A DNA stretch of 64,000 bases from assembly GCA_028819845.1 (NCBI GenBank), contig JAPPKS010000034.1:174217-238216 (forward strand), read 5' to 3'. This stretch comes from Candidatus Poribacteria bacterium. Its GTDB lineage: Bacteria; Poribacteria; WGA-4E; PCPOR2b. Of the stretch, positions 1 through 64,000 are shown piece by piece (within the stretch, counting starts at the first letter, position 1; every line of letters starts with the position of its first letter). A program made the position numbers and the translations under genes. Below the pieces are notes generated by a model. It had not been told where the DNA came from, searched no databases, and saw nothing but the letters and a program-made list of their open reading frames with translations.

Positions 1-2
1 TC

Positions 3-398
3 GCATATAGGTTGACTCATCCTAGCCATGAGGTGAAGAAAACGTATATCGCACAAGTTGAGCGCCAACCAAGCCAACAAGCAATTCAGCAATTACGAGA
101 TGGGATTGAAATTGTAGGGGGTTGCACTGCACCTGCGATTGTAGTTCAAATTGGGCGCAAAGGAGAATTAGCACAATTCAAACTTGTTATTCATGAAGGA
201 AAAAAACGGCAAATTCGCCGAATGTTTAAAGCTGTGGGGCATAACGTGATTGAACTGAAACGGGTGCAGATAGGAAGCCTCAAACTCGGGCGACTCGCAC
301 TTGGAGAGTACCGAATGCTAACGCCAGCTGAAGTTCAGTCGCTGCAGAACGACATTAATCCCGCATCACAACCTACACGGGATCATCAGGGGACTTAG
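3..398 (+). CDS. rluB: rRNA pseudouridine synthase, RsuA/RluB family, C-terminal part (5' end outside window)
   Basis: This is the carboxy-terminal half of an enzyme that isomerises uridine to pseudouridine in rRNA. The frame is open to the window edge: codons before the first possible TTG read AYRLTHPSHEV, a family block, so the true start, the S4-like RNA-binding domain and the catalytic Asp lie outside. Visible family marks are HPSHEVKKTY at the beginning and EGKKRQIRRM followed by GHNVIELKRVQIG, the conserved C-terminal segment of RsuA/RluB/RluE/RluF. About 25 residues after that block are unconserved. The gene ends 20 bases before the end of the convergent selenoprotein-like gene. Assignment to RluB rather than a sister paralogue is by general resemblance; the subfamily is uncertain. 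Confidence 0.85.
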   Translation, partial: AYRLTHPSHEVKKTYIAQVERQPSQQAIQQLRDGIEIVGGCTAPAIVVQIGRKGELAQFKLVIHEGKKRQIRRMFKAVGHNVIELKRVQIGSLKLGRLALGEYRMLTPAEVQSLQNDINPASQPTRDHQGT

Positions 399-418
399 GA
401 TTGTGACGTTAGTGCAGG

Positions 419-1318
419 CTAATCGTCAATGAACGTTTTGATGCGATCTAGCAAAACACCAGCGTTTGCCTTAATTTCTTCGTTCTTAGAATCGCTCAAT
501 GTCTCAAGAAGTTCGATTGCCTGTTGATACTTTTTTTGAAGTGCATAGGTTAAGCTCAGGTGATACTTAGCCTGCTCATAAACTGTGCTTTGTGCGTACT
601 TTTCGATGACCGTTTGAAAGTGCGTCTCCGCCTTTCGATAAAAATCTTCCGCGTTGTCTTCATCAGCATGCGTTGCGTAATGTAATCCTAGGTTGAGGTG
701 GATATCCGGCAACAAACCGGTTTTGTTCATTGGATCTAGTTTAAGAACTTTATCGGCGATAGGTTTGCCATTCTCAATGTCCCCCCGCTTGACATAGATG
801 ATTGCAATTTCAGCATTAATCATCGGGGCATCTGGATTTTCTTTGATTTCAATTTTTAGTTGCTGAAACCGTTCTTCCTCCTTGAGAGTCCCCTCCATAA
901 GCACGGCAAATTCCTTTGCATCTCTGTAACCAACAATAACACTGATTGGATTCCCTTCAGTGTCAACGAATGCAATTGTTGGGACTGCGCCTGATCCATC
1001 TCCGTATGTCCTGTAAGCTTCAGCGTGCTCATCGCTTGACTCCGGATTTAACTTCAAGGTAACGAATTTTTTTGATAGTTCAACAACTTTTGAATCACTA
1101 AACGTAGTGGCATCCAGCCGCTTACAGGAACCTCACCATTCTGTGTAAAAGTCCATCATAATGGGTTTACCTGTTTCTTGGGCTTCCATCATTCCCTTCT
1201 CAATTGACTTCTCCCACTTAATCTCGGTTGATGCAAAGGCCAGCGGATAGGCAGCGGCAGTAAACATCAGGATAACCAACACCGATAGCTGATTCCGCTT
1301 CCAAGTACGATTGAACAT
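419..1318 (-). CDS. Exported thioredoxin-fold/TPR protein, probable selenoprotein (in-frame TGA at redox Cys, 299 residues)
   Basis: A strong site (AAAGGAG, 7 bases before ATG at 1318) starts a signal peptide (hydrophobic residues about 11-29, cut near AFA-ST). A thioredoxin-like domain follows: DFYTEW, then TGA at 1135-1133, then GSCKRLD. The TGA sits exactly where thioredoxin-fold proteins have the first Cys of WCxxC, giving W-U-G-S-C with Sec62 and Cys65. The frame then continues without interruption for 237 codons through the cis-Pro region (GAVPTIAFVD) and TPR-like helices (about residues 150-299). Both halves are in the same frame, so no frameshift is needed. Likely role: periplasmic thiol/selenol redox or disulfide chemistry. 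The alternative is a nonsense mutation; the exact position of the stop and a SECIS-like hairpin argue against that. No selenocysteine machinery (selA/selB/selD/selC) lies in the window. Confidence 0.75.
1103..1126 (-). promoter_or_regulatory. Candidate bacterial SECIS hairpin
   Basis: Directly after the in-frame UGA (1135-1133) the mRNA can fold as a lower stem UGUA/UACG, an internal loop AGC/AC, an upper stem GGC/GCC and an apical loop UGGAU. The loop begins 16 bases after the UGA and has G at its second position. That agrees with the general bacterial SECIS model: a short upper stem, a G within the first two loop bases, and about 16-37 bases from the UGA. The fold was done by eye and its energy was not computed. 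Confidence 0.5.
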
Positions 1319-1629
1319 CTGTATTCTCCTTTGATATTGGAATTGGTACTTATAGAATTAAACGTATCATTATTTACCTAGTCCACACGATGTGAGCAAA
1401 TTTCCAAGTTTGGCGTCGGTACGAGAAACTAGTTCCATATTGAATTTATCGCAAATTCGACACGACGAGATTTGAAAACTATTGGGTTTAGTCTGCATTC
1501 TACTTAGGTGCAAAATTGGCTAATTGCTGGAGGCTAATCTGGGATCTGGGTACGGATTGAATAAACCCTTAAACCTCCTCTGATACCTCATAATCACGTT
1601 TGGAATTCCAATTGCCTGTGGTCAATTGG
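1319..1629. other. Intergenic region upstream of the selenoprotein gene
   Basis: About 310 bases between the start of the thioredoxin/TPR gene and the end of the zinc-ribbon gene, both on the minus strand. Only the strong ribosome site next to 1318 is clear. A TATAAG box on the minus strand near 1360 has no convincing -35 element. No RNA gene or repeat was recognised. Confidence 0.5.
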
Positions 1630-1881
1630 TCAAGACTCATTCCCGTTTTTCTCAGTTTCCTCCCGTTCTGAATCACTTGGCATTTGCTCTGTAACCGCTT
1701 TGGCTTGAATCTGTTCAACCACCTGAATGCTTGTAGTCTTACTGCTCAAAGTTGTCCGACATCTTCCACAAGTCGTGACAATTTTTACTAATTTGGCATG
1801 TCTTCCCGCTTTATTTTGCTTTTGTTTCGTGTCCACGTACCGCTTGCAGCGAGGACACCACAACTGCTGCGGTCCCAACAT
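1630..1881 (-). CDS. Small zinc-ribbon protein, unknown function (83 residues)
   Basis: The product begins MLGPQQLWCPRC and has a second pair CGRC about 26 residues later, a CX2C...CX2C arrangement typical of a structural zinc ribbon. The middle is very basic (KQKQNKAGRHAK), which suits nucleic-acid or ribosome binding. The last 30 residues are acidic and polar and probably disordered. It starts 16 bases downstream of the end of mnmE on the same strand, so it is likely cotranscribed with the khpB-mnmE genes. I do not recognise a named family. A DNA-, RNA- or ribosome-associated role is only an inference from charge and neighbours. Confidence 0.6.
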   Translation of the reverse strand: MLGPQQLWCPRCKRYVDTKQKQNKAGRHAKLVKIVTTCGRCRTTLSSKTTSIQVVEQIQAKAVTEQMPSDSEREETEKNGNES

Positions 1882-1897
1882 TTATACACCCTCCGTG

Positions 1898-3283
1898 CTA
1901 TTTTCCGATGCAGAATTGCGAGAAAATGCGGTCTAGAATGTCTTCGGCTGTTATTTTGCCAACAATCTCACCAAGACAATCTAAACTAGTCCGCAAGTCT
2001 ACCGCGATTAGGTCATGTGACTGTGCTTGAAATAAGCTATCACGCGCCTGTTCAAGTGCAATTTTTGCTCGGCGCAATGCCTCGTAGTGACGAATATTTG
2101 TGACAATCACCCCTTCGCTAATTGTTTCTCGTCCCTTGAGAATTTCCTTTAGTACCGCCGTTTTCAAATCTTCAATACCGTCTCCATACAAAACGGACGT
2201 TTTAACTACCGAATTCTGGGGAGCATAAGTCTGAAGAGTTGCAATCGTCGTTACTACGGGCAAATCTACTTTGTTTAATATGAAAATTGCATTACTACGG
2301 TTGACAGCGTCTAACAATTGCCTGTCTGCTTCGGTTAGCGGTTGGGAAGCATCAAACATCACTAGAAGTAAATCTGCACCGTCTAAATAGGATTTGCTGC
2401 GCACTATGCCTTGGCGTTCAACAACATCTTCAGTCTGATGTATACCTGCGGTATCAATTAACTTAAGCGGAATGCCACGTAGGTTCAGCGGTTCTTCGAT
2501 TGTATCCCGAGTCGTGCCGGGGATTTCCGTGACAATCGCCCGTTCTTGTTGCAACAAAGCATTAAGTAAGCTTGATTTCCCAACATTTGGCTTGCCGAGA
2601 ATAGCGACACGGGCGCCTTCTCGCAAAATTTTACCGTCCGGCGCGGTCGCCATCAAGCGGTTTAACCCGTTGAGGATGGCTTCAGCGGATTTTCGCGCCG
2701 CCGCTAAATCAATGAAATCAAGGTCTTCATCCGGAAAGTCAATTGACGCTTCAACTTCTGCGAGCAGGTCTGCAAGCCGGTCACTGAGCGCGTTTACTTC
2801 TTGGGATAGCTTTCCGCTAAGCAGATCCATAGCAACGCGGAAATTGAGTTCTGTTTGAGATTGAATCAAATCAACAACTGCCTCTGCTTGGGCAAGATCC
2901 AATCTATCATTGAGAAAGGCGCGTTTGGTGAATTCTCCGGGTTCTGCAAGACGCGCTCCCGCACGCAGCGTCAATTCGAGGACTTGCTGTAATGGGATGA
3001 CGCCTCCGTGACAGTTAAACTCAACGACGTCCTCCGCCGTATAAGATTTGGGCGCCAACATAATTCCCAGCATGACTTCATCAATTACAGCATTTGAAAC
3101 GGGATTGACAACCCGCCCATAGTTGAGGGTATGGGTCGAAAATTGAGCTGGCGAGATATGTCGTGGTGACCGGAAAATCTTACAAGCGATAGGTACAGCA
3201 AGGGCACCACTAACCCTTACAATCCCGATGCCACCTTCGCCCCGAGGCGTTGCAATTGCAGCAATCGTATCAGATAGACTCAT
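1898..3283 (-). CDS. mnmE: tRNA uridine-5-carboxymethylaminomethyl modification GTPase MnmE
   Basis: MnmE works with MnmG (encoded at 41963-43855) to modify the wobble uridine (position 34) of certain tRNAs, using GTP hydrolysis. At 461 residues it is of normal length. The N-terminal folate-binding domain begins MSLSDTIAAIATPRGEGGIG. The Ras-like G domain, inserted in the helical domain, shows the P-loop GKPNVGKSS near residue 230, DTAG for G3 and NKVD for G4. The protein ends FCIGK, the conserved C-terminal motif whose Cys is needed for activity. It lies 9 bases downstream of khpB, in the yidC-jag-mnmE order common near replication origins. Confidence 0.97.
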   Translation of the reverse strand: MSLSDTIAAIATPRGEGGIGIVRVSGALAVPIACKIFRSPRHISPAQFSTHTLNYGRVVNPVSNAVIDEVMLGIMLAPKSYTAEDVVEFNCHGGVIPLQQVLELTLRAGARLAEPGEFTKRAFLNDRLDLAQAEAVVDLIQSQTELNFRVAMDLLSGKLSQEVNALSDRLADLLAEVEASIDFPDEDLDFIDLAAARKSAEAILNGLNRLMATAPDGKILREGARVAILGKPNVGKSSLLNALLQQERAIVTEIPGTTRDTIEEPLNLRGIPLKLIDTAGIHQTEDVVERQGIVRSKSYLDGADLLLVMFDASQPLTEADRQLLDAVNRSNAIFILNKVDLPVVTTIATLQTYAPQNSVVKTSVLYGDGIEDLKTAVLKEILKGRETISEGVIVTNIRHYEALRRAKIALEQARDSLFQAQSHDLIAVDLRTSLDCLGEIVGKITAEDILDRIFSQFCIGK

Positions 3284-3292
3284 AACCCCATG

Positions 3293-3925
3293 TCATGGGT
3301 CGTGGTTTTCGTGTGGCGTGACGACGACGCACCGCAGCATGCCCTCTCCACGGCTATAAGTCGCAACACCATTGTCCGACTGTAATGCGAGGTGTACAAT
3401 CCGACGGTCCTGAGGTGTCATCGGATTTAGGACAACCTCCAAGTTTGATTCCTTCACTTTGGCAGCTGTTCGATTAGCCAAATCAACAAGTAGAGTTTCA
3501 CGACGTTCACGGTACCCCTCTGTATCAACGAAAACTCTCTTCTTAACTAAGGATGACTTGTTCAAAATACAGTTGACCAAGTATTCAATTGCATTAAGTG
3601 TCTGTCCATGTCTACCAATTAACAAGCCAGGAGTATCAGCACTAACAATGAGATGAACGTTATCGTCAATGCTACGCGTTTCAATCTCGGCTTCGACTCC
3701 CATATGGGTCAACAGGTCATGCAGCACAGATTCCGGGGTTGGGGAAATATCTCCCTTTACGGTAGCGCGGATTTTGGCTAATTTCGTGCCTAATCCCAAG
3801 ATTCCCTTTGTGGCTTCATGGATAACTTTTACACTGACTTGTTCTCGGCTAACGTCGAGTTTTTCAAGTGCGTGTTCTAAAGCTTCTTCTGTAGTTTTGC
3901 CTTCCGTTTCAACATATTGTTGCAC
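3293..3925 (-). CDS. khpB: RNA-binding protein KhpB/Jag (SpoIIIJ-associated)
   Basis: A 210-residue RNA-binding protein with the usual three parts. A Jag N-terminal domain begins YVETEGKTTEEALEHAL with the EATKGILGLG motif. A KH domain carries the loop GLLIGRHGQTL. A C-terminal R3H domain contains RRIVHLALQ and GEGMLRCVVV. In other bacteria KhpB pairs with KhpA to bind many RNAs and affects cell elongation; khpA is also present here (31150-31389). It sits directly after yidC and before mnmE, the typical arrangement. An ATG at 3925 fits the domain start. Confidence 0.93.
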   Translation of the reverse strand: MQQYVETEGKTTEEALEHALEKLDVSREQVSVKVIHEATKGILGLGTKLAKIRATVKGDISPTPESVLHDLLTHMGVEAEIETRSIDDNVHLIVSADTPGLLIGRHGQTLNAIEYLVNCILNKSSLVKKRVFVDTEGYRERRETLLVDLANRTAAKVKESNLEVVLNPMTPQDRRIVHLALQSDNGVATYSRGEGMLRCVVVTPHENHDP

Positions 3926-3981
3926 GGTACCTTGTATTCCCGATACCCCAAAATGAGACCCAAAATTGATGGTAGATTTAA

Positions 3982-5769
3982 TTAAGATCTTCGATTTTGG
4001 AGTTGAGATCTCCTTTTTGTTAGCTTAGGTTGTTTTCCTGATGTTAAGGTTTTAACAGGCTCGGTCTCCTCTGATTTCCGGAATTGAGTTAAAAGGTGCC
4101 GTCCAATTTCAAAAACGTTACTACATGTCCAATAAAGAATTAACCCCGATGACCAATTGTAAAGAATAAACACAAAGATAAAGGGAATAAACTGCATAAT
4201 CTTTGCCTGAGTATTGTCTGCGATAGGCGTCACCCCTGCATTCATTTTTTGTTGTAACAAGGTTGTAGCACCGTAGATGATGGGCAAAAACCGAACTGCA
4301 TCAATCAAAAGCAGGGGAATCGTAAAGGGTAACGGGAACAAGGTATCAGGGCCAGACAAATCGTCCATCCATAAGCAGAAAGGGGCGGCACGAAGCTCAA
4401 CCGCGTTTCCAAAGACCGTGAATAACGCAAATAGGATAGGCAACTGCGGTATCCAAGGAATACAGCCGCCTAGTGGATTGACACCGTGTTCTTTGTATAG
4501 CCGCATTGTGGCACGATTTAACTTTTGCGGATCGTCTCTGTATTTCTCCTTTAATTCTGCAAGTAAGGGCTGGAGTTCCTGCATTTCCTTCATTGACTTA
4601 TAGCTTTTTCGGATTAGCGGGTAGGCAGCCAGTTTCGTAAATAAGGTCAATAGAATGATTGAAATTCCATAATTTCCAATTATACTATTGAGTCCACGAA
4701 GCAACCAGAGCATCGCCCAAGCAACTGGCCACAAAAAGCCAAGGTCAATAATCTTGTTCATTCTAAGCGGATCATCGGGTGCGTTGGGATGTGTCACCCT
4801 ATTCAGGATACTATCTTCCTTGGGTCCAACATAGACTCGAAATACATCGGTACGCCGTTCATTGACGGAAATACCGGAAATGACAAGGCTTGCCGCGTCT
4901 TTCCAGGCAGCAATCTCAGCCGATGGAATTTCTCCATTATCTATAAGTTCTTCACGTTCATACAAAGCATTGAGCGATGGATCTGGAATCATAAGCGCGG
5001 CAAAATACTTGCTATTCATCCCCGCCCATAGGACGGGGGCGTTTTTCTCTGAATCGCTAAAATCTTGTCTTGGCTTGCCGTGTCCTAAATATGCTACCGC
5101 CCCCTCATTTTTAGAAGCCCTCCTCCCTTTGCCGCTGTGCTTGCGCTCATGGAGAAGAAGGTCTGCATTAATCCCCGGTCCCCAATACAGTTTGTAATTC
5201 TCTAACGGTTGATTTGATATGTTTTCGAAAGTCAGCGCTACGTCCACAAAATAGCGATCATTATAAAAAGTAAATTCTTTGGATACCTTGAGTTTATCTC
5301 CAATCTGAGTTTTGAAGGTCAACCTGTCTCGAGACTGATCGGTGAGAATCACTTGTTGTTTGTCCGCCTTCCAGACAGCCGACATTGTGTCATTCTTCAA
5401 ATCAGGAATATCAACTCGGAGGCAACTTTGGGCACTTTTTGGAATCAAGTTGATTGATTCGTCGTTGGTAGATCGATCTGGATATTTTCTAAGTCTCCAT
5501 TCACCGACAATTGCGCGCTCGTCAATAAAGGAAATTTCATAGTTGTCGGTTTGCACAAGAGTTCTTGGACCTTCTTGAACCCTACTCAAATAAAGCGATG
5601 ACTCATCCCTTTGTGTTGGTGTTTCAATCGTTGATTCAGACGGGGAGGCCGGCAAATCCTCCCGCTGCCGGTCGGGGGTTTGCTCAGGCGGCGGTGGACT
5701 AAAGAAGATGGTCCAGCTAACCATTACAATAATCATGAGCGCAATCGCTAGGATGTAACGCCTCTCCAT
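3982..5769 (-). CDS. yidC: Membrane protein insertase YidC (Oxa1 family)
   Basis: YidC inserts and folds inner-membrane proteins, with SecYEG or alone. The 595-residue product has an N-terminal membrane anchor (MERRYILAIALMIIVMVSWTIFF). A large periplasmic domain of the Gram-negative type covers about residues 60-340. The conserved 60KD_IMP core follows, with transmembrane helices and the hydrophilic-groove segment around YGISIILLTLFTKLAAYPL. The C-terminus is basic (KLTKRRSQLQNRRS), as expected for ribosome contact. The periplasmic domain indicates a diderm cell. It lies between yidD/rnpA and khpB on the same strand. Confidence 0.97.
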   Translation of the reverse strand: MERRYILAIALMIIVMVSWTIFFSPPPPEQTPDRQREDLPASPSESTIETPTQRDESSLYLSRVQEGPRTLVQTDNYEISFIDERAIVGEWRLRKYPDRSTNDESINLIPKSAQSCLRVDIPDLKNDTMSAVWKADKQQVILTDQSRDRLTFKTQIGDKLKVSKEFTFYNDRYFVDVALTFENISNQPLENYKLYWGPGINADLLLHERKHSGKGRRASKNEGAVAYLGHGKPRQDFSDSEKNAPVLWAGMNSKYFAALMIPDPSLNALYEREELIDNGEIPSAEIAAWKDAASLVISGISVNERRTDVFRVYVGPKEDSILNRVTHPNAPDDPLRMNKIIDLGFLWPVAWAMLWLLRGLNSIIGNYGISIILLTLFTKLAAYPLIRKSYKSMKEMQELQPLLAELKEKYRDDPQKLNRATMRLYKEHGVNPLGGCIPWIPQLPILFALFTVFGNAVELRAAPFCLWMDDLSGPDTLFPLPFTIPLLLIDAVRFLPIIYGATTLLQQKMNAGVTPIADNTQAKIMQFIPFIFVFILYNWSSGLILYWTCSNVFEIGRHLLTQFRKSEETEPVKTLTSGKQPKLTKRRSQLQNRRS

Positions 5770-5997
5770 TCAAAAATCTCCTCATAGATGAACAATTATG
5801 ATTCTAAAGAGTTGTGTTTTCATTTACACGCCGTAAGCAATGCACACGCTTTTATAGACTCTAGGCAGCAACGCATTATGCCGGCAGAGCGACAGATTGA
5901 ATATGGAGATTAGGAATTACGAGCTCCGGTTAACGCTACTACAGATTTCCGGTATTATATGCTTGACCCTATTCAGCCACATAATTCTTTTGGAATT

Positions 5998-6213
5998 TTA
6001 TTTGAGCGGATCATAGCCACCGGGGTGAAAAGGTTGGCACTTCGATAATCGTTTGAAAGTTAGCCAACACGCTTTCAAAAGATTATGCTTCATTATTGCT
6101 TCTAAAGAGTATTGGGAGCACGTAGGGTAGAAACGGCAAGTTGGCGGAAAGAGCGGGGAAATAAATTTACGATAGAGGCGTATCAGATAAATCAGAATTA
6201 TTCTCATAGACAA
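5998..6213 (-). CDS. yidD: Membrane protein insertion efficiency factor YidD
   Basis: A 71-residue YidD-family protein. It carries the family signature [18 protein letters not shown] with the conserved cysteines, then a short amphipathic tail ending in [11 protein letters not shown]. It starts 6 bases downstream of rnpA and sits 228 bases upstream of yidC on the same strand. The family is thought to assist YidC-dependent insertion at the inner membrane. Length and motif are fully typical. Confidence 0.95.
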
Positions 6214-6219
6214 AAACAG

Positions 6220-6567
6220 TCATGTTTTGAGAATCTTGGCTTGACGCAAAAGCTGTAAGAATGAAGATTTGGCTTGCTGGCATTTCATATCAAGCGCGGC
6301 CGTTCGTCCAACAACGATAAGGTCGTAATTTGGACAAATTCGGTGTTTAGATAATCTGAAAGATTCTCTGATTAACCTTTTGACTCGATTCCGTTTGACA
6401 CTGTTCCCTAACTTTTTACTGGTGGTAATGCCGAGACGTACCACACTTAAAGAATTCCGAGACACATATACAACAAAATTCCGATTCCAATATTTCTTCC
6501 CCTTCTTATACCCTCGCTGAAATTCCCATCTTCGTGTCAATCGCTCTGGATGAGCTTTTATCTCCAT
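6220..6567 (-). CDS. rnpA: Ribonuclease P protein component
   Basis: The protein subunit of RNase P, which binds the catalytic RNA and helps cleave the 5' leader of pre-tRNA. The 115-residue product shows the characteristic basic motif KRNRVKRLIRESFR and a typical start region KAHPERLTRRWEFQRGYKKG. In most bacteria it directly follows rpmH. Here the preceding gene on the minus strand is an unknown exported protein whose stop is one base away (6569), implying tight translational coupling. No rpmH-like ORF is visible nearby. Confidence 0.95.
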   Translation of the reverse strand: MEIKAHPERLTRRWEFQRGYKKGKKYWNRNFVVYVSRNSLSVVRLGITTSKKLGNSVKRNRVKRLIRESFRLSKHRICPNYDLIVVGRTAALDMKCQQAKSSFLQLLRQAKILKT

Positions 6568-6568
6568 G

Positions 6569-7240
6569 TCAAAATTTTTTGAGTGTTACTTGAGTCTCCC
6601 ACTCCGCATTGTCGATTTGTCCACGAAGGTAGTCAACATAATCTGTAACTTGAGTTTCCACGATCATTTTCGGTGTGCCGTCTTCACCTTCAACAATACC
6701 CTTTATGACATCAACTGTATCCTCTTGCGTTTGAGTTCCGTGCACAATTGCGCATATCATCAGGAATTCTTTTTTTATTGCTATATCCGACAAAGCCTGT
6801 GGAATAAAGTGAATTTGAAATATATTGTGCCCGCCATCAAGACGACCATCGTTTAGACGCCAGTGAACTGTTTGGATTTTCTGCTCTTGAAACATCCGAC
6901 GCAGCACTTCTTGCTGGAGCGATATGGGCACTTTGGGCTTGGTAGTTTCAGAAGAGGGTTTGCTAGTAGGCTGGTCCCCCACTACCTTATAAGGTACAAA
7001 ACCTAGCCATCCCGAAGCGGGATTACCAACTTCAAATGCAACAACCAGCGGTTGCGCATTTTCTGGATGGATAACGGATTCACCAGGCGAGCGTCCGGTT
7101 TCTCGTCGATTATATTTCCCCCACTCTTCCATCAAGGAGAATTGATAATAATAATCTTCGGGCGCTTGAATTGCACAAGCGAACCATATAAGAGGGAAAC
7201 TCAAAATAAAAAAGTGCGTTCTGATGATAGAAAAGCGCAT
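6569..7240 (-). CDS. Exported protein of unknown function (223 residues)
   Basis: The open frame extends to 7462, but that part only overlaps the HNH gene. An ATG at 7240, 4 bases after the HNH stop, starts MRFSIIRTHFFILSFPLIWF, a signal peptide with cleavage likely after AIQA. The mature part starts with PEDYYYQFSLMEEWGKY and ends with a lysine-rich tail. I do not recognise a family. The protein is rich in Tyr and Trp and has a Pro/Ser/Lys-rich middle (TSKPSSETTKPKVP). Its stop touches the rnpA start, so it occupies the place where rpmH is normally found. Function unknown. Confidence 0.7.
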   Translation of the reverse strand: MRFSIIRTHFFILSFPLIWFACAIQAPEDYYYQFSLMEEWGKYNRRETGRSPGESVIHPENAQPLVVAFEVGNPASGWLGFVPYKVVGDQPTSKPSSETTKPKVPISLQQEVLRRMFQEQKIQTVHWRLNDGRLDGGHNIFQIHFIPQALSDIAIKKEFLMICAIVHGTQTQEDTVDVIKGIVEGEDGTPKMIVETQVTDYVDYLRGQIDNAEWETQVTLKKF

Positions 7241-7244
7241 TAAT

Positions 7245-7751
7245 TTAAATATACAGATACTTGTTCCAGGACTCGTCATAACGCAAATGGCGGCTAAGAT
7301 GCAAATATGAGATAATTGAGGGAACTTTAGGGGAGCGCTTGGGAAACATACGAGCTTCACGAGGTGTGCAATTACCTTTTTTGATGTTGCACTTTTTACA
7401 CGCTGTCGCGACGTTTTCCCATACCGTTGCACCTCCGCGCGATCTTGGGACAACATGGTCAAGCGTTAACATTGAATGAGGAAATTTCTCATGGCAATAC
7501 TGGCAAACGTATGCATCCCGGACAAATACGTTTCTTCGTGAGAATTTTACAACACAGCGAGGGATATGGACGTAATTCACGAGACGAATCACCAAAGGAA
7601 TTTTCATTGCGGTGCTTGGCGATCGGATAACCTGATCTGAGACTTCTTCCATACACGCTACCCCTTTGATAATCATCTTCATCGCACGTTTTAAGTTACA
7701 AATATTAATCGCCTCGTAGCTTGCGTTTAACACGAGTACCGGTGTTTTCAT
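7245..7751 (-). CDS. HNH endonuclease domain protein
   Basis: A 168-residue HNH-family nuclease-like protein. The C-terminal half has CQYCHEKFPHSMLTLDHVVPRSRGG, then ENVATACKKCNIKKG: two CX2C zinc pairs around the DHV and N of the HNH core. The N-terminal half (VLVLNASYEAINICNLKRA) matches the common stand-alone HNH proteins found widely in bacteria, whose cellular role is not established. ATG at 7751 has GAGGA 7 bases upstream. A promoter with a 15-bp palindrome over its -10 box lies just upstream. It is the first gene of the run leading into rnpA-yidD. Confidence 0.88.
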   Translation of the reverse strand: MKTPVLVLNASYEAINICNLKRAMKMIIKGVACMEEVSDQVIRSPSTAMKIPLVIRLVNYVHIPRCVVKFSRRNVFVRDAYVCQYCHEKFPHSMLTLDHVVPRSRGGATVWENVATACKKCNIKKGNCTPREARMFPKRSPKVPSIISYLHLSRHLRYDESWNKYLYI

Positions 7752-7800
7752 AAGCGAATCCTCTTATAAAAACCGAACCTTCTCAACCTACCCTTGATTG

Positions 7801-7835
7801 GTGTTATTGTAACACACTTGTATCTTTACTCGCAA
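7801..7835 (-). promoter_or_regulatory. Promoter of the HNH gene with overlapping palindrome
   Basis: On the minus strand TTGCGA (7835-7830), an 18-base spacer and TACAAT (7811-7806) form a plausible housekeeping promoter about 50 bases upstream of the HNH start. The palindrome GTGTTATTGTAACAC (7801-7815, 6-bp arms, 3-bp centre) covers the -10 box, where a repressor could block transcription. Confidence 0.5.
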
Positions 7836-7955
7836 GTGTATCTTAAACCGCAATCAAAATACTAGCCGTTGGTTCTTTAAATGACTCGATTTCAACGGAC
7901 TATATCAGCAGGAGAATTATCTTTTCCGAGCAATGCCAGCGTGTGAAAAACACCT

Positions 7956-7984
7956 TTGACATACAGGAATATTTATGATAAATT
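7956..7984 (+). promoter_or_regulatory. Predicted promoter of the VWA gene
   Basis: A perfect TTGACA (7956-7961), a 17-base spacer and TAAATT (7979-7984) are the only good plus-strand promoter elements between the divergent genes. Confidence 0.5.
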
Positions 7985-8187
7985 CCCATTGTAACGAAGC
8001 CGGAATTTGAAGATGGATAGACCTTCCGCGAATAATTTGCGTTTTTCCCTTGAAACGGAAACTTTAAAGGTTTCTAAACACCCTATGATATGAAAAGGTA
8101 AATCGGATATCAGACAGAAATTGGTCAGTTAATGCCGAACCCATTATCTCTTTTTGGCGTTATCTTTCACGCATCGTTTTTACGTCC

Positions 8188-9276
8188 ATGGAATCAGGTA
8201 TGTATAACCGAGCGCCAGCCAAACAACGAGTGCATAACTCATTCGTAATATCTATATTTTTGCACATCATTGTTACGTTGATGATGAACTTAAATTTGCC
8301 GAAATGGTATCCATCCGCGCCTACGATTCCGGAACCTATTGTTGCTGAGCCAACTGTGGTTGAAATCCTTCAGCCTTCTTATGCGCCACGCCTGAAAAGC
8401 CGCATCTCAACTACGAACACAAACACCCCAAACTTAGCAATGCGGGTTCCCTCTATGCCTCAATCGAATTCACGGGTTAGAAGAGAACAGACTAATAGGG
8501 CAGAACAAGCATATCTGGCAGCGGCACTACCAATTAGTACGATAGTGGCATTGCCAAATTCAGATACTATTCTCACGAATCAACCGCAAGAGGAATCATA
8601 TTTACGAGAACTGATTGTCAACCCTGCCAATGTCTTGGCACGACAGCCAACGTCACACACCTTGGAGAATGAGAACAGTTTGACTCAAAACAGAGACGCT
8701 CAATCGGCAACGGATGGTGAGCACCATCCCATAAAACACATTAACCGCGACGCTCAAATTGGAAGTGCGCTGCAGACGATTGCTAGAAATATTGCAAGCG
8801 GCACAAGTTCTTCAATTTCGGATATTGTGTTTTTGTTGGATTCGAGCGGCAGCATGGAAGAGAACATCCGAGCCGTGGGAAATCATCTTGTCAGCATGGT
8901 TAAGATTTTTCGGGAAAAACACATTGATTTCACAATGGGAATCGTCAAATTTAAATATGATTCCCTGATATTTCCCCAGACACGGGATTATCGGAAGTAT
9001 GAACGCTTACTCGAGAATGTCAAATGCGGCGGCGATGAGCGAGCTTACAATGCCATTGTCAAATCAATTTCAAGGGTAAAATTCCGTAAGGAAGCTGAAC
9101 GACGATTCATTCTCATTACAGATGAACCGTGTAAAGGATCTTACACAATCTCTGATGTATTGAATCACTGCCGTGCGGCGCAGATTACGATGGACGTCAT
9201 TGGCGTCAATGATAAATGGCAAAAATACTTAGTAAACAAGACAGGCGGGTTGTGGTTCCCAATACCGGGGGAATAG
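8188..9276 (+). CDS. Membrane-anchored VWA-domain protein (362 residues)
   Basis: The N-terminal 20 residues are polar and are followed by one membrane helix (FVISIFLHIIVTLMMNL), as in TonB-like anchors. A long low-complexity linker rich in Ser, Thr, Asn and Pro covers about residues 40-205. The C-terminal VWA domain begins ISDIVFLLDSSGSM and contains the MIDAS motif DSSGS, with further metal-site candidates at TMGIVKF and ITDEP. Such proteins bind partners through a metal ion; here the domain should be periplasmic. No MoxR ATPase neighbour is present, so this is not the usual MoxR-VWA pair. Specific function unknown. Confidence 0.85.
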   Translation: MESGMYNRAPAKQRVHNSFVISIFLHIIVTLMMNLNLPKWYPSAPTIPEPIVAEPTVVEILQPSYAPRLKSRISTTNTNTPNLAMRVPSMPQSNSRVRREQTNRAEQAYLAAALPISTIVALPNSDTILTNQPQEESYLRELIVNPANVLARQPTSHTLENENSLTQNRDAQSATDGEHHPIKHINRDAQIGSALQTIARNIASGTSSSISDIVFLLDSSGSMEENIRAVGNHLVSMVKIFREKHIDFTMGIVKFKYDSLIFPQTRDYRKYERLLENVKCGGDERAYNAIVKSISRVKFRKEAERRFILITDEPCKGSYTISDVLNHCRAAQITMDVIGVNDKWQKYLVNKTGGLWFPIPGE

Positions 9277-9577
9277 AAGAAAGCTTCGCCTATTCTTTTG
9301 GGGAGGTTTGCTAATATTGCTGCTGAAGTTTAGGCATAAGAGATAATGGCCGGGGACAGCGAAGGCAGGTGTAAAAGATCTGGTAAAGGCCTGCCTCCGC
9401 TAAATCAAACTCTATCGACGTTTAAAAAAAATAGCAAGCATATCGCGGGTGGGCACGTAGGTGGTTGGACATTGTGACCGCTAAATCGGCAACCATGTGA
9501 CGTTAGAATTCTAACCCCGTCCAAAACACAAAAGGAAATACTTCATCTAACTCTCAAAGCATTCCATACGCCAGATT
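9277..9577. other. Convergent intergenic region with a small inverted repeat
   Basis: The gap lies between the 3' ends of the VWA and HAD genes. It contains AGGCAGG (9363-9369) and CCTGCCT (9390-9396) as an inverted repeat, resembling the GGCAGG...CCTGCC hairpin found in the MITE core elsewhere in the window. No clear T-tract terminator was seen. Confidence 0.4.
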
Positions 9578-10264
9578 TCATCGTTGCGAGAGAAACCTTT
9601 CCAGGTCTTGAATATTAGCCAGTTGCACATCGACAATTGAAGGGTCAGGACATACCTTCTCTTCCCCACCAACTAACCACGCTGTCCACATCCCTACTCC
9701 CTTAGCGCCACAGACATCATGCGAATACGAATCTCCAACATAGATTGTCTCGTGGGGCGAAATCCCCAGCGCAAACAATGCGGCGCGGAAAATTTCTGGT
9801 TCCGGTTTCCAAACTCCAACAACTGTTGAATCTATTACGACATCAAGCAGTGGGGAAAGTCCAAATTCATTACACCAACCATGCGCATTTCCAAAGTTGT
9901 TGCTGATAACGCCGAGTTGATATCTGCTTCCAAGCGTTGTGAGCCATCGCCGGTTTAGATTGAGGCTCTCCGCTACACCGCGACAGAAATGGTCGATATA
10001 TCGATTTTTCTCCGCCAGATTTAATCCGAGCCGTTCATAAATTCCTGTGGCAATCGCATCTGCAGATTCGCGGAGATTCAGCGTTGGCGCTTTCCCGTCG
10101 GCGATGAATTGTTCAACGGCGGCGTGGTCGGCGCGATCAAATTCCTTTCGGTTGATTTCGGGATGGCCACAACGGATGAATCGATAGGTTCGCTCACGCC
10201 AGTGAATTCCATTTCCGTCAAGTGTGCCTCCAAAATCAAACAGCACGGCGCGAATTTTTGACAT
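9578..10264 (-). CDS. HAD-superfamily hydrolase (phosphatase-like)
   Basis: A 228-residue haloacid-dehalogenase-type hydrolase. Motif I is DFGGTLDGNG: the nucleophile Asp is present, but the usual second Asp (DxD) is replaced by Gly (DFGGT), as in several HAD subfamilies. Motif II is ISNN, motif III is WKPEPEIF with the Lys, and motif IV is YVGDSYSHDVCGAKG. A helical cap lies between motifs I and II. Most relatives dephosphorylate small metabolites; the substrate cannot be predicted. It follows the ThDP enzyme by 40 bases on the same strand. Confidence 0.88.
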   Translation of the reverse strand: MSKIRAVLFDFGGTLDGNGIHWRERTYRFIRCGHPEINRKEFDRADHAAVEQFIADGKAPTLNLRESADAIATGIYERLGLNLAEKNRYIDHFCRGVAESLNLNRRWLTTLGSRYQLGVISNNFGNAHGWCNEFGLSPLLDVVIDSTVVGVWKPEPEIFRAALFALGISPHETIYVGDSYSHDVCGAKGVGMWTAWLVGGEEKVCPDPSIVDVQLANIQDLERFLSQR

Positions 10265-10303
10265 TGATTTCGGTTCTTCGAAGTATTACCATTCCTGATT
10301 CGT

Positions 10304-11929
10304 CTATTCCCTCAACAACGGTTGCGGCTGCATCCAACCAATTGTGCTGATGAGTTCTTCTTGCTTATCTTCCATAGGAACTTCGATTAAGGCAGGCGTA
10401 TTCATTGCGAGCACGTCTTGTAGAACACTTTTGAAATCAGCTGGATTATTCACCCTAACGGCATATGCGCCGAATGACCTAGCAAACTCGACAAAATCAG
10501 GATTCAACAAGTCTGTATCAATTGTTCGTCCGTTGCAGCTCTGCCGCTGCGAACCCTTAATTGCCGTCAAGGCATTATCGTTCACAACAATCGTTACAAC
10601 GTTGATTCCGTACATCATTGCTGTTGCCAACTCACCAGCGCCCATCATGAATCCGCCATCTCCACTAAAGCACACGACCGATTTATCCGGATGCGCGATT
10701 TTAGCCCCAATCGCCGCAGGAAAAGCGTAACCCAAAGCGATGCCGATACAGGGATATAGGAATTTATGGGGCTGGTAGATGGGATACTCCGCAAATGAAG
10801 CGTATCCAATCGAATGGACATCAACTGAAAGGATTGCATCGTTCGGAAGTACGCCGCGGATTTCCGGCAGCAGGGGCATTGGCGGTTGAGCCGTAAATTT
10901 TTCTCTAAGCCGATGTAACGGCTTATTCCAATGTCCGCTGCCAACCTCAACTTCTTCGAGCAACGATTGCAATGTTAGTTTGAGATCTCCGACGACGTTA
11001 ACGTCGCAAGGATACTCTCGCCCTATTTCCGTATCATCCGCATCAATCTGAATTAGCGGACGCGACGGTTCGAAACTCCAGTCCCTTGTATCAATCGAGG
11101 TAAAGCGCGGTCCAATTGCGAGGGTACAATCTGCGATTTGCATGCCTTGACGCGCGAGATAACCGTTACTATTCCTTAGTGCCAGCGGGTGATCTTCGTG
11201 CAGTGCACCTTTTGCACATCGCGTGACGATTACAGGCGCATTGAGTTTCTCAGCGAGCTGCCGCAATTCCTCGCGCGCATCGGCGTGAATAAGAGCGGCC
11301 CCAACAAATAAAATGGGCATCTTTGCGCGATTGAGTGTTTTAGCTGCGAATTTTATGTCGGCGTCGTCTGGCGGGGGAACCGGGGTTGGATAGACTCTCG
11401 GTGGGACAGTCACATTCCCTGCTCCGGTGATGATGTCCATGGGAAATTCTAGCACAGCGGGACCAGGACGACCGGACCGCATTGCCCGGAAAGCATTTTC
11501 GACGACAACGGGAACCTCTTCGACCGTCTTGGGGATTGCACAATACTTCGTTATAGGTTTGAAGAATTGCATCTGATCCAAGCCGTGGAACATCTTGCTT
11601 GGATGTTTAGTGTAAAATTTCGAATCGCTTTGGCCGGTGATTAGCAGCACAGGAACGCAATCGGTAAATGCTTCCAAAATGCCGGTCGAGGCGTTGCTCG
11701 CGCCTGGACCGGGTACTGTCAAAGCAACTCCAATTTCGCCGGTGGAGCGGGCAAAACCATCCGCCATATGGGTTGCAGAATATTCGTGGCGTACGAGAAA
11801 GTGTTCAATGCCTGTACCACGACGCAGAAGGGAATCATAAATCTTTATGTTTTGGGTGCCTGGCATGCCGAAAATGCAGCGTACTCCCTGCGCTTTCAGA
11901 CATTCGATGAGAATATCTCCACCCTTCAT
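10304..11929 (-). CDS. Thiamine-diphosphate-dependent enzyme, acetolactate synthase-like
   Basis: A 541-residue ThDP enzyme with the three-domain pyruvate-oxidase fold. The N-terminal PYR domain has GMPGTQN and the catalytic Glu in RHEYSATHMADGFAR. The central domain covers about residues 190-320. The C-terminal PP domain has the ThDP motif beginning GDGGFMM and ending VVNDN. Relatives include acetolactate synthase, oxo-acid decarboxylases and sulfopyruvate decarboxylase-like enzymes. No small regulatory subunit gene is adjacent, so true branched-chain amino-acid synthesis is not implied. I chose ATG 11929 (GGATAGGA just upstream, and MKGGDILIECL fits the family start) over a TTG at 11962. 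Confidence 0.88.
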   Translation of the reverse strand: MKGGDILIECLKAQGVRCIFGMPGTQNIKIYDSLLRRGTGIEHFLVRHEYSATHMADGFARSTGEIGVALTVPGPGASNASTGILEAFTDCVPVLLITGQSDSKFYTKHPSKMFHGLDQMQFFKPITKYCAIPKTVEEVPVVVENAFRAMRSGRPGPAVLEFPMDIITGAGNVTVPPRVYPTPVPPPDDADIKFAAKTLNRAKMPILFVGAALIHADAREELRQLAEKLNAPVIVTRCAKGALHEDHPLALRNSNGYLARQGMQIADCTLAIGPRFTSIDTRDWSFEPSRPLIQIDADDTEIGREYPCDVNVVGDLKLTLQSLLEEVEVGSGHWNKPLHRLREKFTAQPPMPLLPEIRGVLPNDAILSVDVHSIGYASFAEYPIYQPHKFLYPCIGIALGYAFPAAIGAKIAHPDKSVVCFSGDGGFMMGAGELATAMMYGINVVTIVVNDNALTAIKGSQRQSCNGRTIDTDLLNPDFVEFARSFGAYAVRVNNPADFKSVLQDVLAMNTPALIEVPMEDKQEELISTIGWMQPQPLLRE

Positions 11930-11975
11930 TCCTATCCTATAGCCAGCCTGAATTTTGGTCAATTATCGGGAGATT

Positions 11976-12362
11976 TTATTCGGTATTCCATAATGCAGCA
12001 CATTTTGCACACGGACATATTTCTCGCAGGGTCTCAAAGGAATAAATGCCGGTCGAATGACCGTCGCTCCACGTGAATTGGATTGCGTACCGACCAACAA
12101 GCTGAATGTCGACTGCACGAATATCATGTGGTACGACTAGTCGAGAGGTATCGCCGAATCCGCTTGGACCAAATATGGAGTGAACGTCCTGCCCGCCATG
12201 CCGTTCCATTGCGCAACCTGCACAAGGGCATAAACGCCTGAGATAAAGGATGGGATATTTGCTTTCGTGTCCATCTTTCCATACAATCAGGAAAGTTGTA
12301 TCACTGAGTTTTCTAAGCGTTTTGGGTTGCTTTAGTTCGGCAGATGAACGGGAATTACACAT
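11976..12362 (-). CDS. DUF971 (GBBH-like N-terminal) domain protein, likely Fe-S linked
   Basis: A 128-residue protein with the DUF971 pattern: an SDTTFLIVWKDGHES strand, then YLRRLCPCAGC and, near the end, LREICPCAKCAAL. The same fold forms the zinc-binding N-terminal domain of gamma-butyrobetaine hydroxylase, and stand-alone members are often encoded with Fe-S assembly genes. The two cysteine groups probably bind zinc or an Fe-S cluster; which one cannot be told from sequence. It is the last SUF-linked gene of this run, after sufT. ATG at 12362. Confidence 0.85.
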   Translation of the reverse strand: MCNSRSSAELKQPKTLRKLSDTTFLIVWKDGHESKYPILYLRRLCPCAGCAMERHGGQDVHSIFGPSGFGDTSRLVVPHDIRAVDIQLVGRYAIQFTWSDGHSTGIYSFETLREICPCAKCAALWNTE

Positions 12363-12433
12363 TACGGTTTAACCCTTTAAGACTACCGCTTCGCTATCCG
12401 CTAAGTCAATCCTCCCTGATTGTTTGCATCGTC

Positions 12434-12733
12434 CTAAAAAATCCCTAGCTCATCCTTCGCTTCTTCGCTCATCATCTCAGGTGTCCAGCGAGGCGTCCAG
12501 ACGACGTTGATGTTGGTATCGTCAATCCCATCCAGCTGCTCAACAAGATGCTGCGCCCCATTGATAATTTGACCACCGGCCGGACAACCGGGACTCGTTA
12601 AGGTCATGGTGATATTAGCGGTATTGTCTTGAATGTCAACACCGTATATCAAGCCCATATCCACTATGTTAATGCCAATCTCCGGGTCAATGATTTCCTT
12701 TAAGGTGTCAAAAACCGTTTCTTCTGTGACCAT
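12434..12733 (-). CDS. sufT: Fe-S maturation protein SufT (MIP18/DUF59 family)
   Basis: A 99-residue DUF59 protein with the diagnostic order DPEIGINIVDMGLIYGV, then TLTSPGCPAGGQI holding the single conserved Cys, then WTPRWTPEMMSEEAKDELG at the end. Proteins of this type help deliver or maintain Fe-S clusters in client enzymes when demand is high. It follows the Rieske gene within the SUF run. Start ATG 12733 has AAAGGAG 6 bases upstream. Confidence 0.92.
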   Translation of the reverse strand: MVTEETVFDTLKEIIDPEIGINIVDMGLIYGVDIQDNTANITMTLTSPGCPAGGQIINGAQHLVEQLDGIDDTNINVVWTPRWTPEMMSEEAKDELGIF

Positions 12734-12829
12734 CCGAATCTCCTTTCGAAGGCAGTGGAGAGCAAAAAGCAGTGGCAGGCGGTCAGTGAATCAAGTGACA
12801 CCATCAACAAGTCACCGGTCACTGTCTTT

Positions 12830-13141
12830 TTAATCGACGCACACAAGGATATTGTCTCCTTCTATTTTGACTTTAAAACACTCTATCGGTTCAACTGCCG
12901 GCATACAGAGGGCTTCTCCCGTCCGAACGCTAAAACGCGCTCCGTGCCTTGGACATTCCACCTCATCGCCTTTCAGCTCACCCTCAGCGAGCGGACCTCC
13001 ATCGTGGGTACAAACGTCCTCAATAGCATAAACATCACCATCCACATTGAAAATCGCAACTGGAAGTCCATCTACTTCAACTAACTTCTTTCCACCGGGC
13101 GGCAGTTCACTGACCTCGGCCACCTTGAAAAACTGGTTCAT
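12830..13141 (-). CDS. Rieske [2Fe-2S] ferredoxin
   Basis: A 103-residue Rieske ferredoxin of the soluble NirD/oxygenase-component type. It binds a 2Fe-2S cluster with CTH (residues about 43-45) and CPRH (about 63-66), then RTGEALCMPAVEPI in the C-terminal sheet. Rieske-like genes inside SUF operons are common; a role in electron supply to SUF assembly is possible but unproven. GGAGG lies upstream of ATG 13141. It starts 15 bases after the end of sufU. Confidence 0.93.
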   Translation of the reverse strand: MNQFFKVAEVSELPPGGKKLVEVDGLPVAIFNVDGDVYAIEDVCTHDGGPLAEGELKGDEVECPRHGARFSVRTGEALCMPAVEPIECFKVKIEGDNILVCVD

Positions 13142-13156
13142 TAACCCATGTCCTCC

Positions 13157-13549
13157 CTACCTCTCGTCCTCCTCACCCGGCCATCCTTTCAGTCCATAAG
13201 CGCCTGCTTTTAGCACCTTCAACGCTAAAAGTCCACATTTCAGACGGACGGGCCCTAAAGGAATGCCAAGCATATCCAACTGGTCGTCTTTGCTCAACTT
13301 TTTTATGTCTTCCAAACATTGTCCTTTGATTCGTTCGGTTAGCATCGAAGCTGCCGCTTGGCTAATCGTACAACCATGCCCCCGCCATCCAACATCCACG
13401 ATAACACCGTCCTTGACGGTCAAATCCATCTGAATCTTGTCCCCGCATAACGGGTTGTCTTCTTCGTAAGAGATATCGGGATTCTCAAGAGTTCCGTAGT
13501 TGCTTGGATTCTCGTAGTGATCCAGAATATCTTCTTCGTAGATATTCAT
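13157..13549 (-). CDS. sufU: Fe-S scaffold/sulfur-transfer protein SufU (IscU-like)
   Basis: A 130-residue IscU/SufU protein. The start is typical (YEEDILDHYENPSNYG). The three ligand cysteines are visible: NPLCGDKI, GHGCTISQAAASML and VRLKCGLLALKVL. SufU works with SufS, accepting sulfur from its persulfide. Its ATG overlaps the end of sufS by 4 bases, which points to translational coupling. The insert between the second and third Cys and the CTISQAAASM context suit SufU better than IscU. Confidence 0.95.
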   Translation of the reverse strand: MNIYEEDILDHYENPSNYGTLENPDISYEEDNPLCGDKIQMDLTVKDGVIVDVGWRGHGCTISQAAASMLTERIKGQCLEDIKKLSKDDQLDMLGIPLGPVRLKCGLLALKVLKAGAYGLKGWPGEEDER

Positions 13550-14793
13550 CCTCGTCTCCGTATCAGTATCTTTTGGGCTTTTAAAAGTCCTTCATAGAGG
13601 CTATCAACCTCCTCAAGTTTATTATAGAGATAAAAACTTGCGCGAGCCGTAGCGATGACACCGAATTTTTGCATTAGGGGTTGAGTACAGTGATGGCCGG
13701 CTCGAATTGCAACGCCGTCCTGATCTAATATACCGGCTACATCGTGTGCATGGATGCGATCCAAATTAAAGGTGACCGCACCAACTTTATGCCGTGGTTT
13801 AGGACCATAGATAGTTATACCTTCAATTTCGCTCAATTTCTGGTGTGCATACTCAAGAAGTTCTTGCTCGTGCGGGTGTATTGCATCAAGTCCAACGTCG
13901 TTGAGATAGTCTACGGCGGCGCCAAGTCCAATGGTTTGAGCAATGCTCGGTGTGCCCGCTTCAAATTTTTGCGGCAAATCAGCGTAAGTTGAGTGTTCAC
14001 GTTGGACGGTGCGAATCATCGAACCGCCGCCCAAAAACGGCGGCATCTCTTCTAGCAGGTCCAATTTGCCAAAGAGTACACCAATTCCGGTGGGGCCGCA
14101 CATTTTATGCCCTGAGAAAGCGAAGAAATCGCAATCGATAGCTTGCACATCGACTGGCAAATGCGGAGCGCTTTGCGCTGCATCAATGATGACTTTTGCA
14201 CCAACCGCATGTGCCGCGGCAGTGATTGATTGAACAGGATTGACCGTGCCGAGAACATTAGACACGTGAGTTACCGCAACAAGTTTGGTGCGTTCGGTCA
14301 ACAACCGATCCAATTCCTCTAAATGCAAAAGCCCTTCATCGGTAACTTCAATGTACCGAAGCTTTGCTCCTGTCCGTTGAGCAAGCAGTTGCCATGGAAC
14401 AAGGTTGCTATGATGTTCCATTACAGAGATTAGAATTTCATCCCCGGCTCGCAGGTTAGCGTTTCCCCAGCTATTGGCGACAAGATTTATCGATTCCGTT
14501 GTGTTCCGTGTAAAGATAATCTGGCAAGCGCGCGGTGAGTTGATAAAACGAGCAATCTTCTTCCGCGCCTCTTCGTACTGTTCGGTCGCTTTCTCAGAAA
14601 TTCGATAGATGCCACGATGGATATTTGCGTTATAGGTGCGATAATAATCACTCAATACGTCAATAACACGATTCGGCTTCTGAGAAGAAGCAGCACTATC
14701 CAGATAAATTAACGGCGGATTGATTTCTTGTTTTAGAATGGGAAAGTCGCCGCGGATAGCTTCCACATCCAGCGGACGAAACGCACCATTCAT
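13546..14793 (-). CDS. sufS: Cysteine desulfurase SufS
   Basis: A PLP-dependent desulfurase that converts cysteine to alanine and passes the sulfur to SufU. The 415-residue product starts FRPLDVEAIRGDFPIL and contains IYLDSAASSQKP. The PLP Lys is in AFSGHKMCGPTGIGVLFGK, and the catalytic Cys loop is RAGHHCTQPLMQKFG. Group II type (SufS). GGAGG 5 bases before ATG 14793 fixes the start; a TTG at 14805 overlaps that site and is unlikely. The next gene upstream on this strand is over 550 bases away, so sufS may have its own promoter. Confidence 0.96.
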   Translation of the reverse strand: MNGAFRPLDVEAIRGDFPILKQEINPPLIYLDSAASSQKPNRVIDVLSDYYRTYNANIHRGIYRISEKATEQYEEARKKIARFINSPRACQIIFTRNTTESINLVANSWGNANLRAGDEILISVMEHHSNLVPWQLLAQRTGAKLRYIEVTDEGLLHLEELDRLLTERTKLVAVTHVSNVLGTVNPVQSITAAAHAVGAKVIIDAAQSAPHLPVDVQAIDCDFFAFSGHKMCGPTGIGVLFGKLDLLEEMPPFLGGGSMIRTVQREHSTYADLPQKFEAGTPSIAQTIGLGAAVDYLNDVGLDAIHPHEQELLEYAHQKLSEIEGITIYGPKPRHKVGAVTFNLDRIHAHDVAGILDQDGVAIRAGHHCTQPLMQKFGVIATARASFYLYNKLEEVDSLYEGLLKAQKILIRRRG

Positions 14794-15345
14794 GCACACC
14801 TCCAATTACGACAACCAATTGCCGTTGTCCGATTGTGTATATGGATTACGCACAATCCAACCTATACCTAAGTACGTCGCTTTTCGCAGTTTCCAAAAGT
14901 GTCCCTACCGAGCGACTAGGTTTTTGGGGACACTTTTTCCCAGCGGCAAGATTTCGCTTAATTTTAGAATCTCCGATGGCTTCAGAATCACGTCAAACAC
15001 TAGGTCGGCGGCATGTTTTGTGTTTTTCGCAACGAGTCGACCGCAGTGTGTCTTAAAGTGTCCTTTTGTGCCCTTTTGTGCCCTTTTGTGCCCTAAAATC
15101 GGGGATTTCGTTTTTGGGACATTCCCCGTGATTAAGAAAAAAGTCGGGTTTTGCGAGCAGTCACAACCCAACCTACAAGTATCAACTATCGTGCAGCGTA
15201 TAGTCGATGATGTGAGCCACGAGTAGGACATCAATTTTTCGAATTTTAATGCGTGTTAGAACCTACGCAGTTGACGACGAGGAATTGCAATTCGATGCGT
15301 TATCACCCATGCGGGGAAGACGCCCCCCTACGATAGGTGGCGACA
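14794..15345. other. Long intergenic region between sufS and the glutaredoxin gene, rich in small repeats
   Basis: About 550 bases interrupt the SUF run. It contains the inverted repeat AAAAGTGTCCC (14895-14905)/GGGACACTTTT (14937-14947), which looks like a terminator in both directions. It also has a 10-bp tandem repeat of unit GTGCCCTTTT (15058-15094), a small inverted repeat CGGGGA/TCCCCG (15100-15128) and an AACCCAACCTACAAG motif at 15165-15179. Open frames here are repeat-derived and not convincing genes. Confidence 0.6.
15058..15094. repeat. 10-bp tandem repeat (3.5 units)
   Basis: Four successive units start at 15058, 15068, 15078 and 15088. They read GTGTCCTTTT, GTGCCCTTTT, GTGCCCTTTT and GTGCCCT. 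Intergenic; no spacer structure, so not CRISPR. Confidence 0.8.
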
Positions 15346-15726
15346 TCAAGACTTTGACAGAAAGTTGCTCGCCCACTTAGACAGTCTACTTTGCGGCTGA
15401 TCGATGTTTACCGCGACGTCACCGTGATCGGCGCATGCTTGATCCGTTGGTACACCAACGTCAGCGTCGCTCGGTTGTACGAATCCTTTTTCGAGGAGAT
15501 ACGCTTCGACTTCATCGCCGCTCACATCGGCGATGATTGCACCATCAATCTCAATGGTTGGCTGAAGGGGCTGCCCGCTCTTTTCCACCATTTCCCGATA
15601 GTTGTCGGTGTTGTTGATAATGTCTCTGTCTTCGTATTCTAAACCGTATTTTTGGAAAATCGCGCGAACGCCATTGCTCCAACCACAGACGGGTTTCATA
15701 TAGGCGGTAATCTTAGGTTGACTCAT
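15346..15726 (-). CDS. Glutaredoxin-like protein, monothiol CGWS motif
   Basis: A 126-residue thioredoxin-fold protein of the glutaredoxin family. KITAYMKPVCGWSNG places the active site near the N-terminus as Cys-Gly-Trp-Ser, a monothiol type. A PLQPTIEIDG cis-Pro segment and ISGD-like ADVSGDEVEAYL motif follow. About 40 residues beyond the fold are polar and unrecognised. Monothiol glutaredoxins often carry or transfer Fe-S clusters with glutathione, which suits its place after sufD in the SUF run. AAAGGAAA precedes ATG 15726. Confidence 0.85.
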   Translation of the reverse strand: MSQPKITAYMKPVCGWSNGVRAIFQKYGLEYEDRDIINNTDNYREMVEKSGQPLQPTIEIDGAIIADVSGDEVEAYLLEKGFVQPSDADVGVPTDQACADHGDVAVNIDQPQSRLSKWASNFLSKS

Positions 15727-15799
15727 TTTTTGTTTCCTTTCTTTATTAAAAATTAGTTAATTGTATTTGGCAGCGGGTCAAATACCCAATGCCTAATCT

Positions 15800-17209
15800 C
15801 TAAATTGCGAGTTTGTCCGTCACAGATTGCTGCAATTGCTTCCGAACAGATACCAACGGGATTCTTCCCATTGCCGGCTCAAAAAAGCCAGCGACAATCA
15901 TCTTTTCGGCCTGATCATACGATAACCCACGGCTCATGAGGTAGAACACCTGTTCTTTATCAATGGAACCAGCCGTTGCACCGTGGGTGCAACGCACCTC
16001 GTTTGCGTTAATCTCTAAACCGGGAAGTGTATCGGCATGTGCGCGTTTATTCAAAACCAAATTATCATTTTTTTGATACGCGTCGGTATGCTGTCCTTCC
16101 GGGTGAACGTAAATCATGCCGCTCCACACTGATTGTGATTGATTCTTGAGCACAGATTTGTAGAGCAAGTCGCTGGTTGTATGGTTGGCTTTATGCTCTT
16201 GATATGTATGAATATCAATGTGTTGGCGCGCATGGGTGAACGTGAGCCCGAGCATATCAACACGGCAACCCGCACCCTCAAGAACGGAAACTTGGTTCAA
16301 CTTGCTAAGGCGGCTGCCTAAAGCGCCTGTAATCCAACGGAATTCAGCATCTCTATCGACAATTGCGCGTTGACTTGAAAAGTTCCAAACTTGGTGATTC
16401 CAGCGCTGAATTTGTGCGTAATTCACTTGTGCGTTTCGTCCGACAAAAATCTCAACTGCCCCGCAATGCAATCCGGGCGCCGCAACGTCAGCCGATAGCT
16501 GCTCTTCCACAATGGTAATCTGACTTGAATCGTCAGCGACAATTATTGAATGCGCGAGATCGGCGCGATTTGCCTCAGACAACGCGATAAAAACATGCAT
16601 CGGAATTTCGACGACAACGCCTTTGGGAACATGCAGCAGGAATCCTCCTTGCCAGAAGGCTCCGTGCAGCGCGTCGAAGCTATTCCAATCAATCCTCACG
16701 GCTTTGGTCATGAAATATGAGCGGACGAAATCCGATCGTTCCTGCAAAGCGGTATTAATGTCTGCAAAGTACACCCCTTTGCGTACAAGTTCTTTCGATA
16801 GCGCATGTTCTACAACGCGGCCATCTTGTACGGCTATTACGCCTGATGCCTCGTTCGATTGAACCTGCGCGGCGCTGGTGTTGGGCAAAACGGGATCCGA
16901 TTGCATCAATTTCCCGTTTGGGGTGAGTGCAACGGGTTGATACTTCTCTAGCTTCAATCCCCGCATATTTCTCGCTGTCCGACGCCAATAATCTTGGGTG
17001 CACATAGCGGCTGTCCGGCGCCACACATCATCGGGCGTGATATGAGGCATTGGCAGGCTTTGGTAGCGTTTATAAGCATCCAATCGAAGCGAACGCATCC
17101 ATTGCGGCTCGTCCTGCTCGCTGGATATTTTTTCGACAAATTCCCGTGAGAAATTCCCCTTGTGAACTTCATATGCACACAGGGGATTCTTGATAAACTC
17201 CGCCTCCAA
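15800..17209 (-). CDS. sufD: Fe-S assembly protein SufD
   Basis: A 469-residue beta-helical subunit of the SufBCD scaffold. The family pattern is seen in IDWNSFDALHGAFWQGG, HVPKGVVVEIP and, near the C-terminus, INANEVRCTHGATAGSIDKE followed by YLMSRGLS. The length is at the upper end for SufD. The proposed TTG start (17209) has AGGAG 6 bases upstream and matches the family N-terminus. It is separated from sufB by 249 bases that hold a MITE, which may split transcription of the scaffold genes. Confidence 0.93.
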   Translation of the reverse strand: MEAEFIKNPLCAYEVHKGNFSREFVEKISSEQDEPQWMRSLRLDAYKRYQSLPMPHITPDDVWRRTAAMCTQDYWRRTARNMRGLKLEKYQPVALTPNGKLMQSDPVLPNTSAAQVQSNEASGVIAVQDGRVVEHALSKELVRKGVYFADINTALQERSDFVRSYFMTKAVRIDWNSFDALHGAFWQGGFLLHVPKGVVVEIPMHVFIALSEANRADLAHSIIVADDSSQITIVEEQLSADVAAPGLHCGAVEIFVGRNAQVNYAQIQRWNHQVWNFSSQRAIVDRDAEFRWITGALGSRLSKLNQVSVLEGAGCRVDMLGLTFTHARQHIDIHTYQEHKANHTTSDLLYKSVLKNQSQSVWSGMIYVHPEGQHTDAYQKNDNLVLNKRAHADTLPGLEINANEVRCTHGATAGSIDKEQVFYLMSRGLSYDQAEKMIVAGFFEPAMGRIPLVSVRKQLQQSVTDKLAI

Positions 17210-17240
17210 ATCCGTCTCCTATTTAAAGCAGCGGCGCGTG

Positions 17241-17447
17241 ACTAGTTTCTGTTGACAATTGGAAATTTGAACCCATCTCCATGCCCTAAGTTTTTGGGCA
17301 GGCACAAGACCTGCCCCTACATAATCCTTTTAGGGGCAACGCATGTGGTTGCCTTTATACGTCAGACATCGCCCCCGACTTGGGTTTTTGGCGAATTAAA
17401 AGGTTGTATGTCGCATTAGTACCACCAAAATGTCAACACGCCCTAGT
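17241..17447. mobile_element. MITE, copy 1 (207 bp), between sufB and sufD
   Basis: Bounded by ACTAGTTTCTGTTGACA on the left and TGTCAACACGCCCTAGT on the right, imperfect terminal inverted repeats around a TA at each end. It is nearly identical along its whole 207 bases to 39733-39939. The interior has two hairpins: GGGCAGG/CCTGCCC (17296-17316) and GGGGCAAC/GGTTGCC (about 17334-17353). There is no coding capacity. TIRs next to TA suggest a non-autonomous IS630/Tc1-type element; no transposase lies in the window. Confidence 0.85.
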
Positions 17448-17458
17448 TTTGACTGCTT

Positions 17459-18877
17459 CTATCCAACCGACCCTTCCATCTGAAGTTGGATTAGCCGGTT
17501 CATCTCCACCGCATATTCCATTGGAAGTTCCTTAACGAGCGGTTCGATAAACCCATTAACAATCATCGTCGAGGCCTCCTCTTCGGAAAGTCCGCGGCTC
17601 ATGAGATAGAATAACTGTTCCTCTCCAATCTTGCTGACACGCGCTTCATGTCCAATATTTACGTCATTTTCACCAATTTCGATGACCGGATAGGTGTCAG
17701 ATTGAGACTCTTCATCAAGGATGAGGGCATCACAGACAACGTTAGATTTACACTGGTTTGCGCCCTTAAGGACTTTGAGCTCACCACGATAACTAGAACG
17801 TCCACCGTCCTTGCTAATGGACTTGGAGGTGATGCGCGAAGTCGTGTTCGGCGCGCAATGAATGACTTTCCCCCCTGCATCCTGATGCTGACCTTTGCTC
17901 GCAAAAGCGATCGAGAGAATCTCACCATGTGCGCCTTTGCCCTTCATATAAACGCTGGGGTACTTCATAGTCAGCTTGGATCCTAAGTTACCATCGATCC
18001 ATTCCATATGGGCATCTTCGTAGGCGACGGCTCGCTTAGTAACAAGATTATACACGTTATTTGCCCAGTTCTGGATTGTGGTGTAGCGGACGCGCGACCC
18101 TTTCTTGCAGATAATCTCGACAACGGCGCTGTGCAGCGACTCGCTGGAGTATGTGGGGGCTGTGCAACCTTCTACGTAGTGAACTTGAGCACCTTCGTCT
18201 GCAATAATCAGCGTCCGTTCAAACTGCCCCATATTTTCGGTGTTGATTCGGAAGTACGCTTGCAGTGGATAATCGACCTTAACGCCGGGCGGAACATAGA
18301 TGAAGCTGCCGCCACTCCAGACAGCGCTGTTGAGTGCGGCAAACTGGTTATCCGCTGACGGGATAACTGTCCCGAAATATTCTTTAACAAGATCGGGATA
18401 TTCGCGAACGGCGGTGTCAGTATCGACGAAGACCACACCAATCTTATCCAGTTCTTCCTCAATGTTGTGATAGACAACTTCCGAATCATATTGCGCACCG
18501 ACGCCAGCGAGGAACTTCCGTTCGGCTTCGGGGATACCGAGCCGATCGAAGGTTTTTTTGATGTCATCGGGAACGTCATCCCAACTGCGCTCACTCCGAT
18601 CAGAAGCCTTGACGTAATAATAAATGTCATCGAAGTTGAGTTGAGAGAGATCGCCGCCCCACTTAATCATCGGCTTTTGTTTAAAGATTTCATAAGCTTT
18701 CAGCCGATATTGGCGCATCCAGTCAGGTTCACCTTTGACATCGCACATCTGGTTAATGATTTCAGCATCGATGCCCTTGCGAGATTTGAAGACAGGTTTA
18801 ATATCATCATGAAACCCGTACTTATACTCGCTGTCCACGTTAAGATTTTCTTGAATTTGCATATTGGGTGAAGCCAT
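17459..18877 (-). CDS. sufB: Fe-S assembly scaffold protein SufB
   Basis: The 472-residue core scaffold of the SufBCD complex, in which Fe-S clusters are built. Typical blocks are [39 protein letters not shown], the ligand-region segment [18 protein letters not shown], and C-terminal [24 protein letters not shown] is 5-6 bases before ATG 18877. In transcription order it follows sufC, but the partial sufC duplicate lies in between. Confidence 0.97.
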
Positions 18878-18897
18878 GTTGTGTCCTTTCGTTGGGG

Positions 18898-19699
18898 TAA
18901 GGAGTAAGGCGTAATGAGTAAAGCGTAATTAAATTTGTTGCATATTATTGGTTATGGATTATAGCGGTGCGATTCCGTATTTCTCCCGTATTGGGTCGTA
19001 TCCTTCATCCTCCAAAAGTTGGGCGAGTTCCCATCCGCCGGATTCCACAATTTTGCCATCGAGGAGAATGTGTACGAATTCCGGACGGATATAGTTGAGG
19101 AGACGTGGATAGTGGGTAATGATCAAGACGCCTAACTCTGATCCGATCAATTGGCTAACACTTTCACCAACGATTCGCACGGCGTCAATGTCTAATCCAG
19201 AATCCGTCTCATCAAGAATTGCGATCTTTGGTTCGAGCATTGCCAGTTGCAAAACCTCAGCTCGTTTCTTCTCTCCGCCTGAAAACCCGTCGTTGAGATA
19301 AGGAGTAAGGCGTAATGAGTAAAGCGTAATTAAATTTGTTGCATATTATTGGTTATGGATTATAGCGGTGCGATTCCGTATTTCTCCCGTATTGGGTCGT
19401 ATCCTTCATCCTCCAAAAGTTGGGCGAGTTCCCATCCGCCGGATTCCACAATTTTGCCATCGAGGAGAATGTGTACGAATTCCGGACGGATATAGTTGAG
19501 GAGACGTGGATAGTGGGTAATGATCAAGACGCCTAACTCTGATCCGATCAATTGGCTAACACTTTCACCAACGATTCGCACGGCGTCAATGTCTAATCCA
19601 GAATCCGTCTCATCAAGAATTGCGATCTTTGGTTCGAGCATTGCCAGTTGCAAAACCTCAGCTCGTTTCTTCTCTCCGCCTGAAAACCCGTCGTTGAGA
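18898..19699. repeat. Exact tandem duplication, two 401-bp units
   Basis: Unit 1 is 18898-19298 and unit 2 is 19299-19699, identical wherever I compared them. Each unit holds the last 340 bases of sufC plus about 60 bases of downstream spacer beginning TAAGGAGTAAGGCGTAATG. Identity without drift means it is either very recent or an assembly duplication. Confidence 0.95.
18959..19298 (-). pseudogene. Truncated duplicate of the sufC 3' end
   Basis: A second copy of the last 113 or so codons of SufC, from just before the signature motif FSGGEKKR through Walker B ILDETDSGLD to the natural end YGIAPL. It lacks Walker A, so it cannot act as an ATPase. It arose by the 401-bp tandem duplication. The internal Met codon (19252) has no recognisable ribosome site. 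It lies between the intact sufC stop and sufB. Confidence 0.9.
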
Positions 19700-20145
19700 T
19701 AGCGTCGGGCGAACGATTCATCTATGCCGAGCCGCTTCATTTTATCGCGCAATTCCCGCCGAAATTCGCGCATTGGAATGAGTTCTGTCGTTTCGCCACC
19801 ATTTGAATTTTCAGCACGCACCGCGCTGACGGCCATACGGAGGAAATTCGCCATACTCACACCGGGCACGGCGGTCGGGTATTGAAATGCGAGAAAAAGA
19901 CCAAGCCTTGCACGTTCATTCGGTTCCAAGCCGAGAATATCTTCACCATCAAAAGTGACTTCACCTGAATCTACTTCGTAGAATGGGTGCCCCATGAGTG
20001 CGTTTGCGAGCGTACTTTTACCGGAACCATTCGGTCCCATAAGTGCATGAATCTCTCCCTGCTTGACCGCCAAATTCAGACCCTTGATAATGGGTTGTCC
20101 TTCCACGCTGATGTGCAAATTATCAATGACTAAATTGTTGCTCAT
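19360..20145 (-). CDS. sufC: Fe-S assembly ATPase SufC
   Basis: The 261-residue ABC-type ATPase of the SufBCD complex, which drives conformational change of the SufB-SufD scaffold. Walker A is GPNGSGKSTLANAL near residue 37, the Q-loop is AFQYP, the signature is FSGGEKKRAE, Walker B is IAILDETDSGLD and the H-loop is ITHYPR. It is the first gene of the suf run on the minus strand; no SufR or IscR regulator is adjacent. ATG 20145. The downstream end is duplicated (see pseudogene). Confidence 0.97.
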   Translation of the reverse strand: MSNNLVIDNLHISVEGQPIIKGLNLAVKQGEIHALMGPNGSGKSTLANALMGHPFYEVDSGEVTFDGEDILGLEPNERARLGLFLAFQYPTAVPGVSMANFLRMAVSAVRAENSNGGETTELIPMREFRRELRDKMKRLGIDESFARRYLNDGFSGGEKKRAEVLQLAMLEPKIAILDETDSGLDIDAVRIVGESVSQLIGSELGVLIITHYPRLLNYIRPEFVHILLDGKIVESGGWELAQLLEDEGYDPIREKYGIAPL

Positions 20146-20269
20146 TAAGGTCCGTTAAACTCCTTAAAGCAGTGGTTAGTGGCCAGTGGCTAGTGAAAAG
20201 CACGAACACGCCATAGAACACTGTTTTTGATACCGAGCGTTCAATGACTTGGTTCCTTTCGTGGTGCCA

Positions 20270-21265
20270 CTATCCACCTATCATGGACATATTTCGTGAA
20301 GGTTTTACGAAGTCTGTTGAATTGATTTTATGGCCTGCTTCTTTCTGTTTTACGGCGTCAATGATGAGATTGGCGAGGTTTTTCTTGGGCAATCCTGCAC
20401 GTAACGGCGTCAACAGGTCGGTTTCTGTAAGCGAAAAGAGGCAGGCACGGAATTTACCGTCGGCAGTAAGTCGTATGCGATTACACTGATCGCAAAATGG
20501 TTCGCTTACCGAAGCGATGACCCCAATTTCGCCGCCGCCATCTAAATAACGGTAGCGCGCCGCCGGTTCATGATTCCCATCTCCATTCGTGTAAACTGGT
20601 GCTAGTGGATAGGTTTCATTGATTTTACCGATTAGCGCTTTGCCCGGTACAAACATGTTGCGCCCCCAAATGTCGTCCGCATCTAAAGGCATAAATTCAA
20701 TAAACCGCAGTTGATATGCATTTTCACGAGCAAACTGAGCGAGGTCAATAATTTCGTCATCGGTAAATCCCCGCATTGCGACTGCATTCACTTTTATGGG
20801 ATTGAACCCGCAACGCTGTGCTTCTTTTAGTCCCTCAAGCGTCTTTGCAAGCATCTTGCGCCGCGTCATTTGCTCAAATTTTTCTTCGTTCAGTGTATCA
20901 AGACTGACGTTAATACGGCGCAGTCCGGCATCATATAACGCCTTTGCTTGCTTGGCTAAACCGATGCCATTGGTTGTCAAGCTAATATCTTTTATCCCTT
21001 CAATGCCTCTCAGTTGCCTAATGAGATTCGGAACCCCCGGACGAACTAGCGGCTCACCGCCTGTAATCCGAATTTTATTAACTCCTAGTTCAACGAAAAC
21101 CCGGGTCAAGTAGACTATTTCATCGAAGCTCATAATGCCTTCATTTTCCATGAACGCCATGTCTTCTGGCATACAGTAGATGCAGCGCAGGTTACACTTG
21201 TCCGTCACGGAAATGCGTAGGTTAGTATGAATTCTATCGAAACGGTCAATTAACTGGGTATTCAT
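20270..21265 (-). CDS. moaA: GTP 3',8-cyclase MoaA (molybdenum cofactor biosynthesis)
   Basis: The radical-SAM enzyme that converts GTP to the first molybdopterin precursor intermediate, acting with MoaC. The 331-residue product has the N-terminal cluster motif CNLRCIYCMP, ITGGEPLVRPG, and the C-terminal cluster cysteines in EPFCDQCNRIRLTADGKFRAC with FS following. It ends SMIGG; the C-terminal double glycine is needed for activity. The other moa genes are not in the window. Being a two-cluster enzyme, it is a plausible client of the adjacent SUF system. Confidence 0.96.
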   Translation of the reverse strand: MNTQLIDRFDRIHTNLRISVTDKCNLRCIYCMPEDMAFMENEGIMSFDEIVYLTRVFVELGVNKIRITGGEPLVRPGVPNLIRQLRGIEGIKDISLTTNGIGLAKQAKALYDAGLRRINVSLDTLNEEKFEQMTRRKMLAKTLEGLKEAQRCGFNPIKVNAVAMRGFTDDEIIDLAQFARENAYQLRFIEFMPLDADDIWGRNMFVPGKALIGKINETYPLAPVYTNGDGNHEPAARYRYLDGGGEIGVIASVSEPFCDQCNRIRLTADGKFRACLFSLTETDLLTPLRAGLPKKNLANLIIDAVKQKEAGHKINSTDFVKPSRNMSMIGG

Positions 21266-21426
21266 CGTTATAAAAGCGGCGATTTCAAGAGGACATCGTT
21301 TGTTTTAGCTTGCGCAGGTATGATAACACAAGCAGACGTATTTTTTCAAGTTTTTTATGGTAAATACCTTAAAAAAGCGGGGACGGCACTTTATGGCGGG
21401 AACGCACCAAGCTTGCTATAGACAAC

Positions 21427-22386
21427 TTATCCTGCCGTTGGGTATGAAGGCATGGGTTTGTGCCGAAACCAATCAATAGTTTCTCGCAATCCAGCTTTAA
21501 GACTAACTTTCGGTTGATAGCCTAGCAGGCGCTGCGCTTTGCTGATGTCCGCGCGTGAATGCCGAACATCTCCAACCCGCGCCGGTGCATAAACGGGTTT
21601 GATTTTATGCTCCATCAACTCACCGATGAGAGCAGCAAGCCGGTTAATTGATGTTTGCTCGCCGCACCCGATGTTAAAGACGGTTCCAACTGCCCCTTCA
21701 GCGTGACAGGCGAGGAGATTCGCATGAACCGCATTTGCGACGTAAGTAAAATCTCTCGATTGTTCTCCGTCTCCATCAATCGTTGGGGGATCGCCGATTA
21801 AACCGGCGCTAATAAAGCGAGGAATAACAGCGGAATATGGGGAGTTTGGATTTTGGCGGGGACCAAAAATATTGAAATATCTTAATGCAACAGTTTCAAG
21901 ACCGTAAATTTCGGTAAAGATTCGGCAATAACACTCTCCAACGTACTTGGTGAGCGCATAAGGTGAAGCTGGTTGGGACGGAAGGTTTTCAGATCTTGGA
22001 AGTAAAGCTAAATTTCCATAAGAAGATGAGGATCCTGCATAAACAACACGCTTCACACCTGCATCCCTCGCAGCAACAAGGATATTCAATGTTCCACCGA
22101 TGTTCACATCGTTGCTACGGATTGGGTTTGCGACAGATCTCGCGACGGAGGGCAATGCCCCTTGGTGCATAATATAATCGACTCCGTCAACAGCCCTACC
22201 TACGGCTTCGCAATCCCGCAAATCTCCATTGATAAACTCAATCTGATCCTTTACCGCCGCTATGTTATCGGTGGCGCCGGTTGTACAGTTATCGAATACA
22301 CGAACCTGTTCATTTCGTTTCACCAATGCCTCAACCAGATGAGAGGCGATGAAGCCACAGCCGCCCGTGACCAAATAATACGCCAT
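21427..22386 (-). CDS. NAD-dependent sugar-nucleotide epimerase/dehydratase
   Basis: A 319-residue extended short-chain dehydrogenase. Its Rossmann motif is VTGGCGFIASHLVEALV, HQGALPSV follows, the catalytic YxxxK is in SPYALTKYVGE, and the C-terminal substrate part has SRDFTYVANAVHANLLA. The HxxxxSRDFTYV pattern is typical of UDP-glucose/UDP-GlcNAc 4-epimerase or dTDP-sugar enzymes; the substrate is not decided. ATG 22386 has GAGGAA upstream; the longer frame to 22422 is rejected. The gene for a 98-residue protein precedes it by 38 bases. Confidence 0.9.
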   Translation of the reverse strand: MAYYLVTGGCGFIASHLVEALVKRNEQVRVFDNCTTGATDNIAAVKDQIEFINGDLRDCEAVGRAVDGVDYIMHQGALPSVARSVANPIRSNDVNIGGTLNILVAARDAGVKRVVYAGSSSSYGNLALLPRSENLPSQPASPYALTKYVGECYCRIFTEIYGLETVALRYFNIFGPRQNPNSPYSAVIPRFISAGLIGDPPTIDGDGEQSRDFTYVANAVHANLLACHAEGAVGTVFNIGCGEQTSINRLAALIGELMEHKIKPVYAPARVGDVRHSRADISKAQRLLGYQPKVSLKAGLRETIDWFRHKPMPSYPTAG

Positions 22387-22424
22387 AAAATTCCTCGCAA
22401 CACAGGAACACCACATCCGCACAT

Positions 22425-22721
22425 TTATGCTTCTGTAACGCGTATCCGTTCAATCTCATTTGCAACCAGCCACTCCAAAAAATCTTCTTGCTCCGCTGTG
22501 ATTTCAATCTCCGCGCGATTTCTATCGTCGAGCGGCGAAACGAGATAAAATACGCCCGTATCAAGCAGTTCTGCGGTGCGCTCGAGCGGGAAAAAATAGT
22601 CGTTGGGTTTTTCACTGTCCCGAATCTCACCTTCAGTAAAGTAGTGAAGTTGTCCTCGTAATGTTCGAGAAATTTCGTAAGGTTCGAAATTCTGTTTATC
22701 TGCCGCGAAAGCGAGATACAT
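22425..22721 (-). CDS. Unknown protein (98 residues)
   Basis: I do not recognise the family. The product begins MYLAFAADKQNFEPYEI and has a charged, helical C-terminal half, EQEDFLEWLVANEIERIRV. It has no signal peptide, membrane helix or cysteine motif. It precedes the epimerase gene on the same strand and may be cotranscribed. No close function can be inferred. Confidence 0.6.
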   Translation of the reverse strand: MYLAFAADKQNFEPYEISRTLRGQLHYFTEGEIRDSEKPNDYFFPLERTAELLDTGVFYLVSPLDDRNRAEIEITAEQEDFLEWLVANEIERIRVTEA

Positions 22722-22849
22722 AACCGTTCCCGTTTTAGTGTGATTGGATTAGGATTTTCGAACGAAGATTGAGAGATTTCACTTCATAATTATACTAAAT
22801 CTGGAAGTGGAATTCAACCGTGTTTCTAAGGCTAAACCTGCAGTTTCAT

Positions 22850-22879
22850 TTGCGCGCAATGCCGAATCTTTGCTATAAT
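22850..22879 (+). promoter_or_regulatory. Predicted distal promoter
   Basis: TTGCGC (22850-22855), an 18-base spacer, and TGCTATAAT with an extended -10 (TATAAT 22874-22879). It would give a leader of about 200 bases before the membrane protein gene. Confidence 0.5.
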
Positions 22880-22990
22880 CAGCTTATTGCCAATCGGCTA
22901 CCGTCCGACACCGTCCGGGTAGGATGACACGGAATGAGAACCACGTTGTCCGCACACTTTACCGCAAGGAGCGGTGGGGCAAATGGCGAA

Positions 22991-23037
22991 CCCTCTTTGT
23001 TTTTGGACTTGCGGCAAAGAGGGCTACACGGTATAAT
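22991..23037 (+). promoter_or_regulatory. Proximal promoter overlapped by an inverted repeat
   Basis: TTGCGG (23009-23014), a 17-base spacer and a perfect TATAAT (23032-23037) lie about 48 bases before the start at 23085. CCCTCTTTG (22991-22999) and CAAAGAGGG (23015-23023) form a perfect 9-bp inverted repeat. Its loop holds the -35 box and its right arm covers the spacer, an operator-like or RNA-hairpin arrangement. Confidence 0.6.
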
Positions 23038-23084
23038 GTAACTATCTCGGTTCGCAATCTGCACAAAATTGCGTTTCTGCCACA

Positions 23085-23753
23085 ATGGCAATTACTCATA
23101 CAGACAAGACTGTCATTATTGCGTCTACTACGACCTTTTTGACGTTTCTGATTAACGCCAAACTAGGGTCGATTTGGCTGCTCTATTTGAACGTGCTGAT
23201 AATATCCGGGGTGTTCGGTTTTGTGCTCCGGAGGTTGGATGAATCGTCAAATTTGTCGCGCAGCGTGATTGCAAGTGCGATTTCCTTAATTATCTACCTG
23301 CCGTTAGACTGGTATATTTCACAGAAAGTTCACCAAGAACATCTGATTTTCTACTTGAGTCTTAACGATATTCGGGTGCCCACGGTTCCGTTGAGTTTGC
23401 TATTGACTTGGTTAATAGCTTTAAGCGTAACTATCTATTTTTATCACCGTCTCAGTTTGAAGTGGAGATATCCCTATATCGCGGCAGTGATTACAGCTTG
23501 TGCCGTTTTTCTTAGCAGCGTTGTATTTGATCGACTCGGGTCTGCCCGACTGTGGAATTGGAACGCGAGTTACCTTGAGAATTTTCCTTTTGTTGGCACC
23601 ATTCCAGCCTTTGTCCCAATGGCATTTTCGTTGACCTTTTTGCTTTCCCCGTATTACTTTCGAGGACAAAATCTGATAGTGGCTGGACTCCGATGCGGGC
23701 TTTGTATGGGCGCATTGCAACTATTCGGTTTTGTACTGTTTTATTATTTCTAA
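23085..23753 (+). CDS. Multi-pass membrane protein of unknown function (222 residues)
   Basis: About six hydrophobic segments are visible, for example IIASTTTFLTFLI, IWLLYLNVLIISGVFGFVL, VIASAISLIIYLPL, SLLLTWLIALSVTIYFY, YIAAVITACAVFLSSVVF and LRCGLCMGALQLFGFVLFYYF. There are no catalytic motifs and I do not recognise a family. It lies 5 bases upstream of hslV and is likely the first gene of an operon with hslVU, driven by the promoter near 23009. Confidence 0.7.
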   Translation: MAITHTDKTVIIASTTTFLTFLINAKLGSIWLLYLNVLIISGVFGFVLRRLDESSNLSRSVIASAISLIIYLPLDWYISQKVHQEHLIFYLSLNDIRVPTVPLSLLLTWLIALSVTIYFYHRLSLKWRYPYIAAVITACAVFLSSVVFDRLGSARLWNWNASYLENFPFVGTIPAFVPMAFSLTFLLSPYYFRGQNLIVAGLRCGLCMGALQLFGFVLFYYF

Positions 23754-23758
23754 GACTT

Positions 23759-24298
23759 ATGCCAAAGATTAAATCAACGACCATTTTGAGTGTACGCCGT
23801 GGTAAACAGGTGGCAATCGGCGGCGATGGGCAGGTCACCTTGGGCGATATTGCAGTTAAACACGGCGCCAAAAAAATTCGTAAGGTATATAACGACCGCG
23901 TCCTTTTGGGATTTGCCGGATCGGCTTCCGATGCGCTTGCGCTTTATGAAAAGTTAGAGAATAAGTTGGAACAGTATCGCGGAAATCTACGGAGAGCGGC
24001 TGTCGAGCTAGCCAGGGATTGGCGAAGCGATCGAGTTCTCAGGCGCATAGATGCATTGATGATTGCCGTGGACGCCGATGGGGCATATCTACTTTCGGGC
24101 GGCGGGGACGTAATCTCGCCCGATGATGGAACGTTAGCCATTGGATCGGGCGGGTCGATTGCAATCGCAGCCGCTAAAGCCTTATTGAACCACTCTGATT
24201 TCACTGCCGCACGGATTGTCGAGGAAGCTATGAAGATTACAAGCGATATCTGCATTTATACCAACAAGCAGATTGATATTGAGTCAATTGACGTTTAG
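23759..24298 (+). CDS. hslV: ATP-dependent protease proteolytic subunit HslV
   Basis: The peptidase subunit of the HslVU (ClpYQ) proteasome-like complex. The 179-residue product starts MPKIKS, a propeptide removed to expose the catalytic Thr of TTILSVRRGKQVAIGGDGQ. GFAGSASDALALYEKLE and AIGSGGSIAIAAAKAL are family blocks. ATG 23759, 5 bases after the membrane protein stop, matches the family start; a longer frame from 23693 is rejected. It is followed by hslU after 109 bases. Confidence 0.96.
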   Translation: MPKIKSTTILSVRRGKQVAIGGDGQVTLGDIAVKHGAKKIRKVYNDRVLLGFAGSASDALALYEKLENKLEQYRGNLRRAAVELARDWRSDRVLRRIDALMIAVDADGAYLLSGGGDVISPDDGTLAIGSGGSIAIAAAKALLNHSDFTAARIVEEAMKITSDICIYTNKQIDIESIDV

Positions 24299-24407
24299 CG
24301 ACCATTCACCTAGTTCAAACTAAGCGCTCACATAGTTTCAGCGAGAAAACCCCCGACATCATTTGCGCTGGCACCCCAAAACTAAAGAAGAAACTGGAGG
24401 TTCACAT

Positions 24408-25901
24408 TTGGAGACACCGTCACTTTCACCCAAGAAAACACTAGCAGATGCACTCACGCCAAAACAGATTGTAGAAGAGCTAGATAAATATATCATCGGG
24501 CAGTCCGAAGCGAAACGCGCGGTAGCAATTGCGCTCCGCAACCGGGCTCGACGACAGATGCTTGAAGAAGATATGCGGGATGAAGTTGCGCCGAAAAACA
24601 TTATCATGATTGGTTCCACCGGAATTGGTAAAACTGAAATTGCCCGACGCTTGGCGCGTTTGGTTGACGCTCCTTTTATTAAGGTCGAAGCCTCAAAATA
24701 CACGGAAGTCGGCTACGTCGGACGAGATGTCGAGTCCATGATTCGGGACTTAACGGATTTGGCAATCAACATGGTCAGAGCTGAACAAACCGATGCTGTC
24801 AAAGAGAAGGCGCTGGAACTGGTAGAGGACCGGCTATTGGATTGTCTGTTGCCGCCGCCGCGTGCGATAAAGAAGCAGAAGTCCGTTGAAGAAGATGGTG
24901 ATTTAACTGATGAGGAAGGGGAAGATACTGAAATGTTGACATTCGACTTGGAACTTGGTGATAGCGAGGAGATTGAACCGGAGCAAGAAGAGGCCGTCAG
25001 TGAACAAGAGAAAACTAGGTACTTGCGGACGCGAGAGAAATTTCGAAAGATGCTTCGAGACGGCAAACTAGAAGATAAGCCGGTAGAGATTAGCGTGAAG
25101 AACCAATCTGTTCCCTTTATTGAAATTTTTTCTCCATCGGGTATCGAAGAAATGGACATCAACTTTAAGGATATGTTCGGCAGCTTTCTACCCAAAAAAG
25201 TGAAGAAACGCCGCGTAACGGTCGATGAAGCGCGCCACATTCTTATGCAGGAGGAAGCGGAAAAGCTTATTGATATGGATAAGGTTGTGGGGGAAGCTAT
25301 CGGACGAGTCGAGAATTCGGGGATTGTCTTTCTGGATGAGATTGATAAAATTGCTGGACGCGAATCGAAATCTGGACCAGATGTTTCACGCGAAGGGGTT
25401 CAACGCGACATCCTACCGATAATTGAAGGAAGTACGATAGCGACAAAGTACGGCATGGTGCGCACTGATCACGTATTATTCATCGCTGCGGGTGCCTTTC
25501 ACGCATCCAAGCCGTCGGATTTGATTCCGGAACTGCAGGGACGTTTCCCGATTCGGGTCGAACTCAAAAGTTTAGATCAGCACGACTTTAAACGGATTCT
25601 CACCGAGCCGAAAAACGCACTGGAGAAACAATACATCGCAATGTTGAAAACGGAGGAAGTTGAGGTTTGTATCACTGAAGACGCGATTGACGAAATCGCG
25701 GCACTAGCGTTTCAGGTCAATGAGTCGGTTGAGGACATTGGCGCACGCCGTTTACATACCATTATGGAAAGGCTGTTTGATGACCTGTCTTTCAACGCCC
25801 CAAGCATGGAGGAGAGAGATATTAAAATTGATGCGGATTATGTCAGCAACCAGTTAGCGGAAGTTGTTAAGGATCAGGATTTGAGTAAGTACATACTCTG
25901 A
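24408..25901 (+). CDS. hslU: ATPase subunit HslU of the HslVU protease
   Basis: The AAA+ unfoldase that feeds substrates to HslV. The 497-residue product has [17 protein letters not shown], Walker [16 protein letters not shown], the pore loop [14 protein letters not shown], Walker [10 protein letters not shown], and sensor region [11 protein letters not shown]. The protein is longer than usual because the I-domain holds a strongly acidic insert ([17 protein letters not shown] onward, about residues 160-205). A TTG start at 24408 with GGAGG 7 bases upstream gives [12 protein letters not shown] and is preferred to the TTG at 24363. Confidence 0.96.
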
Positions 25902-26067
25902 AGTCTGATTTGGTCTTACCTGTGTCACATGTGCAACGGATTCGGGCAAAAGCGCGCCAATTCGCGACTGATTCAAATGAAGTTCAATAACCTAAAACAC
26001 ATTAGGAGTAGAGATCACGCATTCATCAAAGGTCAGTATTTCACAGACGGTCCCCTTATTCACCGTT

Positions 26068-26415
26068 GTGGACATGGCAAAGTCGGTCGCATTCTACGTT
26101 GATGGCCTCGGGTTCGAAATGCGGCACAAGTGGGTAAAGGACGGCGAGTTGCGGTGGTGCTGGCTGCAACGCGACGATAGCGCTTTGATGCTGGAAAAAT
26201 TTCAAGGCGAATCGCCCGCGAATCTCAGTGGTGGGTTTACGCTATACTTCATTTGTGATGATGCCAAGGCGGCTCACCGAGAATTCAAAGCGCGCGGTAT
26301 TCAAGTAGGCGAACCCTTCGTTGGAAATAACATGGACGTCTTTTATTTCAAAGATCCCGATGGTTACCGGTTGTCTTTTGAAAGCCCAATTGATAGACAA
26401 AATGACGACTTATGA
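26068..26415 (+). CDS. VOC/glyoxalase-fold protein (start uncertain)
   Basis: A small protein of the vicinal-oxygen-chelate superfamily (glyoxalase/bleomycin-resistance/dioxygenase fold). SVAFYVDGLGFEMRHKW and YFKDPDGYRLSFESP with the C-terminal Glu are typical; possible metal ligands are not certain. The GTG at 26068 begins VDMAKSV, but the frame before it (SISQTVPLFTVVDMAKS) also looks like this family, so translation may begin earlier. No ATG/GTG/TTG in that stretch fits, although an AGGAG lies 5 bases before an in-frame ATC at 26014. It overlaps the GNAT gene at its 3' end. Confidence 0.75.
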   Translation: MDMAKSVAFYVDGLGFEMRHKWVKDGELRWCWLQRDDSALMLEKFQGESPANLSGGFTLYFICDDAKAAHREFKARGIQVGEPFVGNNMDVFYFKDPDGYRLSFESPIDRQNDDL

Positions 26416-27190
26416 GATTGCCAAGCGACTCAAGGTTTTCAAACGGAAAGAAATCCAATGTTCAAGGCCGGGGAACCAGCGGCGGCATAATATTGGGAAC
26501 GCTATTGTTACGATTGATCCGTCTTCAGCGTCGTCGCCGTATCCTTCAGCCAACGGCAACGCCGTACAATTTTTCGGGTGCGGTGCCGAGGTTTCCCAGA
26601 CCGATTTCTTGAAGATCCTGAACACAATGGAAGAATCGCAGATTGAGCGATTCTTTTTCTGGGTTAGCCCGAATCCCCAGCGAGATGAAATTGTCACGTG
26701 GCTACTAGACAAAGGGTTTAAGCCATTTCAAGGTACGCAGTATCCCACGCTAATTCGTCCTGTCGAGGAGGTAGCGCCGCACGCCACCAATCTCAGAGTT
26801 GAGCGCGTCCCTAGGCTAGAGATTGAAAACCGTGCCGATGCAATCAGACAAATTTACAATCCTTGGAACTGTTCGTTCTTCTTTGATAGCGTTAATCTGT
26901 CTGAGTTTGAACACTTTCTAGCTTATGAAAACCACGCTCCCGTAAGCGCTGCGATACTAGGGATACATGGTAATACCGCTTACCTAGGCTGGGCAGCCAC
27001 GTCTGAAGAGCACCGAGGAAAGGGCGGGCAAAATGCGCTCATAAAGGCGCGCCTTAATCGAGCCGCTGAACTCGGATGCCAAATCGCCTGCAGTGAAACC
27101 CTCACCATGCTTAAAACATCGCTGAGGAATCTGGAGCGCAACGGGTTTGAAATTATCTACGAGAAACAAGTTTTTGTCTGGGAATCATAA
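26402..27190 (+). CDS. GNAT-family N-acetyltransferase-like protein (262 residues)
   Basis: The C-terminal half has the GNAT acetyl-CoA motif, AATSEEHRGKGGQNALIKARL (about residues 199-219), preceded by AAILGIHGNTAYLGWAAT. The N-terminal half (residues 1-120) looks like a second, degenerate GNAT-like domain. The start ATG 26402 overlaps the end of the VOC gene by 14 bases; the longer frame from 26321 only shadows that gene. The acceptor substrate is unknown. Confidence 0.8.
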   Translation: MTTYEIAKRLKVFKRKEIQCSRPGNQRRHNIGNAIVTIDPSSASSPYPSANGNAVQFFGCGAEVSQTDFLKILNTMEESQIERFFFWVSPNPQRDEIVTWLLDKGFKPFQGTQYPTLIRPVEEVAPHATNLRVERVPRLEIENRADAIRQIYNPWNCSFFFDSVNLSEFEHFLAYENHAPVSAAILGIHGNTAYLGWAATSEEHRGKGGQNALIKARLNRAAELGCQIACSETLTMLKTSLRNLERNGFEIIYEKQVFVWES

Positions 27191-27254
27191 GCCAAAAGAT
27201 TTTCGTATACCGAAACCGGCACGGCTAAACGATACACACCCCAATTAACAAAAA

Positions 27255-27360
27255 GCGTTGGGTTACGCTGCGGGTAATAAAATTTTCATCGCCATCAAAC
27301 CACCAATCCTTCCAGACATACCGACACTGTTTAGTCAAGCCCGTTTAACCCAACCTACAA
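27255..27360. repeat. Inverted pair of GTTGGGTT/AACCCAAC motifs
   Basis: GCGTTGGGTTACGC (27255-27268) and AACCCAACCTACAA (27347-27360) face each other across about 80 bases between convergent genes. The same AACCCAACCTACAA word recurs at 15165 and, inverted, at 63422/63580, so this is a dispersed small repeat. Confidence 0.55.
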
Positions 27361-27431
27361 TGATTTCGAAAGACTATCCTCCTCGTTTTTTCACTCGGTT
27401 GATCGCTCTACCCACCCCACAAAATCTATAT

Positions 27432-28145
27432 TTAACCTTCGGTCCGCCAGCTATATTGCTGCCAATAGTCGGGATTGTCAAGTTCTTGAAGGTGCCGTTC
27501 TATCTCTGTTATTACATCTGTGTCCATAGTGAGTTTTAGAATGATCTGAAAATCTGATTTCGCTTCCTGCATGCGTCCTAAAAAGCCTTGTGTTTCGCCC
27601 CGGATCTTGAGGGTTCTGATGTCATCAGGATTCTGCTTAATCCTTCCATCCATACGAGCAATCCCACCCTCATAGAAATTTAGCGTGCCTTCCGCGTCCT
27701 TGCGTCCGTCGATACTTTCGGAATCGCTTGGGTCAAGACTGAGAGCTGCATCAAAATCGAGAATGGCGGCTTCATATTGGTCCAAGTTGTAATTCGCTAG
27801 ACCTCGTCTGTAATAGGCGTGAGAGAGTAGGGAGAGTTCAAGGCCTAGTCGTATGGCTTCGTCAAAATCTGCAATCGCGCAACGGAATGACGCACGGCTA
27901 ACCGCGAGAATAGACTCGCGTGGTGCTAGGAAGTCTTTCAGACAACCCCGATGGAAATAGGCTTCGGCGAAATTCGGGTTGAGACGGAGTGCCTCATCAT
28001 AATCCAAAATTGCGGACGGATCTTGATCTTGGGTAGCCCTCGCTTTTCCCCTGTTAAAATAGGCTTCGGCAGAGTTTGGATTAAGACGGACAGCCTCGTC
28101 GTATTCGGCGGGTTCGGATGTGTCGGATCGTGTTCCAGTTTGCAT
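27432..28145 (-). CDS. Tetratricopeptide-repeat protein (237 residues)
   Basis: Consecutive TPR units are clear: YDEAVRLNPNSAEAYFNRGKA, YDEALRLNPNFAEAYFHRG, FDEAIRLGLELSLLSHAYYRRG and FDAALSLDPSDSES. There is no signal peptide. The N-terminus enters almost directly into a repeat, so it may be truncated, although ATG 28145 is acceptable. TPR domains mediate protein-protein contact; no partner is indicated. It follows the metallophosphoesterase gene by 24 bases. Confidence 0.85.
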   Translation of the reverse strand: MQTGTRSDTSEPAEYDEAVRLNPNSAEAYFNRGKARATQDQDPSAILDYDEALRLNPNFAEAYFHRGCLKDFLAPRESILAVSRASFRCAIADFDEAIRLGLELSLLSHAYYRRGLANYNLDQYEAAILDFDAALSLDPSDSESIDGRKDAEGTLNFYEGGIARMDGRIKQNPDDIRTLKIRGETQGFLGRMQEAKSDFQIILKLTMDTDVITEIERHLQELDNPDYWQQYSWRTEG

Positions 28146-28169
28146 AATTACTCGCCGTGCTCGATTTCG

Positions 28170-29153
28170 TTAGCACGGTTGGTTTTCGACGAGGAAGACG
28201 GGCGTCGGCGGGAGGCCTTTCCATTCTCGTGATCCGTCGGGAAACTTTTGTATGGTGAATCGATCGAACACCTCCCCGGCAAGATTCTTCGCTTCGGCAT
28301 CCAGTCTGTCTCCAGTCAACTGAATCGTGAGGTAGTGCATCTGGTGAACGCTGATTACTGCGTCGAACCATTTGGGGACGGCGTCCGCAGGGTCTATCGG
28401 ACGGTAATTGATGTTGCCGCCGCCGACGGTAATTAGGACAACACCGCGGCGGTCGTCGCGCACTTTTTCGATTGGATTGACGGGGTATGTTCGCTCGTAG
28501 AGGTGTTGATGGCCTCGAAAGATGAGATCCACGCCTTCGCGGAATGCGAGTGGTTCGACCGATTCGGACACCTCCGCGAGTCCTAAGCCGTCATTGGGGG
28601 TACTGAGTCGGCAAAACGCTGCGCCCGGCTCGTGGTGGAAGATGAAGCGCCAGCGCGCATGGCGCGAGGATTCTAAATCGCCCTCGAACCATTTGCGTTG
28701 CGATATACGCCCTTCGGACAGGTCGAATTCATGGATGAACATCCCTTTCGTGACGCACAACCCCGTGAAGTGAGCGCGGCCGGAATCGAAGGAATAGAAG
28801 AACTTATTGTCCGGAAGGTCGAACCTTTCGATCCACTCGTGTTGAGCGGCGGCGATGTCTCCATCGAAATCGTGATTGCCGGGTACAGGATAATACGTGA
28901 TACCGGCTTCAATCAAGGGACGTATGCCTGCAAAGAAGTGTTCCCAAGGGGCAGGATCTCCGCCTTTCGCATTAACTAGATCGCCGGGAACTAGGACAAA
29001 TTCAGGCCGTTCTTCAATGAGACGATGCGCTAACTCGCCGAACGGTTCATGCGCACCGTGCCAATCGGCGACGACACAGAACCGGAGTTTTTCTGCATTC
29101 TTGCCGTTTGCACGCTCCGGCGAGGTGTCCGTTATTGATTGAGTTTTCCTCAT
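28170..29153 (-). CDS. Calcineurin-like metallophosphoesterase (327 residues)
   Basis: Metal-binding motifs occur in order: VVADWHG, VPGDLVNAKG, PVPGNHDFDGD, FIFHHEPG and FRGHQHLYER. This is the pattern of purple-acid-phosphatase/calcineurin-like enzymes, with a dimetal centre. It has no signal peptide, so the site is probably the cytoplasm. The substrate cannot be read from sequence. The first 20 residues are polar and may be unnecessary; ATG 29153 is used. Confidence 0.9.
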   Translation of the reverse strand: MRKTQSITDTSPERANGKNAEKLRFCVVADWHGAHEPFGELAHRLIEERPEFVLVPGDLVNAKGGDPAPWEHFFAGIRPLIEAGITYYPVPGNHDFDGDIAAAQHEWIERFDLPDNKFFYSFDSGRAHFTGLCVTKGMFIHEFDLSEGRISQRKWFEGDLESSRHARWRFIFHHEPGAAFCRLSTPNDGLGLAEVSESVEPLAFREGVDLIFRGHQHLYERTYPVNPIEKVRDDRRGVVLITVGGGNINYRPIDPADAVPKWFDAVISVHQMHYLTIQLTGDRLDAEAKNLAGEVFDRFTIQKFPDGSREWKGLPPTPVFLVENQPC

Positions 29154-29477
29154 AGGCCTTGCACAGCTGTAGAAATCAGAATTTTCACAAATTAACCCGA
29201 AAAAAACGTTTCGGCTCCAAAACTAGTGAAGACTGTAGGAGAACATTGGGTAATCGTAAGCCATGCCATGGAGGAAAGTAAATCTCAACTTACGACCTCC
29301 CCTAACCCCTCCTTGGCAAGGAGGGGAATTGATGCGACCTCCCAGCCGTGGGGAAGAATAACAATAATCAAAAGTCAATGCGTGACACGCCCGTTCCGAA
29401 GGCAATTTCTATGAGGGTTCCTAAATGACTAACGCTAAAGGTGGTAAAATCTAGGATGGCACCGTTGTTTTAGAGAT
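29154..29477. other. Intergenic region with a palindromic repeat
   Basis: A 324-base gap between the phosphoesterase start and the end of rplS. The only structure recognised is the palindrome at 29306-29326 (see the next entry). No promoter is convincing. Confidence 0.5.
29306..29326. repeat. Dispersed palindrome, copy 1
   Basis: CCCCTCCTT, then GGC, then AAGGAGGGG: nearly perfect 9-bp arms. Together with the preceding CTCCCCTAAC it belongs to the same family as 58950-58970 and 61590-61607. Confidence 0.75.
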
Positions 29478-29834
29478 TTATGCGTCACTCGACTGCTTCT
29501 TCTCACGGATGCGCACTGATTTACCGGTCCGATTACGTAAGTAGTATAGCTTGGCTCGACGCACGGCGCCGAATCGAACGACCTCAATACTCTCAATGTT
29601 TGGCGAGTGCAGCGGAAACGTTCGTTCGGTTCCCTCGCCATACGCAACCCGGCGTACGGTAAAAGTTGAACTCAATCCACCTTTAGTACGCCGAATCACG
29701 GTCCCTTCATACGCTTGGGTGCGTTCCTTTTTCCCCTCACGAATTCGGGTGTTCACTCTCACTGTATCTCCTGGACCAAAATTAGGAATATCATCCTTAA
29801 TATACTTACTTTCAACAGATTGTATCAGATTCAT
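29478..29834 (-). CDS. rplS: 50S ribosomal protein bL19
   Basis: A 118-residue ribosomal protein at the 30S-50S interface. Family blocks are [45 protein letters not shown] and [20 protein letters not shown]. It comes after trmD in the conserved ffh-rpsP-...-trmD-rplS order. ATG 29834. Confidence 0.97.
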
Positions 29835-29870
29835 GGTTATTTCACTTCCTTAATATTTTTTTTAGTAGCA

Positions 29871-29938
29871 GGGCAACCACAAGGGTTGCCCCTGAAGAGA
29901 ATGAATCCGTTGTTGGGACAGGACTTGTGCCTGCCAAA
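29871..29938 (-). repeat. Stand-alone copy of the MITE core (two hairpins)
   Basis: Read on the minus strand this has GGCAGGCACAAGTCCTG, a short spacer with AATCC-like bases, then AGGGGCAAC and TGTGGTTGCCC. It matches the inside of the two 207-bp MITEs hairpin for hairpin, but without their GTTGACA ends. It lies in the 122-base gap between trmD and rplS. Confidence 0.65.
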
Positions 29939-29956
29939 CTTCCTCACGCTCTTGGT

Positions 29957-30685
29957 TTATCGTTCAGGTTTTTGGCTATCCAAATACGCGATATCCTCTT
30001 CAGTGAGCTGATATTTCTCAAGCAGTTCTGGACGTTGTTCAGCCGTCCGTTTGAGCGATTGTTCATGCCGCCATTCTGTAATCTTTTCGTGATTCCCACT
30101 CAAGAGTGCTTCAGGAACTGTCATACCCTCAAACTCGGCCGGCCTGGTGTAGTGCGGGTGATCAAGCAACTCTTGGCTAAAAGAATCTCCCTGCGCGGAC
30201 TCATAATCTCCCAAGGCGCGCGGCAGAACTCGCCCGACTGCATCAATTAGAACTAGCGCCGGAATCTCGCCCCCGCTCAGCACGTAATCCCCAATGGATA
30301 TCTCGTTTGTGACCAATTTCATTCGAACGCGTTCATCAATTCCTTTGTAACGCCCACATATCAGCAGAAGATGCGATTCAAGCGAAAGGGCTTCGGCAAG
30401 CGACTGCGTAAAAGGCGTGCCTTGCGGCGTCAAATAGATAACTCGCGCTGTCGAATCGCGGCTCAACGTTCTGACGGCAGTAAAGAGGGGTTCGGGCTTC
30501 ATAATCATCCCCGCGCCGCCGCCGTACGGATAATCATCGACGGTTTGATGCCGATCCGCGGTAAAATCGCGGAGATTGTGAACATTGATTGTCAAGTTCC
30601 CGGCATCTTGCGTTCGTTTTAAGATACCGACTTGCAGCGCAGGAAGTATGATTTCTGGGAATAGCGCGATGACATCAATTCTCAT
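29957..30685 (-). CDS. trmD: tRNA (guanine-37-N1)-methyltransferase TrmD
   Basis: The SPOUT methyltransferase that makes m1G37 in tRNA and prevents frameshifting. The 242-residue product has MRIDVIALFPEI, PYGGGAGMIMKPEP, LLICGRYKGIDERV and the knot loop SIGDYVLSGGEIPALVLIDA. It ends with a basic tail plus PER. The ATG abuts the stop of ylqD, so the two are coupled. rimM, usually just upstream, is not present here. Confidence 0.97.
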   Translation of the reverse strand: MRIDVIALFPEIILPALQVGILKRTQDAGNLTINVHNLRDFTADRHQTVDDYPYGGGAGMIMKPEPLFTAVRTLSRDSTARVIYLTPQGTPFTQSLAEALSLESHLLLICGRYKGIDERVRMKLVTNEISIGDYVLSGGEIPALVLIDAVGRVLPRALGDYESAQGDSFSQELLDHPHYTRPAEFEGMTVPEALLSGNHEKITEWRHEQSLKRTAEQRPELLEKYQLTEEDIAYLDSQKPER

Positions 30686-31093
30686 TCATTCAGTAATCCG
30701 AACAACGATTCCGTCTTTAACAACTATATCCGCCTGCGACAGTTTGGTGCGAATGTCATCGCCAACTTCGATTTTGACAGGCGCATCATACGTCCCGCTG
30801 ACGAAAAGGCTGTCAATTTCAAGTTGCTGGACTTGTTCTAATTTCTGCTTGAGATTGTTCCTGACCTGTTCCTGTTTTTCCCGTTCCTGTCTTGCTTGCT
30901 CACGCAACTGACTGACGCGGCGCGCATCGTGTTTTTGCGCTTCTGAAATCATGCGGCGACTCTTGAATTCTTCCTGTTCGAGCCACTCCTCAATCTGTTG
31001 AATTGCTTGCGTTAGCTCCGCGGTGAGTTGTTCTTTAAAAGCCTGCGTGACAATATTCTTCACAATAACAGGTCGTTTTACAATAACAGCCAT
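30686..31093 (-). CDS. ylqD: YlqD-family protein, unknown function
   Basis: A 135-residue protein. It begins KRPVIVKNIVTQAFKEQLTAEL, has a central coiled coil (about residues 20-95, rich in Glu, Gln, Arg and Lys), and ends with a small beta part SLFVSGTYDAPVKIEVGDDI. The arrangement and place between khpA and trmD match YlqD of Bacillus, which is encoded between khpA (ylqC) and rimM. Function is not known. The match is by architecture and context, so the name is tentative. Confidence 0.7.
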   Translation of the reverse strand: MAVIVKRPVIVKNIVTQAFKEQLTAELTQAIQQIEEWLEQEEFKSRRMISEAQKHDARRVSQLREQARQEREKQEQVRNNLKQKLEQVQQLEIDSLFVSGTYDAPVKIEVGDDIRTKLSQADIVVKDGIVVRITE

Positions 31094-31149
31094 TGTCTAT
31101 TCTCACGTAGTTTTTTGGCACGGGGATAGCGCTTTTGCGGATTAAGAAA

Positions 31150-31389
31150 CTAATGCGATTCGATGATTTCCAGCACTGTTTTTTTGTTGGCTTTAACTCC
31201 AGCCGTAAGCAATACAGCTCTCATGGCTTTCGCGGTACGTCCGCCCTTTCCAATTACCTTTCCCAAATCTTCGCCTGCGACGCTCAACTCTACTACCGTT
31301 ACCTTTTCCTCCTCAATCTCACGTACCTTAACTTGCTCCGGATGGTCTACTAGAGATTGCGCAATGAATTCAATCAAATCCTTCAACAT
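31150..31389 (-). CDS. khpA: RNA-binding protein KhpA (KH domain)
   Basis: A 79-residue single KH-domain protein. The fold begins MLKDLIEFIAQSLVDHPEQV and the RNA-binding loop is GEDLGKVIGKGGRTAKAMR, with the GxxG as GKGG. KhpA forms a complex with KhpB/Jag (3293-3925) that binds RNA. It lies between rpsP and ylqD, as in Bacillus. Confidence 0.95.
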   Translation of the reverse strand: MLKDLIEFIAQSLVDHPEQVKVREIEEEKVTVVELSVAGEDLGKVIGKGGRTAKAMRAVLLTAGVKANKKTVLEIIESH

Positions 31390-31621
31390 GAAACATCCTT
31401 ATGACGTACGGTTTTTCAGCTTCTCGGAATGACCGCCAGCCAATAAAATCCAAATCGATCAACCGAGTGAACAACGAGGGCGAAAACTTTTGCTGTCGGT
31501 TGATTCGTCGTTATTCACTCGTTCGTTTCTTCTCAGCAATCGGCGAATTTTGGATATTAAGCAATAGCACAGCGCATGGAATCGAGTTTAGAACCACATC
31601 TTCGTCTGATTCCTCCGGTGC

Positions 31622-32044
31622 TTACGAAGTTGTCTCCGAGGATGTGTTTTCCTCTACCTCTTCATCGGAAGTTGAATTCGGCTCATCGGCCGACGACGAT
31701 GGTTGGTCATCGGGAGCGGGTTCTGTTTCCGGGTTATGCCGGTCAGAACTATCCCCATCGCTATTCGTCTGGACGATCCCTAATTTTTCGTTGATGTACT
31801 TCTCCCAGATTCCGGCTTTTGACAAAAGACTCTTGGCTGTATCCGATGGGCGTGCGCCTTGATTCAGCCATTTCAAAGCCTTTTCTTCATTGACAACAAT
31901 TTCCGCTGGATTGGTCAACGGATTATAGTAACCAAGCCTTTCAAGAAAGCGTCCATCCCTTTGGCTGCGCGAATCGGCAGCCACGAGCCGATAAAAAGGG
32001 CGTTTTTTTCTTCCATGGCGTTGCAATCTAAGTCTAACTGGCAA
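31622..32044 (-). CDS. rpsP: 30S ribosomal protein bS16 with acidic C-terminal extension
   Basis: The first 80 residues are a standard bS16 ([37 protein letters not shown]). A TTG at 32044 with GAGGAGG 6 bases upstream is the start, because no ATG or GTG fits the family N-terminus. After about residue 85 there is a long tail, roughly 50 residues, very rich in Ser, Asp and Glu ([20 protein letters not shown]), and likely disordered. Such tails occur in bS16 of some lineages; its role is unknown. Confidence 0.95.
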
Positions 32045-32088
32045 ATATTACCTCCTCATTCGTAAAGATTAACGATTTACTGATTCAC

Positions 32089-33468
32089 TCAGCGCCTCTT
32101 GCGCTTTTTGCGCTTCTGCATACCCTTGGGTCTTTTCCCGATTTGCCTCGCCGCGAGTTGAGGCATTTCAAGTCCGGTGTGTTGTTTAACCATGCGGTTC
32201 ATGAGTTTCAGTTGCTCTACCAATTGGTTCACTTGGCGAACTGAAGTACCGCTTCCGTTGGCAATCCGAAGGCGTCGGCTATGATTGAGAATGCGAGCAT
32301 TTCTACGCTCCTGGGGTGTCATGGATTGTACGATTGCTTTGGCGTATTTCAATTGCGACTCGTCAGCTTGGATACCTTTCATCGGCAAATTATTTGCTCC
32401 GGGAATCATCTCAATCAGCTGATCCAATGGCCCCATCTTTTTAATCTGCTCTATTTGGATTAAGAGATCTTCGAAATCCAAACCCTGTTTATCAGTCAGT
32501 TTACGTTCCAGTTCTTTCGCTTGATCTTCACTAAAAACGGATTCGGCTCTTTCGAGTAACGTACTGAAATCACCTTGCCCCAAAATGCGCGAAGCCATTC
32601 GGTCAGGATGGAACTCTTCGAGCGTCGTTAGGCTAACCTTTTCGCCAACGCCGACGAACTTGATGGGTTTTTGGATAACGGCACGTATCGAGAGGGCAGC
32701 GCCGCCGCGGGCATCCCCATCGAGCTTGGACAGAATTACGCCGTCAATGTCCAAATCGGTGTTAAAATTCTCGGCGATATTGACCGCGTCTTGGCCTGTC
32801 ATCGCATCGACAACAAGTAGGATTTCGGTGGGACTAACAGCCGACTTAATCGACCGCAGTTCTTCCATTAACTCTTCATCTACATGCAGTCGTCCAGCAG
32901 TGTCGACGATGACAAAATTCTGGGCAAGACTTACAGCGCTCTTGACGGCGGCTTGAACAATATTGACCGGCGAAACCTCCGTCCCCATGGAAAAAACAGG
33001 CACGTCAATTTCCTCGCCGAGCATTTGAAGTTGCTTAATGGCTGCCGGCCGATAAATGTCTGCGGCAACCAAGAGCGGTTGGCGCCCATCTGCGCGGTAT
33101 TGGAGAGCGATTTTAGCAGCCGCGGTTGTTTTACCGGAACCTTGCAGCCCCACCATCATAATAATTGTCGGCCCGCTTGAAGCAATCTTGACTTTCTCAA
33201 CTTCGGTTCCCATTAGCTTCGTGAGTTCATCCCCAAAAATCTTGGCGATTTGAAGCTCGGGTGTTAGGCTGCCGAGCACTTCTTGGCCTAGCGCCTTGAC
33301 CTTTACGTCATTGATAAAATCTCGGACGATTTTGTAATTTACATCCGCTTCCAATAACGCAAACCGGACCTCTCTGAGGGCGTCGGAAACATTTTTTTCG
33401 GTCAATTTTCCGCGCCCGCTAAGCTTCTTGAAGGTGCCCTGTAATTTTTCAGTCAAACTCTCAAACAT
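32089..33468 (-). CDS. ffh: Signal recognition particle protein Ffh
   Basis: The GTPase that, with 4.5S RNA, targets nascent membrane proteins to FtsY and SecY/YidC. The 459-residue product has an N domain (FESLTEKLQGTFKKLSG), G1 GLQGSGKTTAAAKIA, G3 VDTAGR, SKLDGDARGGAALS, and the M domain (IEQIKKMGPLDQLIEMIPG), ending in a basic lysine/arginine tail. ylxM is directly upstream and rpsP downstream. Confidence 0.97.
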   Translation of the reverse strand: MFESLTEKLQGTFKKLSGRGKLTEKNVSDALREVRFALLEADVNYKIVRDFINDVKVKALGQEVLGSLTPELQIAKIFGDELTKLMGTEVEKVKIASSGPTIIMMVGLQGSGKTTAAAKIALQYRADGRQPLLVAADIYRPAAIKQLQMLGEEIDVPVFSMGTEVSPVNIVQAAVKSAVSLAQNFVIVDTAGRLHVDEELMEELRSIKSAVSPTEILLVVDAMTGQDAVNIAENFNTDLDIDGVILSKLDGDARGGAALSIRAVIQKPIKFVGVGEKVSLTTLEEFHPDRMASRILGQGDFSTLLERAESVFSEDQAKELERKLTDKQGLDFEDLLIQIEQIKKMGPLDQLIEMIPGANNLPMKGIQADESQLKYAKAIVQSMTPQERRNARILNHSRRLRIANGSGTSVRQVNQLVEQLKLMNRMVKQHTGLEMPQLAARQIGKRPKGMQKRKKRKRR

Positions 33469-33486
33469 GCGAAGCCTTTATGTTCT

Positions 33487-33852
33487 CTAGGATTCTGAAG
33501 AATCCATCAATGCGAAGACGCATTTTCTAATGTATTGAATTGCACAAATCTTTTCTCTATTATCAAGTCCGTATTCTAAACCCTCAAGACGCGTCAATAT
33601 ATCCGTAAACACTTCTCTCTGACGGTGAAAATCGGAAAGCAGACCTAGCGCGTGCTCATAGCGTTCGAGGGCAGTTTCGGCTGACTTAATTGAATCACAG
33701 ACGGCTTGACGTGTGACATCAAAGCGCGCGGCAATCTCTCCGAACGACAAATCTTGTTCATAATGCAGTTTGAGGAATCCACGCTGTTTTTCAGTTAGGA
33801 GATTTCCATAGAAATCGCACAAGTGGACAAACTTTAGTTTTTCAATTGCCAA
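33487..33852 (-). CDS. ylxM: YlxM/p13 family helix-turn-helix protein
   Basis: A 121-residue protein with a sigma-like HTH: LLTEKQRGFLKLHYEQDLSF followed by GEIAARFDVTRQAVCDSIKSAE. YlxM genes typically lie just before ffh and are thought to act with the SRP pathway, perhaps as regulators. The spacing to ffh is 18 bases. Context and motif agree; the exact role is unproven. Confidence 0.9.
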   Translation of the reverse strand: MAIEKLKFVHLCDFYGNLLTEKQRGFLKLHYEQDLSFGEIAARFDVTRQAVCDSIKSAETALERYEHALGLLSDFHRQREVFTDILTRLEGLEYGLDNREKICAIQYIRKCVFALMDSSES

Positions 33853-34044
33853 AATGGAATGCCCCAGCCACTGACTTCGTTTAGAGGTGTCAAGATATTT
33901 GGCTTGACAGCCCTAAAAGATACCCGATTTAAACCGTGGTTGTCAATGGAAAAAACCTTCCCTACGCAATGGACATTCCTTTTGGTTTACCTTTTTTGAA
34001 CTTCATTTGCAACTCACCGACTTTGCCGGTCGACGCATCTCGAA

Positions 34045-35124
34045 TTACAATACATCTTTCAAGGTATCTGCAAACCGCTCATTCTCTTCACGCTTACCGA
34101 TGGTCACTCGGATTGAATTCGGGAATCCGTATCCAGCGACGGGGCGGACAATTACGCCTTTCTGCATGAGCGCTTCTGCGACTTTCTGGCCGGATCGATT
34201 GAGGTGAACCAGAATGAAATTACCGTCGGACTCGACGTATTCTATTCCTATTCGATTCAACGCGCCGTACAGATAGGCTTTGCCCGCGGCATTAGTCTGC
34301 CGGCTAAAGCGGACATGCGCGTCATCCCTTAGCGCTGCCCTTGCCGCCTCTTGTGCGATTGAGTTGCAGTTAAACGGCTGTCGGACACGGTTCATCATCT
34401 GGATAATCTCCGGTTTCGCAATGCCGTATCCGATTCGCAAACCGGCTAGCCCGTAAATCTTGGAAAACGTCCGTGTGATTACGACGTTGCGGCCTTCTTG
34501 GATCAATGGCAGTGTGTGGGGATAGTCGGGCCTATAAATATACTCAAAGTATGCTTCATCGAAGACGACAAGCACATCTTCCGGCACACGCTCCATGAAT
34601 CGATCCGCCTGATCACTCGTCACGATTGTACCAGTTGGGTTGTTCGGATTTGCAATGAAAACTATACGCGTTTGATCGGTGATTGCGTCCGCCATCGCTT
34701 CAAGGTCATGTGTGAAACTTCGCATCGGTGTGACAATTGATTTTGCGCCGCAGGTCTTCGATACAAGCATGTACACGACAAATGCGCTTTCGGAATAGAT
34801 TGCCTCGTCATTGGGCGACAGGTAGGTCTCCCCGACTATCTGCAGAATTTCGTTAGAGCCGTTTCCCAAGATTAGGTTCTCGGGTGCTACGCCGACGTGT
34901 TTTGCCAGTTCAGTTTTAAGGTAATACGCATCTCCATCAGGATAAAAATGCACCTGATCGGCCGCCCGTTGGATGGCGTTTTTCGCTAGGGGGGAGGGTC
35001 CAAGCGGGTTTTCATTTGACGCCAATTTGATAATATCGGTGATTCCTAATTCGCGTTGGACCTCTTCAATCGGTTTGCCGCCTTGATAAGGGAGGATAGT
35101 TTCAATTCCCGATTTCGGTTTCAT
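34045..35124 (-). CDS. hisC: Histidinol-phosphate aminotransferase
   Basis: The PLP aminotransferase that makes histidinol phosphate from imidazole-acetol phosphate; relatives also use aromatic amino acids. The 359-residue product shows LASNENPLGPSPLAKNAI, NGSNEILQIVG, FIANPNNPTGTI, and the PLP lysine in TRTFSKIYGLAGLRIGYG. The C-terminal block GVIVRPVAGYG is typical. No other his genes are close, so a role in aromatic amino-acid transamination is also possible. ATG 35124. Confidence 0.9.
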   Translation of the reverse strand: MKPKSGIETILPYQGGKPIEEVQRELGITDIIKLASNENPLGPSPLAKNAIQRAADQVHFYPDGDAYYLKTELAKHVGVAPENLILGNGSNEILQIVGETYLSPNDEAIYSESAFVVYMLVSKTCGAKSIVTPMRSFTHDLEAMADAITDQTRIVFIANPNNPTGTIVTSDQADRFMERVPEDVLVVFDEAYFEYIYRPDYPHTLPLIQEGRNVVITRTFSKIYGLAGLRIGYGIAKPEIIQMMNRVRQPFNCNSIAQEAARAALRDDAHVRFSRQTNAAGKAYLYGALNRIGIEYVESDGNFILVHLNRSGQKVAEALMQKGVIVRPVAGYGFPNSIRVTIGKREENERFADTLKDVL

Positions 35125-35168
35125 GAGTCACCTCGCGATTTATCTATCTCTATTCGATAAGCAGAAAA

Positions 35169-36104
35169 CTACGCGTTTGTCATCTGAACAACCGGATTTC
35201 GCAGAACGCCGATTTTTTCGATCTCGATTTCAACAACATCACCGTCAGCAAGTTTTTCATCGGGGTGTCCAACGCCGGACGGGGTACCAGTTGATATAAT
35301 ATCCCCGGGTTCGAGGGTGACCAGCGTAGAAATAAACTCGACCAACTCAGCCGTGTTGAAAATCATCTGCCCGGTGTTGGCATCCTGCTTGACCTCGCCG
35401 TTAAGCCGCAGCGTAAGATGCAAATCATCCGGATTTGGAATGTCGTCCTTGGTTACCAAGCAGGGACCAATCGGCGCGAACGTGTCAAACCATTTTCCAT
35501 TGAGCCAATCAAACCATCCATCTCCGTCCCGGGGAACCCGCGAGTCCTTGACTTTTAACCTACGCTCTGACACATCGTTGACAATTGTATATCCCGCGAC
35601 GTAGTCATGAGCATCGTGGGCACTGATAAATCTTCCGCGTTTTCCGATGACGATGCCGAGCTCAGCTTCCCAGTCAATGAATGCACCGTTAGCGGGAATA
35701 ACAATGGGTTGTTCGGTTGCTATCAGAGTTGTGCTTGGCGGTTTCATGAATACACGCGGCGTGGTCTCTACCTTACTCAAAGCTTTACCGCCGCCTTCTT
35801 CAATATGGGCGGCATAGTTTCCGGCAAGCAGCAATATCTTGTTTGGGTTGGGGACAGGCGGCAAGAGCGGAGCCTTCACCCAAACTGCTTTCTCAGGGGA
35901 CGCCTCCGCAACACGAATGGAATGAGTCGCAGCATCAAATGCACGTTGCCCGCTTTCGAGAAAAGCGTCCATGCCGGCTAAGAGTTTGGGCAGAGCCGGA
36001 TCTACGATGGCAGCTCGGTAGGTGGTCTGGAGATCTAAGATTCGGTCGTCGATGAGTGCACCCAGTTTGGTGCCATCAGAACTCTGAAAACTTACTAATT
36101 TCAT
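35169..36104 (-). CDS. Fumarylacetoacetate hydrolase (FAH)-family protein
   Basis: A 311-residue FAH-fold enzyme. The metal-binding pattern appears in DWEAELGIVIGKRGRFI (ExE), with PFAPIGPCLVTKDD-like FDTFAPIGPCLVTKDDIPNP and IISTGTPSGVGHP. An N-terminal domain covers about residues 1-80. Family members hydrolyse, decarboxylate or isomerise acylpyruvate-type compounds; the specific reaction is uncertain. It is divergent from the UPF0173 gene and follows no pathway neighbours. Confidence 0.88.
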   Translation of the reverse strand: MKLVSFQSSDGTKLGALIDDRILDLQTTYRAAIVDPALPKLLAGMDAFLESGQRAFDAATHSIRVAEASPEKAVWVKAPLLPPVPNPNKILLLAGNYAAHIEEGGGKALSKVETTPRVFMKPPSTTLIATEQPIVIPANGAFIDWEAELGIVIGKRGRFISAHDAHDYVAGYTIVNDVSERRLKVKDSRVPRDGDGWFDWLNGKWFDTFAPIGPCLVTKDDIPNPDDLHLTLRLNGEVKQDANTGQMIFNTAELVEFISTLVTLEPGDIISTGTPSGVGHPDEKLADGDVVEIEIEKIGVLRNPVVQMTNA

Positions 36105-36332
36105 TGGCTCTCCTACTCTTTGGGTATTAGTTCAAGAACCTTAGCGCGGTTAAGACTTTACGATGGTTGATTATAACGGCTGTATTTGCTGTCGTCAATA
36201 TCAAAATTCTGGTTGAAAGGGTCATGCAGCCCATGTATAATTCGACAGCGAACTGACAGCGATTATCTATTTAAACTATTTGCAAAGCGCACATCAATTG
36301 AACATAATGGTTTACATTACGGAGGATACTAC

Positions 36333-37043
36333 ATGGCACTGAAAAACGGCATTCAACTCACATGGCTGGGACATGCGACGTTTAAGGTTGAATTTGATGG
36401 ACAAACTACCTTAATTGATTCGTGGGTGATGAACAATCCGTCTTGCCCGGACGACCTCAAAACATTTGATAAAATTGACACTATGCTCATCACGCACGCG
36501 CACGCTGATCACTTCGCAGACGCTGTCGAGTTAGCAAAGGAATATACACCCACAGTAGTGGCGATTCTCGAAACCGGTAGTTGGCTTGAAGCGCAAGGCG
36601 TCGAGAACATCAGCGCCATGAATAAAGGCGGGACTCAAACTGTAAACGGGATTAACGTGACGATGGTTCATGCAAATCACAGCAACGGTATTACGGAAGC
36701 CGATGGTTCAATCGTTTACGGCGGCGAACCGGCCGGGTATATCGTCGAATTTCCAAATGGATATAAGATTTACCACGCCGGTGACACAAACGTGTTTAGT
36801 GATATGCGAATCATCAGCGAAATTTACCAACCGGATCTCGCACTCCTTCCGATCGGGGATTACTTCACCATGGGACCGAGGGAGGCGGCGTATGCAGCGA
36901 GATTGCTTAATGTTCCTACCATCATTCCCATGCACTACGGGACGTTTCCAGTGCTAACCGGAACACCGGATGCGCTGCGTGAACTGACCGCGGACGTTGC
37001 TGTGGAAATCATTGAACTCAAACCCGGTGGAACCTTGAGTTGA
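36333..37043 (+). CDS. UPF0173 metal-dependent hydrolase (beta-lactamase fold)
   Basis: A 236-residue metallo-beta-lactamase-fold protein. It begins IQLTWLGHATFKVEFDG and carries LITHAHADHFADAV (the HxHxDH motif), MVHANHS, YHAGDTNVFSDM and PMHYGTFPV. This is the UPF0173 subgroup of unknown substrate. GGAGG at 36321-36325 and ATG 36333 fix the start; the frame upstream to 36186 is spurious. It is divergent from the FAH gene. Confidence 0.92.
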   Translation: MALKNGIQLTWLGHATFKVEFDGQTTLIDSWVMNNPSCPDDLKTFDKIDTMLITHAHADHFADAVELAKEYTPTVVAILETGSWLEAQGVENISAMNKGGTQTVNGINVTMVHANHSNGITEADGSIVYGGEPAGYIVEFPNGYKIYHAGDTNVFSDMRIISEIYQPDLALLPIGDYFTMGPREAAYAARLLNVPTIIPMHYGTFPVLTGTPDALRELTADVAVEIIELKPGGTLS

Positions 37044-37081
37044 AATACCGATTCACGTGACTTTCAATGGTACGGTGTATT

Positions 37082-37348
37082 ATGCAGGCCAATTCTACGG
37101 AAGACACTTTGCTAACCCAACTCAAAACAGGCGTCGATTGTACAAGCGAGCAGTTGCAATGGGGTAACCTGACGTTGTGGGAAGCCGTGGAACTAATTCA
37201 CCAAACACGAGTTCAAGCCGAGAAGTTTATACCCGACCAGATGGGCTTATATCAACTCATCTACGCGTCACGATTTCGACGGTTGATTGAGCAGTTTGTT
37301 ATTCCGAGGCAAATGACTTCGTTCCCTGACCAACGCAAAACATCGTAA
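37082..37348 (+). CDS. Small unknown protein (88 residues)
   Basis: The product begins MQANSTEDTLLTQLKTGVD and has a helical segment LTLWEAVELIHQTRVQAEKF with QMGLYQLIYASRFRRLIEQF next. I do not recognise the family. It has no membrane helix or cysteines. It lies 38 bases after the UPF0173 gene and may be in its operon. Real gene likely, function unknown. Confidence 0.55.
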   Translation: MQANSTEDTLLTQLKTGVDCTSEQLQWGNLTLWEAVELIHQTRVQAEKFIPDQMGLYQLIYASRFRRLIEQFVIPRQMTSFPDQRKTS

Positions 37349-37464
37349 TCCTGAGTACGGAGCACTGGGGAAAAAATGAGTCTGAGGGGAGAAGGTTACT
37401 CATCTTTGGGTTGAGAATATGGTGGGATTGGGGAGGTTGAAAGTTGTCAATCCACTTTCGAGGG

Positions 37465-39408
37465 TTATTGATAAGCCGCCTGCAGGGCGTTCATTGATTT
37501 TCGGTATGCCTCCGGGACGCCGATGTCAAAACACTTACCTTTGACAAGATAACCCGAAAATCCCTCCTCTTGCCGCAACTTGTCGAGACATGACGTCAAC
37601 TGAAATTCTCCCCGTTCGCGGACGTTATGCGCGATATGTTCTTCCAAATAGTGGAAGATATTTGGAGTGATAACGTACTGTCCGAATAGGGTTAGAAATT
37701 GATTGGTTTCCAGGCCTTCCACATGCAGATGTTCACGAGCATAATCGATATCAGGCTTTTCGTGGAACGCCGTCACCGAAAGCAGAGAACCGTGCTCTTG
37801 CCAAATCCCGTTTACGCAACCGAACTTGTGGATTTCTGATGCCGGTGTAGTTTTCAATCCAACCACGCTGTGCCCTGCGCGATCGTATACGTCCAAAAGT
37901 TGCCGCGCGCACGGGGTCTCACTATTCGACGCATACAGGTGATCCCCCAACATGAGTAGAAAGGGTTCATTCCCAACCCATTCCCGCGCACAAAACACGG
38001 CATGTCCAAATCCTTCCTGAACATCTTGGGTCACCAGAGTAATCCGGTGTCCGAGGTCGAGGAGATACCGGCAATACTCCTGATCCGCCCGCGATAGTTT
38101 ATTGAAGTTTTCCACCGGCGGCGGTGCGCTGAAAAACTCCTCGAACAGCCTGCGGTCACTGTTTTGCACAATCAAGCAGACCTCTTCAATTCCGGCGCTG
38201 ATTGCTTCCTCGACAATTGCCATTATCACGGGCTTGGCTCGTCCTTGCCGATCGATGATAGGAAAAAGCTCCTTCTTAACGGCTTTTGAGGCAGGGAACA
38301 GACGGGTGCCAAAACCTGCCGCGGGAATAACTGCCTTTTTTACTCTCCGCCCGGACTGAATTGCCAACTTCAAACATGACATCTGAAAATCGCGTTCAAT
38401 GATGTCCATGACCTTCTGCTGGCTCGCTTCATCTTTGACAATAAATTGCGCAGATCCATCACCTTGCGAGCCTACGCCCTTTCCGCCGAGTATATACGGC
38501 TGAACGGGTTCGTAATTCAACACTTTGTGTAGGACGGGAGCAGTTAATTGCGACGGACATGCCGGCTGAAGGTGTTTGTCGAATTCTGCCTGCGCTGTGT
38601 TCATGAGGCTGCCGATTCGCGGCGCATCGCCTTTGCGCAGTGCATCAGACGCTTCGCGGGTTATTTGAGCGTTAATCCGCCCCAAATATTTTTGAACATT
38701 CTTTTGAAGTTCGCCTTCAGCAAAAGGATAACAGTGATTCAATCTGTTCAGAATTTCTTTTGTGTCTTTACTGGCGCCGAGGTCAACGATTACAAAGAAC
38801 AGATCTTTCGAAATACTAAGGGGCTGGACATCAATCTGATCGCCGTCGAAGGTCATCATAATGGGGCGATTCCCGTAAGCGCATCCCTGATCCATGCGTC
38901 CGCAGCGGGAAGGCGTCGTAATCTCGCCGAGGTAAGCGCACTCCATTTCGCCGCGAACCGTCATTTTTAAATCATAAATACGGTTGAAGGCGCGGGCGAC
39001 TAGCACGCAGACCGCAGCGCTGGACGAAAGCCCTTTCTTCACCGGCAGATCTGTATGATAGTTATTGATTTCGAGGCCGCGCACGCGGTAGTGCGTAAGA
39101 ACCTGATAAGCGACGCCGGCAGCATAACTGAAAAAACCGCCTTTTTCCGCCTCTTCTCGAAGTGCCCCACGCTCCATAGGCAATTCAAAGGGGCCTTCGC
39201 TCGTTCCATCGCTCAACGAGGTTGAAAGAATCAGCTTGGTTGGGTGCGGTTTAACTTCCGCGTACAGTCCTTGGCTAGTGCCCGTGATTATTGTGTAGCC
39301 TCTCTTCAAACTGGCATTCGTTCGGCGATAGCCGCCTGCCCAATCGCTGTGCTCTCCAAATAGACAAATACGCCCCGGCACAAAAATTTTCAATCCTTTT
39401 ACCCCCAC
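37465..39408 (-). CDS. Fused GHMP sugar kinase / UTP-sugar-1-phosphate uridylyltransferase
   Basis: A 647-residue two-domain enzyme. Residues about 1-350 are a GHMP kinase: the galactokinase-like signature is LFGEHSDWAGGY, the ATP motif is LPVKKGLSSSAAVCVLVA, and the third motif is ILGGKGVGSQGDGSAQF. Residues about 358-647 are a GalU-type nucleotidyltransferase: KAVIPAAGFGTRLFPASK, GFGHAVFCARE, LMLGDHLYA and FHEKPDI. Together they can turn a free sugar or uronic acid into its 1-phosphate and then the UDP-sugar, a salvage route. FKP (fucokinase/GDP-fucose pyrophosphorylase) is a known fusion with other substrates and domain order. The substrate here is unknown. Confidence 0.88.
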   Translation of the reverse strand: MGVKGLKIFVPGRICLFGEHSDWAGGYRRTNASLKRGYTIITGTSQGLYAEVKPHPTKLILSTSLSDGTSEGPFELPMERGALREEAEKGGFFSYAAGVAYQVLTHYRVRGLEINNYHTDLPVKKGLSSSAAVCVLVARAFNRIYDLKMTVRGEMECAYLGEITTPSRCGRMDQGCAYGNRPIMMTFDGDQIDVQPLSISKDLFFVIVDLGASKDTKEILNRLNHCYPFAEGELQKNVQKYLGRINAQITREASDALRKGDAPRIGSLMNTAQAEFDKHLQPACPSQLTAPVLHKVLNYEPVQPYILGGKGVGSQGDGSAQFIVKDEASQQKVMDIIERDFQMSCLKLAIQSGRRVKKAVIPAAGFGTRLFPASKAVKKELFPIIDRQGRAKPVIMAIVEEAISAGIEEVCLIVQNSDRRLFEEFFSAPPPVENFNKLSRADQEYCRYLLDLGHRITLVTQDVQEGFGHAVFCAREWVGNEPFLLMLGDHLYASNSETPCARQLLDVYDRAGHSVVGLKTTPASEIHKFGCVNGIWQEHGSLLSVTAFHEKPDIDYAREHLHVEGLETNQFLTLFGQYVITPNIFHYLEEHIAHNVRERGEFQLTSCLDKLRQEEGFSGYLVKGKCFDIGVPEAYRKSMNALQAAYQ

Positions 39409-39693
39409 GCCTAAACTTGCTTAGACGAATTCCATTAGTCCGCAAAAACCTCGTTAAATGGTAGTATATTGGCTACCCGTTGGTCAACATTTTTTCCGAT
39501 ACTCGCACGAAATCGGTTTTACTATGCCGCAAAAACGGTTTCAAAACTGAGACTGCGGCAGAGAAATCTGTGGATTTCGGGTTGAATATTGGTTGAGCGA
39601 AGAAGCCGCGATTCGGAGATCGCTCTTACATTTGAAGAGTTAGCGATTTATGGTTACGATTGATGGAGAAAACAGAAAAGTTCTGCCGCCGAC

Positions 39694-39722
39694 TTGATTT
39701 TCAATTCACGGTGCGCTATAAT
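39694..39722 (+). promoter_or_regulatory. Predicted promoter of the ygfZ-like gene
   Basis: TTGATT (39694-39699), a 17-base spacer and a perfect TATAAT (39717-39722). The predicted start of transcription falls at about 39729-39733, the left edge of the MITE, so the element would form the 5' untranslated region. Confidence 0.6.
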
Positions 39723-39732
39723 GAGGATTCGT

Positions 39733-39939
39733 ACTAGGTTCTGTTGACAATTGGAAATTTTAACCCATCTCCATGACCTGAGTTTCTGGGCAGGCATAAG
39801 ACCTGCCCTTACATAATCCTTTTAGGGGCAACGCATGTGGTTGCCCTTATACGTCAGACATCGCCCCCGACTTGGGTTTTTGGCGAATTAAACAGTTGTA
39901 TGTTGCATTAGTAACACCAAAATGTCAACACGCCCTAGT
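39733..39939. mobile_element. MITE, copy 2 (207 bp), in the ygfZ leader
   Basis: Same length and order as copy 1 (17241-17447) with a limited number of substitutions. The ends are ACTAGGTTCTGTTGACA and TGTCAACACGCCCTAGT. The interior has the GGGCAGG...CCTGCCC and GGGGCAAC...GGTTGCC hairpins. There is no ORF of its own, although an open frame from 39922 runs from its right end into the downstream gene. Confidence 0.85.
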
Positions 39940-39993
39940 ATACGAAGCACTTGTGAAAACTACCACCGACGGAACAGCGGGGAACTTCAAGGT

Positions 39994-41073
39994 ATGAAAA
40001 CAACGCCTCTGTATGAAACTCATCGCGCTCACGGGGCGGTGTTCAAAGAGATTCATGAAGGCTGGAAATTGGTTGACTATTATGCCGATCCGCTGGAAGA
40101 GCACCGTGCAGTTAGAACCGGGGTTGGCATAATTGATTTCTCGCATCGCGGCAGGGTCCGATTGACGGGAGAAGATCGCGCGAAATATTTGCATCGGATT
40201 ATATCCAATGATGTTGAAGGGCTTAGTGTCGGGGAAGGAAACTACGCAACAATCTTGACTAACCGCGGGAAACTCATAGCGGACATGAGCGTGTATGTTC
40301 TGGAAGAGGCTATCACCATTGAGACTAACGCTGACACAACGCAGATTCTCGCTCAAGAATTAGACAAGTATCTTATCGCGGACGATGTCGTTATAGAGAA
40401 TGTCACGGCTAGGACGGGCATGATTGGGATACACGGCCCAAAATCGGCGGATCTGCTCCGAAACGCCTATGGACTAAACGTTGATGAACTTCATGAACAT
40501 CATACCGCCGCTCATCGCGTGGAAGGCAGATGGATGGTGTGTATCCGGCAAAATGAAACTGGCGAAATTGGGTATAACCTTTACGCAGCATCTGCATCCA
40601 TGGAATGGCTATGGGATGCTGCCCTGACCAAAGGGCGTGAGTTTGGCGTTTACCCGGTGGGACTGACCGCCCTGAATTCACTGCGAATTGAAGCGGGGAT
40701 CCGTCGATACGGATCGGAATTGACCGATGCAATCATACCTCTAGAAGCGGAGCTTAATAATGCTCTCGATTTTGAAAAAGGGTGTTATATAGGCCAGGAG
40801 ATTGTTGCGCGCATGCACTATCGCGGCCACCCGAATCGGCTGTTGCGAGGATTCAAGATTGACCACGACACCCCGCCGGCACAGGGCAGCCGCATTTTCA
40901 ACGGTGAAAAGGAGGTCGGTTGGATCACGAGTGCGGTTAACTCCCCAACGCTCGGAGAAACCGTCGGTATGGGGTATGTGCGGACTGCTTTAACGGATGC
41001 CGGCAGTGACGTGGAAGTCGAAACGCCAAGCGGCCGCGCGAAGGCTACGGTGGTGCTTCTACCGTTTATATAA
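39994..41073 (+). CDS. ygfZ: YgfZ/GcvT-family folate-binding protein
   Basis: A 359-residue aminomethyltransferase-like protein. The family signature KGCYIGQEIVARMHYRG, with its conserved Cys, marks YgfZ rather than true glycine-cleavage T protein. YgfZ and its relatives use folate to help assemble or repair certain Fe-S enzymes. Other blocks are GVGIIDFSHRGRVRLTGEDR and LNSLRIEAGIRRYG. GcvT identity cannot be fully excluded, but the Cys motif is decisive to me. ATG 39994 is preferred to the frame from 39922, which lies in the MITE. Confidence 0.87.
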   Translation: MKTTPLYETHRAHGAVFKEIHEGWKLVDYYADPLEEHRAVRTGVGIIDFSHRGRVRLTGEDRAKYLHRIISNDVEGLSVGEGNYATILTNRGKLIADMSVYVLEEAITIETNADTTQILAQELDKYLIADDVVIENVTARTGMIGIHGPKSADLLRNAYGLNVDELHEHHTAAHRVEGRWMVCIRQNETGEIGYNLYAASASMEWLWDAALTKGREFGVYPVGLTALNSLRIEAGIRRYGSELTDAIIPLEAELNNALDFEKGCYIGQEIVARMHYRGHPNRLLRGFKIDHDTPPAQGSRIFNGEKEVGWITSAVNSPTLGETVGMGYVRTALTDAGSDVEVETPSGRAKATVVLLPFI

Positions 41074-41154
41074 CATAGTAAGGACAAGCGGTTCACAATG
41101 TACGCAATACACGCAGACCGAGACCTATGCTAACCCAAAGGAAGAGAATGTACA

Positions 41155-41706
41155 ATGGAAATGAAAATCAACCGAACACTTTTTACAGTGGTTCAGGGTG
41201 ATATCACCACTCAGGACGTTGATGCTATCGTCAACGCCGCCAACGCTAGTTTGTTAGGAGGCGGCGGTTTGGATGGCGCAATTAGACGCGCGGGCGGACC
41301 GGCGATTTCGGAGGAATGCAATGATATTCGCGCTTACCGGGGAGGTTGCCCGCCCGGACAAGCAGTCATCACAACGGGGGGATATTTGCCGGCGAAGTAT
41401 GTCATTCATACCGTTGGACCCAAGTGGCGCGGCGGGAATTCGGGTGAACCTGAAACGCTTGCAAGCTGCTACCGGGCGAGTTTAACTTCAGCCTTAAATT
41501 TTCACATCAAGACGATTGCCTTCCCTTCGATTGGCACGGGGACTTTCGGGTATCCGATTGAAAGAGCAGCAGTTACCGCACTCAAGGCGATAAAGGCATT
41601 CGTTGAGGAGCACGAAGGTGTTGAAGAGGTCCGCTTCGTTTTGTTTGATGATGACACTTATAATTGTTATGACGGCGCCCTTCGGGAACTAAGCGTTAAA
41701 ACGTAA
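41155..41706 (+). CDS. Macro-domain protein (ADP-ribose/O-acetyl-ADP-ribose hydrolase type)
   Basis: A 183-residue macro domain. The ADP-ribose pocket is visible in DAIVNAANASLLGGGGLDGA and AFPSIGTGTFGYPIERAA, with GQAVITTGGYLPAKYVIHT between them. This is the MacroD/YmdB type, whose members deacetylate O-acetyl-ADP-ribose or remove ADP-ribose. It follows the ygfZ-like gene by 81 bases and is the last plus-strand gene before the tRNA terminator. Confidence 0.93.
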   Translation: MEMKINRTLFTVVQGDITTQDVDAIVNAANASLLGGGGLDGAIRRAGGPAISEECNDIRAYRGGCPPGQAVITTGGYLPAKYVIHTVGPKWRGGNSGEPETLASCYRASLTSALNFHIKTIAFPSIGTGTFGYPIERAAVTALKAIKAFVEEHEGVEEVRFVLFDDDTYNCYDGALRELSVKT

Positions 41707-41725
41707 TCATGTAATTCGGTTCAAC

Positions 41726-41758
41726 AAAAAAGCCATATAGCGTTATTTGCTATATGGC
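41726..41758 (-). terminator. Rho-independent terminator of the tRNA-Leu gene
   Basis: A perfect 10-bp stem GCCATATAGC (41732-41741)/GCTATATGGC (41749-41758) with a 7-base loop. On the minus strand it is followed by TTTTTT (41731-41726). It lies about 27 bases after the tRNA 3' end. It may also weakly stop plus-strand transcription from the macro gene. Confidence 0.85.
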
Positions 41759-41784
41759 GAATTTTGCAGCAGTGTTATCAACGA

Positions 41785-41868
41785 TGCCGGAGGTCGGACT
41801 CGAACCGACATGAGCCGAGGCTCGCTGGATTTTGAGTCCAGTGCGTATACCGATTTCACCACTCCGGC
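41785..41868 (-). tRNA. tRNA-Leu (anticodon CAA)
   Basis: An 84-base class II tRNA. The acceptor stem GCCGGAG pairs with CTCCGGC, with discriminator A. The anticodon arm is CTGGA-CTCAAAA-TCCAG, giving CAA (reads UUG), followed by a long variable arm (CGAGCCTCGGCTCA) and a T arm GTCGG-TTCGAGT-CCGAC. CCA is not encoded. It has its own promoter and terminator. Confidence 0.95.
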
Positions 41869-41880
41869 GGATTTATTTTT

Positions 41881-41909
41881 ATCTTAACATATCTCGGCAC
41901 AAATTACAA
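41881..41909 (-). promoter_or_regulatory. Predicted promoter of tRNA-Leu
   Basis: On the minus strand TTGTAA (41909-41904), a 17-base spacer and TAAGAT (41886-41881) place the transcription start about 6 bases before the tRNA 5' end. Confidence 0.55.
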
Positions 41910-41962
41910 GCGCAAAATCCTTCGGAGCAACGCCACGAAATATTTGGAGAGGTATGAGATAA

Positions 41963-43855
41963 TTGACCGTCTATCCTAAACAATACGACGTAATTGTTGT
42001 CGGTGCGGGTCATGCCGGCTGTGAAGCTGCACTTGCAGCATCAAGAATGGGCTGCGAGACATTGATTGCCACCATCAACTTGGATACTATCGCCAAAATG
42101 TCTTGCAACCCAGCAATTGGCGGACTTGCCAAAGGGCATCTGGTAAAGGAGATTGACGCGCTTGGCGGCGAGATGGCAAAAAATATTGATAAAACGGGAA
42201 TCCAATTTCGGCAGTTGAACACGAAGAAAGGGCCCGCTGTCCGTTCAAGCCGCGCCCAGGCTGACAAGGAGGCTTATCAGCACGAGATGAGGCGGGTGTT
42301 GGAGAAACAAGCACGTCTCGATATTGAACCGGTATTGGTGGAGGAGTTGTTGACTGAAAACGGAAGGTGCATCGGTATACTGAGCCATACCGACACTGCG
42401 TTTCTGGGTAAAACAGTTGTGCTGACCACAGGCACATTTCTCAAAGGATTGGTCCACGTGGGAGAAGTAACTTACAGCGCGGGCCGCGCCGGAGAATCCT
42501 CCGCAGAAAAATTATCAGAGAGTTTCTTGAAACTCGGTTTTGAAATCAGTCGTCTAAAAACTGGAACGCCTCCCCGCGTCAAAAAAGATACGGTGAATTT
42601 CGATGTCATGGCGATTCAGCCGGGCGACGAACCACCGCGTCCGTTTTCGTTCTCAACTGAAAAAATTTCGCAAGCACAGATGCCTTGCCATTTGACCTAT
42701 ACGAATGAGAAAACTCACCAAATCATTCGGGACAACATCAAAAGTTCTGCGATGTACAGCGGGCGAATAGTCGGTATCGGACCGCGATACTGCCCTTCTA
42801 TCGAAGATAAAGTGGTGCGCTTTTCGGACAAAGACCGCCATCAGATTTTTGTTGAACCCGAAGGCAGAAATACTGACGAAATCTACTTAAACGGAATTTC
42901 TGCCAGCTTACCTGAAGCGGTTCAGGTCGAGATGGTGCACAGCATCAAAGGACTGGAAAATGCACAGATTTTGCGTTTTGCTTACGCTGTGGAATACGAT
43001 TTTGCCCCTGCAACGCAAATTTATGCGAACCTCGAAACGAAGCGTGTGGAGAATCTTTTCTTTGCCGGACAACTGAATGGAACTACCGGTTACGAAGAGG
43101 CCGCTGCGCAGGGGCTGATGTCCGGAATCAATGCCGCCTTAAAAGTACGCGGCCAAGAACCGTTAATCCTCGATCGTTCTCAAGCATATATCGGTGTGCT
43201 CATTGATGACCTCGTTACGAGGGACATTCGTGAACCGTACCGCATGTTCACCTCCCGTGCGGAATACCGCCTAGCACTTCGTGAGGATAATGCCGACTTG
43301 AGGCTGACTGAAATCGGACGTCGCATTGGGCTTGTTGATGACAGCACGTACAATCAATTCCAACAAAAAAAACTACTCATTCAAGAGGAGTTAGAACGCA
43401 TAAACCAAACGGTTCTCAACCCAACCCTTCGGACGTTGGATGAATTGAAACAGTGCGGAATTGATGGGTTAGATAAACCCACGTCTCTGGCTGATTTGCT
43501 GAAGCGCCCTGCGATGAGTTATGAAGGGATTAAACAACTTTCGCCCCCAATCCGGCCGCTTCCAACTGCGGTAGAGAAACAGGTGGAGATTCAGATAAAA
43601 TATGATGGTTACATTCGCCGTCAAACGCTTCAGATTGAACGGTTCAAGAAGCTGGAGCATCTTCCGATTCCGGACGAAATTGATTACGGAAGTATTCACG
43701 GAATAAAAACCGAGGCACGAGAAAAACTTGCTAAGATTCACCCGGCATCCATCGGGCAGGCGTCGCGCATTCCTGGAGTTTCACCGGCGGATATTTCCAT
43801 CCTGATGGTGCGGATAAAGGAATTCCAGCGGAGCCAAACGGCGAAAATCGCATAA
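41963..43855 (+). CDS. mnmG: tRNA uridine-5-carboxymethylaminomethyl modification enzyme MnmG (GidA)
   Basis: The FAD-dependent partner of MnmE in wobble-uridine modification. The 630-residue product starts with the FAD motif DVIVVGAGHAGCEAALAASR. It contains SCNPAIGGLAKGHLVKE, GPAVRSSRAQADKEAYQ, LKTGTPPRV and AGQLNGTTGYEEAAAQGL, with GVSPADISILMVRI at the C-terminus. No ATG fits: a TTG at 41963 with GGAGAGG 10 bases upstream is used. It is followed by rsmG, the usual gidA-gidB pair. Confidence 0.97.
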   Translation: MTVYPKQYDVIVVGAGHAGCEAALAASRMGCETLIATINLDTIAKMSCNPAIGGLAKGHLVKEIDALGGEMAKNIDKTGIQFRQLNTKKGPAVRSSRAQADKEAYQHEMRRVLEKQARLDIEPVLVEELLTENGRCIGILSHTDTAFLGKTVVLTTGTFLKGLVHVGEVTYSAGRAGESSAEKLSESFLKLGFEISRLKTGTPPRVKKDTVNFDVMAIQPGDEPPRPFSFSTEKISQAQMPCHLTYTNEKTHQIIRDNIKSSAMYSGRIVGIGPRYCPSIEDKVVRFSDKDRHQIFVEPEGRNTDEIYLNGISASLPEAVQVEMVHSIKGLENAQILRFAYAVEYDFAPATQIYANLETKRVENLFFAGQLNGTTGYEEAAAQGLMSGINAALKVRGQEPLILDRSQAYIGVLIDDLVTRDIREPYRMFTSRAEYRLALREDNADLRLTEIGRRIGLVDDSTYNQFQQKKLLIQEELERINQTVLNPTLRTLDELKQCGIDGLDKPTSLADLLKRPAMSYEGIKQLSPPIRPLPTAVEKQVEIQIKYDGYIRRQTLQIERFKKLEHLPIPDEIDYGSIHGIKTEAREKLAKIHPASIGQASRIPGVSPADISILMVRIKEFQRSQTAKIA

Positions 43856-43903
43856 CGAGTGCCCCCAATACGTTTTAACTAATACTCAATAATTCATAAA
43901 TCA

Positions 43904-44608
43904 GTGAATACTGATGATTTCCGAATCCTGCTAAAGCAAACCTTTCTCCAGCACGGCTTCCCGCTAACAGAATTACAGATTAATCAATATATCACGTACT
44001 GGACTGAACTCAAACGCTGGAATTCGCGAATGAATCTGACATCAATTCGGGATGATTATGGAATTATTGTTAAACACTTCCTCGATTCGTTGAGTGTGCT
44101 TCACGATTTTTCTATCAATCCGCGTGATTCAGTGATTGATGTTGGGACAGGTGCGGGCTTCCCAGGCGTTCCAATAAAAATTATTCTGCCTGAGCTTCAG
44201 CTTGCCCTAGTTGAATCTTCACTGAAGAAGGTGAGTTTTCTGCACTACCTTATTGCTCAACTCCGCAGGGATGCGCAATCTGACGACGCCGCAACTTGGG
44301 AAGATATATGTGTTATTGGGGAGCGTGCGGAAGAATGTGCTGAAATGAGCCAGCATGCCAGCGCTTATGATTGGGTACTCACACGTTATGTCGCTTCACT
44401 AGCAGACTCGTTAGCTTACTGCCTGCCGTTACTAAAACCAGACGGGACTTGGATTGCGTATAAGCCGCGTAACGTCGAAACCGAAATTCGGAGCGCCAAA
44501 TCCAAGTTGCAGCTCTTCAACGGCGGCATCCAATCCATTATAAACTGCCAAATTGACGAACTCAATCGCACCTACGTCGCTATACGAAGGATTAAGGAGT
44601 TTCATTAG
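43904..44608 (+). CDS. rsmG: 16S rRNA (guanine-527-N7)-methyltransferase RsmG (GidB)
   Basis: Methylates G527 in 16S rRNA; loss can give low-level streptomycin resistance. The 234-residue product has WNSRMNLTSIRD, VKHFLDSLSV, and the SAM motif VIDVGTGAGFPGVPIKI, then LALVESSLKKVSFL. The start is GTG 43904, 48 bases after mnmG. The stop abuts the ATG of the STAS gene, so the signalling cassette is linked to this housekeeping operon. Confidence 0.95.
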   Translation: MNTDDFRILLKQTFLQHGFPLTELQINQYITYWTELKRWNSRMNLTSIRDDYGIIVKHFLDSLSVLHDFSINPRDSVIDVGTGAGFPGVPIKIILPELQLALVESSLKKVSFLHYLIAQLRRDAQSDDAATWEDICVIGERAEECAEMSQHASAYDWVLTRYVASLADSLAYCLPLLKPDGTWIAYKPRNVETEIRSAKSKLQLFNGGIQSIINCQIDELNRTYVAIRRIKEFH

Positions 44609-44953
44609 ATGTTTGAGACAACCATCAGTAAGCACAACATTCCCATTCTTCGCGTGGAGGGCAAAATCCTTGGAAATGCTGCACATGCACTTCGCCGCGA
44701 AATGGATAAGCAGATCGAGAAGAGCGAAGGGCGATTGATTCTAGACCTGACAAACGTTCCTTTACTTGATAGCTCCGCGCTTGGAATGATTATAGCCATC
44801 TTGCAGTTTCTCAAAAAGCAGGGCGGCATGCTTGTCTTACTGAACCCACAAAAAGCTGTTATGAATGTCTTGCAGGTTACACGGCTAAATACTATTCTCG
44901 AAATTTACATGGACGAAGAATCTGCAATAAACGCGTTTGATCCGGACGGATAG
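44609..44953 (+). CDS. STAS-domain anti-sigma factor antagonist (first copy)
   Basis: A 114-residue SpoIIAA/RsbV-type protein. The regulatory motif is NVPLLDSSALGMIIA, whose Ser in DSSALG is the usual site phosphorylated by a HATPase kinase such as that at 48458-48898. Dephosphorylation by a PP2C phosphatase (47269-48453) would activate it. The start abuts the rsmG stop. It is the first gene of the five-gene partner-switching cassette. Confidence 0.9.
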   Translation: MFETTISKHNIPILRVEGKILGNAAHALRREMDKQIEKSEGRLILDLTNVPLLDSSALGMIIAILQFLKKQGGMLVLLNPQKAVMNVLQVTRLNTILEIYMDEESAINAFDPDG

Positions 44954-44963
44954 CGTTCATCAA

Positions 44964-47276
44964 ATGACAATGAAATCTCTTTATCTCAAAACGGGCTTGC
45001 GTGGACAGCTTGTACTACTTTTTCTGCTCGTTTCACTAATACCTCTACTATTATTTTCCTTTCTGGTGCATCGGGACGGTAAGATTGCGCTAAAGAATAC
45101 AATTGCTGAAAGCTTAGTACGATTTGCAAAGGGCAAACTTAATCATGCGCATTTAAGCATCCAGAGGCGCCTAGAAAACATCAAAAACCACATACCGGAA
45201 ATATGCGATAAAGTCGCCCAAGCAAACGGAGACGAATTGTCAAATCCTTCAAAACTCTCCACGTTACGCCGTGTTAATTCCACGTTGCGAAATAGTATAA
45301 GGCAGCTTGAAGGACACGCCGGGCCAGGCAGCGAAATTACAATTACGAATCTCCATCGGCAAATAGTTATCTCGACGGCTGAGAAGCCATCTGTGCGGCC
45401 AATCAACGACGAGTGGTGGCACAAAGCTTATAATAATGGACTTGGCTATGATTACATCGAGGACCTTCAATTCGACGAGGTCGAAAATCGCCACATTCTG
45501 ACGGTGGCTTTGCCTATCCGCAGGTCTGAGAGCCCAAGTTCAAGAGTAATTGGTGTCCTCCGAGCCAACATTACAATTCCTGAACTTTCAGAAATGGTTA
45601 AATCATCGTCCGAAGCAGATAAAATTTTTGAGGGTATCGAAACGTTCATCATAAATAAACATGGACGGGTAATTGCGGCTGCGCGGGAAAGTGGATATGG
45701 TTTCTCGGATCATATAGAATTTAGCAATGCCGTTTTCGATTTCATTAATGCCGGCGCAGAAGACCATGGTTATGAGATGGAGGGAGAACGGAACAGTCAA
45801 GGCGAAAAGAAAGTCTATGCTTGGGCTCGCACCCCACGGGAAGACACATCTGGCAGCGGCAGTATAAATTTTATTGACTTGGCAATTTTGGTTTCACAAC
45901 CCGAACGGCTAGCCTTTCCGGAAATCACAAAACTCACGCGCCGCATCTTGACCTTCACAATCGTTTCATGCATCGTAGTTGTGATTATCGCTTTGGTAGT
46001 CTCGCAACGTATAGTGACGCCAATTATGCGGGTGGCGAGGGCAGCGCGAGCCATGGGGCAGGGTGACTTTAATCAAAAGATACCTGTCACCGGCAGCAAC
46101 GAGGTTGGAGTTCTAGCGCAGGAATTCAATTCAATGCGAAAGCATCTCGAAACTGCCGTCGGCAAACTGACTGAAGAGGAGAAAAAGATGTCCGCCATCG
46201 TGAACAGTCTGGCAGAAGGGCTGATTCTTGTAGATGGTGACAACCGCGTACTTCATATCAATCCCGCTGCTGAATTTCTACTAAACGTGAGCGTGGATCA
46301 GATCGGTGAAGATTTCACCCAAATAATCCGGGATGTGGAACTTACACAAGTAATCAAGGACAGCCAGTCCCAGATTTCGCAAGACAACTCGGCTATATCT
46401 GAAGTCAATGTAGGCCACGACGGCGAGCAAAGGGTTGTACGCGTGGTTGCCAGTCCGTTCCTTGACGAAAACGGTTTCTCGCTTGGCATTGTTTATGTTT
46501 TTGATGACATTACGCGAGAAAAGGAAATCGATCAGATGAAATCTGACTTTATCTCTCTGGTCTCCCATGAGCTTCGAACGCCGTTGACCTCTATCATCGG
46601 TTTCGTATCCTTTATTCTTGACGGTAAAACGGGGCCTATCAATGAAAAACAACAAAACAGCCTTATTCGCGTGCACCGCCAATCGAAGCGGCTGGCAGCA
46701 CTCATTAACGACTTGCTTGATGTTTCTCGGATTGAATCCGGCCGTATCCAGATGAACCAAGAGCCAATCATGCTCTTTGAGATTGCCAATCATCGGATTG
46801 AAGAAATCCGGCCGCAAGCTGATGCGAAGGCTATCCAATTGAATTTTGTCAGCCCCGAAACTCTTCCAGCAATTATAGGTGATGAGGCGCGGATGGGGCA
46901 GGCATTTACTAACCTCATTGGCAATGCTATCAAATTTACGCCCGACAACGGAGAAGTCACCGTCAAGATCGAAGTCGACGGCAACCTCCTTCATGTTGAA
47001 GTTATTGATACGGGACCAGGCGTTCCAATTGAAGAACGCCGGAAAATTTTCGAAAAGTTTTATCAGCGGAGCGATATTCACACACGCCAGAAAGGCGGGT
47101 CTGGTTTGGGGCTATCCATTACAAAATCCATTGTTGAAGCGCACGGCGGAAGGCTATGGGTTGATGAAGGGGATCAGGGGAGAGGCAGCAATTTTCAGTT
47201 TGTACTGCCTGTGTCGAGTCCCATCACGCATACATTGACAGAAGTCGATGAGCAGGAGCATACAGGTAATGGCTGA
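44964..47276 (+). CDS. Membrane sensor histidine kinase (HAMP-PAS-HisKA-HATPase)
   Basis: A 770-residue kinase. The first membrane helix (LVLLFLLVSLIPLLLFSFLV) is near residue 15; a periplasmic sensor part of about 290 residues, possibly a dCache fold, follows. The second helix (TFTIVSCIVVVIIALVV) leads to HAMP (GQGDFNQKIPVTGSNEVGVL), PAS (VNSLAEGLILVDGDNRVLHI) and HisKA with the phospho-His in LVSHELRTPLTSIIGF. HATPase boxes are N GNAIKFTPDNG, G1 VIDTGPGVP and G2 GSGLGLSITKS. The end overlaps the receiver-phosphatase gene, its likely partner. ATG 44964 is used. Confidence 0.93.
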   Translation: MTMKSLYLKTGLRGQLVLLFLLVSLIPLLLFSFLVHRDGKIALKNTIAESLVRFAKGKLNHAHLSIQRRLENIKNHIPEICDKVAQANGDELSNPSKLSTLRRVNSTLRNSIRQLEGHAGPGSEITITNLHRQIVISTAEKPSVRPINDEWWHKAYNNGLGYDYIEDLQFDEVENRHILTVALPIRRSESPSSRVIGVLRANITIPELSEMVKSSSEADKIFEGIETFIINKHGRVIAAARESGYGFSDHIEFSNAVFDFINAGAEDHGYEMEGERNSQGEKKVYAWARTPREDTSGSGSINFIDLAILVSQPERLAFPEITKLTRRILTFTIVSCIVVVIIALVVSQRIVTPIMRVARAARAMGQGDFNQKIPVTGSNEVGVLAQEFNSMRKHLETAVGKLTEEEKKMSAIVNSLAEGLILVDGDNRVLHINPAAEFLLNVSVDQIGEDFTQIIRDVELTQVIKDSQSQISQDNSAISEVNVGHDGEQRVVRVVASPFLDENGFSLGIVYVFDDITREKEIDQMKSDFISLVSHELRTPLTSIIGFVSFILDGKTGPINEKQQNSLIRVHRQSKRLAALINDLLDVSRIESGRIQMNQEPIMLFEIANHRIEEIRPQADAKAIQLNFVSPETLPAIIGDEARMGQAFTNLIGNAIKFTPDNGEVTVKIEVDGNLLHVEVIDTGPGVPIEERRKIFEKFYQRSDIHTRQKGGSGLGLSITKSIVEAHGGRLWVDEGDQGRGSNFQFVLPVSSPITHTLTEVDEQEHTGNG

Positions 47277-48453
47277 GACGATTTTAGCCGTAGATGATGA
47301 TATAGACATCCTCGAATTGGTCGAGGCAAGCTTGACAGCCGACGGGTTCGACGTCATAACTGCGTCCAACGGACGCGGTGCGTTGGAAAGCGCAAGAGAT
47401 CACGCGCCGGACCTCATTCTACTGGATCTCATGATGCCGGAGATGGACGGCTTTGAGGTAATCGAAAGACTCAAATCGGATGCGGCAACCCGTACAATCC
47501 CTGTCATCATGCTCACTGCAAAGGCACAAACCCATGAAAAAATTCAAGGCTTACGCTCCGGGGCGGACGATTATATCACCAAACCTTTTCAGCTCGATGA
47601 ACTCACGGCGCGAATAGAAGCCGTTCTCGGCAGAACCCGCCCGACGAAATATATTAATCCTCTAATAGGCGCGATGGGTGATCAATTTAGCGAATCCGGC
47701 GTGGAACAGTTGGCATTCCATCTCAAGACAGCAGCGATAATCCAGCAAAAGTTGCTGCCGCAAAAATCTCCCGATTTGCCGGGATACGATATCGCTGGCG
47801 TACTGCGGAGTTCGATGACAATATCGGGTGATTTTTACGACTTTATCCCTTTGACGGAAAATCACTTGGGCATCGCCATCGCGGATGTCCGCGGCAAGGG
47901 CATTCCGGCAGCTTTACTCATGGTTATGATTCGAACTGCTTTGCGGCTGGTATGCCGCGAAGAATCTTCGCCGTCTGCGGCGTTAAAGCGAATTAACGAT
48001 TTGCTTTTCGCGGATACCGATCCGGACCTATTTGCGACGATGATTTATGGGATTTTAGATACGGAATCTATGACGTTCACCTATTCAAATGCGGGGCACT
48101 GTTACCCCTTATATTTGAAAAATGAAGGCAGCACAATCACTTCGCTGAAAGCCGGCGGCATGATACTCGGCAGTTTCGATTTTGCGACTTTTCAATCTGA
48201 GACAATTCATTTCGCGCCGGGGGACGGAATGCTTCTATACACAGACGGCGCTACAGAAACAGAACGAGAGGACGATGGTATACTGTACGGTGAAGAAAAG
48301 CTCATTGAATGTATTGACACCAACAAGCATTTATCCGCTCAAATGCTTTGCGATGCAATCGAGGCAGATCTCTTGAGGTTCAGTGGAAAGCAGAATCACC
48401 GGAATGACGACCTTACGATTGTCGCCATAAAAGTCAAGCACGGGGAGAAGTAG
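47269..48453 (+). CDS. Response regulator with PP2C (SpoIIE/RsbU-type) phosphatase output
   Basis: A 394-residue protein. The receiver domain has AVDDDIDILELVEA, the phospho-acceptor Asp in LILLDLMMPEMDGFEV, MLTAKA and the Lys in YITKPFQ. A linker leads to a PP2C-like phosphatase domain (about residues 150-394) with GDFYDFIPL, VRGKGIPAALLMVM, and FTYSNAGHCYPL; metal-binding Asp residues are in IADVRGKG and LLYTDGATETE. It should dephosphorylate one or both STAS proteins when phosphorylated by the adjoining kinase. ATG 47269 overlaps the kinase stop by 8 bases. Confidence 0.93.
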   Translation: MAETILAVDDDIDILELVEASLTADGFDVITASNGRGALESARDHAPDLILLDLMMPEMDGFEVIERLKSDAATRTIPVIMLTAKAQTHEKIQGLRSGADDYITKPFQLDELTARIEAVLGRTRPTKYINPLIGAMGDQFSESGVEQLAFHLKTAAIIQQKLLPQKSPDLPGYDIAGVLRSSMTISGDFYDFIPLTENHLGIAIADVRGKGIPAALLMVMIRTALRLVCREESSPSAALKRINDLLFADTDPDLFATMIYGILDTESMTFTYSNAGHCYPLYLKNEGSTITSLKAGGMILGSFDFATFQSETIHFAPGDGMLLYTDGATETEREDDGILYGEEKLIECIDTNKHLSAQMLCDAIEADLLRFSGKQNHRNDDLTIVAIKVKHGEK

Positions 48454-48457
48454 GGAA

Positions 48458-48898
48458 GTGGACCGGACGCCCGATGGGCACGTCATTAGCCTTGATATAC
48501 CGAGTTCAATGCAGCTCGTATATGTTCTGGATTCGGTAATCTCTCAAATTCTCAAAGAGATGGGATTCGATGATGAATCGAGGGAACAGGTTAATTTGGC
48601 GGTGATTGAGGCAGGCACGAACGCGATTAAACATGGGAATAAGGAGGATGTAAACAAACGCGCTCGTTTTGAGTTCATCCTCAATCAAGACAAGCTTACG
48701 GTTGTGGTTCAGGATGGGGGCGCCGGGTTCGATCGAAATAGCGTAGAGAATCCGTTGAATCCGGAAAATTTGTTGAAGAGCAGCGGTAGAGGAATATTTC
48801 TGATGGAAACCTGTATGGACGCAGTTACCTATGAGGCTCCAGGGACAACGGTAAGGATGGTGAAGTACAAGAAATCGCCGAGCAACAAACAGAAGTAG
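48458..48898 (+). CDS. HATPase anti-sigma-factor-type kinase (RsbW/SpoIIAB-like)
   Basis: A 146-residue GHKL-ATPase. The N box is VIEAGTNAIKHGN, then the G1 box VVVQDGGAGFD and the G2 segment LKSSGRGIFLMETCMD. Proteins of this type phosphorylate STAS antagonists and, when free, bind a sigma factor or another target. GTG 48458 follows the phosphatase gene by 4 bases. No sigma factor gene is nearby, so its final target is unknown. Confidence 0.9.
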   Translation: MDRTPDGHVISLDIPSSMQLVYVLDSVISQILKEMGFDDESREQVNLAVIEAGTNAIKHGNKEDVNKRARFEFILNQDKLTVVVQDGGAGFDRNSVENPLNPENLLKSSGRGIFLMETCMDAVTYEAPGTTVRMVKYKKSPSNKQK

Positions 48899-49068
48899 AC
48901 CTAACCCCGGTTTGGCGTAAGACGTGCCAATCCGACGGCGAGTTTCAATGGCCAAACCTACGCTTTGGGCGTATAGCAAACCCGTACAGTTGCACCCACC
49001 TAAATTTCGCCCGTAGAACGCAAATTTTCGGATACCCTTTACTGAGATAGTACAACACGGAGGATTGG

Positions 49069-49413
49069 ATGGAGATTGTAGTTCGTCGGAGAGATGACGT
49101 TACTATTTTGGATGTTGCGGGGAGAATCGCCGGATCCGACAGTCTGGACCTCAAGCGCGCAATTGATGCACAAATCGAAATTGCCGCGGGTAACATAGCG
49201 AAAATTGTGTTGAATCTCGAACGCGTGCGTATTGTGGATAGCTTTGGCCTCGGCGTGATTGTTGCCGCTTATACATCAATTCAGCGGAATGGCGGACGAA
49301 TTGCACTGCTCAATGTTGGCGGGAACATTAAGAATTTAATTGTCATGGCGAAACTGATGACAATCTTCGATCGGTACGACAATGAAGATGAGGCTGTGGC
49401 TAGTTTTCAATGA
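49069..49413 (+). CDS. STAS-domain anti-sigma factor antagonist (second copy)
   Basis: A 114-residue STAS protein clearly different from the first copy. The phospho-site motif is RVRIVDSFGLGVIVAAY with Ser in DSFGLG. It starts 170 bases after the kinase gene with GGAGG near 49061. Two antagonists for one HATPase kinase suggest either two inputs or two targets. Confidence 0.9.
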   Translation: MEIVVRRRDDVTILDVAGRIAGSDSLDLKRAIDAQIEIAAGNIAKIVLNLERVRIVDSFGLGVIVAAYTSIQRNGGRIALLNVGGNIKNLIVMAKLMTIFDRYDNEDEAVASFQ

Positions 49414-49446
49414 ATTAGAATTTTCACACTCTCGCGGAGTACGGTT

Positions 49447-50271
49447 GTGACTGACATAACGCATTACACAGAAAGACGCGATGCATTGTGGAAGAAGTGC
49501 TCGCACTGTGATGAACCGGTGTTTAATCAGGTATTAAAGCGCCATTTCTACACGTGCCCCCACTGCGACCATTATTCACCTATGCCTGCCGAGGAACGCC
49601 TGTTCCACCTATTTGATACGGAGCCGCTGATGAATCTCTACCCTCCGTTGGCGCCAGAATCGCTCTTAGAATCGCTTGAACTCATGGATTTCGTATCGCA
49701 TACGACATTTCCGGACGAGCTGGGGCAGTTAATCGCCGCGGGGGACGGTACAATTTCGGGTCACCCCGCAATTCTAGCGGTCGTGCATCCATATTCCGTT
49801 CCTCAACGCGGCCACTTTGTCACGCTGCTCACGTGCATCCGCGCGTCATTGCAAAAAAATCTCCCGCTTATAACCGTCTATCCGAGCGACGGCCTCGCAA
49901 AGAGGAAGTCAGATGAGCCGAAGCAATCCGAACTGACACCCGCTGAAATTACACATCTGAAAATCGAGCTGGATGGCTTATCACAAGCACGTCTCCCACA
50001 GATTACAGCCTTAACAGATATAGGTGTAACCGGTGGATTCTCAACACGATTTCCCCTCGGCGATCTGGTTGTATCGGAGCAGAAGAAAGTTGTGCATCGG
50101 GGCGACGGAATTCCAAATCTTTCAGACTCGCCGCAATCAGATGTGCTCATAGATTTGAACACCCAGCGCCAAGAGTTACCTACGTTATTGGGAAAATTGC
50201 TTGCCTTTTTCGCCGACAAGCAGACAGTTGGACGAAAAGCAACGACCCATGAAATTCACTCGAATTCATAA
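49447..50271 (+). CDS. Degenerate AccD-like protein (acetyl-CoA carboxylase beta-subunit homologue)
   Basis: A 274-residue protein related to the carboxyltransferase beta subunit. The zinc ribbon is intact: Cys18, Cys21, Cys37 and Cys40 (KKCSHCDEP, YTCPHCDHYSPM). The following domain aligns with AccD around LPLITVYPSDGLAKR and ITALTDIGVTGGFSTRFPLGD, where real AccD has SGGARMQ and TMGGVSASF. The Gly-Gly oxyanion site is lost at the first place, and the C-terminal part is short. No accA is nearby. It may have lost catalysis and gained another role. GTG 49447 start. Confidence 0.7.
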   Translation: MTDITHYTERRDALWKKCSHCDEPVFNQVLKRHFYTCPHCDHYSPMPAEERLFHLFDTEPLMNLYPPLAPESLLESLELMDFVSHTTFPDELGQLIAAGDGTISGHPAILAVVHPYSVPQRGHFVTLLTCIRASLQKNLPLITVYPSDGLAKRKSDEPKQSELTPAEITHLKIELDGLSQARLPQITALTDIGVTGGFSTRFPLGDLVVSEQKKVVHRGDGIPNLSDSPQSDVLIDLNTQRQELPTLLGKLLAFFADKQTVGRKATTHEIHSNS

Positions 50272-50403
50272 TACCTTCTTGCGAATGTATTTCCAATCCC
50301 GTCAAAATTTGCGGGAGTGAGAATCCAAAGGGATAATGAAAGCTACGGGTGTACTGATGCATCAACCTATAACTTGCTAGCGCACTACCGAATAGGAGCA
50401 TGA

Positions 50404-51021
50404 ATGAAAATGAACGGATTTCTCCAAATTTGCATTAAGATAATTTTCATCTTGACAATATATATTCAACTGAGCTGTTCGGCACTTCAGACGGTCCGGA
50501 TAATTCCTGTATTTGACCCTGAAGCAACTATCTTGCCTCAGTCAGGGACAGTTATTTATGAAAAGAACGGTATTACAGCGATGGCAGTACCGCTAAACGA
50601 CGTAAAAGCCGTTGATGCTTTTGGCGTTTTAATCTATAACAATACGGACCACTTTATCTCGTTCAAGAAGAAGGATTGCTGGATGCTAGATCAGGCGGGC
50701 GATAAAACCCGACCGATTGATAAATCTCAGGAGACGTTTTACCTCGGCAAGAATTTTAGACCCAAGCTGCCGCCGGAATTTGGGGCTGATGTGTTTCGAT
50801 GGAATCCGGCGCTCCAGATACAGGGCGATCACGCCGTTTTGCCGCGCGAGGATATTGAGAAAACAACGGTGATGCCGAAACGCCGCACGCAGTTCTTTCT
50901 GTATTTTCGCAAGCGAAGCATCAAATCGTCGCACCTCCGCGTCATCGTTCCCAAAGTGCGAACCGAGTTCGACGATACAGAATCGACGTTTGTTTTCAAA
51001 TTCCAAACGCATAAAGGCTAG
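50404..51021 (+). CDS. Predicted lipoprotein of unknown function (205 residues)
   Basis: A lipoprotein signal peptide is seen: MKMNGFLQICIKIIFILTIY, then IQLSCSAL with a Leu-Ser-Cys lipobox. The mature part has EKNGITAMAVPLNDVKAVDAF and a beta-rich body, and ends KFQTHKG. I do not recognise the family. It precedes the NHL lipoprotein and the large outer-membrane protein by short gaps, suggesting a common envelope operon. Confidence 0.75.
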   Translation: MKMNGFLQICIKIIFILTIYIQLSCSALQTVRIIPVFDPEATILPQSGTVIYEKNGITAMAVPLNDVKAVDAFGVLIYNNTDHFISFKKKDCWMLDQAGDKTRPIDKSQETFYLGKNFRPKLPPEFGADVFRWNPALQIQGDHAVLPREDIEKTTVMPKRRTQFFLYFRKRSIKSSHLRVIVPKVRTEFDDTESTFVFKFQTHKG

Positions 51022-51024
51022 GCG

Positions 51025-52185
51025 ATGTTGCACTTTGTAGGTCGAATCAACCGGGTGCAATCATCTAGAGCGACGCAAAACTGCACGCATTGGCTTTTCC
51101 TACTCACTGTATTTGCGCTCTCCTTCAATTTGGGCTGTTCTGCGGTTCGACACGCACCGCACGGTGAGACCGTTGAGCCAAAGAACAACAAGACGCCGCT
51201 GAAAGCCGCCCCCCCAAAGGTTATTTCCTCCATTCACAATCTCCCCGCACCAACCATCTTGGGCGTGAACTATGTTGAATCGATTGGACGTCCAGGACAG
51301 GGTGCTGGACAATTTCTGCGTCCCGTTGGATTAGATTTAGACCACCGCGGACAACTCTACGTTGCAGATTCAGGCAACAACCGCATTCAGGTAGTTGGCA
51401 CAGATGGGAATTTCATTGCGGAATACGGCAGGCACGGCTGGCGAACCGGTGAATTTGATACACCTACGGATGTGGCTATTAACTTTCAGCGGACCGAACT
51501 GCTCTATGTTGCGGATACCGGTAATAGCCGCGTCCAGTATTGCAACTTAGTGGATCGAATTTTCCGTATCGTTGTTGGAAGCCGCTTGGATTATGACCTA
51601 CGGGAGGGTGAGGAAAATCGAGCAATCGAATTAGATCTGCCTGAAGGGGTTGGCATCGGACGAAACGGAGAAGTTTATACAACCGACACTGGAAATCACC
51701 GTTTTATCCAGTTCGACACAGACGGATTGCCCGCTATGATACGCGGTGAGTTTGGCAGGGCAATGGAACAATTCCGTGACCCTATCGATCTGGTTGTTGA
51801 TACTCGCGGAAATGTATACATTGTGGATTCGGGCAATAATCGCATCAAAAAATATGACTTCAGCGGCAACCTTGTCCAGATGTGGGGAATTGAAGGCGAT
51901 GCACTCGGCCAATTTCGAGAGCCGAGCCATATTGCACTTGACCGCTGGAACTACCTTTATGTGACTGACGGCGGAAATCGGCGGGTACAGATTTTCAAAG
52001 GAGATGGTCAACCCGTAATGGCGTTTACCAGCGATGAGCTTGTCGAACCCACGGGAATTGCAATCTCGCGGGACAGCCGCATTTTTGTCAGCGATATTGG
52101 GACAAACTCCATCCAAGTGTTTCAGGTTGTTTACCGCCCTTTAGAAACCGCTGACAATGATGAGGCAGCGCCACTGGAGAAATAG
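51025..52185 (+). CDS. NHL-repeat lipoprotein (six-bladed propeller)
   Basis: A 386-residue protein with a lipobox near residue 38 (LSFNLGCSAV). Six NHL repeats follow, each with the core YVADxGNxR: LYVADSGNNRIQV, LYVADTGNSRVQY, VYTTDTGNHRFIQ, VYIVDSGNNRIKK, LYVTDGGNRRVQIF and IFVSDIGTNSIQV. Six blades form a propeller that binds proteins or sugars. It starts 3 bases after the upstream lipoprotein gene. Possibly part of the outer-membrane assembly with the next gene. Confidence 0.9.
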   Translation: MLHFVGRINRVQSSRATQNCTHWLFLLTVFALSFNLGCSAVRHAPHGETVEPKNNKTPLKAAPPKVISSIHNLPAPTILGVNYVESIGRPGQGAGQFLRPVGLDLDHRGQLYVADSGNNRIQVVGTDGNFIAEYGRHGWRTGEFDTPTDVAINFQRTELLYVADTGNSRVQYCNLVDRIFRIVVGSRLDYDLREGEENRAIELDLPEGVGIGRNGEVYTTDTGNHRFIQFDTDGLPAMIRGEFGRAMEQFRDPIDLVVDTRGNVYIVDSGNNRIKKYDFSGNLVQMWGIEGDALGQFREPSHIALDRWNYLYVTDGGNRRVQIFKGDGQPVMAFTSDELVEPTGIAISRDSRIFVSDIGTNSIQVFQVVYRPLETADNDEAAPLEK

Positions 52186-52222
52186 TGAGGCGGAAAACCG
52201 GCTGGCTTAATAGGTTTACAAT

Positions 52223-55200
52223 TTGGAGAAAGGGAAACGAGATGTGGCGGCGTACAATCAGTTTTTTATAACCACTCAATCAGATACTCCAATCCCTTTT
52301 CTACCGTCTCGAGCCACACAATTTTGCGCATATTTTCTCCGAAACCTTCTGCCGTTGATGTGCGTGCTACTATCAAGTTATTTCAGCGCTACGGCTTCTG
52401 GCGCGGAAGAGGCAAACCCTACCAAACCCTTAACCGGCGACCTCCAACTTCCGACCATTTCGCTTCTGCAAAAGTCGGAGACGGCGAGGTTTAAAGACCT
52501 GTCCAATCCCTTTTCCTTAAAGCATCTCCCTATCGTCCGGGATAGCGAAACAGTTACCGTCAATGGCGAAAATATCACGAAAGACGAGGACTACCGAATT
52601 GATTATCACGCTGGAACTGTCGCCCTTCTGAACGACTACCCGCCGGATGTTATTGTCAACATCACATACCACGCGCTGCCCTTTGAAATCAAAAAACGGT
52701 ACAAACGCAATCTGTTTCGACAAAAACAACCGTTAACCGAGCAACCGCCCGCAGAAAGCGAATTTGGGCTTCAGCCCGATTTCACACGGCGACCGTCCAC
52801 AGAATCCGCACAACCTCCCCTGCAAGTCACGGGAACGCAGACGTTTGGGGTTTCAGTCGGGAGCGGACGAGCGTTGTCTCAAAACCAAGAATTGCGGATT
52901 AGCGTTGACGGCAAAGTCTCGGAAAACGTGAGCGTCATCGCGTTGCTTTCGGATCAAGACCTACCAATCCAGCCGGAGGGCACGACAGAGGACATCCAAG
53001 ACATCGACCAGAAACTGATTCGGATTACAAGCCCGAATGTGACAGCGACCTTGGGCGATTTTGAGGGATCGCTCGGGAATTCCGAGTTCATTTTCTTTCC
53101 AAGGGCGTTAGAAGGCGTCCAGGTCGAAGGAAACTTCAAGTGGGGGTCATTCCATATTATTCCAAGCAGCATCCCTAAAGGGGAATCCGCGAGCAAGACC
53201 GTCCGGGCGGATGAAGGGCGCAGCGAATATCGAATTGACGTGGATGGCGAATTTGTCATTGTGAAAGCGGGGACGGAAATTGTTTGGCTTAACGGCGAAC
53301 GGATGCGGCGCGGTGAAAACCATGACTATATTATACGCGATTACGGCGACCCCATCATCGAATTCACGAGCAAGCATCTGATTACCAGCAACGACAGCAT
53401 CCGCATTGATTTTGAATTTATCCCGGAAGACCTTGCTTATCAGCGGAATCTACAGGGCGCGAGCGGGTTATTCAATCTGCTGCCGGACGGGCGGGCAGCA
53501 GTTGGCCTCGCATACGCCGTTGAATCGGATCTGAATGACCCTGAAAACGCGTTCATAATCCTCAACGAACAAGATATTGCGGATTTGAAAAAAAATGAGC
53601 TGGACTCCGATGGTAACTCGCTTACGGCGCCGCAGCGGCACACGGTGTGGGGTATTGAGGGGCGCCTCAACCCGACAGATTGGACATCGGTAGAGGGACA
53701 GATGGCTTTTAGCGCACTTGATGAGAACACATTTTCCAATCGAGATGCGAAGGTACTTAGTCGGGCGTGGAAATTTTTGGCAAATTCGTCGAGCAACAAA
53801 CTGCAACTGGATTTAGATGTCCGATCGCTTGATGCCGCGTTTGTGCCGGTCGGCGCATCGAGCACAAACCGTACACGCTTCCGCTACGAGGAGCAGTATT
53901 CTGAAGAAAGATTTGATGATTTGTATTTGCTCAGCGCATCTGGCGGCGCGCAATCGCCTGATGAAAGATCACTAGATTTCGATCTCCAGTTTAGACCGTT
54001 TGGTTGGTTGAATCTTGATTCAGGAATAGGACGAACGGAGGAGCATTTTAAGATTCAACCTGCGATTGACGGCTTGAACGATGGCGGAGTTTCTACTGCA
54101 CTCGACCCTGGCGAGCGCGAGGGGAATGCGTCCGACGGCATAACTATCCGCAACAATTTCAACGGCGGATTTGAATTCAAACCGCAGGGCGGTTTAGTGA
54201 AACGTCCAATCCTTCCCCGCGTGAGAAGCGATTACCGAAGCAGCACGTCAAAGGTCAGAGGACAAGACCAATTTCGCAAGGACCGGACGATGTGGAGTAT
54301 CTTCCAGCGGATTCGCCCATTTAATTTGAATGCCTCTATCGAACAGTTGGAGTCAACCGATCTGAATACAACTGACGCGCAGAACCTGAACCGGAAGCGA
54401 GACATCGCCACCGGCCGGATTAATCTTGCGGACTTCCAGTGGGCATCCATCAATACGGAATACTCCATTGAGGAAGCATTTGACAAAGAACCGCTGATTG
54501 TGGTTGATGAGGAGACACTCGCCTTTTCGGACTGGAAGCAGATGACGAGCGCGAAAACGTGGACGATTGGATTCTTCTCGCGGCCGCGAAAATGGACAAA
54601 CTTTGCGGCGAATCTCTCTCGGCGTTTGTATGAGTCACAGCGAGCGGAAGGCGCTGATTCAACGACGCAATTGGCGGATATTAACCTGCGCCTGACACCA
54701 TTCAACCGCGCGTTGGACGGCGAGATGGTCTATGAACTCGATAAGACGCTCGCGACAGAGCGGCGGGAAATATACACAAATATTCATCCGCTGACGGGCA
54801 GAGAAATCCCGCCGGGAGAGGGGCATTACGTGAAAATTGATGAACTGCATTACCGGGAGGATTTCGAGGAGGGGAATTATATCAGATTTATCCAGAACGT
54901 TGATGACAAGCCTGTTTCTGCGATTGATGTAAAGTTTCGAGTTCGCGTTCAGCCGCGCCGGATGTTTGCGCGCCGGCGCCGATCGCGCGACTCCGCTACT
55001 AGTATCCTTGATACATTTCGGAACGCAAGCGGGGAGACGTTATCGAAGCAGCCTGCTGAGCCGCAAATCGGGGGCGGCTCTCCGATTAACCCGATTCTAC
55101 CCGATACCTTACCTAACCCGCCAACAACGATGCGCGATCGGTTTGAATGGCTAGCGAATGCTATCCGCGGGGAGTTTCAGGTGCGCATTGCGGAAGAACA

Positions 55201-55936
55201 GGAAATTTCCGACCCGTCTTCACTCCTCCTATTGCGAAACCTACAGAATGAACAGACCATCTTTGGGCGGAGGGTTCAGCGGTACCGGCTTGACTTCGCT
55301 CCATCACCGGCGTTGAATTTAGATGTTGGGTTTAACACAAACCAGCTCCTCAACAAACGAATCAACAACCGCGAACGCCGACGCCGCGGGAGAGATTGGG
55401 ACATTCACATGACGATTAATCCAACGGCGAAGTTCTCATTGCGTGCGAGGTGGGAGGTTCGGCGCGAGCGAGATGAATTCACCCAATTGAATTTGGAAGG
55501 CGAAGCGGCGGAGCAAATCTCCGATCTCATGCAATATGAACGGCTTAATTCAATGGAACTCCGTTACGAACTCAGCCGTACGGTGCGGTTTGGCGTGGTT
55601 GGCAGTCACGGAATTACTTCGGATTTGGAGCACCTTGATAACGAACCGGAGGCTCAGACACGAACACTCTCAATCGAAAATCAGATAGTCTACTCCTTTA
55701 TCCGCAAGGGCCGGATCGATTTCAAATACCGAATCGGGCACGGCACCAGCGAAGGCGGTATCCCTTTCGCGCGATACAACTTCTACGAGGGTGTCAGCCA
55801 CGAAATCAGAGCCACCGCGAGTTACAAGGTTCACAAGGTGACAGACCTATTGTTAAGATTCAATTACCGGTTGCTCTCGACAAAACAGCGGAAGCCTGAA
55901 CACCGCATGAATATGGAGGTTGTCGCGGAGTTGTAA
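52223..55936 (+). CDS. Very large predicted outer-membrane protein (1237 residues)
   Basis: No catalytic motif is seen. A signal peptide (LLPLMCVLLSSYFSATASGA, cut after about residue 60) is followed by beta-rich, aromatic-alternating sequence without long hydrophobic segments, ending in RMNMEVVAEL, as in outer-membrane beta-barrels. Blocks such as VTATLGDFEGSLGNSEFIFF and RGENHDYIIRDYGDPIIEFT resemble the surface proteins related to SprA/gliding-type barrels in FCB bacteria, but I cannot confirm this. The start is uncertain: TTG 52223 or GTG 52244. It ends 113 bases from the convergent TonB receptor. It could be an export channel or a surface protein. Confidence 0.65.
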   Translation: MEKGKRDVAAYNQFFITTQSDTPIPFLPSRATQFCAYFLRNLLPLMCVLLSSYFSATASGAEEANPTKPLTGDLQLPTISLLQKSETARFKDLSNPFSLKHLPIVRDSETVTVNGENITKDEDYRIDYHAGTVALLNDYPPDVIVNITYHALPFEIKKRYKRNLFRQKQPLTEQPPAESEFGLQPDFTRRPSTESAQPPLQVTGTQTFGVSVGSGRALSQNQELRISVDGKVSENVSVIALLSDQDLPIQPEGTTEDIQDIDQKLIRITSPNVTATLGDFEGSLGNSEFIFFPRALEGVQVEGNFKWGSFHIIPSSIPKGESASKTVRADEGRSEYRIDVDGEFVIVKAGTEIVWLNGERMRRGENHDYIIRDYGDPIIEFTSKHLITSNDSIRIDFEFIPEDLAYQRNLQGASGLFNLLPDGRAAVGLAYAVESDLNDPENAFIILNEQDIADLKKNELDSDGNSLTAPQRHTVWGIEGRLNPTDWTSVEGQMAFSALDENTFSNRDAKVLSRAWKFLANSSSNKLQLDLDVRSLDAAFVPVGASSTNRTRFRYEEQYSEERFDDLYLLSASGGAQSPDERSLDFDLQFRPFGWLNLDSGIGRTEEHFKIQPAIDGLNDGGVSTALDPGEREGNASDGITIRNNFNGGFEFKPQGGLVKRPILPRVRSDYRSSTSKVRGQDQFRKDRTMWSIFQRIRPFNLNASIEQLESTDLNTTDAQNLNRKRDIATGRINLADFQWASINTEYSIEEAFDKEPLIVVDEETLAFSDWKQMTSAKTWTIGFFSRPRKWTNFAANLSRRLYESQRAEGADSTTQLADINLRLTPFNRALDGEMVYELDKTLATERREIYTNIHPLTGREIPPGEGHYVKIDELHYREDFEEGNYIRFIQNVDDKPVSAIDVKFRVRVQPRRMFARRRRSRDSATSILDTFRNASGETLSKQPAEPQIGGGSPINPILPDTLPNPPTTMRDRFEWLANAIRGEFQVRIAEEQEISDPSSLLLLRNLQNEQTIFGRRVQRYRLDFAPSPALNLDVGFNTNQLLNKRINNRERRRRGRDWDIHMTINPTAKFSLRARWEVRRERDEFTQLNLEGEAAEQISDLMQYERLNSMELRYELSRTVRFGVVGSHGITSDLEHLDNEPEAQTRTLSIENQIVYSFIRKGRIDFKYRIGHGTSEGGIPFARYNFYEGVSHEIRATASYKVHKVTDLLLRFNYRLLSTKQRKPEHRMNMEVVAEL

Positions 55937-56049
55937 GGCAGAAGGAGAACAGGACGGACGGGATTGGTTAGGCAACCGAACCCGCCGCAGTGCATTAATA
56001 GTCACGGCCTTACTATAGCTGGATTCAGGCGGCTAGTTGAATAACTCCG

Positions 56050-58293
56050 TTAGAACTCGGTGGTAACCCCTAAGTACGGCAGAATGGGGAATTGGTAGAT
56101 TTCGTCCTTTTCGGAGTAATCCTCGCTGTAGTTGAAGTCAAGCAGGTTCTTGCGATTATAGACGTTCAGGAGTTCGATAAAGAAGCCAATCTCCCAGCTA
56201 TCAAACCGAAATGCTTTGCTGAACTTCACATCCAATCGGTGATACGGCGGAAATCGCGCCGAATTTATCTCTGCGTAGAGCGGGAAATAGATAGGCTCTC
56301 CGTTGCGCGGATCAGTGCCAAGATTCGCGTCGAGAATTGGTGTGTAAGGGTTTCCGGTTCGATATTGCCATTTTGCCCCAACCTCCCACGTGGACGCAGG
56401 CCTGTACGTCGCCGCAAACGTAGCAACGTGCGTTTGGTCAAACGAATAGTAGCGATAGGGTTCATCAGGGCGGTCGCGCCGTTTGGAAAGTCCATAGGCG
56501 TACGAGCCCCATCCCAAAAATCGATCTCCTGCGCGATGCCGGAGGAACACCTCAGTGCCTTGCGCATACCCAACACCTTGGTTAAGATACCTCGCATCAA
56601 CGTCGACTGTCGCAAGGTCAGCAAGGTTTTTGTAATAACCGGCGATTTTGAACTCAGTTGCCGGCGAAACTTGGCGTGAGAATTCCAATACATAGTGGCT
56701 GGCTTGGCTTGTGCTGAGGTTGGGGTTCCCAACGCTCCGGGTCAGTCTCGGCGGGCCTGGCACCTGATTGTAGTTGCCGTAAGCGAATTGGAGCTGCGAT
56801 CCGTCCGATATGCCTAGCAGGAGGCTTCCCCGCGGTTGGAGGGACAGTTCGTCTATGCCGCTTAGGTAGTCGGTACGCAGACCGAACACGACTGTCAAAA
56901 ACGGCAGCACGCTATAGCGGTCTTGCAGATAGATTTCCATACGGCGTCTCGCGACCGATTCGTCGAACGTTGTTTTCTCAACAAACCGAAAGTCGTAATC
57001 AACTTCACCTTCGTCGGGCGGGCGGGCGAACGTGCCGATGGCTTTACCGGGCTCAATGCCGAGTATCACGCCGGATTCGAGTTGATGCTTTGGTGTTAAC
57101 GTGTAGGTGAGGTCTTCGCGGAGGTTGTATTGCGGGGCATCGATTTTGAGGGATAATCCAGCACCGATGTTGATATCGAATTCGAAATAGGAACGGGTCA
57201 ATGATAGGAAAGAGGAGAGCCGATCGGTAAGGCGGGAACGCAGATGAACACCTGCGCCCTCGAACCCGCTACCGAAGTTGAGATTGCCTTTAAAGTCCTC
57301 ATCGACATCTTCACCATCGAGTTTGAGCGCAAAGCTGTCGCCTGAAGCAAACACGTTCGCGGAGAGTTGGTGTTTATCAGAGAGGTCATAACCGGCCTTT
57401 ACCTGATAATCCCAGAACCGCGGGAAGCTGGTGATTTGTCCAGTGTCAAACGACACCGAACTCAAGAAAAAATCGATGTAGCTCCGCCGTCCGGCAAGAT
57501 ACCAGAACCCCTGATCTCCAAGTTTCCCCTCCACCAGCCCTTCGGAATAGAGCAGGTTGACGTTGAACTTTGACCGAAACCCATCCGTGTTTTCGTCCCG
57601 CGAAAAGATGTCAATTACCGCCTGGGAATCGACGCCGAACTCGGCGCCGTAACCGCCGGCGTAAACGTCGATTCGCTCAATAATTTCGGAACTGAGTGAG
57701 GAGACAATCCCGCCGAAATGATAGGGATAACCGATTGGTACACGGTCGAAGTAGTAGAGGTTGTCCTCGTCGGATCCGCCGCGAATATAAAGGGCGCCGC
57801 TGAAGTCGTTTGCGACACCGACACTGGGCAGGGCTTGCAGCGCTCGCAGGGAATCGCCAATGGCACCGGGGACGCGCTGAATCTCGGAACCGCCCAGAGT
57901 CTCTCTACCGACGGTCGACGCCGGACGATCGGTCGTCACCTCAACCTCATCAAGCAGAACTGTCTCCGGCTCAAGATATATCTCAAGTTGGGTGGTTTCA
58001 TCAAGTTTGACCGTGACGGCTACGCCGGCGGCGGGAAGAAAACCGGATGCGGTTGCGGCGAGTGTGTAGTCTCCGGCGGGTAGGTTACGGAATCGAAATT
58101 CGCCGGTTGGACCGGACGTTGTGCGGGCGCCGGTTTCGACGATGCGAACTCGCGCTGATGGAACGGGCTGATTAATGCCTTCTTGATAGATTGTGCCGAA
58201 AATTTCCCCGGCAGGGGTTACGGTTTCCTGTCCAAATGCAATGTAGGATTGGATGGATAAGATGAAAAGGAGGTATATGAAAAATTGCTTCAT
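56050..58293 (-). CDS. TonB-dependent receptor with N-terminal carboxypeptidase-regulatory-like domain
   Basis: A 747-residue outer-membrane receptor. A signal peptide (MKQFFIYLLFILSIQSYIAF) is followed by a CarboxypepD_reg-like domain (about residues 30-112; GEIFGTIYQEGINQPVPSA). The plug domain has SLRALQALPSVGVANDFSGA, YIRGGSDEDN and ERIDVYAGGYGAEFG. The beta-barrel ends LPYLGVTTEF with a terminal aromatic. Such receptors import siderophores, vitamins or glycans with energy from TonB-ExbBD, none of which are in the window. No SusD neighbour, so the substrate is open. Confidence 0.93.
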   Translation of the reverse strand: MKQFFIYLLFILSIQSYIAFGQETVTPAGEIFGTIYQEGINQPVPSARVRIVETGARTTSGPTGEFRFRNLPAGDYTLAATASGFLPAAGVAVTVKLDETTQLEIYLEPETVLLDEVEVTTDRPASTVGRETLGGSEIQRVPGAIGDSLRALQALPSVGVANDFSGALYIRGGSDEDNLYYFDRVPIGYPYHFGGIVSSLSSEIIERIDVYAGGYGAEFGVDSQAVIDIFSRDENTDGFRSKFNVNLLYSEGLVEGKLGDQGFWYLAGRRSYIDFFLSSVSFDTGQITSFPRFWDYQVKAGYDLSDKHQLSANVFASGDSFALKLDGEDVDEDFKGNLNFGSGFEGAGVHLRSRLTDRLSSFLSLTRSYFEFDINIGAGLSLKIDAPQYNLREDLTYTLTPKHQLESGVILGIEPGKAIGTFARPPDEGEVDYDFRFVEKTTFDESVARRRMEIYLQDRYSVLPFLTVVFGLRTDYLSGIDELSLQPRGSLLLGISDGSQLQFAYGNYNQVPGPPRLTRSVGNPNLSTSQASHYVLEFSRQVSPATEFKIAGYYKNLADLATVDVDARYLNQGVGYAQGTEVFLRHRAGDRFLGWGSYAYGLSKRRDRPDEPYRYYSFDQTHVATFAATYRPASTWEVGAKWQYRTGNPYTPILDANLGTDPRNGEPIYFPLYAEINSARFPPYHRLDVKFSKAFRFDSWEIGFFIELLNVYNRKNLLDFNYSEDYSEKDEIYQFPILPYLGVTTEF

Positions 58294-58609
58294 TCAGTGT
58301 ATTATGCCTTTATTCTTTTGAGTCCATTCTTATGACGAAAAATCTCAATCTGAGTTTACACCACGGTGAGAAAAATCTAGAAACCGAGTTTTCCAAAATA
58401 CTCGGTTTCTTTGGTATGATACGCTTCCATTGAGATGCGGGAAATGGTGAGTTTTGCAAGGGGGATGGGTTTTCGGTGAAAGCGAAAATACGCGTAAAAT
58501 TATCTTGTTGCCTCATACAGAATTTCACAGTTTTCACAGTAAACCGAGGAATGACGCAATTTCGATACGGACAAAAAAAGCGTGAGAACTCAGGCTATGA
58601 CTGAACTCT
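58294..58609. other. Intergenic region upstream of the TonB receptor
   Basis: A 316-base gap between the receptor start and the HTH relic. It contains an 11-bp inverted repeat AGAAACCGAGT (58379-58389)/ACTCGGTTTCT (58400-58410). No clear promoter for the receptor on the minus strand was found. Confidence 0.5.
58379..58410. repeat. Perfect 11-bp inverted repeat
   Basis: AGAAACCGAGT and ACTCGGTTTCT are separated by a 10-base loop. It could be an operator or hairpin, or a dispersed palindrome. There is no T-tract long enough to call it a terminator. Confidence 0.65.
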
Positions 58610-58852
58610 TTGCAGGTTGTGCCGGAGGGAACGCGAAACCTTACTGTGAAAATTTGTACTTTGCGAGATATAGGGGAAAATTTTCGCATTTTGGAGGTAC
58701 GCCAGCTAACCCAAGTAGAGGCAGCTAAGTTGCTTGGTGTAAAACAGTCCGAAATTGCCCGCCTTAAAACCACCAAACTATCTTACTATAGCGTTGAGCG
58801 GCTCATGCGGTTTCTGAAACGCTTGAACTGTGAGGTGAGCATACGGATATAG
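58610..58852 (+). CDS. XRE/HigA-like HTH protein, probably a remnant
   Basis: The C-terminal two-thirds is a clear helix-turn-helix of the HigA2/XRE type: LTQVEAAKLLGVKQSEIARL, then SVERLMRFLKRLNCEVSIRI. The first 30 residues are unlike the usual N-terminus, and the only start is TTG 58610 with no ribosome site. No toxin gene is next to it. It looks like an antitoxin gene that lost its beginning and partner; a short functional regulator is the alternative. Confidence 0.45.
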   Translation: MQVVPEGTRNLTVKICTLRDIGENFRILEVRQLTQVEAAKLLGVKQSEIARLKTTKLSYYSVERLMRFLKRLNCEVSIRI

Positions 58853-58945
58853 TCACAAGAATATGCTAAAATATTGACATATTGATAAATTCATGGTCGA
58901 AATTGGTTGTCGGATATAGCATATGTGATTTGTGCCGAACCCCCT

Positions 58946-59302
58946 CTAGCTCCCCCTTGGTAAGGGGGAGGGCTTGCTGGGGGAGTCGGGCAAGGTCTGT
59001 AGGGCGTGTTGACGGTCTTGCCAGTCGGGGAGGTAGGCGGACATGTAACTCTTGAACAGCACACCGTGGTTCGGGGCGAGGAGGTGCACAAGCTCGTGGA
59101 CAATCACATACTCGCCCAACGCCTTCGGCAGATTGAGGAGGTCGGTGTTGAGCGTCAACCGCCCATTCCACGATATCGAAGCCCACTTTCGCCGCATGTC
59201 CCGCAAATGAATTTCCCGAACCTGCACACCGATGCGGTCCGCCCACTGCCGCACAGCGTTCTTCATGTCTTCCGAATCGTTCCAGATACTCTCTTCCTTC
59301 AT
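58946..59302 (-). CDS. YgjP/DUF45 metallopeptidase-like protein
   Basis: A 118-residue zinc-protease-like protein. It contains LGEYVIVHELVHLLAPNHGVLF with the HExxH-type motif HELVH and a third ligand candidate His in APNHGVLF. The YgjP/DUF45 family often accompanies hsdR genes. Its ATG overlaps the end of hsdR by 4 bases, so they are cotranscribed. The C-terminus after LPDWQDR is built from repeat DNA: one stretch matches the MITE end word (59000-59013) and the last six residues come from the palindrome. The role is unknown. Confidence 0.85.
   Translation of the reverse strand: MKEESIWNDSEDMKNAVRQWADRIGVQVREIHLRDMRRKWASISWNGRLTLNTDLLNLPKALGEYVIVHELVHLLAPNHGVLFKSYMSAYLPDWQDRQHALQTLPDSPSKPSPLPRGS
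58950..58970. repeat. Dispersed palindrome, copy 2
   Basis: CTCCCCCTT, GGT, AAGGGGGAG: 9-bp arms, same layout as 29306-29326. It supplies the last codons of the DUF45 gene (ending PLPRGS). Confidence 0.75.
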
Positions 59303-62238
59303 ACGCGTTCCAGTTTCAGCAGTTGGTTTGTCGCATCAATCAGATTTTCTGTGCCAACTATAGGTCTCAACGCTGCGTAGAACATGCTCCGCAATTTGCT
59401 CCTTTGGCGTTCGTCCCACTGATAATCGGGAAACTGGTCAAAAACGCCATTCAAAGCGCGCGCCTGCTTTGGGTTGATCTTTTCCGTGACGGTCTTGAGA
59501 ATCGTAAAAACCGCGTAGGAATTTTCGTCCAAATCCATTTGGACGCGTTCACTAGAGGCCCGTTGATATCGTTCTGCGAGCTCACCAAACTCCAGCAACA
59601 CCTGTTGCGTGTTCATCTGACGATTTTCATACGCCTCCGTGATTGCCTCGGCGCGTTCCCCAATCGAAATCAGAAACGGTTTGGACCGGCTTTCGTCAAT
59701 GACCTTCTTCTGCAAAAGCTTGCGCAAGTTCAGCACCTTCACCGAATCGGACACTTGACTTTCCTGCGCTCTCTTCAATGTTTCCGCGTTCAACTCTTGA
59801 ATCGCGCCCGGCATCTCAAACCGATCGCTATCCGTATGTTGCTGCAACAGTTCCCGCGTCTTGGCGGTCAACTCCTTATCGACGTAAATGCGGTCAGTGT
59901 AGGCGTTCCGAATAAGGCTATAGAGCGATGCCAACGCTTGATAATCGTCCATGAACGGGCGCAAATAAGAATCAGGCGAAATTATGTTATAGAGGTTCTG
60001 GGTCTCTCTAAAGAATTTGAAAAACGCCTCCCGCGCGTCCTTATCGCTGAAACCCTCAATCGCCCGCTCTTTCGCCTTGTCATCCCAGCCACGGGCAAAG
60101 GGCAGATACGCCTGCGCCTTGTCACGTATCCGTTCGGCGAAGGCATCCTTGAGCACGTCAAGATTCCGAATCACGCTCTCCACAACGTCCGAATCAAAGG
60201 CGAGGGCTTTTTCCAGATCCTCAAAGATTCCGACATAATCCAAGACGAACCCATAAGGTTTTACTAGCCCGTCGTCATCCTCGTACGGCCGGTTGACACG
60301 GGCAATCGCTTGCAGCAACACATGATCGCGCATCGGTTTATCCAGGTAGATGCAGTAAAGAATCGGCGCGTCGTAGCCGGTCAACAGCTTTTGGGTCACA
60401 ATTAAGATTTTCGGGTGCGCGGTTTTGTCAGCGAAATTCTTGCGTATCTCCTTCTCTTTCTCGTCGCTGCGGTGATACGTCTTCATGAGTTCGGAATCTT
60501 GGTTGTGAGGGGAATAAACCACCTCTGAATATTCTGAGGGTAGATATTTGTCAAGCACTGTCTTGTACAACGCGCACGCCTCGCGGTCGACGGCTACCAA
60601 GAACGCTTTGAACCCCATCGGTTCAACGTTCTCCTGAAAATGTTTCGCCGCAGATACTGCCACGTAATCGATCCGATCTGGTGCTTTCATCATCTCTTTC
60701 AACCGGACTGCGCGGTCGAGAATCGCGTTCAACTCCTCCAAGTCGCTGACACCCTCAGCGTCCGCAAGATTTAAGAATTCCCGTTCCAAGGTTTCGCTGT
60801 CAATCCGCAGTTCGGACGGCGCGAGCGCATAATTCAACGGAACCGTGGTACCGTCTTGAATGGACTCGGCGATTGCGTATTTATCCAGATAGCCCTTCTC
60901 GTCGTCCACGCCGAACACCTTGAACGTCCCCTTGCCTTGAGCGAGGTTGTCAATGGGCGTGCCGGTGAAACCGATGTAGGTCGCATTGGGCAGGGCAGCC
61001 ATCAGGTAATTGCCCAGATCGCCGCCCGTGGTGCGGTGCGCTTCGTCGACCAACACGGTCACGCTTTCGCGGGTGTTGATATTCGCCGGAATATCGTCGA
61101 ACTTATGGATCATCGACACGATCAAGCCGCGGTAATCCGACGCCAAAATCTCCCGCAGGTCATGCTTGCTTTCTGCGACTTTGGGTGTTGAGATGCCGTA
61201 GCCGGCGATATTCCTAAAGAGTTGGCTTTCCAATTCGTTTCGGTCGACTATCATCAACACCGTCGGCTTTTCCGTCTCGCCGCCGCCGCGCAGCAACCGG
61301 GAGGCAATGGTAATCATTGTCAAGGTCTTGCCGCTGCCCTGTGTGTGCCAGATCAGCCCGCGCCGTTTGTGCGGGTCGTAAACCCGCTCGATAACCTTCT
61401 CCACGGCGCGGGTCTGGTGCTGGCGCAGCACGACTTTGGTAAGCGCGTCGTCGCGGCTCTGGAAAATTATCGACTCGCGCAAGGTTCCCAAAAAGCGCGT
61501 CGGGTCGAAGAAGGTCTTGACCTTCTCCTCGTAGTTTGCGGATTCGCCGGTCTCCGAATCAGTCGAGTCTTGGTGTTGCAACCCCTCAACCCCCCTTATC
61601 AGGGGGGCTACGCTGCTTTTCCAGGTGAACAGATTTTTCCGGCTGACGTTCCAAGTGACGCCATAGAAGAAGTCCAATAGTTGCGTAACGCCGAACAGTT
61701 GTGCGGTGGTGAACATCTCCGGCGTCTCCTCGTGATAGCGCCGAATCTGTTCCACTCCCGCCGCCAATCCGTCCGCTTTGCCCGCGGATTTGGTCTCCAC
61801 CACGGCTACCGGAATCCCGTTAATCAGGAATACGACATCGGCGCGATTTCGGTGGACTGTGCCGCGCTGCCACCACTCATCGGTCACATGAAACAGGTTA
61901 TTGTCTGGCGCCTCGCAATCTATCAAGGTGACGTTCCGCTCGCGGCTCTCTTTCGGAACAAAAATTGACTGCTCCCCACGCAACCACGAGAGCGCGCTCT
62001 GATTCCCCTCCAGCGTCGGGTTGAGCAGATTCAACCGCCTAACTATCTCCTTGCAGCGCGTCTCGTCCAGTATGCCCCAGTTCAGCCGCATCAGTTGGGC
62101 TTCCAGCACGCCGGCAAAGCAAAGCCCCGTATCGCCGCGGCGCTTCTGCAGCGCATCCGATGCCGAGATAGGCTCCCAGCCAATCTCAGCGGCGTATTTG
62201 AGCATCGGGTTCTGGACGGCGGAACGTTCGGACATCAT
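59299..62238 (-). CDS. hsdR: Type I restriction enzyme R subunit HsdR
   Basis: The motor and nuclease subunit of a type I restriction-modification system. The 979-residue product has an N-terminal PD-(D/E)xK nuclease ([20 protein letters not shown]). The SF2 helicase follows with Walker [24 protein letters not shown] in [24 protein letters not shown] and a C-terminal helicase part with [13 protein letters not shown]. No hsdM or hsdS occurs in the window. Residues about 216-224 ([10 protein letters not shown]) are encoded by a palindromic repeat in frame. It is preceded by a PhyH gene 46 bases away. Confidence 0.93.
61581..61610. repeat. Dispersed palindrome, copy 3, inside hsdR
   Basis: CCCCCCT (61590-61596), TATC, AGGGGGG (61601-61607), with a CCCCTCAAC lead like the other copies. 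It keeps the hsdR frame open and adds APLIRGVEG-type residues. Confidence 0.65.
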
Positions 62239-62284
62239 CGTCTCCGTGTGGGTTGGCGATTGGTGTTTGAATGCTAGGAATTGT

Positions 62285-63232
62285 CTATCCTCGCACGGGG
62301 GCGTTGGCTGAAAATCCTAGAAGATACCGCAAACCCGGTGAGAAGGATTTCGCGATTGCCGGGTCTAGGCACGATGTAAAATCGGTAAACGGCTTTATCC
62401 ATGAACGGGAGTAGTAGCAGAGGATTGCCCGGCGGGGATTGCCGGTCGAGTTGGGGCCAGACCGGTGCCATGTATTTGAAAGCCAGATAGCCACCGAGCC
62501 GGCAGGTCCCGTCAGAATCGTACCGTCCTCCTGCTGTCCGCCCCAATCGGGCTTTCTGCGGGTGCGATGGCTTTTGGGAACAACCTGGGTTGCCCCGTTG
62601 CGCGTTGTGAACGCATCTAGCATCCAAGCGTTCTGGATGGTCAGCGGAAAGTCCGGCAGCGGTTCCGGCAATTGACCGAGCGGCACATCCACATGCCATG
62701 CCCCGCCTTCGCCGGTGTGCGCTCCAATACTGGTGGCGCTGCAGTCGGCGAGTACGCAATCGTCCCCAAGAACCGCCTGCGCCAATGAAAGCACGGTTGG
62801 ATGCTCTATCAGTTTTCCGAAATCCGGGGCTTTGTTAACTAAGTTCCAGATACGCTGCGACTGGTCATAATCGAACAGGGTCGGCAGGTGAAGGAAATTC
62901 TTAACCACGTCTGAAGGGGCGACGGGCCACGGCGTGCCGCGATTTTGAGCGCGTGTATGCCGGATTCGCCGCATGAGCCGCGCCCGTTCCGCCTCGCTGA
63001 TTCGGTAGCTCTCCTTTAGATACACTTCAATCTCGGCATCTCCCGGCAACTCAGGTCCCTCCTCCGGCTCAAAGGGATGCTCCCGTTCTCGTTCAAAGAG
63101 ATCCGCCGCGAGATTTCGGTAGTGCCGGATTTCATCGCCGCTAAGTACGCCTTCGATGACGGCGTATCCGTGTTCGGAAAGATGCGTCAGCGCGGATTCA
63201 AGGTCGCCGCTTGAGACGCCACAAGATTCCAT
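62285..63232 (-). CDS. Phytanoyl-CoA dioxygenase (PhyH)-family protein
   Basis: A 315-residue Fe(II)/2-oxoglutarate oxygenase-like protein. The metal triad fits GGAWHVDVPLGQ (HxD) and the distal His in NTWHRSGPNST, with the 2-oxoglutarate Arg in NPRRAILCYY. NAWMLDAFTTRNGATQVVPKSHR is the typical PhyH block. Members hydroxylate lipids, siderophores and other small molecules; the substrate is unknown. Such genes are abundant in Poribacteria-like genomes. ATG 63232 start. Confidence 0.9.
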   Translation of the reverse strand: MESCGVSSGDLESALTHLSEHGYAVIEGVLSGDEIRHYRNLAADLFEREREHPFEPEEGPELPGDAEIEVYLKESYRISEAERARLMRRIRHTRAQNRGTPWPVAPSDVVKNFLHLPTLFDYDQSQRIWNLVNKAPDFGKLIEHPTVLSLAQAVLGDDCVLADCSATSIGAHTGEGGAWHVDVPLGQLPEPLPDFPLTIQNAWMLDAFTTRNGATQVVPKSHRTRRKPDWGGQQEDGTILTGPAGSVAIWLSNTWHRSGPNSTGNPRRAILCYYSRSWIKPFTDFTSCLDPAIAKSFSPGLRYLLGFSANAPVRG

Positions 63233-63682
63233 AATCCTCTTCCGATGATAAGGGTCTGGCTAGTGTTGTTTATATACCCCCAGTAGAGTCACCAATTATA
63301 CGTCAGAAGCAATTTGGTGTCAATCTGCCTCTTTTTTGGACACACAAAATTACAGTTTTTACAGTCCATAAAAAAAGGGCACAGTTCGCGGCGAGAAAAG
63401 CGGCGGTAATTGAAGTGAATAGTAGGTTGGGTAGAGCAATCAAGCGACCGAATAGGGAGCGCGATAGTGTCAATATCACAATTCAATATGATTGATGATT
63501 CTGACCTTGAACAACTCTGGCAGATAGTTGCATTACTTCCGATCATTGATTCTGTTGGAATCTTGTTATCGTGTAGCGTAACTCAACCTACAAGAACCCA
63601 AAGTGTTCATAAGTCTTCCCTTAAACTCACAGAATTGCAGTGTTACAATTTTAACTTCGGCGGCATGATCAGGAGACAAAAG
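63233..63682. other. Divergent intergenic region before the HicB-like gene
   Basis: A 450-base gap. An inverted pair, GTAGGTTGGGT (63422-63432) and ACTCAACCTAC (63581-63591), encloses about 150 bases. TGTTACAAT near 63640 could be a -10 box but its -35 is weak. The long frame from 63467 is not protein-like before 63683. Confidence 0.5.
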
Positions 63683-63949
63683 ATGGATAAGACACGCGAT
63701 GCCTTTGACGGATTTTCAGTGACCATTTTCCTTGATGAAGACGGTGATTATCTTGCACATTTAACTGAACTTCCCAATGTTTCAGCTTTCGGTGCTACAC
63801 ACGCCGAAGCGTTGGATGAATTGAAAACGGCGTGGGAACTGATGAAAGAATGTTACGAAAGGGACGGCGTGTCCATTCCCATGGCACCGCCGCGGAAAGA
63901 ATACGAAGGACACGACACCTCCCCCCTACTTAACAAAAACAATCCCTGA
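63683..63949 (+). CDS. HicB-like protein (88 residues)
   Basis: The partial RNase-H-like fold of HicB antitoxins: FSVTIFLDEDGDYLAHLTELP, then GATHAEALDELKTAWEL and the tail YERDGVSIPMAPP. AGGAGA upstream of ATG 63683 (63671-63676) fixes the start; a longer frame to 63467 is rejected. A C-terminal DNA-binding extension is missing and no hicA is visible before it. It may be a solitary HicB-type protein, or hicA may lie beyond the window. Confidence 0.75.
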   Translation: MDKTRDAFDGFSVTIFLDEDGDYLAHLTELPNVSAFGATHAEALDELKTAWELMKECYERDGVSIPMAPPRKEYEGHDTSPLLNKNNP

Positions 63950-64000
63950 AAAACATATCGAAGTCGATCGTTGGGTTCCGAAAAAGCTATCGCCTAAAAT

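Follow-up and report, generated by a model that had tools for sequence, protein, structure and literature searches.

An in-frame TGA at the redox centre of a Poribacterial thioredoxin-TPR protein almost certainly encodes selenocysteine

Results

A thioredoxin-TPR gene is interrupted by one TGA codon

The window, by which we mean the whole 64-kb stretch of Poribacterial DNA that was analysed, carries near one end a minus-strand gene that the first-pass annotation had described as two in-phase open frames separated by a single TGA. Direct translation of minus strand 1318-419 confirmed this arrangement, as positions 1318-1136 (61 codons from the ATG) and 1132-419 form a single frame that is broken only by a TGA at 1135-1133. 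When the TGA is translated as selenocysteine (Sec, U), the product is 299 residues long and has Sec as residue 62, in the context ...PIMMDFYTEW-U-GSCKRLDATTF.... The TGA occupies the first residue of a WCxxC motif (W-U-G-S-C), and the resolving residue of this motif, Cys65, is the sole cysteine in the protein. Five similar-sized frames in the window are split by an in-frame TGA, and a UxxC redox motif is found at the TGA in only one of them, the gene at 419-1318. The features of this locus are as follows.

419..1318, minus strand: predicted selenoprotein gene, with ATG at 1318 and terminal TAG at 421-419, translated with TGA as Sec; orthologues across the order
1229..1318 (end approximate), minus strand: putative signal peptide, residues 1-30, with a KR-rich start, a hydrophobic core and ...YPLAFA-S, as read from the sequence
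896..1228, minus strand: Thioredoxin_7 / DsbD-gamma-like domain, about residues 31-141, containing the UxxC motif and cis-Pro 113; based on Pfam, PDB sequence matches, AlphaFold2 and Foldseek
1133..1135, minus strand: in-frame TGA, predicted Sec residue 62, the first redox residue of WUGSC; based on the orthologue column
1106..1122, minus strand: predicted bacterial SECIS hairpin; based on frozen synonymous codons, covariation and a constraint that is lacking in Cys homologues
422..895, minus strand: TPR helical domain, about residues 142-299; based on Pfam TPR models and the AlphaFold2 helical repeat

Upstream, the minus strand contains yidC, a jag-like gene and mnmE, in that order (1898-5769). 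Of 39 named Poribacterial loci, 35 have mnmE upstream of the selenoprotein gene, a conserved arrangement that gives no functional pointer. Between mnmE and the selenoprotein gene lies a frame for an 83-aa zinc-ribbon-like protein with a CxxC...CxxC pattern (1630-1881, minus strand), a clear homologue of which (e.g. MLTQQQQWCPQCKRYVET) is found at the same place in few Poribacteria and was unseen in most.

The predicted protein combines a DsbD-gamma-like domain with TPR helices

To assign domains, we scored Pfam models across the TGA. Thioredoxin_7 (PF13899) matches residues 35-119 with 66.3 bits (cut-off 27), PF13098 scores 50.9 bits on the protein, and several TPR models match over residues 168-285. 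The closest solved sequences are C-terminal (gamma) domains of DsbD (E 7e-13), together with a Bacteroides disulphide-isomerase. The family profile, the UxxC motif and the cis-Pro together place the protein among the Thioredoxin_7 / DsbD-gamma-like oxidoreductases. With the cis-Pro P113 invariant among orthologues, these matches bear out the earlier proposal that the domain and its TPR tail continue undamaged past the TGA.

The AlphaFold2 model (mean pLDDT ~90; 90.2) contains a thioredoxin domain at about residues 31-141 followed by TPR-like helices. At the N-terminus, the model places a low-confidence helix (residues 2-23) and an unstructured segment (18-29), and the sequence of this region suggests a putative cleavable signal peptide. 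The best Foldseek match across the whole protein is E. coli YbbN/CnoX (PDB 3QOU; E 4.5e-07, 295 columns, 15% identity), with DsbD-gamma domains next. The low TM-score of the match to 3QOU (0.30) results from a different orientation of the thioredoxin and TPR domains.

The TGA is conserved across the order, and other phyla have cysteine in its place

A first homologue search covered 59 genomes of the order, the source genome included, and identified, in almost every one, an orthologue interrupted by a single in-frame TGA. In the first 30 orthologues that we fetched, the TGA was at the identical codon in all 30, within the motif DFYT-x-W/T-U-x-x-C. When the set was enlarged, all Poribacterial orthologues that were read had TGA in this column, and never Cys or another stop, and all 41 relatives read outside Poribacteria have TGC or TGT (Planctomycetota, Omnitrophota, Armatimonadota, Zixibacteria, Acidobacteriota, Ignavibacteriota and others). 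The first-pass annotation had pointed to random stops at this column as the outcome that would speak against Sec in place of the first redox Cys; the column instead contains TGA in Poribacteria or Cys in other phyla. Our scan of named genomes examined the best 80 of 424 relatives, with one of its two patterns requiring Cys, so Sec forms may occur in other phyla as well.

We then surveyed 85 genomes of the phylum, 73 of which belong to the order, and found the TGA form in 72 of these 73 and in one other class member, G070; where the orthologue itself was not fetched, this count reflects one TGA inside the match, for which the survey table gives no codon position. In one genome (G010), the Sec machinery is present and an orthologue was looked for and not found. 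Protein identity among the orthologues of the order is about 39-58%, and in an 18-sequence alignment U62, the resolving Cys65, the cis-Pro P113 and other key positions are invariant. The residue that precedes Sec varies (W, T, S, Y or R); at the same place, the Cys forms found in other phyla have W. A maximum-likelihood tree unites the 73 Sec rows of the order, with zero reversions to Cys, and places the distant Sec sequence of G070, with uncertainty, apart from them on a long branch.

Two matches (in G007 and G008) appeared to contain internal TAG codons. These proved to be natural terminal stops of frames that are open to their end, and the G008 match is split into two pieces because that copy contains an extra TPR repeat.

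Paralogues were also observed. Several genomes of genus g6 contain two Sec paralogues (L145/L160, L149/L162, L157/L163 and L154/L159) with longer open frames of ~380-440 aa, and most of the second copies have S, not W, before Sec. A lipoprotein-type paralogue (L207, G071:C50; LIAGCLLSSGC) carries a W-U-GFC motif and is apparently broken past the thioredoxin domain.

A small hairpin downstream of the TGA is under nucleotide-level constraint

The earlier reading had also placed a SECIS-like hairpin at 1060-1140. A hairpin at the right distance withstood analysis, although it is smaller than that region (core ~1122-1106) and its support comes from evolutionary signal, as the fold energy of 1060-1140 is no better than that of shuffled sequence (z = 0.18). 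The minimum free energy (MFE) of the 45 nt past the UGA is -7.9 kcal/mol here and -7.0 to -21.6 in relatives, an Rfam scan of 600-1600 returned no SECIS and no other credible family, and an RNAalifold consensus recovered just the 3-bp core. As thermodynamic folding and RNAalifold were little informative, we used codon constraint and covariation to evaluate the hairpin.

Across a set of 57 non-redundant sequences (<93% identical), there is hardly any synonymous variation in codons +5 to +9 after the TGA (Arg CGG 51/52, Leu CTG 57/57, Asp GAT 55/57, Glu GAA 37/37), and the Ala codon after the frozen Asp is GCC in 52 sequences and GCT in five. Neighbouring conserved codons mostly vary about as background usage predicts. 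The freeze is lacking in the Cys homologues of other phyla, where the same Leu CTG is found in 10/39 and the same Asp GAT in 19/40.

The constrained nucleotides would form the hairpin C-G-G-C / UGGAU / G-C-C-G, in which a GGC/GCC core stem pairs +16..+18 with +24..+26 and the UGGAU loop (1116-1112) begins 16 nt past the UGA. The pairs +16/+26, +17/+25 and +18/+24 are preserved in 57, 56 and 57 of the 57 sequences. Pairing is 97% in this register and falls to 75% or less when the partner is displaced by 1 to 4 bases. A compensatory change from G16-C26 to A16-U26 occurs in five sequences, in which CGG..GCC becomes CAG..GCT together; the exchange replaces Arg with Gln on one side of the stem and leaves the Ala codon silent on the other. 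These five sequences are related and the exchange may represent one event. In the copy from the source genome, a C-A mismatch occupies the place of the fourth pair, and the next two pairs are G-C and A-U.

A published model of bacterial SECIS elements specifies a spacing of 16-37 nt, a stem of 4-16 bp and G as the first two loop nucleotides (PMC13188914), and our comparison with it included an MFE of at most -7.5. The hairpin agrees with this model, marginally for the stem (a core of 3-4 bp plus outer pairs) and at the lower edge for the 16-nt spacing; the UGGAU loop, with G at its second and third positions, was counted as fitting (PMC13188914). On the evidence of codon constraint and covariation, we conclude that the frozen, covarying hairpin past the UGA is a SECIS element.

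The source genome encodes the machinery for Sec insertion

The first-pass annotation had noted that a genome lacking sel genes would argue against Sec. We found all four components, each above its curated cut-off, in the 4.6-Mb source genome of the window (97% complete). The named genomes closest to this one are without exception metagenome-assembled genomes of Candidatus Poribacteria, which places the window in that phylum. On contig C21, selA (594 bits) adjoins selB (374 bits) and tRNA-Sec (77.5 bits), the last of which ARAGORN reports as tRNA-SeC with anticodon tca, and selD (377 bits) is found on a separate contig, C10. This selD (L170, G000:C10:184300-186000) is itself of the Sec type, with a single TGA in CAG-U-ASKLDPG, so it constitutes a second, independent UGA-Sec gene in the source genome.

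Within the order, selA was undetected in nine members. In six of them (G003, G034, G043, G071, G076 and G083), selB and/or tRNA-Sec was detected. In the other three (G051, G072 and G081; 73-83% complete), selA, selB and tRNA-Sec were looked for and none was detected, which we attribute to incomplete bins.

The evidence for Sec at residue 62 lies at the level of sequence, where comparison establishes Sec decoding, the SECIS element, the domain architecture and fixation in the order, and we conclude that the apparent stop codon is almost certainly read as selenocysteine, which lies at the redox centre of the protein.

Discussion

A proposed function and its alternatives

We propose that this gene encodes an exported UxxC oxidoreductase that contains Sec, holds clients through its TPR domain and is recharged by DsbD, and assign this explanation as a whole a probability of about 0.9. 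Our confidence in the identity of the protein as a selenoprotein is high, and our confidence in the functional picture is moderate. By analogy with E. coli, SelB and Sec-tRNA(UCA) would decode the UGA at 1135-1133 as Sec, guided by the small SECIS hairpin whose UGGAU loop lies 16 nt downstream. The product would cross the inner membrane, where the selenol of U62 would attack and Cys65 resolve, as expected for a UxxC thiol/selenol-disulfide oxidoreductase that probably acts in disulfide reduction or isomerisation. The C-terminal TPR helices may hold client proteins, as in an exported counterpart of the chaperedoxin CnoX. The likeliest reductant would be the DsbD-type protein of the genome, a homologue of which is encoded on contig C26, apart from the selenoprotein gene.

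The alternative that survives best, and one we consider unlikely, accepts Sec and differs in the activity, making the protein an oxidase or a peroxide-scavenging enzyme and not a reductase or isomerase with a chaperone-like TPR domain. Several Sec-containing proteins of the thioredoxin fold do act on peroxides, and the TPR domain may merely tether the protein to one partner. The fold, however, is closest to DsbD-gamma and other thioredoxin-like domains of the reductive type, and the protein has a resolving Cys in a UxxC motif instead of the TxxU motif of peroxidases.

It is very improbable that the TGA is a functional terminator, which would yield a 61-aa exported peptide and a separately initiated 212-aa TPR protein. 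Both pieces are formally open reading frames, the second with a TTG start. Termination at this codon would nevertheless split the predicted thioredoxin fold between the strand at 53-57 and the helix at 63-72. The two halves show conservation as a single domain, and the Cys homologues in other phyla form one uninterrupted chain. In addition, the second piece would be without a signal peptide.

A general change of code, a sequencing error and a pseudogene can be excluded for practical purposes. In some candidate phyla TGA is a sense codon, which could suggest that this lineage reads it as Trp or Gly. Against such recoding, the genome contains selA, selB, selD and tRNA-Sec(UCA), TGA serves as a natural stop in other Poribacterial genes (for example past the mnmE C-terminus QFCVGK), the column contains Cys in other phyla and neither Trp nor Gly, and the downstream codons are constrained in the manner of a hairpin. 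A chance nonsense mutation in a decaying Cys-type thioredoxin-TPR gene would account for a frame interrupted by a single stop, and one or two paralogous fragments in the order do look damaged (L203, L207), but 72 genomes have an orthologue with the TGA, whose codon position was identical in every case read, despite identities down to 38-42%, with downstream residues invariant (cis-Pro and TPR positions included) and the SECIS codons frozen.

Implications of a Sec-containing thioredoxin-TPR protein

This is a very well supported selenoprotein gene, and one that ordinary gene-calling programs will break in two or cut short at the TGA. Its near-universal presence in the order, where Sec is never replaced by Cys, suggests a role for selenium in redox folding outside the cytoplasm of these bacteria. 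The order belongs to the sponge-associated phylum Poribacteria, many members of which are sponge symbionts. A sponge metagenome study reported that most symbiont bins contain selA and selB, and did not name client proteins there (PMC5649159); the thioredoxin-TPR selenoprotein would be one concrete client of this machinery. Among the papers that our literature search covered, none contained both 'Poribacteria' and 'selenoprotein'.

We also put forward, at somewhat short of even odds, the broader proposal that this is an exported selenocysteine chaperedoxin that founds a new selenoprotein family, is fixed in a Poribacterial order without reversion to Cys, and is a possible reason why these bacteria keep the Sec machinery. 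The fusion of a Sec-thioredoxin domain with TPR helices offers a testable case of an extracytoplasmic chaperedoxin.

Relationship to known systems

The CnoX/YbbN chaperedoxin (PDB 3QOU) has the same architecture of an N-terminal thioredoxin domain and C-terminal TPR helices. CnoX is cytoplasmic and contains SxxC or CxxC, and the E. coli protein has Cys63 for mixed disulfides (PMC8129009). In contrast, the Poribacterial protein has an apparent signal peptide, a UxxC motif, no other Cys and no significant sequence match to CnoX, with no YbbN among the phmmer matches listed at E <= 1e-3. It may work like CnoX, but on these grounds we do not file it as one. Cys-type relatives are in many cases homologous over both domains, as illustrated by Phycisphaerae L089 and Armatimonadota L096 (query residues 8-235 and 2-246 aligned), and differ in having TGC or TGT in place of the Sec codon and unconstrained SECIS codons.

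Among selenoproteins, none of the NCBIfam models reaches its cut-off on this protein (bits/cut-off: TsoB 69/805, trx7_PDZ 30/300, VPGUxxT 29/275). The Trx7/PDZ domain selenoprotein (NF041199) has a similar Thioredoxin_7-type domain (residues 33-90, 30 bits, far under the 300-bit cut-off) but contains CxxU and PDZ where this protein has UxxC and TPR. The TsoB rhodanese/DsbD fusion selenoprotein (NF045694) has a DsbD-gamma-like domain in common with it (69 bits over residues 8-142, against a cut-off of 805) but is a rhodanese/DsbD fusion with UxxxxU.

A 2026 review describes a thioredoxin-TPR fusion for none of its 119 selenoprotein families or subfamilies (PMC13188914), and this inventory and the NCBIfam comparison are consistent with the first-pass view that the protein is not a standard selenoprotein. 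UxxC selenoproteins of the thioredoxin fold are themselves a well-known kind (PMC1088965; PMC13188914), and Table 1 of the review lists a thiol:disulfide interchange selenoprotein (PF13098, UxxC) and a Sec-thioredoxin (PF00085, UxxC) (PMC13188914). Compared by description, these proteins resemble ours in fold and in having Sec first in CxxC, and differ in that neither is listed as a TPR fusion and the best Pfam model here is Thioredoxin_7. The Poribacterial protein may already have been counted under 'thiol:disulfide interchange protein, PF13098'. We file the thioredoxin-TPR selenoprotein as a new family of the well-known UxxC thioredoxin-fold kind.

What the first reader, a model, noticed from the sequence alone, without database searches (positions are those of the whole stretch)
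17241..17447. 207-bp MITE family with TA-flanked GTTGACA ends and two internal hairpins
This and 39733-39939 are the same length and nearly identical, with inverted ends sharing TGTTGACA and TA at the boundary. No transposase is nearby, so a trans-acting IS630/Tc1-type enzyme is expected elsewhere.
Basis: partly seen in the sequence, partly recalled or inferred. Interest (0 to 1): 0.6.

Follow-up and report, generated by a model that had tools for sequence, protein, structure and literature searches.

The report
IS5-type miniature transposons carrying palindromes
The 207-base repeat is one of about thirty short, gene-less jumping elements in a Poribacteria genome, most likely moved by an IS5-type transposase rather than the IS630 type first proposed, and its hairpins are a second, independently spreading kind of small repeat carried inside it.

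Summary
In detail: two 207-bp copies, 94% identical, with inverted ends bounded by TA. The element proper is 199 bp between two TAs (17245-17443; 39737-39935). The host genome has at least 30 paired-end copies, with several unrelated interiors. The mobiliser is not IS630. DDE_3 is absent from this genome. An 812-bp element with the same ends in a sister Poribacteria genome encodes an IS5 transposase (NF033580, 260.7 bits against a 110 cut-off). IS5 transposase fragments lie directly behind the same ends where contigs of the window's own genome break. Elements with the same ends in other organisms also match this family. The duplicated target is TA in YTAR. The internal hairpins are GTAG-tagged palindromes of the REP type: 49 of 72 hairpins in 48 elements carry the tag, against at most 2 in shuffles. 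They also occur outside these elements and in genomes without them; two RAYT genes are present. So this is a mosaic MITE family nesting REP/REPIN modules. The parts are known; the combination looks new.

The parts
17243..17445 (+). MITE copy 1 (type A) including both TA target duplications (17243-17244 and 17444-17445); element proper 17245-17443, between the stop of sufB and the start of sufD
17245..17260 (+). left terminal inverted repeat GTTTCTGTTGACAATT (other copies GGTTCTGTTGACATTT)
17428..17443 (-). right terminal inverted repeat, read inward GGGCGTGTTGACATTT
17296..17320 (-). GTAG-tagged palindrome (REP-like) GTAGGGGCAGGTCTTGTGCCTGCCC; the same pattern occurs 11 times in this genome and in 21 of 58 genomes searched
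17330..17353 (+). second palindrome TTAGGGGCAACGCATGTGGTTGCC, tag decayed (GTAG in the sister copy L004); tail-to-tail with the first
17369..17394 (.). third, untagged palindromic stretch TCGCC...GGCGA
   Evidence: seen in sequence
39735..39937 (+). MITE copy 2 (type A) including both TA duplications; element proper 39737-39935; upstream of a GcvT/YgfZ-like gene
39788..39812 (-). palindrome 1 of copy 2 (tag decayed, GTAA on the minus strand)
39822..39845 (+). palindrome 2 of copy 2 (tag decayed to TTAG)

Best explanation
The repeat is a non-autonomous, IS5-family (IS427-like) MITE. A transposase encoded elsewhere in the genome binds the asymmetric pair of ends (GGTTCTGTTGACATTT and GGGCGTGTTGACATTT), moves the element and inserts it at TA within YTAR, duplicating TA. 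Membership by ends, target and partner transposase is shown by sequence; the transposition step is inferred. The interiors are mostly not shrunken transposase genes. In this Poribacteria group many are built around GTAG-tagged palindromes of the REP type, often arranged as REPIN-like inverted pairs and sometimes pair within pair. These palindromes also spread on their own, so each such MITE is a nested composite: IS5 ends outside, REP modules inside. Arms (end plus subterminal stretch plus palindrome) are re-paired among copies, giving a mosaic family. That RAYT transposases put the palindromes there is inferred.
For: Family and ends: 30 paired elements; TA on the left in 29 of 30 and on the right in 26 of 30; pyrimidine before the left TA in 29 of 30, purine after the right TA in 27 of 30; the two 4-mers are equal in only 14 of 30, so the duplication is TA, not YTAR. 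Partner: 812-bp L128/L129 with the same ends, L128 encoding 262 aa, NF033580 IS5 at 260.7 bits (cut-off 110), PF13340 and PF01609. Own genome: IS5 fragments behind the ends at contig breaks C13 and C24, and matching end sequences at C16 (both ends) and C23. Same ends with IS5 transposase frames in 5 of 6 longer elements from other genomes tested with L263 the miss (L281, L222, L260, L210, L198 yes), and L282 on a 133-aa frame as well, so 6 of 7 in all. Lineage-specific insertion: the distance from the sufB stop to sufD residue 33 is 345 bp here, and 106, 146, 146 and 62 bp in four relatives; four others have other inserts but no such paired ends. The copy-2 locus lacks the paired ends in 8 of 8 relatives. 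Recent activity: 205-bp copies identical, or 204/205 and 202/205. REP modules: 49 of 72 hairpins tagged, 33 of 48 elements; non-redundant 35 of 54 and 21 of 34; 50 shuffles gave at most 2 and 1. Independence: the window's palindrome occurs in 21 of 58 genomes, 11 of which have no MITE end; 42 GTAGGGG palindromes in the own genome, 17 inside paired elements. RAYTs NF047646 at 124.8 and 132.2 bits (cut-off 80), one flanked by four GTAG palindromes. Mosaic arms: 16 MITE arm combinations (17 with the two transposase-bearing elements), with triangles a1-a3-a10 and a4-a11-a14.
Against: No intact transposase copy is assembled in the own genome, only fragments at contig ends. No transposition was observed. 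The GTAGGGG-type palindromes found in the MITEs were not found beside any RAYT examined: of 23 Y1-transposase loci scanned the nearest is about 1.3 kb away in one, so their cognate enzyme is unidentified. One MITE palindrome (in L114) is identical to the one flanking a RAYT, but in another genome. Ten of 48 elements carry no tagged palindrome even with the laxer finder, and the host flanks also hold some (8 in 13,962 bp). Arm classes depend on a clustering threshold (a looser run merged most arms).
Confidence: 0.85

Rival explanations
1. MITE mobilised by an IS630/Tc1-type transposase.
For: TA duplication and a CTAG-like target fit IS630 too (target preference recalled). DDE_3 genes exist in 50 of 58 genomes searched.
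Against: 0 DDE_3 matches in the own genome and in G001, which has 31 ends. No IS630 gene was found between these ends; in L140 a DDE_3 lies about 2.3 kb from a lone end with another gene between. Elements with these ends carry IS5 transposases.
Confidence: 0.04
2. The hairpins are ordinary RNA or DNA structure kept by selection (for example transcript processing) and are unrelated to REP/RAYT elements.
For: MITE interiors in other phyla hold other palindromes without the tag. Copy 1 sits between sufB and sufD, where structure could affect the transcript.
Against: The GTAG tag, its strict position and its independent dispersal in MITE-free genomes; tag decay in copy 2; no terminator or promoter match in 17150-17520.
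Confidence: 0.2
3. The palindromes came in because IS5 ends captured DNA that already held REP clusters (two ends enclosing it), rather than by REPs inserting into MITEs.
For: Some lone ends lie near REP arrays (C6:12285-13602). Mosaic arms show that ends pair promiscuously.
Against: Elements with the same arm classes exist with and without the inner palindrome pair (L141 of 160 bp against L138 of 268 bp), which fits insertion or loss within an existing element.
Confidence: 0.3
4. Two copies from one segmental duplication, not a mobile family.
For: Only two copies in the window.
Against: 30 paired copies, unrelated flanks, TA borders, relatives without the insert.
Confidence: 0.01

Closest known systems
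IS5 family, IS427-type insertion sequences (e.g. IS1248 and ISPpa2 of Paracoccus, PMC3281130, passages seen)
   Same: Length about 830-865 bp there against 812 bp here (elements in other organisms 800-926 bp), short inverted ends, 2-bp target duplication, IS5 transposase; split frames in several relatives.
   Different: The window copies are 199 bp with no coding capacity. The group (IS427) was not tested by a tree; NCBIfam only says IS5 (NF033580).
Bacterial MITEs such as Correia/NEMIS, RUP and Nezha (named in PMC3733652 and PMC2817692, passages seen)
   Same: Short, gene-less, inverted ends, mobilised in trans, may be transcribed with neighbours.
   Different: Those named as IS630-derived in PMC2817692 (Correia, RUP) have another partner; here it is IS5, with interiors made of GTAG palindromes and exchanged arms.
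REP/REPIN and GTAG-tagged palindromes with RAYTs (PMC3733652, PMC2817692, PMC3116915, PMC8266576)
   Same: 20-40 bp palindrome with a GTAG tag, singlets and head-head or tail-tail dimers, RAYT genes in the genome, one with flanking copies.
   Different: Here many copies ride inside DDE-type MITEs; the RAYT cognate to most MITE-borne types is not identified.
GTAG-15 REP dimers inside long palindromes in Anabaena variabilis (PMC3733652 section 7, read in full)
   Same: REP dimers regularly embedded in a longer inverted-repeat element; the nearest precedent I found.
   Different: No transposase was assigned there and no variety of interiors or target duplication is described in that section.
TIMEs, mosaic Tn3-derived miniature elements (PMC4133298, passages seen)
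   Same: Miniature elements that form mosaics.
   Different: Tn3-type ends, 5-6 bp duplications, few copies per genome.

Membership tests
[quoted passage not shown]
   30 own-genome elements, 141-386 bp with both TAs
[quoted passage not shown]
   same ends on 812-bp L128 and L129
[quoted passage not shown]
   TA on the left 29/30, right 26/30; 23 matches in the genome
IS5 family (as mobiliser) | transposase of IS5 type encoded between the same ends | tested here: met
   NF033580 260.7 bits, cut-off 110; own-genome fragment L302 68.4 bits for 72 aa, below the whole-protein cut-off because it is cut by the contig end; PF13340 62.9 bits
IS5 family, IS427 group | 2-bp duplication, about 830-850 bp, two overlapping frames | tested here: inconclusive
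   TA duplication and 812 bp fit, but L128 is a single frame; split frames in L198 and L222; no tree made
IS630/Tc1 | DDE_3-type transposase with matching ends | tested here: not met
   0 of 1 own genome; none found between these ends
REP / REPIN (internal hairpins) | GTAG tag directly 5' of a 20-40 bp palindrome | tested here: met
   49 of 72 hairpins, 33 of 48 elements, shuffles at most 2
REP / REPIN (internal hairpins) | dispersed copies independent of other elements | tested here: met
   11 genomes with the window's palindrome but no MITE end
REP / REPIN (internal hairpins) | RAYT gene in the genome | tested here: met
   two RAYTs over the NF047646 cut-off
REP / REPIN (internal hairpins) | cognate RAYT flanked by the same palindrome | tested here: not met
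   GTAGGGG types not adjacent to any of 23 Y1 loci scanned; the flanking types differ. Only GTAGGTGCGGTTTGCAACCGCACC (MITE L114) matches a RAYT flank, in G040 (L326)
REP / REPIN (internal hairpins) | mobilised as single strand by the RAYT | not testable with these tools
   needs a biochemical assay; strand sorting in G040 is only suggestive

The most novel reading that the evidence does not exclude
Poribacteria run a two-engine system: IS5 MITEs serve as vehicles and landing pads for REP/REPIN palindromes, nested up to three deep (MITE, outer REPIN, inner REPIN in L138), and swap arms at these palindromes. A single-strand repeat system thereby gains a double-strand transposition route, and a MITE family keeps renewing its interior.
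Probability: 0.3. Interest if true: 0.6.

Novelty: new variant of a known kind. Interest (0 to 1): 0.42.

Why it matters
It corrects the enzyme family, gives a testable partner (an 812-bp IS5 element with the same ends), and shows two unrelated kinds of small mobile repeat nested in one unit. How REPs spread between loci and lineages is an open question (PMC3116915 calls the mechanism of REPIN dissemination unresolved and the PMC8266576 abstract calls REP dissemination poorly understood), and a DDE-type carrier would be a simple added route. Copy 1 also sits inside the iron-sulfur assembly genes, where a structured insert may alter the sufB-sufD transcript.

Tried and rejected
IS630 as mobiliser: rejected. 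A 4-bp YTAR duplication: rejected, since left and right 4-mers differ in 16 of 30. Two long pairs of ends (1164 bp in G007, about 2.2 kb in G012) as autonomous elements: rejected, because host genes lie between. First hairpin statistics used a finder that missed 3-base loops; replaced. Single-linkage arm clustering merged most arms; replaced by average linkage. Rfam: only a tRNA in the window. A motif search for sufD failed in most relatives; replaced by protein alignment. GC skew sampled in G040 to place replication origin and terminus was flat and uninformative. Paper searches for Poribacteria with miniature inverted-repeat, Poribacteria with transposase and repetitive, REPIN/RAYT/MITE, REP with MITE terms and the end sequence showed in their listings no paper describing this family or a REP-in-IS5-MITE composite; the library lacks most subscription journals.

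Dropped before counts: L005 (too many end mismatches), L113 and L118 (runs of N) and loci without a pair were left out (48 elements kept); L062 and L063 are repeats of L004 and L005 and were not counted twice; lone ends (for example L066, L071, L072, L074) were not counted as elements.

Full report
OBSERVATION. The window holds two copies of a 207-bp repeat, 17241-17447 and 39733-39939, 94% identical without indels, and no longer shared flank. Read base by base, each is bounded by TA, with ends GKTTCTGTTGACA at the left and, read inward, GGGCGTGTTGACA at the right. The outer two bases on each side are target context; the element proper is 199 bp.

THE FAMILY. The host genome is 4.61 Mb in 35 contigs; the window is C25:174217-238216. 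The 207-bp query has 23 matches there. The end 15-mer occurs 53 times exactly, and the stricter 18-mer 46 times against 0 for the reversed control. I took out 40 stretches and, with the loci, scored 30 distinct elements with both ends. They fall into at least three interior types: the window type (about 200 bp), a modular 170-386 bp type, and a 205-bp type (lengths with both TAs) with copies identical or 204/205 and 202/205 alike, which suggests recent movement. Left TA 29 of 30, right TA 26 of 30, left neighbour a pyrimidine 29 of 30, right neighbour a purine 27 of 30, equal 4-mers only 14 of 30. So TA is duplicated and YTAR preferred.

ORGANISM AND SPREAD. The window's genome is in the same family as G001-G008. 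The 18-mer end occurs in 16 of 58 genomes including its own; of the nine genomes in its own family (itself included) eight have it. The ends are therefore those of a widespread IS group, with miniature derivatives of various sizes in several phyla.

THE PARTNER. In G006 two 812-bp elements carry the same ends. One encodes 262 aa, NF033580 IS5 family at 260.7 bits with cut-off 110, PF13340 and PF01609. In the window's own genome, matches to this protein lie immediately behind the same ends where contigs C13 and C24 stop. C16 (both ends) shares the C24 end sequence, and C23 begins with an end like that of C13. The C13 fragment matches PF13340 and NF033580. The likely reading is that the assembly breaks at near-identical full elements, which is why none is seen whole. 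Frames from 6 of 7 longer elements with the same ends elsewhere also match NF033580; L263 does not. PF13358, the IS630 domain, has no match in this genome.

INSERTION AT THE TWO LOCI. Copy 1 lies between sufB (17459-18877) and sufD (15800-17209), named by TIGR01980 and TIGR01981. From the sufB stop to sufD residue 33 there are 345 bp here, and 106 (G003), 146 (G002), 146 (G009) and 62 (G010) in four relatives; G005, G004, G001 and G006 have 264, 612, 769 and 898 bp with other inserts but not these paired ends. Taking 203 bp off leaves 142 bp here, like G002 and G009. Copy 2 lies upstream of a GcvT/YgfZ-like gene; the paired ends are absent in 8 of 8 relatives' loci examined.

THE HAIRPINS. In 48 elements (29 own, 19 from relatives), 49 of 72 hairpins have GTAG directly before, or CTAC directly after, the stem, in 33 elements. 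For 34 non-redundant elements the figures are 35 of 54 and 21 of 34. Fifty dinucleotide shuffles gave at most 2 and 1 tagged hairpins. Flanks of up to 150 bp a side held 8 tagged of 23 in 13,962 bp, so the host background is not zero. With a laxer finder 38 of 48 carry one. Of 10 elements with two or more, 8 have tags pointing outward (><, ><<, >><<), as in REPINs; one (L004, window type) is tail-to-tail, one is head-to-tail. L138 carries four, pair within pair. The window copies are decayed: copy 1 keeps one tag, copy 2 none.

THE HAIRPINS LIVE ALONE TOO. GTAGGGGYKRGG palindromes occur 42 times in the own genome with 0 for the control; 17 are inside paired elements, 8 within 300 bp of a lone end, 17 elsewhere. 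G010, G013, G018 and G019 have 189, 107, 74 and 70 but no MITE end. The window's own palindrome pattern is in 21 of 58 genomes, 11 of which have no MITE end. The window-type double hairpin also occurs without MITE ends at four of ten partial matches inspected (L310, L311, L312, L316). The genome has two RAYTs over cut-off; one is flanked by four copies of GTAGGCGCGGCATCTTGCCGCGC. Against a simple story, the MITE-borne GTAGGGG types are not next to any of 23 Y1-transposase loci scanned. The one match is GTAGGTGCGGTTTGCAACCGCACC, six copies around a RAYT-like gene in G040 (L326) and one inside MITE L114 of G007.

MOSAIC STRUCTURE. Clustering the 45 bases inside each end gives 17 arm classes (two own-genome IS ends included). 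The MITEs show 16 combinations (17 with the two transposase-bearing elements), including triangles (a1-a3, a3-a10, a1-a10; a4-a11, a4-a14, a11-a14), so arms have been re-paired. Arm a1 resembles the IS left end (a7) by eye (CATCG.AACC.GA.AAT), so part of the family descends from the IS; other arms share only the terminal repeat.

MECHANISM. Shown: ends, target, partner gene, dispersal, lineage-specific insertion, tagged palindromes inside and outside. Inferred: trans-mobilisation by the IS5 enzyme; RAYT-type origin of the palindromes; arm exchange by recombination. Possible effect on sufB-sufD expression is speculation; no promoter or terminator pattern was found there.

COMPARISON AND NOVELTY. 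IS427-type IS5 elements mostly have 2-bp duplications and about 830-865 bp (PMC3281130, passages). GTAG REPs and head-head/tail-tail dimers are described in PMC3733652 (abstract, passages and sections 7, 12 and 16 seen), which also reports REP dimers inside long palindromes in Anabaena variabilis, the closest precedent. PMC3116915, PMC2817692, PMC8266576 and PMC4133298 were seen as passages. IS630's CTAG preference is recalled. Searches naming Poribacteria found nothing. I file it as a new variant of a known kind: an IS5 MITE family with nested REP modules.

Noticed in passing
window 18889-19589: A 300-nt stretch (99%) repeated at 401-bp spacing right beside sufB. It reads like a duplicated 3' part of sufC (by eye) and could be real or an assembly effect.
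   Followed up: no
G040 (complete contig), places: GTAGGGGCAGG..CCTGCCC palindromes are strand-sorted: 15 of 16 listed places before 2.13 Mb on the minus strand, 7 of 7 after 2.55 Mb on the plus strand (23 of 32 listed). Other GTAG palindromes in samples lean the same way. It suggests replication-linked single-strand insertion; GC skew samples did not locate origin or terminus, and the breakpoint was chosen after seeing the data.
   Followed up: partly
G000:C6:12324-13602: An array of eleven GTAGGGG palindromes in about 1.3 kb beside a lone MITE end.
   Followed up: no
L041, L047, L052, L053 interiors: A 20-36 bp unit (GATCAACCGAGTGAATAGCGAGG-like, sometimes twice) interrupts one arm of the GGGCGAGG palindrome in many 230-386 bp elements (by eye); origin unknown.
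   Followed up: no
L347-L350 (G005, G001, G006, G004), sufB-sufD gap: The same gap in the sister genus holds other inserts, including a short antitoxin-like reading frame (by eye) and, in G006, GTAG palindromes, so the gap is a recurrent insertion site.
   Followed up: partly
L059 / G000:C26:170422-170639: A 205-bp MITE abuts another end of the family, sharing one TA, as if inserted at a neighbour's border.
   Followed up: partly
window 27946-28106: A 59-nt direct repeat at 75% identity, 102 bp apart, possibly a repeat protein.
   Followed up: no
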